Virus record (IMG/VR): IMGVR_UViG_3300042392_001599
Span: 1 to 21,742 of that record
Source: a virus
Reading direction: 5' to 3' (one strand)
Length of the DNA stretch: 21,742 nt
Part shown: positions 1 through 21,742 of the stretch, piece after piece
Layout of the letters: the number at the start of each line of letters is the position of its first letter
How positions within the stretch are numbered: the stretch's first letter is position 1
Notes under the pieces: model-generated
Seen by the model: the letters and a program-made list of their open reading frames with translations, nothing else
Databases searched by the model: none
Told to the model about the DNA's origin: nothing
Program-made: the position numbers and the translations under genes

Positions 1-354
1 GATGTTTATATTAACGCCAAACGTTATATCAATATATCATCAGGTGATAAAGTAACTATTGATGTAGGAAGTGTAGACAGTGATAATGAGCAGAATATGT
101 TTTTAGTTAATGCTCCTAGAATGCAATTTGGATTAGAAAAAAACGGTCCATCTGAACCTGTAGTAAAAGGTGAGCAATTAGATCAAATATTAACTGATTT
201 AATGAGTGCTATAGCTTCATATAGTGAGTTAGTAACAACTTTAGCAGCAGTCCCTCCTACATTAATTGTAGCTGAACAGATGTTAAAAGGTAGATTACAA
301 CAGATAAAACTTAACCTTGATAATTTTAAATCTGATAAATCCTTCACAATATAA
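1..354 (+). CDS. C-terminal end of a phage baseplate hub/spike-like structural protein (5' partial)
   Basis: The reading frame is open from base 1, so the gene begins upstream; an ATG at 97 is internal rather than the likely start. The visible 117 residues begin with a beta-type stretch (ISSGDKVTIDVGS) and then read NAPRMQFGL followed by EPVVKGEQLDQIL and a helical tail. The pattern of an N-A-P-(K/R)-x-x-x-G segment followed by E-P-(V/L)-V-K/L-G and a helix is one I associate with the C-terminal ends of phage spike, hub and Vgr-like baseplate proteins; this is family memory, not a search. It overlaps the next gene by one base (TAATG), so the two are probably translationally coupled. The position just before gp25-like and gp6-like genes fits a central baseplate role. 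The exact identity is uncertain because most of the protein lies outside the window. Confidence 0.6.
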   Translation, partial: DVYINAKRYINISSGDKVTIDVGSVDSDNEQNMFLVNAPRMQFGLEKNGPSEPVVKGEQLDQILTDLMSAIASYSELVTTLAAVPPTLIVAEQMLKGRLQQIKLNLDNFKSDKSFTI

Positions 355-1538
355 TGGTTAATAGATTTACATATAGCGTTCAAACATCAGGATTTAATAA
401 AACACTTATTGTTTTTGACAATAGTAAAATAATATATACTGGTAGACCTTCTCCTACATCTCCTATTGATGGACCTAATTCATTAGTTAGTGAGGCAATT
501 CTCTTCTTAAGAGACACATACGGTCCATCTATTAGTAATATGGTTAGAGTAAATGCTCCAAATCAAGCAGCTTCTGTTCCTACTGTTGAGAGTAATCAAA
601 AACAAATAGATAATATAAAAGATCAACAGCAGGCTAAAAAGGACACTGCTGAAAAAGCACTTGATGATAAACAAAACTTTTTAGAAGAGCAAAGTAAAAC
701 AAGTCCTACTGATGCTAAAAAAGCTATAATAGGTATTATATTACCTTTATTAACCAAATTTATTAGTGCTGAAAAATCAGCTAATGCTATTATTAATAAG
801 ATAATAAATAGTACAAAAAGAAAATTAAGAGATAAAGGTCGTGTGGAAGTTGTAGGAGGAAAAATTACATTCACACCTAAAAATCCTGGTGACTATCAAA
901 GATTTAAACAAGATTTTGACCGTAAAGTAAATAATTTAAAAAATACAGTTAAGGCTTTAAAAACTACAGTTGACGCTTTAACCACATTACTTAAAGTACT
1001 TCAAACAGCATTAGTAGCTTTTAAAGTTTTACTAACATTAAAAAAGAAACAATTACAAATACAAGCAGTAGCCGCATCAACTGATTTATTAACTCCATCC
1101 CCAGTTAAAGCAGCTGCTTCTACTTATACAATATCTGATAGAGTAAGTCAAGATATGACTAAAAATTTAGAGAAAAAAATAGATGATTATATATTATTGA
1201 TAGGTATTATTAATTCTATATTAAAAATATTCCAAAAATTAATTAACTCTGTTAAAATAAAATTAGAAACATTAAGTTTAACAATAATATCAACCAATCC
1301 AACATTTACTGAATTATCACAAATAATAGATGAAAATCCAATTGCTGTTTCTTCTACAGAAGCTGAATACAGTAACGGAGAAAAACAATATATTATTAAA
1401 GTAACAACAACACCATCAGGCGCATTACAGGCTGTAGCGTATGATAAATTCAGTATGATGAAAATAACTCAAACAGCTCCTAGTAAACTTCGCAGGGCTG
1501 ATGAATTAATTGATGAACTTAAACAAATATTAGGATAA
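354..1538 (+). CDS. Helical virion structural protein of the baseplate region, function unknown
   Basis: A 394-residue protein starting in a TAATG overlap with the previous gene. The first ~70 residues look beta-rich, with a YTGRPSPTSPIDGPNSL loop. Residues ~80-115 are rich in Lys, Gln, Asp and Glu and look like a coiled coil. Two hydrophobic helices follow (around AIIGIILPLLTKFIS and ILLIGIINSILKIFQKLI), separated by a long Lys/Leu/Thr helical region. The C-terminal ~80 residues return to a beta-like pattern and end in a charged helix (ADELIDELKQIL). There is no signal peptide. The hydrophobic helices could pack into an oligomeric bundle or contact membrane during injection, but nothing in the sequence decides between these. 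Gene order places it among central baseplate or tail-tip genes. I do not recognise a named family. Confidence 0.7.
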   Translation: MVNRFTYSVQTSGFNKTLIVFDNSKIIYTGRPSPTSPIDGPNSLVSEAILFLRDTYGPSISNMVRVNAPNQAASVPTVESNQKQIDNIKDQQQAKKDTAEKALDDKQNFLEEQSKTSPTDAKKAIIGIILPLLTKFISAEKSANAIINKIINSTKRKLRDKGRVEVVGGKITFTPKNPGDYQRFKQDFDRKVNNLKNTVKALKTTVDALTTLLKVLQTALVAFKVLLTLKKKQLQIQAVAASTDLLTPSPVKAAASTYTISDRVSQDMTKNLEKKIDDYILLIGIINSILKIFQKLINSVKIKLETLSLTIISTNPTFTELSQIIDENPIAVSSTEAEYSNGEKQYIIKVTTTPSGALQAVAYDKFSMMKITQTAPSKLRRADELIDELKQILG

Positions 1539-1543
1539 TAAAA

Positions 1544-1551
1544 TATTTATA
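1544..1551 (+). promoter_or_regulatory. TATTTATA motif in intergenic gap (possible late-promoter-like element)
   Basis: The 16-nt gap before the gene at 1555 contains TATTTATA. The same octamer is in the gaps before the genes at 5153 and 11559. Its complement, TATAAATA, is the T4 late promoter -10 sequence, but here it reads in the opposite sense to the genes. It lies only 3 nt from the ATG, which argues against a promoter for this gene. Low confidence: the DNA is AT-rich and the octamer also occurs inside genes. Confidence 0.15.
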
Positions 1552-1554
1552 ACT

Positions 1555-2019
1555 ATGAAAGCAGACACATTTATTAAATTATTACGTAAGGTTGTACGGG
1601 AAGAAGTACAACAAGTAGTAAGAGAAGAATTAGGATTATTACTTGAAACACCAGTACCTAAACAAACTGTAGTAGAGACTAAACAATCTTCTGTAAAAAA
1701 TTCAATGGTTGATTCAATTAGATCAACAAGACCAACACAACCTCTTAAACCAACTTCATTTACTAACAATAATGTGTTAAATGATATTTTAAATGAAACT
1801 GCACAAGGTGGTGAATGGAGAACAGCTATTGATGGTCAATCACATATGGCTCAAGGTTTTAATGGAGGAGCAGCAATGAGTGAACCTACAGTAGTAGGAA
1901 GTGTAGATCAAATGTTAGCTAGTACTAGACCAGCAGGAGATATTAATGCTGTTAAAATTGATGTAGTACCTGATTTTAGTGGTTTAATGAGTAAAATGAA
2001 ACAACAAGGACAAATATAA
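1555..2019 (+). CDS. Small phage structural-region protein, function unknown
   Basis: A 154-residue protein. The first ~30 residues form a clear amphipathic, charged helix (KLLRKVVREEVQQVVREEL), likely a coiled-coil oligomerisation segment. The middle is polar and low in hydrophobic residues (Thr, Gln, Asn, Pro), and the end is a compact PDFSGLMSKMKQ tail. Such a helix-linker-tail design fits a small scaffold, chaperone or connector of the baseplate, but no catalytic motif is visible and I do not recognise a named family. The stop overlaps the start of the gp25-like gene by one base (TAATG), so the two are probably co-translated. Confidence 0.65.
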   Translation: MKADTFIKLLRKVVREEVQQVVREELGLLLETPVPKQTVVETKQSSVKNSMVDSIRSTRPTQPLKPTSFTNNNVLNDILNETAQGGEWRTAIDGQSHMAQGFNGGAAMSEPTVVGSVDQMLASTRPAGDINAVKIDVVPDFSGLMSKMKQQGQI

Positions 2020-2438
2020 TGTTAAAAAGACCAACATATAGACTCAATCCTTTAGATATAGGACAAGCTAGAGGTATAGGCATTAATGTTTTATTTAACA
2101 ATGATACTAGTGTGTTTAACCAAACATTCACTACTAAAGAACAAGTTAAATCTAATTTAATAAACTATATACTAACAAATAAAGGAGAACGTTTATTTGA
2201 TCCTGAATTTGGGGGTGATTTAAGAGCTACCTTATTCGAACCAGATACATCTTTTGATAGTGTAGCTGCTAGATTAGAAACAGAAATATACGCTTATGTT
2301 CCTAACATCATTATTAGAGACATAATTGTAAAACCATTCTCAGACGAGAATGTAATTAACATAGTATTAAATTATTCTATAAATAACCAAGATGATGAGT
2401 TGGTGATAAATGTTTCAACACAAGACTTAACTAAATAA
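2019..2438 (+). CDS. Baseplate wedge protein, GPW/gp25 family
   Basis: A 139-residue protein matching the GPW/gp25 family (T4 gp25, P2 W, VI-secretion TssE), which forms the part of the baseplate wedge that contacts the tail sheath. The diagnostic segment is visible at residues 46-65: NLINYILTNKGERLFDPEFG, with the conserved G-E-R and F-G that give the family its signature, followed by a short acidic/hydrophobic linker and a ferredoxin-like C-terminal half. The length is close to T4 gp25 (about 130 residues). It starts in a TAATG overlap with the preceding gene and is followed after two bases by the gp6-like gene; this W-J / 25-6 adjacency is typical of contractile-tail clusters and supports both assignments. 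Confidence 0.93.
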   Translation: MLKRPTYRLNPLDIGQARGIGINVLFNNDTSVFNQTFTTKEQVKSNLINYILTNKGERLFDPEFGGDLRATLFEPDTSFDSVAARLETEIYAYVPNIIIRDIIVKPFSDENVINIVLNYSINNQDDELVINVSTQDLTK

Positions 2439-2440
2439 TA

Positions 2441-4315
2441 ATGGCAAACGTACCTGATATAAAATATTACAATAAAGACTTTACAACATTAAAGCAAGAT
2501 CTAATCAACTATGCTAGAACTTACTTCCAAAATAGCTATATGGATTTTAGTCCATCTGCTCCTGGAAATATGTTCATTGAGATGGCTGCTTATGTTGGTG
2601 ATGTATTATCCTTCTATACAGATAATCAGTTACAAGAAACATTATTACTATACGCTCAAGAGAGAAAAAATATTATAGCTTTAGCTTATGCTTTAGGTTA
2701 TAGACCTAAAATAACTTCAGCTGCTTCTGTTCAATTAGATGTTTATCAACTGATACCATCAGATGGTTCTCCTAATTATAATCCTGATTTTAGATATACT
2801 ATGAGAGTAGGTGAAAACTCTACAATTAAATCTATATCAAATCCAAGTATAACTTTTTTAACTCAAGATGTTGTTGATTTTAAATTTTCATCATCATTTG
2901 ATCCAACAGATATTAATATATTTCAATACTATACTAATACAACTAACCCACAGTATTATCTACTTAAAAAATCAGTAGAAGCAATATCAGGACAAATTAA
3001 ATCAACTACATTTACTTTTGGTAATCCAATTCAATTTCCAACTGTTACTATCAATGATGCTAATATTATTGAAGTAATAAGTATAACAGATAGTGATAAT
3101 AATCAATGGTATGAAGTTCCTTATCTAGCTCAAGATACAGTATTTGATGAGTCACTTAACTTACCTATAAACGAGCCTAATTACTATACTGAAGATGATA
3201 ACTCTCGTTTTTTACTTCGTGTTAAGAAAGTACAAAGACGCTTTGTTACTCGTTTTGATGATGATAATAATCTAATGTTAGAATTTGGTAGTGGTGTAGT
3301 TTCATCAGCTGATGAAGTTATAATTCCAAATCCAGATAATGTAGGTATAGGTTTAGTTGATGGTATTAGTAAGATGTTTATGGCTTATGATCCATCTAAT
3401 TTTCAATATACAAATGAATATGGTATAGCACCTTCAAATACTACCTTGACCGTAACTTATTTAGTAGGTGGTGGTTCATCTGCTAATCTACCTTCAGATG
3501 ATATAGCTTTGAATAATTCTGTTAGTACAACAATTGACAGTTATAATTTAAATCCATCATTACTAGCGACAGTACAAGGTTCAATTAGATTTAACAATCC
3601 TCTTCCTTCATCAGGCGGTGGACCAGGTGAAACAACTGAAGAAATTCGTTTACAAGCATTAGCTAACTTCCCAACTCAAAATAGAAATGTTACTAAAGCT
3701 GATTATTTAATTAGAACACTTTCTATGCCCGCTAAGTTTGGTTATATAAATAAAGCTTATGTAACACAAGATTACTTAGTAGCAAATGATACTGATAAAC
3801 AAAATTATATCAACAATAACCCATTATCACTTTCAGTGTATATTCTATCTAATAATTTAGAAGGTAAATTAACTAGAGCGTCTAATGTTGTTAAACAAAA
3901 CTTAAAAACATACTTATCATACAATAAAATGATGAGTGATGCTATATTAATTAAAGATGCTTATTATGTTAATATAAAAGTAAATTTTGATATATCATTA
4001 CTACCAGCATATAATTCACAAGATGTATTAACTAATTGTATAAATGCTTTAAAAGAATATTTTGATGTTCAAAAATGGCAAATAAATCAACCAATAATAT
4101 ATTCAGATGTATATAACTTAATTGGAGCTATTAAAGGTGTTCAATCAGTTATTAAAGTAATTATTGAAAATTTAGCAGGGGGTAATTATTCTTCATATGG
4201 ATATGATATACAGGCAGCAACAAAACAAGGAGTTGTATATCCTTCAATAGATCCATGTATCTTTGAGGTAAGATACCCAGAGTCTGATATTTATGGCCGC
4301 ATAGTAACTTATTAA
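2441..4315 (+). CDS. Baseplate wedge protein, gp6 / baseplate J-like
   Basis: A 624-residue protein, close in length to T4 gp6 (about 660). The N-terminus contains the pattern FSPSAPGNMFIEMAAYVGD (residues ~36-54) and a following ALGYRP, typical of T4-like gp6 proteins of the baseplate-J superfamily. Around residues 410-440 the segment NRNVTKADYL...MPAKFGYINKAYV gives the conserved (Q/N)-R-N-V-T-x-x-D-Y ... P-x-x-F-G core of the J fold. In T4, gp6 dimerises to form the inner ring of the baseplate around the hub, bound to gp25 and gp53. Its position directly after the gp25-like gene agrees. A Gly/Ser-rich stretch (SSGGGPGETTEE, around residues 388-400) precedes the core and probably forms a flexible loop. 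Confidence 0.92.
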   Translation: MANVPDIKYYNKDFTTLKQDLINYARTYFQNSYMDFSPSAPGNMFIEMAAYVGDVLSFYTDNQLQETLLLYAQERKNIIALAYALGYRPKITSAASVQLDVYQLIPSDGSPNYNPDFRYTMRVGENSTIKSISNPSITFLTQDVVDFKFSSSFDPTDINIFQYYTNTTNPQYYLLKKSVEAISGQIKSTTFTFGNPIQFPTVTINDANIIEVISITDSDNNQWYEVPYLAQDTVFDESLNLPINEPNYYTEDDNSRFLLRVKKVQRRFVTRFDDDNNLMLEFGSGVVSSADEVIIPNPDNVGIGLVDGISKMFMAYDPSNFQYTNEYGIAPSNTTLTVTYLVGGGSSANLPSDDIALNNSVSTTIDSYNLNPSLLATVQGSIRFNNPLPSSGGGPGETTEEIRLQALANFPTQNRNVTKADYLIRTLSMPAKFGYINKAYVTQDYLVANDTDKQNYINNNPLSLSVYILSNNLEGKLTRASNVVKQNLKTYLSYNKMMSDAILIKDAYYVNIKVNFDISLLPAYNSQDVLTNCINALKEYFDVQKWQINQPIIYSDVYNLIGAIKGVQSVIKVIIENLAGGNYSSYGYDIQAATKQGVVYPSIDPCIFEVRYPESDIYGRIVTY

Positions 4316-4319
4316 AAGT

Positions 4320-4508
4320 ATGCCTAAATTTATAACAACCATGATGAATTCTTCAGAAGCTAATGCCTTAGGTATTACAACAACATGCCTTGCAGCTCTA
4401 AATAGTTTCTTCCAAGTATTTAATCCCTTAATAACAGGATTGTTTTATATAGCTTCTATAACTTGGCTATGCATTCAAATTTATTATAAGATTAAAATTA
4501 AAAAATGA
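4320..4508 (+). CDS. Putative holin (small membrane protein next to the endolysin)
   Basis: A 62-residue protein with one strong membrane segment, roughly residues 34-56 (FNPLITGLFYIASITWLCIQIYY), ending in a basic tail (KIKIKK). A second, weaker hydrophobic segment around residues 16-33 could pair with it. Size, charged C-terminus and a 4-nt ATGA overlap with the GH19 endolysin gene fit a holin that releases the endolysin to the cell wall. Holins have little sequence conservation, so the call rests on topology and neighbourhood. Alternatives are an antiholin or a small baseplate-associated membrane protein. Confidence 0.65.
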   Translation: MPKFITTMMNSSEANALGITTTCLAALNSFFQVFNPLITGLFYIASITWLCIQIYYKIKIKK

Positions 4509-5107
4509 TGAACTTAGAAAAATTAAAAGGACATATTCCAGATACAGTAATCGCTCAACTTCCTGATACAATTGTTAAATTTGAGTTAAACACACCATTG
4601 CGTTTAGCTCATTTCCTTGCTCAAGCTGGACATGAATCAGGTGGATTTAAGTTAGTGAATGAAAATTTAAACTATGGTGCTAAGGGTTTAACAAGTATAT
4701 TTAAAAAATATTTCCCAACAAATGATATGGCTTTACTTTATGAACGTAAACCAGAAAAAATAGCCAATATTGTTTATGCTTCACGTATGGGAAATGGTGA
4801 TAAAGCATCAGGTGAAGGATATAAATTTCGTGGACGTGGTTATATCCAATTAACTGGAAAAGATAATTATAAAGCTTTTGATAATGTAGTTGAAGAAAAT
4901 ATTATTGAAAATCCTGATTTAGTAGCTACAAAATATCCATTAATGTCAGCTGGTTGGTTCTTTCATAAAAATGGTTTACATAAATTAGCTGATGGTGGTG
5001 CAACTGACGCTGTTGTAACAACAATTACAAAACGTGTTAATGGAGGTACTATTGGATTAGCTGATCGTATTAAGCATTTTAAGGAATACTATGCTTGTTT
5101 AGCTTAA
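4505..5107 (+). CDS. GH19-family endolysin (chitinase-like lysozyme)
   Basis: A 200-residue protein that is essentially one glycoside hydrolase family 19 domain, expected to cut the peptidoglycan glycan chain. Two family hallmarks are visible: AHFLAQAGHESGGF with the putative catalytic acid E44 in the H-E-S-G-G motif, and ASGEGYKFRGRGYIQLTG (residues 101-118), where the G-R-G-x-I-Q-L-(T/S)-G substrate-groove motif is intact. Further on, SAGWFFHKNGL and ITKRVNGGTIGLADR match the conserved W-F and N-G-G elements. There is no signal peptide or wall-binding domain, consistent with release through a holin, the product of the gene overlapping its start by 4 nt. ATG at 4505 is followed by a second ATG at 4508, and either could be used. 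Lying between baseplate genes, it could instead be a virion-borne lysozyme; a free endolysin is more likely. Confidence 0.93.
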   Translation: MMNLEKLKGHIPDTVIAQLPDTIVKFELNTPLRLAHFLAQAGHESGGFKLVNENLNYGAKGLTSIFKKYFPTNDMALLYERKPEKIANIVYASRMGNGDKASGEGYKFRGRGYIQLTGKDNYKAFDNVVEENIIENPDLVATKYPLMSAGWFFHKNGLHKLADGGATDAVVTTITKRVNGGTIGLADRIKHFKEYYACLA

Positions 5108-5124
5108 TCTCTATAAACAGCCCA

Positions 5125-5132
5125 TATTTATA
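5125..5132 (+). promoter_or_regulatory. TATTTATA motif in the 45-nt gap before a structural gene
   Basis: The 45-nt gap after the endolysin is the longest in the window and contains TATTTATA ending 20 nt before the ATG at 5153, a plausible distance for a -10 type element. The octamer recurs 18 nt before the ATG at 11559. It is the complement of the T4 late-promoter core. A new transcription start after the lysis pair would make sense, but the AT-rich background keeps confidence low. Confidence 0.25.
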
Positions 5133-5152
5133 CTAGAATAATACTAAGATAA

Positions 5153-6268
5153 ATGGGTGTTTATAAAATTTTTCCATCACAGGATACAACAATCTATACA
5201 GACTACGAAACTCTAAATGCTGGGATAGACTCGATATTGGACTTATCAAAAAATGCTCCATATCTCTATCCCTCATCTTCTACTAGCCGTGTACTAATCA
5301 AATTTGATAATGATGACATAGCAGAAGCTGTCGCTAAATCAGGCGCTAATTTCACCGCTTCACTTAAGCTATATAATGCCCATGTAGATGGAATACCAGC
5401 CAATTTTAATATTGAAATACACCCTATATACCAAAGTTGGGATATGGGTACAGGACGTTTTAATAACATTCCTGAGACAAGTGATGGTGCAAGTTGGAAA
5501 TATAGAAATGCAAATCAAACCAATGCTTGGACTGTAAGTGGTTTACCTAATGGAGTTACTTCATCATATTATAGTTTAAATACTGGAGGATGTAGTTGGT
5601 ACACATCTAGTGTAACTCAATCTTTTGATTATTTTTCAACTAAAGATATTGATGTTAATGTTAGTCGATTTGTAGGATGGTACACAGCTAGTGTAATACC
5701 AAATAATGGATTCATAATACTGAATAGCACATCAGAATCAGCTACAGGTACAGGATCATTTGAATTTGATTATAACTATATTTATACATTCAATTTCTTC
5801 TCTAGAGACACTAATACTATTTATCCTCCATGTTTGGAGTTTAAATGGGATGATAGTACATTTAATTCCGGCTCAACTCCATATATACCAAATGAGGAGA
5901 TAAATATATCTATTGGTAATAACAAGAATATATTTTATGATAATGAATATGTAAAGTTTAGAGTATATGCTAGAGAAAAATATCCTCAAAGAATATATTC
6001 ACAACAGTCATTATATATATACAATAAATTACTACCAACAGCATCTTATTATTCAGTTATAGATTTACAATCAAATCTTAAAATAGTTGAATTTGATAAT
6101 GTAGCTACTAAATTAAGTAATGATACTACTAGTAGTTTCTTTAGAATGTATATGAATGGATTAGAACCAGATCGTTATTATAAAATACAAATTAAGTCTA
6201 CTATTGATGGTGGTACTTACATTTATGATGATGATTATTATTTTAAAGTGTTACAAACTGTTAAATAA
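5153..6268 (+). CDS. Phage baseplate/tail structural protein with a DNRLRE-like N-terminal domain
   Basis: A 371-residue beta-rich protein. The opening pattern (FPSQDTTIYTDYETLNAG, then ILDLSK and SRVLIKFD, residues ~7-52) resembles DNRLRE-type beta-sandwich domains, where F/P-x-x-D-T-x-I is followed by N-x-G and a (V/A)-L-(I/L)-x-F-D strand; this is a family resemblance by eye. The middle is rich in Trp, Tyr, Ser and Asn, and the C-terminal ~110 residues look like one or two Ig/Fn3-like beta domains ending in YYFKVLQTV. No signal peptide and no catalytic motif are seen. It overlaps the next gene by one base (TAATG), within a run of structural genes. A role as an outer baseplate or fibre-attachment protein is inferred from position. 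Confidence 0.65.
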   Translation: MGVYKIFPSQDTTIYTDYETLNAGIDSILDLSKNAPYLYPSSSTSRVLIKFDNDDIAEAVAKSGANFTASLKLYNAHVDGIPANFNIEIHPIYQSWDMGTGRFNNIPETSDGASWKYRNANQTNAWTVSGLPNGVTSSYYSLNTGGCSWYTSSVTQSFDYFSTKDIDVNVSRFVGWYTASVIPNNGFIILNSTSESATGTGSFEFDYNYIYTFNFFSRDTNTIYPPCLEFKWDDSTFNSGSTPYIPNEEINISIGNNKNIFYDNEYVKFRVYAREKYPQRIYSQQSLYIYNKLLPTASYYSVIDLQSNLKIVEFDNVATKLSNDTTSSFFRMYMNGLEPDRYYKIQIKSTIDGGTYIYDDDYYFKVLQTVK

Positions 6269-6615
6269 TGAGTGAACAAGTTAAGATACAGAAAACCATA
6301 TATGGTCTTCAAAGCTTTAACAATGTTATAAATACAGATTTTTCTGAGTTAATAACAACAGGACAGCCAACATCATCTGCTTCACCAGACATGACTGTTC
6401 CTCAATTCTTTAATGAATATGATATTTTATTTTATGAAATACCACCTTCAGGATCAGATGACTCTCATTTAGCTTTAGCTACTAGAAGTTTAGAATATAT
6501 AGGTGTATCTTTAGATGACCTACAAAATGAAATTACTGAATTAAGAGAAGAAAATATCGACTTAAAAAATCAAATATTATTAGCTTCTCAAATTAACCCT
6601 GGAACATTAATATAA
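6268..6615 (+). CDS. Small structural-region protein with C-terminal coiled coil
   Basis: A 115-residue protein starting in a TAATG overlap and ending one base before the next ATG. Residues ~1-75 are mixed, with a Pro/Ser-rich loop (TGQPTSSASPDMTVPQFF); residues ~80-105 form a regular coiled coil (LDDLQNEITELREENIDLKN). The coiled coil suggests it trimerises or binds another coiled-coil baseplate part, perhaps its immediate neighbours. I do not recognise a family. Coupling on both sides argues that it is made together with the large protein downstream. Confidence 0.6.
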   Translation: MSEQVKIQKTIYGLQSFNNVINTDFSELITTGQPTSSASPDMTVPQFFNEYDILFYEIPPSGSDDSHLALATRSLEYIGVSLDDLQNEITELREENIDLKNQILLASQINPGTLI

Positions 6616-6616
6616 T

Positions 6617-9600
6617 ATGTCAATAACAGTTACTAAACTATCCTATTCTAATAATATCCTATCTGGATCTGCTTCAGTACTAGTCCCTTCAAGAGACATG
6701 GTAAGGAATTTTGGAGCAGATGGAGATTTTGTTGAAATGCATGTGTCTGACCCCGCGGGCAAACATTTATATTCTGTTATTCCTTTCACTAACTATAAAG
6801 TTCCTGGTTTATTTCAACCAACTGATACTTACTCAATTCAAGAATTAGAATTTAATCCTGATATTGATATTAAAAATTTAGGTATTCAATTTGGTGATTA
6901 TAGAATTCAATATAATATTTTAAGACCAAAAGTAGTACTTGGTACTAATGATAGACCATTTTTCTTAAAAGAAATATCTCCAAATAGACTTGAACTTAGA
7001 TTAAGTACTAACAATATCACTAATGATCAAATAGAACAAGGTGTTATTGATGTTATTAATGAAATACAAAGTGTAAATTATTTTAAAGAATATTACTTAA
7101 ATTTTGGTAATAATAATTTAGTACCATTTGTTAATATAGCTCTAGATAAATCTACTTCTATATATTCAGTAGTTATAAAACTATTAAATCCATTACCTCA
7201 ATTTGGATATAATATTAATAGTTCTTTATCAATAGTTGATGAAATATCTAATCCACAGGTGTTTAATGTTGAAATAACATTAGATACAATTCCTGTTACT
7301 TTTCCTACATTACGTGGACCTAACTTTGATTTAGACTTAGATCAATTAAGAGTTGGACCTACACCTTATTATAACTTTAATCAAGTAACTAGCTATACAG
7401 GACAATTCGCTCCTCAATTACAACAGCTGCTTGGTCAATTAAGTGCTTCTAATTTTTCTATCAATGTTGATTATACTAATTATGAAGATTTTATTCATTT
7501 CTCTTCTGCCGCTCGTCGACTAGAAGGATTTAGATATAAATTAATTAATATTGAAGCAACCTCATCATTGAGTGCCTCAGCTGCGTCTAGTGCGTCTCCA
7601 ACATCAAACATAGATGCTGAAAACTATCAAAACAATATAAATAAAATAGTTCAAAGTTTTGATGGTTGGGAACAATATTTATACTTTCAATCAGAATCAG
7701 CAGCTTGGCCTAAACAAAACAATACTAAACCTTACATAGTACAATCAGTGACAGCCTCAGAGGCTGCTTCTTGGTTTACAGGTAATTATGATTCTTCATC
7801 AATATATGATGAAAATAATCAAAACTACTTATTATATACTTTACCAGGATATATAGCTGAAAATGAAAATAATGAATTAGCATTTGAATTTGTAGCATCA
7901 ATAGGACAAATGTTTGATGATGTTTGGATTCATATTAAAGCAATATCTGACTTATATCAAGCTAAAAATGCTCTAGACCAAGGTATATCTAAAGACTTAG
8001 TATACTTTGCTCTACAATCAATGGGTATTAATACTTACACTGATGAAGATGGAGAAAGTGCATTTAAATATTTGTATGGTATAGATGAAAACGGTAATTA
8101 CTTACCTAATACAGGATCTCTTGAAACATTAGTAACAGCATCCCAGTACCAAATACCAGGACAAGACCAACAAAAAGAAATTTATAAACGTTTATATCAT
8201 AACTTACCTTTATTACTTAAATCAAAAGGTACAAATCGTTTTATTCAGTATTTAAATACTATATTCGGAATACCAAATACAATAATGGGGTATATTGAAT
8301 ATGGTGGAGTAGATAAAGTAACATCCTCATTCGAGTATGAATATGATAGATTTACTTATGGTATGAATACATTTGATCAAGGTGTTGTAGAAATACCTTG
8401 GGTATTCTTATCTCAAAGTTTAAATAGAACTGGATATAATGATATAGCACCTGATGGATTTGAATTTAGATTTAAAGCATTTGCTACATCATCTAATGAA
8501 ATGAAAATTAACTATGATGTACAAACATTAGCTGGATTCAGTGATGATGTTACTTCATATATGAATCTTGATTTGATTTATACTCAAACTGGTTCATCAG
8601 ATTCTATTTATTCAGGTAGTACAGGAGAATTTGGCTATATTAGTTTCACTATCAACACATTTAACGTCACTTCATCAACTGTACCTATATTTACAACAGG
8701 TTCAGATGGTGAAACTAGTTGGTATAATTTATTATTACAAAGAAGATATCCTAATAGAAGAGTAGGACAACTAAATGATCAACAATATTATGACTTATAC
8801 GTTAAAAACAATGTATACGGAGAAATAGGTCATGTAGCTAGTGCTAGTTTATATATTGATGGTACTATTAGTTCAGATAATGAATTTTGGTATGGAGCGG
8901 TTGCTAATTCTAAATTACATTTAGGAAATGTACCACCATTAAGTTCTCCATTCTCTGGTTCATTTCAAGAGTTTAGAATGTGGTCTAACTATATATCAGA
9001 ATCTGCTTTTGATTCTCATGTTTTAAATCCTGAATCAATTGAAGGTAATTTTACAACTTCATCATTTGATGATTTAGCTGTTAGATTTACTTTAGGTAAT
9101 AATTTATACACTTATAATCACAGTACAACTACAGAATTATATTCAACCCATCCTGATCAAACTACTCAAATATTAACAGCATCATTTATTGATTTTCCTA
9201 ATACTAATGCTTATAATTCATTCACAGAAACATATTATGCTGACGCAGCTAATTCTGGATATGCTAACCCAGTAACAGATAAAGTTAGAATAGTAAGTGG
9301 AAGTACTTATGGTAATCAATTATTACCTTATAAGAGTATTGAAATAACACCTATAATTCCTTTAACAAAAGATTTACACTTACTTGATGCTAGTTTATCT
9401 CCACAAGATGAAATAGATAGAAATATCATAGCTCAGTTTGGTTCAACATATAATTTAGATGATATTATTGGTAATCCTGCTACAGGGTCTTATCAACAAC
9501 TTCAAGTACTACAGTATGATTTCTTTAAGAAATTTGATAACAAATATAACTACAAAGATTATATTCGTTTAATATCCTTCTTTCATAACTCATTATTTAG

Positions 9601-11530
9601 AACACTTAAAGATTTTACTCCTGCTAGAACTAATCTATCAACAGGTATTGTAATTAAACCTCACCTTCTTGAAAGACCTGTTATACAAAGATATGAACCT
9701 ACAATAACTCATCTTGAGTATAGTCAATCTATTGATACAGCATTTATTTCATCTAGTAATGGAGGAGATTATAGTCAATCCTTATACTTAGATACAGTTC
9801 ATAGCAATATGGGTCCTGTAACTATGACTTCAGATGCTCGTGATTTTTTCACAGGAGTATTTCCAAGTTCTTCAGTTATAGCCTATAGTAATGAATTTCA
9901 AGAAGATCCATTCTTATCTTTTAATCCATATAATACAAGCTCATATTCAGAATCTATTTTTAGATATGATTATGATCCATTAATTAATAATGTTTCTAGT
10001 TCTATTACTTCAAGTATTAGACATAAAATAACTTATATAACTAGTGGAAGTAAATTAGTTCAAGTTTTTGAACCTATTGAATTACAAGATTTCACTTACG
10101 AATATCTTCGTCATGCTAGACCTAGATATATTGGATCTCAAGTTAATAGTGATACTTATAATTTTCTTACCAATAATGATCAATTTTTTGATTTAGATGG
10201 AATAGGTTCATATGGTAAAAATGCAGCTATTGATAAAAATACACTTCAATTTGCTTACTTCGCAGAAGCAACTTGTACTGGATCTTTCCAAATAGCAATG
10301 CCAGAACGTTCTAATCTTTATATCAAGTATTTAATTGATTCAAGTAGTTCATTAACAGAATTAGCTCAACGTGATTATACAACTATAACAAGTAACCAAT
10401 TTTATAATTTATATCAAGTACAAAATATATTTAAAGCGGGAGAAGAATTAAATATTTCATTATTCAATAATCAAATCCCATCATTACAAAAAACACTAGA
10501 TGGTAATCAATTTATTTATAGTAGTGGATACAAATATTATCCTGTATTATGGAGAGTAGCTGAAACAGATCAAATTTATTATATCCCAAGTGGTTCAAAT
10601 CCTCTTTCAGGAGTATTAACAGTTAATAGTTATGCTCCTTCTAATACTGCTGTTAATTATTCAACAAGATTTCTTAGCACTACTACAATAATAACAGGAA
10701 GAATAAATTATTCTCCAGCTATTCTTTTACCATATGATGTTATAGTAACAGTTAAAATAGATCTTGATGCTACTGGTGGTAATATATTCCGAGGAGATAA
10801 AACTGAAACCTTTGATGTACTAATACCAGCATTTGGTGTTAATGGTAGTCCTAATTTTATAGGATCTTATAGAAGAGATGTTCAAGGTAGATATAATATT
10901 AAATCTGGATTTCCTAGAGTAATTAATGTATTCCCAGCAGCAGGAACAGCAACTGATTTTAAATATAAATCAGCAGATGACGCAGCTTATTTAACAGTTA
11001 ATAATATTGACAAGAGTGTAGTATCTTGTTCATTACAAATGACTTCTTTTTACAATGCTGGATTATATTTTTCAGGTAGTGTGACACAAAGTCAACAACC
11101 TGATGTGGTAAGTACACTAAATATATACAATAGCTTTGCTCCCCCAGATTATTCATTTACATTAACACCAGGTGATGTGATAAGATTTAACTATACTGGT
11201 TCTAATTTTCCAACAACACGTTTTAGAAGTGTTGATGAGTATACAGTTCTTGAAGCTAATACTACAGGATCTCCTATTACTTTTAGACTAGATAGAGAGG
11301 TTAATGATAATATTACATCAAGTGTGACTCCATATCGTATTGAACGTTATGTATTTTCTAAAAAAATACCTGATGAAACAAACATTATTGTAGAACATGA
11401 AAAAAATCCTGGATTAACATCTGGTGGTGTAGCTAAGAATAAAAATCTACTTATGTCAGTTGATGATCAAGTAGGTAATATAGTGAGTGAACTTAAGAGT
11501 AAGATATTTAGCACAGTTTTAACTAATTAA
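6617..11530 (+). CDS. Giant baseplate protein (gp7-like position, tail-protein-I-like motif, LamG-like region)
   Basis: A 1637-residue protein, the largest in the window. The N-terminal ~310 residues are beta-rich. A low-complexity Ser/Ala linker follows (residues ~316-330, SSLSASAASSASPTS). Next comes a helical section with FDGWEQYLY and YDENNQNYLLYTLPGYI (~395-411), then YKRLYHNLPLLLKSKGT (KGT at 537-539) with RFIQYLNTIFGIP, resembling the R-x-x-L-P-x-L-x-x-x-K-G-T core of tail protein I and related baseplate proteins. Residues ~565-800 look like a LamG/concanavalin fold: ASLYIDG, LHLGN and FSGSFQEFRMWSNYISESAF. The remaining ~800 residues are mostly Tyr/Ser/Asn-rich beta domains, ending in a charged helix. 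T4 gp7 is also a large outer wedge protein, but about 1030 residues, so homology to gp7 is an inference from position. No export signal. Confidence 0.75.
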   Translation: MSITVTKLSYSNNILSGSASVLVPSRDMVRNFGADGDFVEMHVSDPAGKHLYSVIPFTNYKVPGLFQPTDTYSIQELEFNPDIDIKNLGIQFGDYRIQYNILRPKVVLGTNDRPFFLKEISPNRLELRLSTNNITNDQIEQGVIDVINEIQSVNYFKEYYLNFGNNNLVPFVNIALDKSTSIYSVVIKLLNPLPQFGYNINSSLSIVDEISNPQVFNVEITLDTIPVTFPTLRGPNFDLDLDQLRVGPTPYYNFNQVTSYTGQFAPQLQQLLGQLSASNFSINVDYTNYEDFIHFSSAARRLEGFRYKLINIEATSSLSASAASSASPTSNIDAENYQNNINKIVQSFDGWEQYLYFQSESAAWPKQNNTKPYIVQSVTASEAASWFTGNYDSSSIYDENNQNYLLYTLPGYIAENENNELAFEFVASIGQMFDDVWIHIKAISDLYQAKNALDQGISKDLVYFALQSMGINTYTDEDGESAFKYLYGIDENGNYLPNTGSLETLVTASQYQIPGQDQQKEIYKRLYHNLPLLLKSKGTNRFIQYLNTIFGIPNTIMGYIEYGGVDKVTSSFEYEYDRFTYGMNTFDQGVVEIPWVFLSQSLNRTGYNDIAPDGFEFRFKAFATSSNEMKINYDVQTLAGFSDDVTSYMNLDLIYTQTGSSDSIYSGSTGEFGYISFTINTFNVTSSTVPIFTTGSDGETSWYNLLLQRRYPNRRVGQLNDQQYYDLYVKNNVYGEIGHVASASLYIDGTISSDNEFWYGAVANSKLHLGNVPPLSSPFSGSFQEFRMWSNYISESAFDSHVLNPESIEGNFTTSSFDDLAVRFTLGNNLYTYNHSTTTELYSTHPDQTTQILTASFIDFPNTNAYNSFTETYYADAANSGYANPVTDKVRIVSGSTYGNQLLPYKSIEITPIIPLTKDLHLLDASLSPQDEIDRNIIAQFGSTYNLDDIIGNPATGSYQQLQVLQYDFFKKFDNKYNYKDYIRLISFFHNSLFRTLKDFTPARTNLSTGIVIKPHLLERPVIQRYEPTITHLEYSQSIDTAFISSSNGGDYSQSLYLDTVHSNMGPVTMTSDARDFFTGVFPSSSVIAYSNEFQEDPFLSFNPYNTSSYSESIFRYDYDPLINNVSSSITSSIRHKITYITSGSKLVQVFEPIELQDFTYEYLRHARPRYIGSQVNSDTYNFLTNNDQFFDLDGIGSYGKNAAIDKNTLQFAYFAEATCTGSFQIAMPERSNLYIKYLIDSSSSLTELAQRDYTTITSNQFYNLYQVQNIFKAGEELNISLFNNQIPSLQKTLDGNQFIYSSGYKYYPVLWRVAETDQIYYIPSGSNPLSGVLTVNSYAPSNTAVNYSTRFLSTTTIITGRINYSPAILLPYDVIVTVKIDLDATGGNIFRGDKTETFDVLIPAFGVNGSPNFIGSYRRDVQGRYNIKSGFPRVINVFPAAGTATDFKYKSADDAAYLTVNNIDKSVVSCSLQMTSFYNAGLYFSGSVTQSQQPDVVSTLNIYNSFAPPDYSFTLTPGDVIRFNYTGSNFPTTRFRSVDEYTVLEANTTGSPITFRLDREVNDNITSSVTPYRIERYVFSKKIPDETNIIVEHEKNPGLTSGGVAKNKNLLMSVDDQVGNIVSELKSKIFSTVLTN

Positions 11531-11532
11531 TA

Positions 11533-11540
11533 TATTTATA
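11533..11540 (+). promoter_or_regulatory. TATTTATA motif in gap before the gene at 11559
   Basis: The 28-nt gap after the giant baseplate gene contains TATTTATA ending 18 nt before the ATG, almost the same distance as in the gap before 5153. It is part of a 12-nt AT palindrome (TATATTTATATA). Possible promoter or processing element; low confidence for the AT-content reason given for the other two copies. Confidence 0.25.
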
Positions 11541-11558
11541 TAAAACAACATTTATCAA

Positions 11559-12227
11559 ATGGCGTATTTAAATAACCAATATGTAACAATTGATGCGGTC
11601 CTAACAAAAAAGGGTCGTGAATTGTTAGCACGTAACGATGGATCATTCCAAATTACTCAATTTGCTTTAGCCGATGATGAAATTGATTATACCTTGTATA
11701 ATCCAAATCATCCCTCAGGTTCTGCCTTTTTTGGTGAGGCTATTGAAGCAATGCCTTTATTAGAAGCATTTGTAGACGAGACACAAATGATGAAATACAA
11801 ATTAGTAACTTTACCTCGTGGTACTTCTAAATTACCTGTTCTTAATCTTGGATATACAGCTGTATCATTACGTCAAGCTGCTTCTATTAATATCACACCT
11901 CAAACATTAAATTATTTGGGTGCTGTTTCAACATTTGAACCATCTGGATATATGATGACTGTGGCTGATTCAAGATTCTTAAGTACATTTACAGGTACAG
12001 GAATTGACACAACAGGTTTAAACATTACTAATCCATCTCCAAATTCAAGTGGAGCTAGTCTATCAGCTAGTCAAATTGGAACAACATTTAGTTTAATAGC
12101 TACTACTATTAATACATTATATGCTACAAACTCTGTTGCTGGATCAACAATCACAACAACAATCACTGTGACAGGTAGAGATAGTGGAGCTAGAATTACT
12201 ATACCTTTAACAATAATTAAAACCTAA
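11559..12227 (+). CDS. Phage virion structural protein, tail/fibre-base type
   Basis: A 222-residue protein. The N-terminal segment (VTIDAVLTKKGRELLARNDG, residues ~8-27, then FQITQFALADDEIDY) is a pattern I associate with T4-like tail structural proteins, in which a K-K-G-R-E-x-L-A motif is followed by F-x-L-A-D-D-E-I-D-Y. The C-terminal part is a Thr/Ser-rich beta region (ITTTITVTGRDSGARITIPLTI) that could form an Ig-like or tip domain. There is no enzyme motif or signal peptide. It stands between the giant baseplate protein and other fibre-region proteins and is separated by 7 nt from the next gene. The function is inferred from context. Confidence 0.65.
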   Translation: MAYLNNQYVTIDAVLTKKGRELLARNDGSFQITQFALADDEIDYTLYNPNHPSGSAFFGEAIEAMPLLEAFVDETQMMKYKLVTLPRGTSKLPVLNLGYTAVSLRQAASINITPQTLNYLGAVSTFEPSGYMMTVADSRFLSTFTGTGIDTTGLNITNPSPNSSGASLSASQIGTTFSLIATTINTLYATNSVAGSTITTTITVTGRDSGARITIPLTIIKT

Positions 12228-12234
12228 TTAACAT

Positions 12235-13311
12235 ATGTCTTTTGGAGCTTATCAACCTGAAGATCAGGTACTTAGTTCAGATGCTATAGTGTCACCAATG
12301 TGGAGTAATGACTTAACACAATTAAGTACATTTTACAGCTGGTCTGCACAAGAAATAGACACCGCACAAGGTAAATTCTTCCTTAATGTGTTTCAAGGTG
12401 ATGTAAGTGTGACTCAATCTCTTGATTCACAATTTACAATCGCTTATGGACACATTAGTGGTTCAGGATCATCTTACTTTAATGCTTTAGTACCTGATAA
12501 AACACCAACTAGAGATGTATACGGGCAGTTCAGATCACTAATATATGGAGATGAAAATTCATCATTCCAATTTGGTGGTACAGCTTATACCTCAAAAGAT
12601 ATTATTGTAATATCAGTAAATAGAGCTCGTTACAAAGAATCATTCAATCCAGGATCATTTTATTTGACTATTAAAAGTGGTTCAAATCAAATATCTTTAG
12701 TTGATGACTCAACAGTAACAACAGTATCTACTTACATTGGTACAACACGTGTTTATCAATTATTAAGTGGATCATATAGTGGTAATACTCAAACAACTGT
12801 ACCATCTTCTTCTAACTATACAGTTAGTGGATCTTATGGAATAATGTTACCTGATGAAGGTTTAGTAATATTAAACCCAAGAGCATTAGCTTTATCATCA
12901 GGTCCTTTAGGAGGAGTTGGAGCTATATTCAATGAATTTAGTTCATCACAAGTAGCTTCATATTTTACTGCTTTAGGAGAAACATATAATCTTAATAATA
13001 GGATGGTATTTGATATGATCGATACAGCTACTAATCCTACCTTTAGTTTACAAAGCTATGAAACAATTTCTTCACGTTATTTCTTTACACGTGTTAAAAA
13101 TGCTGAGTCTAACTATACAACTAATCCAACAGTAATTGATTCAAATGGTAATTTACTATATACTCAATTGATATATAATCCTCAAACTTACATAACAACT
13201 GTTGGTTTATATAACAATAGTGGTGATTTATTAGCAGTAGCTAAATTAAATAAACCATTGGTGAAAGATTTCACAAAAGAATTATTATTAAGAGTTAAAC
13301 TAGACTTCTAA
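12235..13311 (+). CDS. Phage virion structural protein with a C-terminal domain reused downstream
   Basis: A 358-residue beta-rich protein beginning MSFGAYQPEDQVLSSDAIVSP, with no signal peptide. Its last ~77 residues (from ~282, YFFTRVKNAESNYTTNPTV to LLRVKLDF) hold the segment YITTVGLYNNSGDLLAVAKL. A close relative of this segment is found at the N-terminal end of the gene at 15347 (YVTTIGLYNDSQDLLAIAKM). This suggests a shared docking or assembly domain. I know the TTVGLYN...LLAVAKL pattern from T4-like phage structural proteins of unassigned function. Probable part of the baseplate periphery or fibre attachment. Confidence 0.68.
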   Translation: MSFGAYQPEDQVLSSDAIVSPMWSNDLTQLSTFYSWSAQEIDTAQGKFFLNVFQGDVSVTQSLDSQFTIAYGHISGSGSSYFNALVPDKTPTRDVYGQFRSLIYGDENSSFQFGGTAYTSKDIIVISVNRARYKESFNPGSFYLTIKSGSNQISLVDDSTVTTVSTYIGTTRVYQLLSGSYSGNTQTTVPSSSNYTVSGSYGIMLPDEGLVILNPRALALSSGPLGGVGAIFNEFSSSQVASYFTALGETYNLNNRMVFDMIDTATNPTFSLQSYETISSRYFFTRVKNAESNYTTNPTVIDSNGNLLYTQLIYNPQTYITTVGLYNNSGDLLAVAKLNKPLVKDFTKELLLRVKLDF

Positions 13312-13321
13312 TGTTACGCCC

Positions 13322-15340
13322 ATGTCAGCAAATACTTTTAAGAGACTTAATGTAGCGGATACTTTTGTAGTACCTTATACGGCTAACAAAAGTTGGGACA
13401 TAGAATCCTCTTCATTTGCTGAAAACAGAATTGTAGTTAATATAGGAGTTAATCATAGTGAATCAATCTTTGATCCAACTACAGACTATATAACTAACGG
13501 TCAGTATGATAGATTAGTATATGATTCTATTAACTTAGTTTATTATCCTAATTTTCTACCCACATCCTCTAACTTATACGCATCAGGAAAAATAAGTACT
13601 ATCTACAATGATGGTACTTTATCAACTTCATCATATAGTAAAGGACATATTAATTTAGGAAATATAGATACTATAAAATATTTCCCAACAGGAACAGCAG
13701 CCGCTATTTATGTTTTAAATATACCTAGAAATTTAACTAGTGAAAAAATATTACCCACTACTTTTGAGGTATATTTTAGTAGTGGATCATCAAATTATAA
13801 AATATATGATGATGGAAATTATAACTTATTTTACAGTGGTAGTCCTGTAAGTTCATCTCGTGGAACTGTATTAAATTATGGTTCACATATAGGTAATGTA
13901 TTTTATGAACAAAACGTTGCTATATTAACTGTTATTCCTAACAGTATAAGATTAACAGGATGGAGAGGAATTGATCCTTATTGTATAGGAGCCTCACCTT
14001 CAGTAACTCCTTCTATAACTAAGAGTACATCAGTATCTAAAACACCTAGTGTAACCCCAAGTGTAACTCCAAGTGTGACTCCAAGTATAACAGTAAGTTC
14101 TACACCTGCTGATACACCTAGTGTAACTCCAAGTGTAACTCCAAGTATAACAGTAAGTTCTACACCTTCTGGTACACCAAGTGTAACTCCAAGTATTACT
14201 ATTAGTGCTACACCAAGTATTAGTATAAGTGATACACCAAGTGTAACAGTAAGTAACTCAATAAGTAGTACACCAAGTGTTACCAATACTCCTAGTACTA
14301 CTCCTAGTGTCACACCTAGTATTACTCCTACTGTCACTCCTAGTCTCTCAATAAATGCAAGTATTAGTGTAACACCTACTGTAACAACAAGTATAAGTGT
14401 TAGTCCATCATTTAGTAATACTCCAAGTATAACAGTAAGTGTTACTCCAAGTGTTACTCCAAGTATTTCTATTAGTAAATCCATCAGTGTTACTCCAAGT
14501 ATAACTGTAAGTAATTCTATTAGTAATACTCCATCTATTACTACAAGTACTAGCATTAGTGTTACTCCAAGTATATCAATTAGTAAATCTATTAGTAACA
14601 CACCTAGTGTTACTCTAAGTGTTACTCCAAGTATATCAATAAGTAAATCAATATCAAATACTCCAAGTATATCAATTAGCAAATCTATTAGTAATACACC
14701 AAGTATTACACCAAGTATAACTAGAAGTATATCAATATCTAGAACACCAAGTGTTACACCAAGTAAAACAGTAACAAAATCACCAAGTATCACACCTAGT
14801 ATTTCAATTAGTAAATCTATTAGTAATACACCGAGTATAACAGTAAGTAAAACACCAACAGTAACACCAACACCTACAACGAGCCCAGTTCCAACTTCAA
14901 GTGTTGATGTGTATGCTCAAAGAGCACTAAGTATAGGAAATAGTTGTGGAATATATTATAAATTAGGAATCACTGGAACTGAAACATTTTTAGCAACTGT
15001 GAGTTCAGAGGTATGTTCATTGCGAGGTACAATTACCGGTATACCTAACGGAACAGTACTTTATATTGGATTTAGATCAATATCAGGATACATTAGATAC
15101 AACGCTGTAAACTCAGCTAGTGCATGTCCATCAAATCTTAATACATATTGTGGAACAGACTATAACCTAACCATAACTGGTGGTACATCAATTTCACTAA
15201 CAGCTTATGTTAATGCTGGTGCATACGAATTGTGTACTCCAATTTATACTACACCAACAGTAACACCGACAAAAACACCAACAAAATCACCAAGTATAAC
15301 ACCAAGTATTACTGTGAGTACATCACGCCCATCAACATAA
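13322..15340 (+). CDS. Repeat-stalk fibre-like protein 1 (TPSV/SISK tetrapeptide repeats)
   Basis: A 672-residue modular protein. Residues 1-224 form a beta-rich N-terminal domain (MSANTFKRLNVADTFVVPYT onward), probably the virion anchor. Residues 225-526 are a near-continuous tetrapeptide repeat of the form (T/S)-(P/I/V)-S-(V/I/K/N), about 75 units, with Ser almost always at the third position. Residues ~527-642 form a compact module with a C-P-x6-C pair (C602, C610). The last ~30 residues return to TPT/TPS repeats. The composition suggests an extended, rigid or glycosylated stalk carrying a distal domain, as in an adhesive fibre; receptor binding is inferred. The start is ATG 13322, since in-frame TAG lies at 13301 and no other ATG intervenes. 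An ATG at 13311 opens only a 14-codon out-of-frame ORF. Confidence 0.75.
   Translation: MSANTFKRLNVADTFVVPYTANKSWDIESSSFAENRIVVNIGVNHSESIFDPTTDYITNGQYDRLVYDSINLVYYPNFLPTSSNLYASGKISTIYNDGTLSTSSYSKGHINLGNIDTIKYFPTGTAAAIYVLNIPRNLTSEKILPTTFEVYFSSGSSNYKIYDDGNYNLFYSGSPVSSSRGTVLNYGSHIGNVFYEQNVAILTVIPNSIRLTGWRGIDPYCIGASPSVTPSITKSTSVSKTPSVTPSVTPSVTPSITVSSTPADTPSVTPSVTPSITVSSTPSGTPSVTPSITISATPSISISDTPSVTVSNSISSTPSVTNTPSTTPSVTPSITPTVTPSLSINASISVTPTVTTSISVSPSFSNTPSITVSVTPSVTPSISISKSISVTPSITVSNSISNTPSITTSTSISVTPSISISKSISNTPSVTLSVTPSISISKSISNTPSISISKSISNTPSITPSITRSISISRTPSVTPSKTVTKSPSITPSISISKSISNTPSITVSKTPTVTPTPTTSPVPTSSVDVYAQRALSIGNSCGIYYKLGITGTETFLATVSSEVCSLRGTITGIPNGTVLYIGFRSISGYIRYNAVNSASACPSNLNTYCGTDYNLTITGGTSISLTAYVNAGAYELCTPIYTTPTVTPTKTPTKSPSITPSITVSTSRPST
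13994..14900 (+). repeat. 12-nt-period repeat tract coding Ser/Thr/Pro tetrapeptides
   Basis: About 900 nt of degenerate 12-nt units approximating AC-N-CC-N-AGT-(G/A)T-N, in phase with the reading frame. Ser at the third codon of each unit is nearly always AGT although other Ser codons are common elsewhere. Larger copies are also visible: a 47-nt segment at 14061-14107 recurs at 14121-14167 with one mismatch (60-nt shift), and a 29-nt segment recurs at 14576, 14672 and 14804 with one or two differences. This points to growth by unequal recombination or slippage. Confidence 0.9.
15248..15337 (+). repeat. Second, short TPT/TPS repeat at the C-terminus of fibre-like protein 1
   Basis: Thirty codons (residues 643-672) reading TTPTVTPTKTPTKSPSITPS and ending STSRPST before the stop. 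Ending on a stalk repeat rather than a folded tip is odd and could mean a lost distal module. Confidence 0.85.
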
Positions 15341-15346
15341 TAAAAA

Positions 15347-16471
15347 ATGAATTCTAGGACTTTAAATACAAATATTACAAGAATAAAATTTCAAAACAGC
15401 ATGGTTGTTTATGAAACTTTTATGAAATGTACTATAAAGGACTATGAATTTAATTTAAGTTATAATCCAAGTTTACTATCAGGTAGTCAAGCTGCTTTAG
15501 TTCCATATAGTAGTTCTATCAATGGTAGTGTATTTTATAATCCTACGGGATCTGAATATTTTGGAATATTAAAAGATTTTACTACAGGTTCTATATCAGG
15601 ATCAGATTTTTCTCCATATGTTACTACAATTGGGTTATATAATGATTCTCAAGATTTATTAGCTATAGCTAAAATGTCATCACCTATGCCTATATCAGAT
15701 AATACTGATATGACATTTTTGGTAAAATGGGATACACAGTGGATTGAAAAAACATTCTTTATTCCATCTCCTACTTCAACACCATCTACTTCAGTACCTG
15801 CTAGTATACCAGCTACACCTAGTGTGACTCCAAGTATATCAATAAGTAAAACACCTTCTGTCTCACCAAGTGTGAGTAAATCACCAAGTATTACACCTAG
15901 TGTAACACCTAGTATAACAGTATCTGTTTCACAAGGAACATCAATATCAGTAACACCTAGTGTTAGTATAAGTACATCAATAAGTATTACACCTAGTGTA
16001 ACACCTAGTATAACACCATCTTCTTCACCACCATGTCCTGCTCCAAGAGAATATTATATCTCAGTATCAGGTAATTTCTATTGGAAAGATTGTAATGGAA
16101 ATGATTTATATACTTATCAAGAAGTTGGTGATTACATCTGTATATGCAACGCTACTGATTTACCTGTATCATTAAATGGTGGTGCTGGATATTTAACTGG
16201 GGGAGGATGTGATTGTGGAGTATTATATTCATCTCATAATGTTAGACTAAACAATACAGGATATCCAGCAATATGTTCTGTATCACAACAGTTAGTTTAT
16301 ACGACTTTTAATGTTGGAATTTCACCTGGTAATACAGTCTATACAGACCCTACTTTAATTAATGAAGTTCAAGGTTATACTTATATAGTTGAAGCTAATA
16401 GTGGAAGTTCAATTTATATGTTAGGAACAACAACTGGTATAGTAGGGTCAGCGATTGGTATTACTTGTTAA
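15347..16471 (+). CDS. Repeat-stalk fibre-like protein 2
   Basis: A 374-residue modular protein. Residues ~24-129 share a domain with the C-terminal end of the 12235-13311 product (FSPYVTTIGLYNDSQDLLAIAKM and MTFLVKWD). Residues 140-229 are the same kind of Ser/Thr/Pro tetrapeptide stalk as in the neighbours. From C230 the protein is cysteine-rich: CPAPREYYISVSGNFYWKDC, then ICICNATD and GGGCDCG. A final module follows with NTVYTDPTLI...YTYIVEANSGSSIYML, a G/N-x-x-x-Y-T-D-P pattern I associate with small repeated modules in Bacteroidota-related surface and phage proteins. The protein ends in Cys. Likely role: tail fibre or adhesin, with the N-terminal end docking on the virion and disulfide-stabilised or metal-binding distal modules. 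No signal peptide, as expected for a virion protein. Confidence 0.72.
   Translation: MNSRTLNTNITRIKFQNSMVVYETFMKCTIKDYEFNLSYNPSLLSGSQAALVPYSSSINGSVFYNPTGSEYFGILKDFTTGSISGSDFSPYVTTIGLYNDSQDLLAIAKMSSPMPISDNTDMTFLVKWDTQWIEKTFFIPSPTSTPSTSVPASIPATPSVTPSISISKTPSVSPSVSKSPSITPSVTPSITVSVSQGTSISVTPSVSISTSISITPSVTPSITPSSSPPCPAPREYYISVSGNFYWKDCNGNDLYTYQEVGDYICICNATDLPVSLNGGAGYLTGGGCDCGVLYSSHNVRLNNTGYPAICSVSQQLVYTTFNVGISPGNTVYTDPTLINEVQGYTYIVEANSGSSIYMLGTTTGIVGSAIGITC
15764..16033 (+). repeat. Ser/Thr/Pro stalk repeat in fibre-like protein 2
   Basis: Ninety codons of TPSV/SISK-type repeat, the same 12-nt period as in 13994-14900. Short exact DNA stretches are shared between the two genes, for example CCAAGTATATCAATAAGTAA, which gives material for recombination between them. 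Confidence 0.85.
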
Positions 16472-16505
16472 TATAGAATTTAATAAAACAGTACAATAAA
16501 TAAAA

Positions 16506-17201
16506 ATGTCAAATACAGGATATAAAGCATATGCAAACCTAGAAGAATACTATTTAGATAATGGTGTGGCTACAGGTTTAATCAAATCTAATGATATAGG
16601 TGATCCTGATTATATAGCACCTGTTTTAGATTATGTATTTTGTCCTTTACCTTCTATTTCTCCTAGTAGAACACCAGCATTAAGTAGAACACCAAGTGTA
16701 ACACCAAGTGTAACTCCAAGTATTAGTATTTCAGCAACACCATTAGCAACTCCTAGTATCACACCAAGTATAACAATTACACCTTCTATAACAAAAACAC
16801 CAACACCTACTCCATCTAAAACTGTAACACCTAGTGTGACAACATCTGCTTCATCACCTACACGTTATACTTTAACTACATTTGCTTTAAATGATTCCTC
16901 TTTACCTTCTAATGCTACTAAATTACAATATTCAACAGTAAGTAGTACTGGTCCTTGGACTGATTTAGGACCATTTAGTGGATATCCTGGAAATTGTACA
17001 TTTAAAGGAGCTCAATCATTTAATAGTGGAACTATAGTTTATGTAAGAGCCATTAATGAATTTGGTTATCAATATAGACACGCTGTTAATACTGATAACA
17101 CCACAAACTGTCCAACAGCAGGATCAGATTTGTGTTTCTCAACAATTCCTATGAATAGTAATAGAACTAAAGCATTCTTTATTAGTACTTTTACATGTTA
17201 A
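16506..17201 (+). CDS. Repeat-stalk fibre-like protein 3
   Basis: A 231-residue protein with the same plan in miniature. Residues 1-48 are a short N-terminal segment (YKAYANLEEYYLDNGVATG...). Residues 49-118 are a TPSV/TPSI/TPTP stalk. Residues ~119-231 form a C-terminal module that aligns with the module of fibre-like protein 1: GTIVYVRAINEFGYQYRHAVN against GTVLYIGFRSISGYIRYNAVN, both followed by C-P-x6-C (here C202 and C210). The last residue is Cys. The N-terminal piece is much shorter than in the two neighbours, so it may assemble differently or rest on another fibre protein. It is the last structural gene before the DNA-metabolism genes. Confidence 0.7.
   Translation: MSNTGYKAYANLEEYYLDNGVATGLIKSNDIGDPDYIAPVLDYVFCPLPSISPSRTPALSRTPSVTPSVTPSISISATPLATPSITPSITITPSITKTPTPTPSKTVTPSVTTSASSPTRYTLTTFALNDSSLPSNATKLQYSTVSSTGPWTDLGPFSGYPGNCTFKGAQSFNSGTIVYVRAINEFGYQYRHAVNTDNTTNCPTAGSDLCFSTIPMNSNRTKAFFISTFTC
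16650..16859 (+). repeat. Ser/Thr/Pro stalk repeat in fibre-like protein 3
   Basis: Seventy codons of the same tetrapeptide repeat, grading into TPTPTPSK near the end. Unit length and AGT Ser codon preference agree with the two longer tracts. Confidence 0.85.
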
Positions 17202-17216
17202 AAATAAAATAAGTTT

Positions 17217-17669
17217 ATGAAAAGATGGTTATGGTATTTAGATGATGGAAGTGTAGAACCATTTCCTGAAGATCAAATTAATGGATATTATGGTTTCACT
17301 TATATAATTACTAATTTAGAAACAAATAAGTTTTATATAGGTAAAAAAGCATTTATTCATAATAAAAAGAAAAAACTCACCAAAAAAGAAATCGCTGAAC
17401 AATCAGGTCCAGGACGTCGAGCTACAACACGAATTGATCAAGTAGATAGTGGATGGAAATCATATTATGGTTCATCTAAAGAATTATTAACTGATATTAA
17501 GTTATTAGGTGAAGATAAATTTGAACGTGTTATAATACATCTAGCTAAAAACAAAAAACAACTTACATATTTTGAATTGCAAGAACAAATAACATACAAT
17601 GTTTTATTCACAGACAATAGCTACAATGATAATATAGCTGGAAAGTATTTCCGTAAAGACTTTGCTTAG
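17217..17669 (+). CDS. GIY-YIG family endonuclease (SegE-like)
   Basis: A 150-residue protein. The GIY-YIG core is recognisable: GFTYIITN (Y29 in the GIY position, with F-T-Y replacing G-I-Y) and FYIGKK (Y40-I41-G42). The segment W80...YYGSSKELLTDIKLLGEDKFER and then YFELQEQ supply the conserved Gly-Ser-Ser-Lys/Glu element and the candidate catalytic Glu (E120 or E123). This layout, with SSKEL...LG...FER...E..Q, matches small SegE-like proteins of T4-like phages. Such enzymes nick or cut DNA and may be homing endonucleases or act on competing phage DNA; which applies here cannot be read from the sequence. No separate C-terminal DNA-binding domain is visible. It sits exactly between the fibre block and the replication block. 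Confidence 0.82.
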   Translation: MKRWLWYLDDGSVEPFPEDQINGYYGFTYIITNLETNKFYIGKKAFIHNKKKKLTKKEIAEQSGPGRRATTRIDQVDSGWKSYYGSSKELLTDIKLLGEDKFERVIIHLAKNKKQLTYFELQEQITYNVLFTDNSYNDNIAGKYFRKDFA

Positions 17670-17696
17670 TAAAGATAATTTATTATATTATCCGTT

Positions 17697-18635
17697 ATGA
17701 CTAACGCGGCCTTATTACATACAATAAATAGTGTGTTAGGTACTGGTAAAAAAACTAGTAATAATAACTATGCTTATAAGTGTCCTTTCTGTACACATCA
17801 TAAAATGAAATTGGAAGTAAATGTTGTGCCTAACTCTAAAGGAGAAAATTTTTGGCATTGTTGGGTTTGTAATGCTAAAGGAAAAACATTAGTAGGTTTA
17901 TTTAAAAAAGCAAAGTCACCCACATATAAGATAGCTGAGTTGAAATCAATGTTGAATTTTTCATCAACTCAAGAAGAGAAAGAAATTGTTATTAATAAAA
18001 TACATTTACCTAAAGAATATAAACCACTTATTAACCTACAACGTACAGATATCGTCGCTAAACACGCTTTAATGTATTTAAAAAAACGAGGTATCACCAA
18101 GTCAGATATATTGAAATATAATATAGGTTATTGTGAAGAAGGCAGATATGCCAATAGAGTTATTATACCATCTTATGATAAAGACGGAAGTATAAATTAT
18201 TTTATAGCCAGGGATTTAAATCCTGACTCAACAAAAAAATATGATGCTCCTAAATGTAATAAGAATGAAATGATTGGTCTTGAATATTTCATTAATTGGA
18301 ATGTTCCTGTTATATTATGTGAAGGTATGTTTGATGCTATTGCTATTAAACGCAATGCAGTACCATTATTAGGTAAAACAATACCAAGAGCATTAATGAT
18401 GAAACTAATTGATCCACAAGTTAAAACAGTATACGTATCTTTAGATAAGGACGCTTTAAAAGATGCTTTACAATACGCTGAACAATTACTCAATCTAGGT
18501 AAAGACGTTTATTTAATTGATTTGCAAGACAAGGATCCCTCTGATATGGGATTTGAAAAATTCACCACGTTAGTTCATGACGCCGAACAATTAAGTTTAG
18601 GTGAACTAATTTACAAAAAACTCGAATTAGCATGA
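17697..18635 (+). CDS. DnaG-type DNA primase (zinc finger plus Toprim; T4 gp61-like)
   Basis: A 312-residue protein that should make RNA primers for phage lagging-strand synthesis. An N-terminal zinc-binding domain is visible as CPFC (C29, C32) and HCWVC (C55, C58). The primase core follows: YANRVIIPSYDKDGSINYF (residues 151-169) then ARDL, and the Toprim metal-binding motifs VILCEGMFDAIAI (E209, D213) and VYVSLDKDA (D250, D252). All expected metal ligands are present. The length is near that of T4 gp61 (about 340) and there is no helicase domain, so a separate helicase is expected elsewhere in the genome. The gene overlaps the next by 4 nt (ATGA), indicating coupled synthesis with the nuclease. 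Confidence 0.93.
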   Translation: MTNAALLHTINSVLGTGKKTSNNNYAYKCPFCTHHKMKLEVNVVPNSKGENFWHCWVCNAKGKTLVGLFKKAKSPTYKIAELKSMLNFSSTQEEKEIVINKIHLPKEYKPLINLQRTDIVAKHALMYLKKRGITKSDILKYNIGYCEEGRYANRVIIPSYDKDGSINYFIARDLNPDSTKKYDAPKCNKNEMIGLEYFINWNVPVILCEGMFDAIAIKRNAVPLLGKTIPRALMMKLIDPQVKTVYVSLDKDALKDALQYAEQLLNLGKDVYLIDLQDKDPSDMGFEKFTTLVHDAEQLSLGELIYKKLELA

Positions 18636-19414
18636 TAGACAAAAACGTTAATATCATTAAAGATCCAAAAATCAAACGAATTGTAGAATACAATGAGGGA
18701 GATAAACAAGTAAATGTTTTAGATAGTAGATTTTACAGACGCGGAGAAGAATATTATCCATCTGTTACATCAGTATTAAATTTCTTTCCTAAAAATCAAT
18801 TTTTCCATAACTGGTTAAAAGATGTAGGTCATAATAGTGAAATAATAGCTAACAAAGCAGCTTCAGAAGGTACTCAAGTACATAATGCAGTTGATACCTT
18901 TCTTAATGGAGGTGAAATCCATTGGTTAGATGAATATGGAAAAGCTTTATATAGTCTAGACACATGGAAAATGATTCTTAAATTTGCAGACTTTTGGAAC
19001 ACACACAAACCAGAATTAGTAGTAACTGAATATCATGTATTCTCAGATGAATTTAAATACGCTGGTACTACAGATATTATTTGTAAAATAAATGATAAAT
19101 TATGGTTATTAGATATTAAAACATCTAATTCACTTCATACATCACATAATTTACAATTAGCAGCTTATGCTAAAGCATGGAATGAAACTCATGATACTAC
19201 AATTGAAGAGACAGGTATTCTATGGCTTAAAGCATCTACACGTAGTGAAGGTAAAGGAGATAAGATACAAGGTAAAGGATGGGAACTAAAACATATAAGT
19301 AATATTGATGATAATTTTGAAATGTTCATGAATATATATAAAATATATAAATTAGAAAATCCAAATTCTAAGCCTATGACTGAATCATTACCTATTAGTA
19401 TTAAGATAATTTAA
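18632..19414 (+). CDS. PD-(D/E)XK superfamily nuclease (RecB/exonuclease-like)
   Basis: A 260-residue protein with the RecB-type PD-(D/E)XK core in order: GTQVHNAVD (H84), VVTEYHVF (E133), YAGTTDIIC (D148), LWLLDIKTS (D161, K163) and HNLQLAAYAKAW (Q175, Y179). These are the metal- and DNA-binding residues of the family. It likely trims or resects DNA during phage replication or recombination. The four-cysteine cluster of Cas4/AddB-type iron-sulfur nucleases is absent (C151 is the only Cys), so it is not a Cas4. Coupling to the primase by an ATGA overlap suggests work in the same replication-recombination pathway. Exonuclease versus endonuclease activity cannot be told. Confidence 0.88.
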   Translation: MIDKNVNIIKDPKIKRIVEYNEGDKQVNVLDSRFYRRGEEYYPSVTSVLNFFPKNQFFHNWLKDVGHNSEIIANKAASEGTQVHNAVDTFLNGGEIHWLDEYGKALYSLDTWKMILKFADFWNTHKPELVVTEYHVFSDEFKYAGTTDIICKINDKLWLLDIKTSNSLHTSHNLQLAAYAKAWNETHDTTIEETGILWLKASTRSEGKGDKIQGKGWELKHISNIDDNFEMFMNIYKIYKLENPNSKPMTESLPISIKII

Positions 19415-19436
19415 TAACATTTGATAAATAATTATT

Positions 19437-19453
19437 AGTGAATCAAATTCACT
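19437..19453 (+). promoter_or_regulatory. Perfect 7-bp hairpin ending 3 nt before the TTG start of the receptor gene
   Basis: AGTGAAT, a CAA loop, and ATTCACT form a perfect inverted repeat, then TAA and the TTG start at 19457. It is not followed by a T-run, so it does not look like an intrinsic terminator. Candidate roles are an operator or an RNA structure limiting ribosome access. A partial match to the Bacteroidota -7 element (AACATTTG against TAnnTTTG) lies at 19416-19423, with no convincing -33 TTG. Confidence 0.45.
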
Positions 19454-19456
19454 TAA

Positions 19457-21703
19457 TTGAAACATTTATTATTTTTATTGTTGTGTCCTTTATTTTTATT
19501 TTCTCAAGATACAATATTCAACAAAAAGTTAGACAATATTACAGTTACCTCAGTAACTAAAAAAGATAACAATGCAGCTGTTCTTAACATAATTAGGAAC
19601 AGCTCTGTTGTTTCTGATGGGATATCAATTGAATTTATTAAAAAAACACCAGACCGTACTGTTGGTGATGTTCTTAAAAGAATAAATGGTGTTACTATTC
19701 AAAATGATAAGTTTGTATTAGTGCGTGGTTTAGCAGATAGATATAATCTAGCCTTACTAAATAAAACACTACTCCCATCAACTGAACCAGATAGAAGAGC
19801 ATTTTCATTTGACATTATACCCGCAGGATTAATTGATAATATTATTATCGCTAAATCAGCAGCTGCTAATCTACCAGGTGACTTTGCAGGAGGTATAGTT
19901 CAAATAACAACTAAAGATGTATCTAGCCGTTTTTTTTCTTTAAACACAGGATTAAGTTATGGAACAGTGTCTACGTTCCAAAAATTCAAATCCGTGGAAT
20001 ATACTCCTTTCCCACAAAATTTTCCTTCTACATATCAATTCCGCATAGGTAGTAATGGTGATAAACGAGCTTATACTCGATTAGTTAATTCACCTACAAT
20101 GAAAATTATTAATTCTATACCAAATACAAACAGTTCATTTTCTTTTGGACTAAAAAAGAATAAATGGAATCTAATATTCAGTTCATTATATAGAAATTCA
20201 TATTCAATAAATTATACTGATAGACAAGACTACCAATCATCAACTGAGTTAGCATATAAGTATAAAGATACTTCTTACTCTACTACTCAATTATTAAATG
20301 GATTAGCTAATATCACTTACATAGGTAAAAACAAATATAGCTTAAAGACATTATTTAATCATCAAATAGAACAACTATATCTAACTCGTAATGGGGATAA
20401 TTATGATAATGTTCAAGATGTAAGAAGTAATGCATCTAATCATGTAATTAAAACAGTTATAAACTCTCAATTTGAAGGTAAAATTAAAACATTAGATTTT
20501 AATTTAGGTTATAACTTAATGCTACGTGATCAACCAGATTATAGAGTTAATCCAATTACAAAATCATTAAGTATAAATGAACCATATACTGTAGCTTGGA
20601 GAGATACATATCGTTTTTGGAGTATAATGGATGAAAATAGTTTTAATGGTGGTGTAAATAAAGTATTTAATAATATAAAAATTGGAGCAAATTATCTTAA
20701 AAAAATAAGAAATTTCCAAGCTAGAATATTCAGATATGAGGCAGCAGATATGTTAAATGAAATCACTAACAATACAGATAAGTATAAAGCCGATTTTGAT
20801 TTAGCAACTACATATGCAATGTATGATAATGATTTTGGAAAGTGGAAGTTAAATACTGGTTTAAGATCAGAATATAATCTATTTAATGTTAACACAGCTG
20901 ATTTTAGTGGTCAAAAAGTAAATGTAAATAGAAAATATTTAGATGTACTTCCATCATTAAATTTATCTTATAATTTAGATAAAACTAAATTTAGATTATC
21001 TGCTAGTAAAACACTAGCACGTCCTGAATTTAGAGAAGTAGCTAATTTTGCCTACTATGATTTTGTTCGTAATGCACAAATATTAGGAAATTCCAAATTA
21101 GAAAAATCAGACATATATAATTTAGATTTAAAATACGAATACTACTCTAAACCAGATGAAAATGTATCTATAGCATTGTTTAGTAAGAATTTTATCAAAC
21201 CAATTGAACAAATCGTAGCTGACGGATCTGTTCCATCTAACCTATTACTTACCTTTACTAACCCAAACAAAGCAACAGTGTATGGTATTGAGTTTGAACT
21301 ACATAAAAAAATTAATAATTGGTTAGATTTTTATACCAATTCCTCTTTAATTCACTCTGAGGTAAAGATAAATAATATAAAAAGGCAACTACAAGGACAA
21401 TCAAATTATATTATAAATGGTGGTTTAAATTTCCATAAAAATAAAAATACACTAAACATTACATATAATCGTGTAGGTGATAGATTATCTGCTGTTGGAT
21501 TTCAAGGCTACTCAGATATATTTGAAAATAGTAGGAATATCTTAGATATAGTATACCTAAGAAAAATAAATAAAAGCGAAATTAAGATTGCTATAAACGA
21601 TGTTTTCGCTCAACCTTCAATATATTATCAAAAAACTAAAGGCAACTTAATAACAACAAATAACGAACAAACAATCTCATTAACAATTAATTTTAATTTA
21701 TGA
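19457..21703 (+). CDS. TonB-dependent outer-membrane receptor, Bacteroidota type
   Basis: A 748-residue protein that should form a plugged 22-strand barrel importing a ligand across the outer membrane with TonB energy. A signal peptide is clear (MKHLLFLLLCPLFLFSQ, cleavage near S16/Q17). A TonB-box-like ITVTSV lies at 28-33. The plug carries VGDVLKRINGV (69-79), FVLVRGLADRYN (86-97), LPSTEPDRR (106-114), DIIPAGLIDNI (119-129) and NLPGDFAGGIVQITTKD (138-154), classic plug motifs. The rest alternates as beta strands and ends SLTINFNL, a plausible last barrel strand. The start is TTG: TAA stands directly upstream in frame, no early ATG exists, and only TTG gives the full signal peptide. The carboxypeptidase-like N-terminal domain common in Bacteroidota receptors is absent. 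It follows the phage nuclease gene by 42 nt on the same strand with no obvious composition change. The ligand cannot be predicted. Confidence 0.94.
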   Translation: MKHLLFLLLCPLFLFSQDTIFNKKLDNITVTSVTKKDNNAAVLNIIRNSSVVSDGISIEFIKKTPDRTVGDVLKRINGVTIQNDKFVLVRGLADRYNLALLNKTLLPSTEPDRRAFSFDIIPAGLIDNIIIAKSAAANLPGDFAGGIVQITTKDVSSRFFSLNTGLSYGTVSTFQKFKSVEYTPFPQNFPSTYQFRIGSNGDKRAYTRLVNSPTMKIINSIPNTNSSFSFGLKKNKWNLIFSSLYRNSYSINYTDRQDYQSSTELAYKYKDTSYSTTQLLNGLANITYIGKNKYSLKTLFNHQIEQLYLTRNGDNYDNVQDVRSNASNHVIKTVINSQFEGKIKTLDFNLGYNLMLRDQPDYRVNPITKSLSINEPYTVAWRDTYRFWSIMDENSFNGGVNKVFNNIKIGANYLKKIRNFQARIFRYEAADMLNEITNNTDKYKADFDLATTYAMYDNDFGKWKLNTGLRSEYNLFNVNTADFSGQKVNVNRKYLDVLPSLNLSYNLDKTKFRLSASKTLARPEFREVANFAYYDFVRNAQILGNSKLEKSDIYNLDLKYEYYSKPDENVSIALFSKNFIKPIEQIVADGSVPSNLLLTFTNPNKATVYGIEFELHKKINNWLDFYTNSSLIHSEVKINNIKRQLQGQSNYIINGGLNFHKNKNTLNITYNRVGDRLSAVGFQGYSDIFENSRNILDIVYLRKINKSEIKIAINDVFAQPSIYYQKTKGNLITTNNEQTISLTINFNL

Positions 21704-21742
21704 AAAAGATATTAACATTATTAGCTATCATTGGATTATTCT
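21700..21742 (+). CDS. Start of an exported protein coupled to the receptor (3' partial)
   Basis: ATG at 21700 overlaps the stop of the receptor gene by 4 nt (ATGA). The 14 visible residues, MKKILTLLAIIGLF, are the basic start and hydrophobic core of a signal peptide, or of a lipoprotein signal if a Cys follows. The overlap implies coupled translation with the receptor, so the product probably acts with it at the cell envelope. Nothing more can be said from the visible part. Confidence 0.75.
   Translation, partial: MKKILTLLAIIGLF

Follow-up and report, generated by a model that had tools for sequence, protein, structure and literature searches.

Two adjacent genes that encode complementary halves of a predicted phage tail-docking protein and may display exchangeable adhesins on serine/threonine stalks

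RESULTS

Three stalk-bearing genes in a T4-like tail cluster

The window, i.e., the whole stretch of DNA analyzed here (21,742 nucleotides), is a 21.7-kb piece of the genome of an uncultured virus and contains a T4-like tail cluster. This cluster comprises a gp25-like wedge protein gene (positions 2019 to 2438), a GH19 enzyme (lysozyme/chitinase) gene inside the baseplate gene cluster (4505 to 5107), and a 1637-residue gene (6617 to 11530) followed by genes beginning at 11559 and 12235. Beside the GH19 gene, within positions 4320 to 5107, lies a gene for a 62-amino-acid likely membrane protein. The gene order is largely common to the cultured Flavobacterium phage immuto, in which baseplate, fiber, and spike genes are annotated.

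Three putative fiber genes follow on the plus strand. Fiber gene 1 (13322 to 15340; 672 amino acids) begins with a first N-terminal part (13322 to 13942; residues 1 to 207), continues with stalk 1 (13991 to 14908; residues 224 to 529, 306 amino acids) and a distal module (14912 to 15235), and ends on a second, terminal naked stalk (15242 to 15337; residues 641 to 672, 32 amino acids). After the junction TAA TAA AAA (15338 to 15346), fiber gene 2 (15347 to 16471; 374 amino acids) encodes another N-terminal part (15353 to 15736; residues 3 to 130), stalk 2 (15767 to 16042; residues 141 to 232, 92 amino acids), and one or more distal modules (16049 to 16468). Fiber gene 3 (16506 to 17201; 231 amino acids) joins a 46-residue N-terminal module (16506 to 16643), 57 to 74% identical among relatives, to stalk 3 (16650 to 16877; residues 49 to 124, 76 amino acids) and a distal module (16881 to 17198). 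These core stalks of 306, 92, and 76 residues measure 309, 97, and 79 under an automatic mask. The first-pass annotation had seen in the three genes a single plan of distinct N-terminal parts, Ser/Thr/Pro stalks of about 300, 90, and 70 residues, and cysteine-bearing distal modules, and all of these elements were confirmed.

Downstream, the cassette is closed on the plus strand by a GIY-YIG-type gene (17217 to 17669), the same border being found in most relatives. This gene carries the PHROGs label "NAD synthetase" (phrog_447) and also matched homing endonucleases; as a driver of the gene split described below it gained no support, fused and split loci being bordered alike. Further downstream (19457 to 21703), the phage genome encodes a 748-amino-acid TonB-dependent receptor (Plug and OMP_b-brl_3) with an apparent signal peptide, which possibly plays a role in superinfection exclusion or uptake. 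At this position, two relatives (L007 and L018; L numbers designate the loci compared) have a different outer-membrane barrel family, OMP_b-brl_4, and other relatives have none.

A predicted docking protein encoded by one gene or by two

In genes 1 and 2, the N-terminal parts aligned to successive segments of a single protein, that of the nearest unsplit relative (L063), at residues 1 to 202 for gene 1 (z = 49) and 213 to 315 for gene 2 (z = 37). Both also matched one protein in many further relatives, including immuto, in BLAST and HMM searches. At the level of sequence, they are the complementary N- and C-halves of one protein of ~300 residues, hereafter called the docking protein after its predicted role. 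Among 91 nonredundant loci, this protein was encoded by one gene in 58 and split in 33, a few split calls being based on one half alone and the best 80 of the >590 viral stretches that encode the C-part having been read. The anchor tree, built on the neighboring gene, required 8 unoriented changes between the two states, 7 of them forced by well supported branches, versus 27 under label shuffling; this count may be too high if neighboring genes recombine.

The cut point was constant. The N-half ended at profile position 193-194 of 195 in the split lineages (191 in a single contig whose end truncates it), and the C-half started mostly at positions 2-9 of 122; the window's own halves were complete to 194 and started from 2, respectively. 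Judged by these profiles, the joint is the same in all split lineages, and the two genes together cover one intact homologue. The first-pass annotation had counted a fused gene in relatives as evidence against its fiber array. Such a gene does exist, in the form of a stalkless scaffold, and the objection therefore holds in part.

Among the 30 nonredundant loci with both halves visible, a stalk was present on the N-half in 22 and on the C-half in 13, a stalk gene lay between the halves in 16, and no stalk was found in 7. Gene 3, which follows both halves in the window, lies between them in most close relatives. Stalks occurred in 26 of 33 split loci versus 3 of 35 fused loci (Fisher P = 3e-9, kinship ignored), an association for which tree-independent pairs were too few to reach significance. 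Cut and stalk are separable, since seven split loci have no stalk; splits without stalks occur in L030-L036 and L067/L068, and in the latter the halves are simply adjacent. Moreover, a bare C-half without any adhesin is retained in L030-L036, L058, L064, and L067/L068, which argues that this half is needed structurally.

The N-part of gene 1 is 61 to 77% identical among close relatives, so that a conserved N-terminal anchor is combined with a variable distal module. The N-parts had no match in PHROGs, Pfam, or NCBIfam, and among annotated phages tblastn matched only immuto, Mel-JY01, and one uncultured phage. Relatives of the C-part were also present in metagenome contigs binned as Flavobacteriales, which, together with the immuto gene order, indicates that the host is probably a flavobacterium.

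The structural model of the fused L063 protein (pLDDT 80) placed the joint in a lower-confidence linker between strands (residues 201 to 220). Its fold had no recognizable match in the PDB (Foldseek E > 0.2; VIA Z ≤ 3.5), and profile searches of the PDB with the docking protein and the distal module returned nothing significant; baseplate-wedge structural matches were weak (E about 0.4) and were set aside. Weak structural alignments (Z ≤ 3.5) placed strands from both halves in one sandwich (34-232 and 13-315), which gives no more than a hint that the two halves interlock. In a viral structure library, the matches were phage relatives, some of them annotated as lectin- or LamG-like, in agreement with LamG-like in-frame inserts of ~300 residues observed in three single-gene forms (L004, 18024-19799; L146, 12-1685; L151, 2834-4540). 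These inserts immediately precede the final strand of the N-part, at what constitutes a second insertion point.

Because no fold was recognizable, the docking role is read from synteny. The gp25-like wedge gene and upstream structural genes, the synteny with immuto, and an upstream paralogue all place the protein within the tail/baseplate cluster. The paralogue is the tail-cluster gene at 12235 to 13311 (plus strand; 358 amino acids), found at the same place in nearly all relatives by tblastn or HMM. Its profile aligned to that of the docking protein with hhalign (99.7%, E = 8e-26), as expected of an ancient, distant paralogue, which points to an old duplication behind this pair and not behind the three fiber genes.

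Strict serine/threonine alternation in the stalks

The first-pass annotation described the stalks as having a period of four residues. This period is present, lag-4 identity exceeding that of shuffled composition with z scores of 12.6, 5.6, and 6.0 for stalks 1, 2, and 3, but the description was incomplete, since this periodicity is superimposed on a strict two-residue one. Odd lags were depleted in the stalks (z down to -8), and in stalk 1 Ser or Thr occupied 149 of 153 every-second positions (97%) without any phase break, compared with 7% in the other phase, local alternation being 0.98 versus at most 0.67 in shuffles. The rule of the stalks is (S/T)-x, in which x alternates between Pro-type and Ile/Val-type residues. 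Between codons four residues apart, 36 of 38 single-base differences kept Ser or Thr, whereas 37% would be expected at random, indicating that the alternation is selected and does not reflect repeat copying alone.

That the stalks are neither heptad coiled coils nor collagen, as first claimed, holds for the window, where the Gly-X-Y pattern is absent and the stalks contain 0 to 1% Gly; collagen-like Gly-Ser/Thr stalks occur in downstream genes of two relatives (L133 and L140). A strict two-residue alternation suits the three-residue turn of a polyproline helix less well than it suits an extended beta-like or disordered chain, which is the more probable form. Other stalk types are found at the same locus in relatives, including pure Thr-Pro (L097), TTAP (L091), and Thr/Ser runs (L025, L029, L071, L094, and L096), and thus the stalk can be regarded as an exchangeable spacer. 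The longest one, of the (S/T)-x type, belongs to L072 with 435 plus 878 residues (~1,300); the corresponding fiber gene (L072, 1315-6153) encodes 1612 amino acids, and its stalk would exceed 400 nm if fully extended. A literature search on the stalk peptide found no paper.

The stalks might also be mucin-like rods that phage glycosyltransferases coat with sugars and that serve as spacer, shield, and adhesin arm, a tentative reading that we consider possible but not probable and that is compatible with a split docking protein, not an alternative to it. It draws on relatives whose cassettes contain glycosyltransferase genes. Inside or beside the cassette, such genes or members of phrog_4417, a family of unknown function, were found in 11 of 40 stalk-bearing versus 2 of 39 stalkless loci, a modest association (Fisher P = 0.013, kinship ignored). 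They comprise PF11397 GlcNAc transferases, GT2, TOD1/MUCI70-like proteins, and phrog_4417, and adjoin Ser/Thr stalk genes in L029, L069, L071, L075, L076, L094, L095, L096, and L098. However, the window's own cassette has no glycosyltransferase gene, and its stalks lack the Bacteroidota general O-glycosylation motif D(S/T)(A/I/L/V/M/T). In addition, GT2 genes lie elsewhere in the genomes of stalked and stalkless phages, including the stalkless immuto, and whole-record glycosyltransferase counts did not separate the two groups.

Exchange of distal modules across genes and phage lineages

Genes 1 and 3 carry homologous distal modules of a family with four invariant Cys, members of which also form the gene 2 tips of L008, L012, L019, L039, and L054 and the tips of the N-gene in L029 and L096. 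Gene 2 of the window bears a different type of module, the second half of which matched a module of L071 (E = 1e-5). Altogether, 113 distal modules fell into 70 clusters, several of which span gene positions. The gene 1 tip of L008 recurs as a gene 2 module of L054 with 87% DNA identity, compared with 75% for the neighboring gene. By these sequence relationships, the distal modules have been exchanged between genes and between lineages, and the earlier view of the array as a fiber toolkit with module exchange is borne out both by these shared modules and by its position in the tail cluster. Close relatives of the distal modules in the window were searched for in viral contigs and phages, and none were found. 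Five models of the gene 3 distal module differed from one another, and the best of them (pLDDT 82) predicts a beta-sandwich. Its structural matches (beta-sandwiches such as those of CBM41, pilins, and VHL; Z ≤ 7.2) were rejected as too common for naming a ligand.

DISCUSSION

Our results argue for a model, which we consider likely, in which genes 1 and 2 encode the two chains of a split tail-docking protein that reassemble and display exchangeable adhesins. The unsplit docking protein would be a single beta-rich chain of ~300 residues encoded beside the baseplate genes. Cutting the gene at its one joint would yield an N-part of about 200 amino acids and a C-part of about 120 amino acids. From the joint onward, the N-chain would be extended by stalk 1 with its tip, while the C-chain would begin anew at the joint, keep its natural end, and be extended there by stalk 2 with a tip of its own. 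A further stalk-adhesin, normally encoded between the halves, would be provided by gene 3. If the chains are present in the virion and reassemble at the same tail position, each such position would show two adhesins of unequal reach, the stalks having contour lengths of about 95 to 100 and 29 to 31 nm if fully extended. Swapping of tips and stalks as modules between genes and phages would then alter receptor binding.

The halves might instead have lost contact with each other and dock separately on the baseplate, the array then consisting of three independent short fibers. Each half does bear its own adhesin, and the low-confidence linker that contains the joint in the fused model means that the parts could be separable domains. 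We nevertheless regard this possibility as rather improbable, as wherever both halves were seen they are kept together in the N-then-C order, including at stalkless loci, and the adhesin-less C-half of L030-L036, L064, and L067/L068 makes sense only if it is structurally needed.

A simple tandem duplication, by which the three genes would be paralogous whole fibers that later diverged, would account for the homology of the gene 1 and gene 3 distal modules and for DNA runs of 24 to 25 bases common to stalk 1 and the stalk of gene 2 or 3, which exceed codon-shuffled controls. We judge it very unlikely, since the N-parts of genes 1 and 2 follow one another along a single protein and the N-module of gene 3 matches neither. 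The proposal of the first-pass annotation that the array was made by duplication is mostly lost on the same ground, the two N-parts being halves of one ancestor and not copies; duplication stands for the distal module of genes 1 and 3 and, anciently, for the whole docking protein through its upstream paralogue. Finally, a decaying or misassembled locus, in which frameshift or assembly artifacts would account for both the split and the naked stalk at the end of gene 1, could be suspected from the gene 2 ATG lying in frame with gene 1 and only TAA TAA AAA apart, but it is hardly credible given 33 nonredundant split loci that differ in gap length, in frame, and in the genes that intervene.

Beyond the reassembly of two chains, we lean slightly toward a broader view of the bipartite docking protein as a built-in insertion site for adhesins. 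The protein would have been cut repeatedly at one joint, with the two chains reassembling, and exchangeable stalk-adhesin cassettes, which in some lineages bring glycosyltransferases of their own, would be placed on or between the halves, new binding specificities being added without disturbing the tail. If this holds true, a widespread group of aquatic phages, probably of flavobacteria, would have a recurrent natural cut site that accepts adhesins, which would explain how two different tips are shown at one tail position. It would also provide a rule for locating host-binding tips in unannotated phage genomes, namely, at the joint of the docking protein. The strictly alternating Ser/Thr stalk is, moreover, a type of protein architecture that lends itself to direct tests of fold and modification.

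Within the library searched, we found no paper on this split stalk-adhesin system, and its components can be compared with several known ones. In the cultured Flavobacterium phage vB_FspM_immuto (Immutovirus; NC_055915), gp105 is the docking protein in its single-gene form, unsplit and without stalks; its gene occupies the corresponding position and is followed by annotated tail fiber and spike genes. Modular tail fibers and receptor-binding proteins share with the present array the plan of a conserved anchor, a spacer, and a variable, exchangeable tip, whereas here the anchor comes in two parts and an alternating Ser/Thr stalk forms the spacer. The T5-like phages DT57C and DT571/2 have branched lateral tail fibers encoded by two genes, ltfA and ltfB, where T5 has one; the LtfA and LtfB tips recognize different O-antigens, and LtfB, which lacks homology to the one fiber of T5, is thought to hang on LtfA (PMC4728585). 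As in that system, two adjacent adhesin genes are found where relatives have one, with receptor-recognition domains, here predicted ones, on both and variable tips. In contrast, both proteins here start with complementary halves of a single protein of relatives, and their stalks are (S/T)-x arrays. Genes in pieces are known from Aeh1 NrdA, split by mobE, from gene 43A/43B of phage 25, and from the T4 topoisomerase, the chains of which reassemble (PMC2988022). Here too, inserted DNA divides one coding region so that it yields two chains, which are predicted to reassemble; however, the known cases are enzymes, the best of them cut by mobile endonucleases, whereas the present one is a predicted tail protein whose cargo, either inserted or appended, consists of adhesins. 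The case described here thus unites the ideas of the branched fiber and of the split protein and adds to them a fixed joint and an unusual type of stalk.

Follow-up and report, generated by a model that had tools for sequence, protein, structure and literature searches.

What a complete TonB-dependent receptor (TBDR) gene does directly behind the replication genes of a phage is the question raised by the locus considered here, which lies at the end of the window, the 21,742-nucleotide (21.7-kb) linear IMG/VR virus record that was analyzed as a whole. The evidence assembled below makes it likely that the gene belongs to a cassette serving as an auxiliary phosphorus-acquisition module, a TBDR and an ElpS/FII-like surface lipoprotein taken from host phosphorus-starvation genes, and suggests that the phages carrying it keep the infected cell in phosphorus for viral DNA copying. 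Phage DNA represents a heavy phosphorus demand, and most phosphorus-supply genes described to date come from cyanophages (pstS, phoA) or, like phoD, ppa, and others, from soil phages; the virus studied here seems to provide Bacteroidota with a whole outer-membrane scavenging pair, while its sisters provide a phosphate porin or lipid-recycling enzymes, and the cassette would thereby tie freshwater viruses to phosphorus cycling.

Besides T4-like baseplate genes (gp25-type and baseplate wedge subunit), the window encodes a chitinase-like endolysin, long fibre-like proteins, a SegE-type endonuclease, a primase and an exonuclease. The endolysin gene (GH19; 4505-5107) sits between the baseplate wedge and the next structural genes, and the fibre-like proteins (13322-17201) have long S/T-P repeats (SITPSVTPS...), which also yield a long spurious reverse-strand open reading frame at 13978-14793. 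There follow, all on the + strand, the SegE-type GIY-YIG endonuclease (17217-17669; Pfam SegE_GIY-YIG, E 3e-29), the phage DNA primase (17697-18635; PHROG 47, E 3e-47), the phage exonuclease of PD-(D/E)XK type (18632-19414; PHROG 298, E 2e-38) and, after a gap of 42 nt, the TBDR gene (19457-21703), which has a TTG start and encodes 748 residues with no internal stop. Its product has a probable signal peptide (MKHLLFLLLCPLFLFS; 19457-19504, assigned by reading the sequence rather than by a predictor), a plug domain (19613-19894; PF07715, residues 53-146, E 2e-7) and a beta-barrel part (20672-21685; PF14905 or OMP_b-brl_3, residues 406-743, E 4.5e-25), both matches being over the Pfam cut-off, and is a protein of the TonB-dependent receptor/transporter class, with plug and outer-membrane beta-barrel in one chain. 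It is a short form, in which Pfam finds no N-terminal CarboxypepD_reg domain. The AlphaFold model is a plug-and-barrel structure (mean pLDDT 72), with Cir, FecA, PhuR, and FyuA as its best PDB matches in Foldseek (E about 1e-19). A search of the window with the PF00593 profile gave no match, because the barrel belongs to PF14905, and the match of the phage TBDR to TIGR01782 (TonB-Xanth-Caul) is weak (174 bits, with a cut-off of 310). The GC content of the gene is 27%, versus 30% in the rest of the window. The initial annotation had described a complete TBDR 42 nt behind a primase-nuclease pair, with no tRNA between phage genes and receptor, and is borne out on both points, no tRNA having been found; what it missed is that the TBDR is half of a two-gene cassette, whose second gene, for a lipoprotein, starts at 21700.

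Of this partner the window holds the first 43 nt (21700-21742, + strand), which overlap the TBDR stop in an ATGA and encode a lipoprotein-type start (MKKILTLLAIIGLF...) before the contig end cuts the gene. In relatives the protein is conserved and about 400 residues long (complete, for example, at L001:12244-13446), with an invariant lipobox cysteine, Cys16. Its model is a confident beta-helix (pLDDT 89) with weak matches to pectate lyases in the PDB (best E 0.016), and a Pfam search of the protein returned no domain. Neither cassette protein found relatives in a sequence search of the PDB, and PHROGs holds no family for the TBDR, the lipoprotein or the Oar-like TBDR described below. Scans with the two proteins gave 106 viral stretches encoding relatives of the TBDR, the best 80 of them at 63-91% identity, and 130 for the lipoprotein. 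Of 80 lipoprotein loci, 73 have a TBDR directly upstream and the other seven begin at a contig end or near one; in 70 of the 80 the two genes overlap by -4 (ATGA). These counts are inflated by kinship among the phages. About half of the phage TBDRs, judged by length, have an extra N-terminus, and long and short forms alternate in the phage tree (seven changes by parsimony, four of them forced by supported branches); since PF13715 thus varies among copies, it was not treated as essential to the pair type.

That such a gene could be host sequence flanking a prophage, or the product of a chimeric assembly, had been allowed for by the initial annotation, and is in keeping with a window contig that ends soon after the TBDR and with records that are all metagenomic fragments. 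However, the order endonuclease-primase-exonuclease-TBDR recurs in eight contigs (L001, L002, L003, L007, L011, L014, L031, and L080), where the SegE-type endonuclease (cluster 25) is the kept upstream neighbour in the window's clade. The checks proposed at the outset turned out likewise: close relatives of the gene occur on at least 106 IMG/VR contigs and, where these are long enough, phage genes resume downstream of the lipoprotein, a T4-type Gp23 capsid gene being present on 13 of the 29 longer contigs searched and a sheath gene on nine. Because the exonuclease-TBDR junction recurs in independent contigs and phage genes follow, border and chimera are excluded as accounts of it, hardly any probability being left to either, and the TBDR is a phage gene. 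It might still be held that the two genes are neutral hitchhikers with no function in phages, as their patchy presence would allow, 44 of 80 sites being empty. This, too, is extremely improbable: all 74 uncut phage TBDRs are intact (at least 747 residues) and none is broken, pairwise dN/dS is about 0.05-0.13 (NG86, window-clade pairs), and the cassette persists through changing contexts, with 41 different gene clusters upstream of it across loci. Selection therefore keeps the cassette while it moves, and the cassette fits the usual description of an auxiliary metabolic gene, being host-derived, intact, carried in a phage genome and under purifying selection. On the 171-kb contig of one relative (L047), the match to the Gp23 capsid protein (G515:C1:113418-114815) reads through two in-frame TAA codons, which may reflect an intron, recoding or a sequencing error.

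The source of the cassette is indicated by its bacterial relatives. Among GTDB genomes, a scan located close ones only in Aquirufa antheringensis (65%) and one Cytophagaceae MAG; when 201 genomes of the family were surveyed, one further Aquirufa-like genome emerged, the sister genome G418 (L200/L260; the A. antheringensis island is L081). The nearest bacterial copies, in Aquirufa, are 65% identical for the TBDR and 72% for the lipoprotein and have the same gene order as in phages, and a tree groups phage and Aquirufa TBDRs apart from those of other Bacteroidota (by a quick method and with long outgroup branches), so that the bacterial search and tree called for in the initial annotation both lead to Aquirufa; the phage TBDRs probably came from Aquirufa-like hosts in one or two transfers. 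Downstream of the pair, both Aquirufa genomes encode a Phosphodiest/Metalloenzyme-family enzyme and a PHO4/PitA transporter. Nearby in A. antheringensis are an alkaline phosphatase, a phosphonate HD oxygenase and a PhnX-like hydrolase, and in G418 the pair is flanked by a second PitA, an OprP-type porin and a pair comprising the metallophosphoesterase PlcP and a glycosyltransferase. The next nearest bacterial pair, in genome G295, has a group of Pit (PHO4), PhoU_div and OprP-type porin genes on one side and a glycosyltransferase-PlcP pair on the other. Thus, the pair adjoins phosphorus genes in Aquirufa, G418, G295, and G093, though less so for more distant copies: the lipoprotein family has a match in 203 of 297 Bacteroidota genomes, with a TBDR adjoining nearly always among the best matches, and an adjoining PitA is a feature of its closest bacterial relatives only, not of the family at large. 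When 435 phage gene clusters and four site genes were compared with Aquirufa, 27 of them had a match at E < 1e-15, and the best Aquirufa matches of the TBDR, lipoprotein, lone lipoprotein, OprP-type porin and PlcP fall within ~13 kb of a 2.5-Mb genome. This suggests that the cassette was derived, as judged from sequence, from the genes with which an Aquirufa-related freshwater Bacteroidota host responds to phosphorus starvation. The island differs from the phage cassette in that the pair is embedded with PitA, a phosphatase-like gene, porin and PlcP, and in that its TBDR is of the long form (CarbopepD_reg_2).

The exonuclease (18632-19414) forms the left border of a variable site, as emerged from a census of 80 related viral loci with relatives of this gene, in which the next gene was typed. 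The site is empty, with an ordinary phage gene next, in 44 loci; it holds a GT2 glycosyltransferase and then PlcP in 13, a TBDR (with the lipoprotein where uncut) in six, an Oar-like TBDR in three, and a lone lipoprotein and a contig end in one each, and the remaining 12 include one porin and two further TBDRs. The porin (L347:6827-8005), directly after the exonuclease, is a phosphate-selective porin O/P (Porin_O_P, PF07396) with 67% identity to the Aquirufa island porin. The lone lipoprotein stands at the site without a TBDR (L344:6820-7986), and the two further receptors (L393:6908-9424 and L417:6819-9356) are of a third TBDR type, whose resemblance to an Aquirufa gene is weak and partial. 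GT2 and PlcP-like metallophosphoesterase pairs were seen in phages at L037:8879-10335, L014:13065-14494, L342, L349, L351, L369, and others; the phage PlcP (PF00149/PF12850) is 47% identical to the Aquirufa gene ranked 32nd of 1967 by the 11-bp repeat matrix described below, and the pair is possibly concerned with lipid remodelling for phosphorus. The Oar-like TBDR (OMP_b-brl_4 and CarboxypepD_reg, ~1090 residues) occurs at L006:6534-9872, where a strong 11-bp repeat lies upstream, and in L069, L070, L341, and L365, and is also found full-length in G507, G511, and G527. The exonuclease nearest to that of the window (93%) is in L341, which keeps the window's upstream element and carries the Oar-like TBDR; the same element before a different gene means that the gene was exchanged and the element was not. 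Taken more widely, and here we lean only slightly in favour, T4-like phages of freshwater Bacteroidota would have a dedicated site for swapping host phosphorus-starvation envelope genes, many of them under a host PhoB switch, so that the virus rebuilds the infected, phosphorus-starved cell to import organic phosphorus from outside and to draw on the phospholipids of the cell itself.

Two kinds of upstream element bear on control of the cassette. In the window, the interval between exonuclease and TBDR contains a promoter-like element (ATAAATAATTATTAGTGAATCA; 19424-19445, + strand) found as an EM motif, with a score of 16.0 versus a 99% control quantile of 10.3; it is conserved before phage TBDRs and is a putative promoter. 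The first motif to emerge (TAATTATTnnnGAACTA, at about -35) was put down to a phage promoter-like element rather than a Pho box. Expectation maximization on 56 de-duplicated phage upstream regions yielded TTAATAA-N4-aTAATAT, in which two 7-bp half-sites, in many cases joined by a third, are spaced at a period of 11 bp. Known Pho boxes likewise consist of half-sites repeated with an 11-bp period. The repeat scores at least 12 before 37 of the 56 phage cassettes versus four of 294 control genes, the phage-side counts not being independent because the phage sequences are related, and three of the four control genes are linked to phosphorus, namely two PitA genes and one Oar-like TBDR of a phage. 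The host provided an independent test, in which a matrix trained without bacterial sequence ranked the 1967 genes of G418: the PitA genes came 5th and 8th, the TBDR 21st and PlcP 32nd, and the joint ranks of both PitA genes and the TBDR were equalled by none of 300 column-shuffled matrices. Other highly placed genes were a SusC gene with SusD adjoining (1st), an OmpR-type response regulator (6th) and an FAD oxidoreductase of the island (15th); the Aquirufa counterpart of the Oar-like TBDR, with a score of 5.8, lacks a strong repeat. The repeat probably binds PhoB and would be a candidate PhoB box for Aquirufa-like Bacteroidota. No clear 11-bp repeat was found upstream in the window or in L001, L002, L003, L007, L011, and L031, and the window clade has the phage-type element alone, at about -33.

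On the phosphorus reading, both TBDR and lipoprotein would reach the host outer membrane during infection; the lipoprotein, at the surface, would bind or help process an organic or complexed phosphorus source, which the TBDR, powered by host TonB, would bring into the periplasm. Host phosphatases would free phosphate (Pi) there for uptake by host PitA, and phage DNA synthesis would thereby be spared a phosphorus-shortage stop. In repeat-bearing phages the starvation signal of the host itself would turn the cassette on, and in the window clade it would be driven, behind the replication genes, by a phage-type promoter element in place of the PhoB-box-like repeat.

With border, chimera and hitchhiking assigned so little weight above, the readings that compete with this one concern function. 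TBDRs are known as phage receptors, and the phage copy might serve in superinfection control, replacing or titrating the receptor used by competing phages or acting as a decoy on debris, a role that would suit the occurrence of several TBDR types at one exchange site. Yet it leaves unexplained the constant lipoprotein partner, the PlcP, glycosyltransferase and phosphate porin that alternate at the site, and the PhoB-box-like repeat and kinship with the phosphorus island, and we consider it unlikely. Auxiliary nutrient uptake had been among the roles listed in the initial annotation, and the uptake part stands, although the substrates named there were iron complexes, cobalamin and glycans, whereas the evidence indicates phosphorus. 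That one of those other nutrients is imported, phosphorus being incidental, finds some favour in the fold matches to siderophore and haem receptors, though that fold is common to all TBDRs, and in the pectate-lyase-like beta-helix of the lipoprotein model (weak PDB matches). It is, however, an equally improbable account given that the host neighbours and the alternative site genes are phosphorus-related and that Flavobacterium johnsoniae pairs of like type respond to depletion of Pi, not of Fe or N (PMC8115612).

The acquisition of phosphorus thus preferred has counterparts in known systems. In F. johnsoniae, the TonB-dependent transporter (TBDT) Fjoh_0545 and the lipoprotein FII (Fjoh_0546) belong to PUSIV and are part of the phoBR operon, and Pi depletion alone induces them (PMC8115612). 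Compared by architecture and literature, both systems have a TBDT with Plug and PF14905, then an outer-membrane lipoprotein, of pectin-lyase type in F. johnsoniae and modelled as a beta-helix here, in a phosphorus neighbourhood; unlike the F. johnsoniae pair, the present one is phage-borne and has the ATGA overlap, and the window TBDR has no N-terminal PF13715. In Caulobacter crescentus, ElpS (CC0170) is a Pi-starvation surface lipoprotein that adjoins the TBDR CC0171 (PMC2996285), a likeness again of architecture and literature, not of sequence, to a system that differs in phylum, in its type II secretion neighbours and in being chromosomal (PMC2996285). Cyanophage pstS and phoA are host-derived phosphorus-supply genes, some under host PhoB control; pstS encodes a periplasmic binding protein, whereas the genes described here encode an outer-membrane active transporter and a surface lipoprotein, in Bacteroidota phages (PMC10976474). 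Lipid remodelling linked to phosphorus stress involves a metallophosphoesterase, PlcP, beside a glycosyltransferase (PMC4796936); the phage pair shows the same adjacency but is phage-borne, with a glycosyltransferase that is GT2, not the one beside the Aquirufa gene. That phages carry phosphorus acquisition genes, and that phage genes can come under the control of host PhoB, is already known (PMC10987575; PMC10976474). A literature search, which covered subscription papers little, so that an earlier report is possible, found none of a TBDR, a TBDR-lipoprotein pair, phosphate porin or PlcP encoded by a phage, and within the literature searched both the swap site and the form of the module, an outer-membrane TBDR with its lipoprotein, appear to be new. 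Low-Pi TBDTs and lipoproteins of Bacteroidota are abundant in nature and poorly understood, and the import of organic phosphorus by such pairs becomes testable.

Among phages with names, matches were confined to five records at <31% identity, and no isolate with a known host was found to carry the cassette; four of the five matches are short, unannotated faecal records, possibly bacterial. In the fifth, a 634-kb phage record (LR745206.1; L337:6404-10244), the lipoprotein precedes the TBDR, the reverse of the usual order, with identities of 39% and 27%, and this reversed pair may represent a second phage lineage with an independent acquisition.
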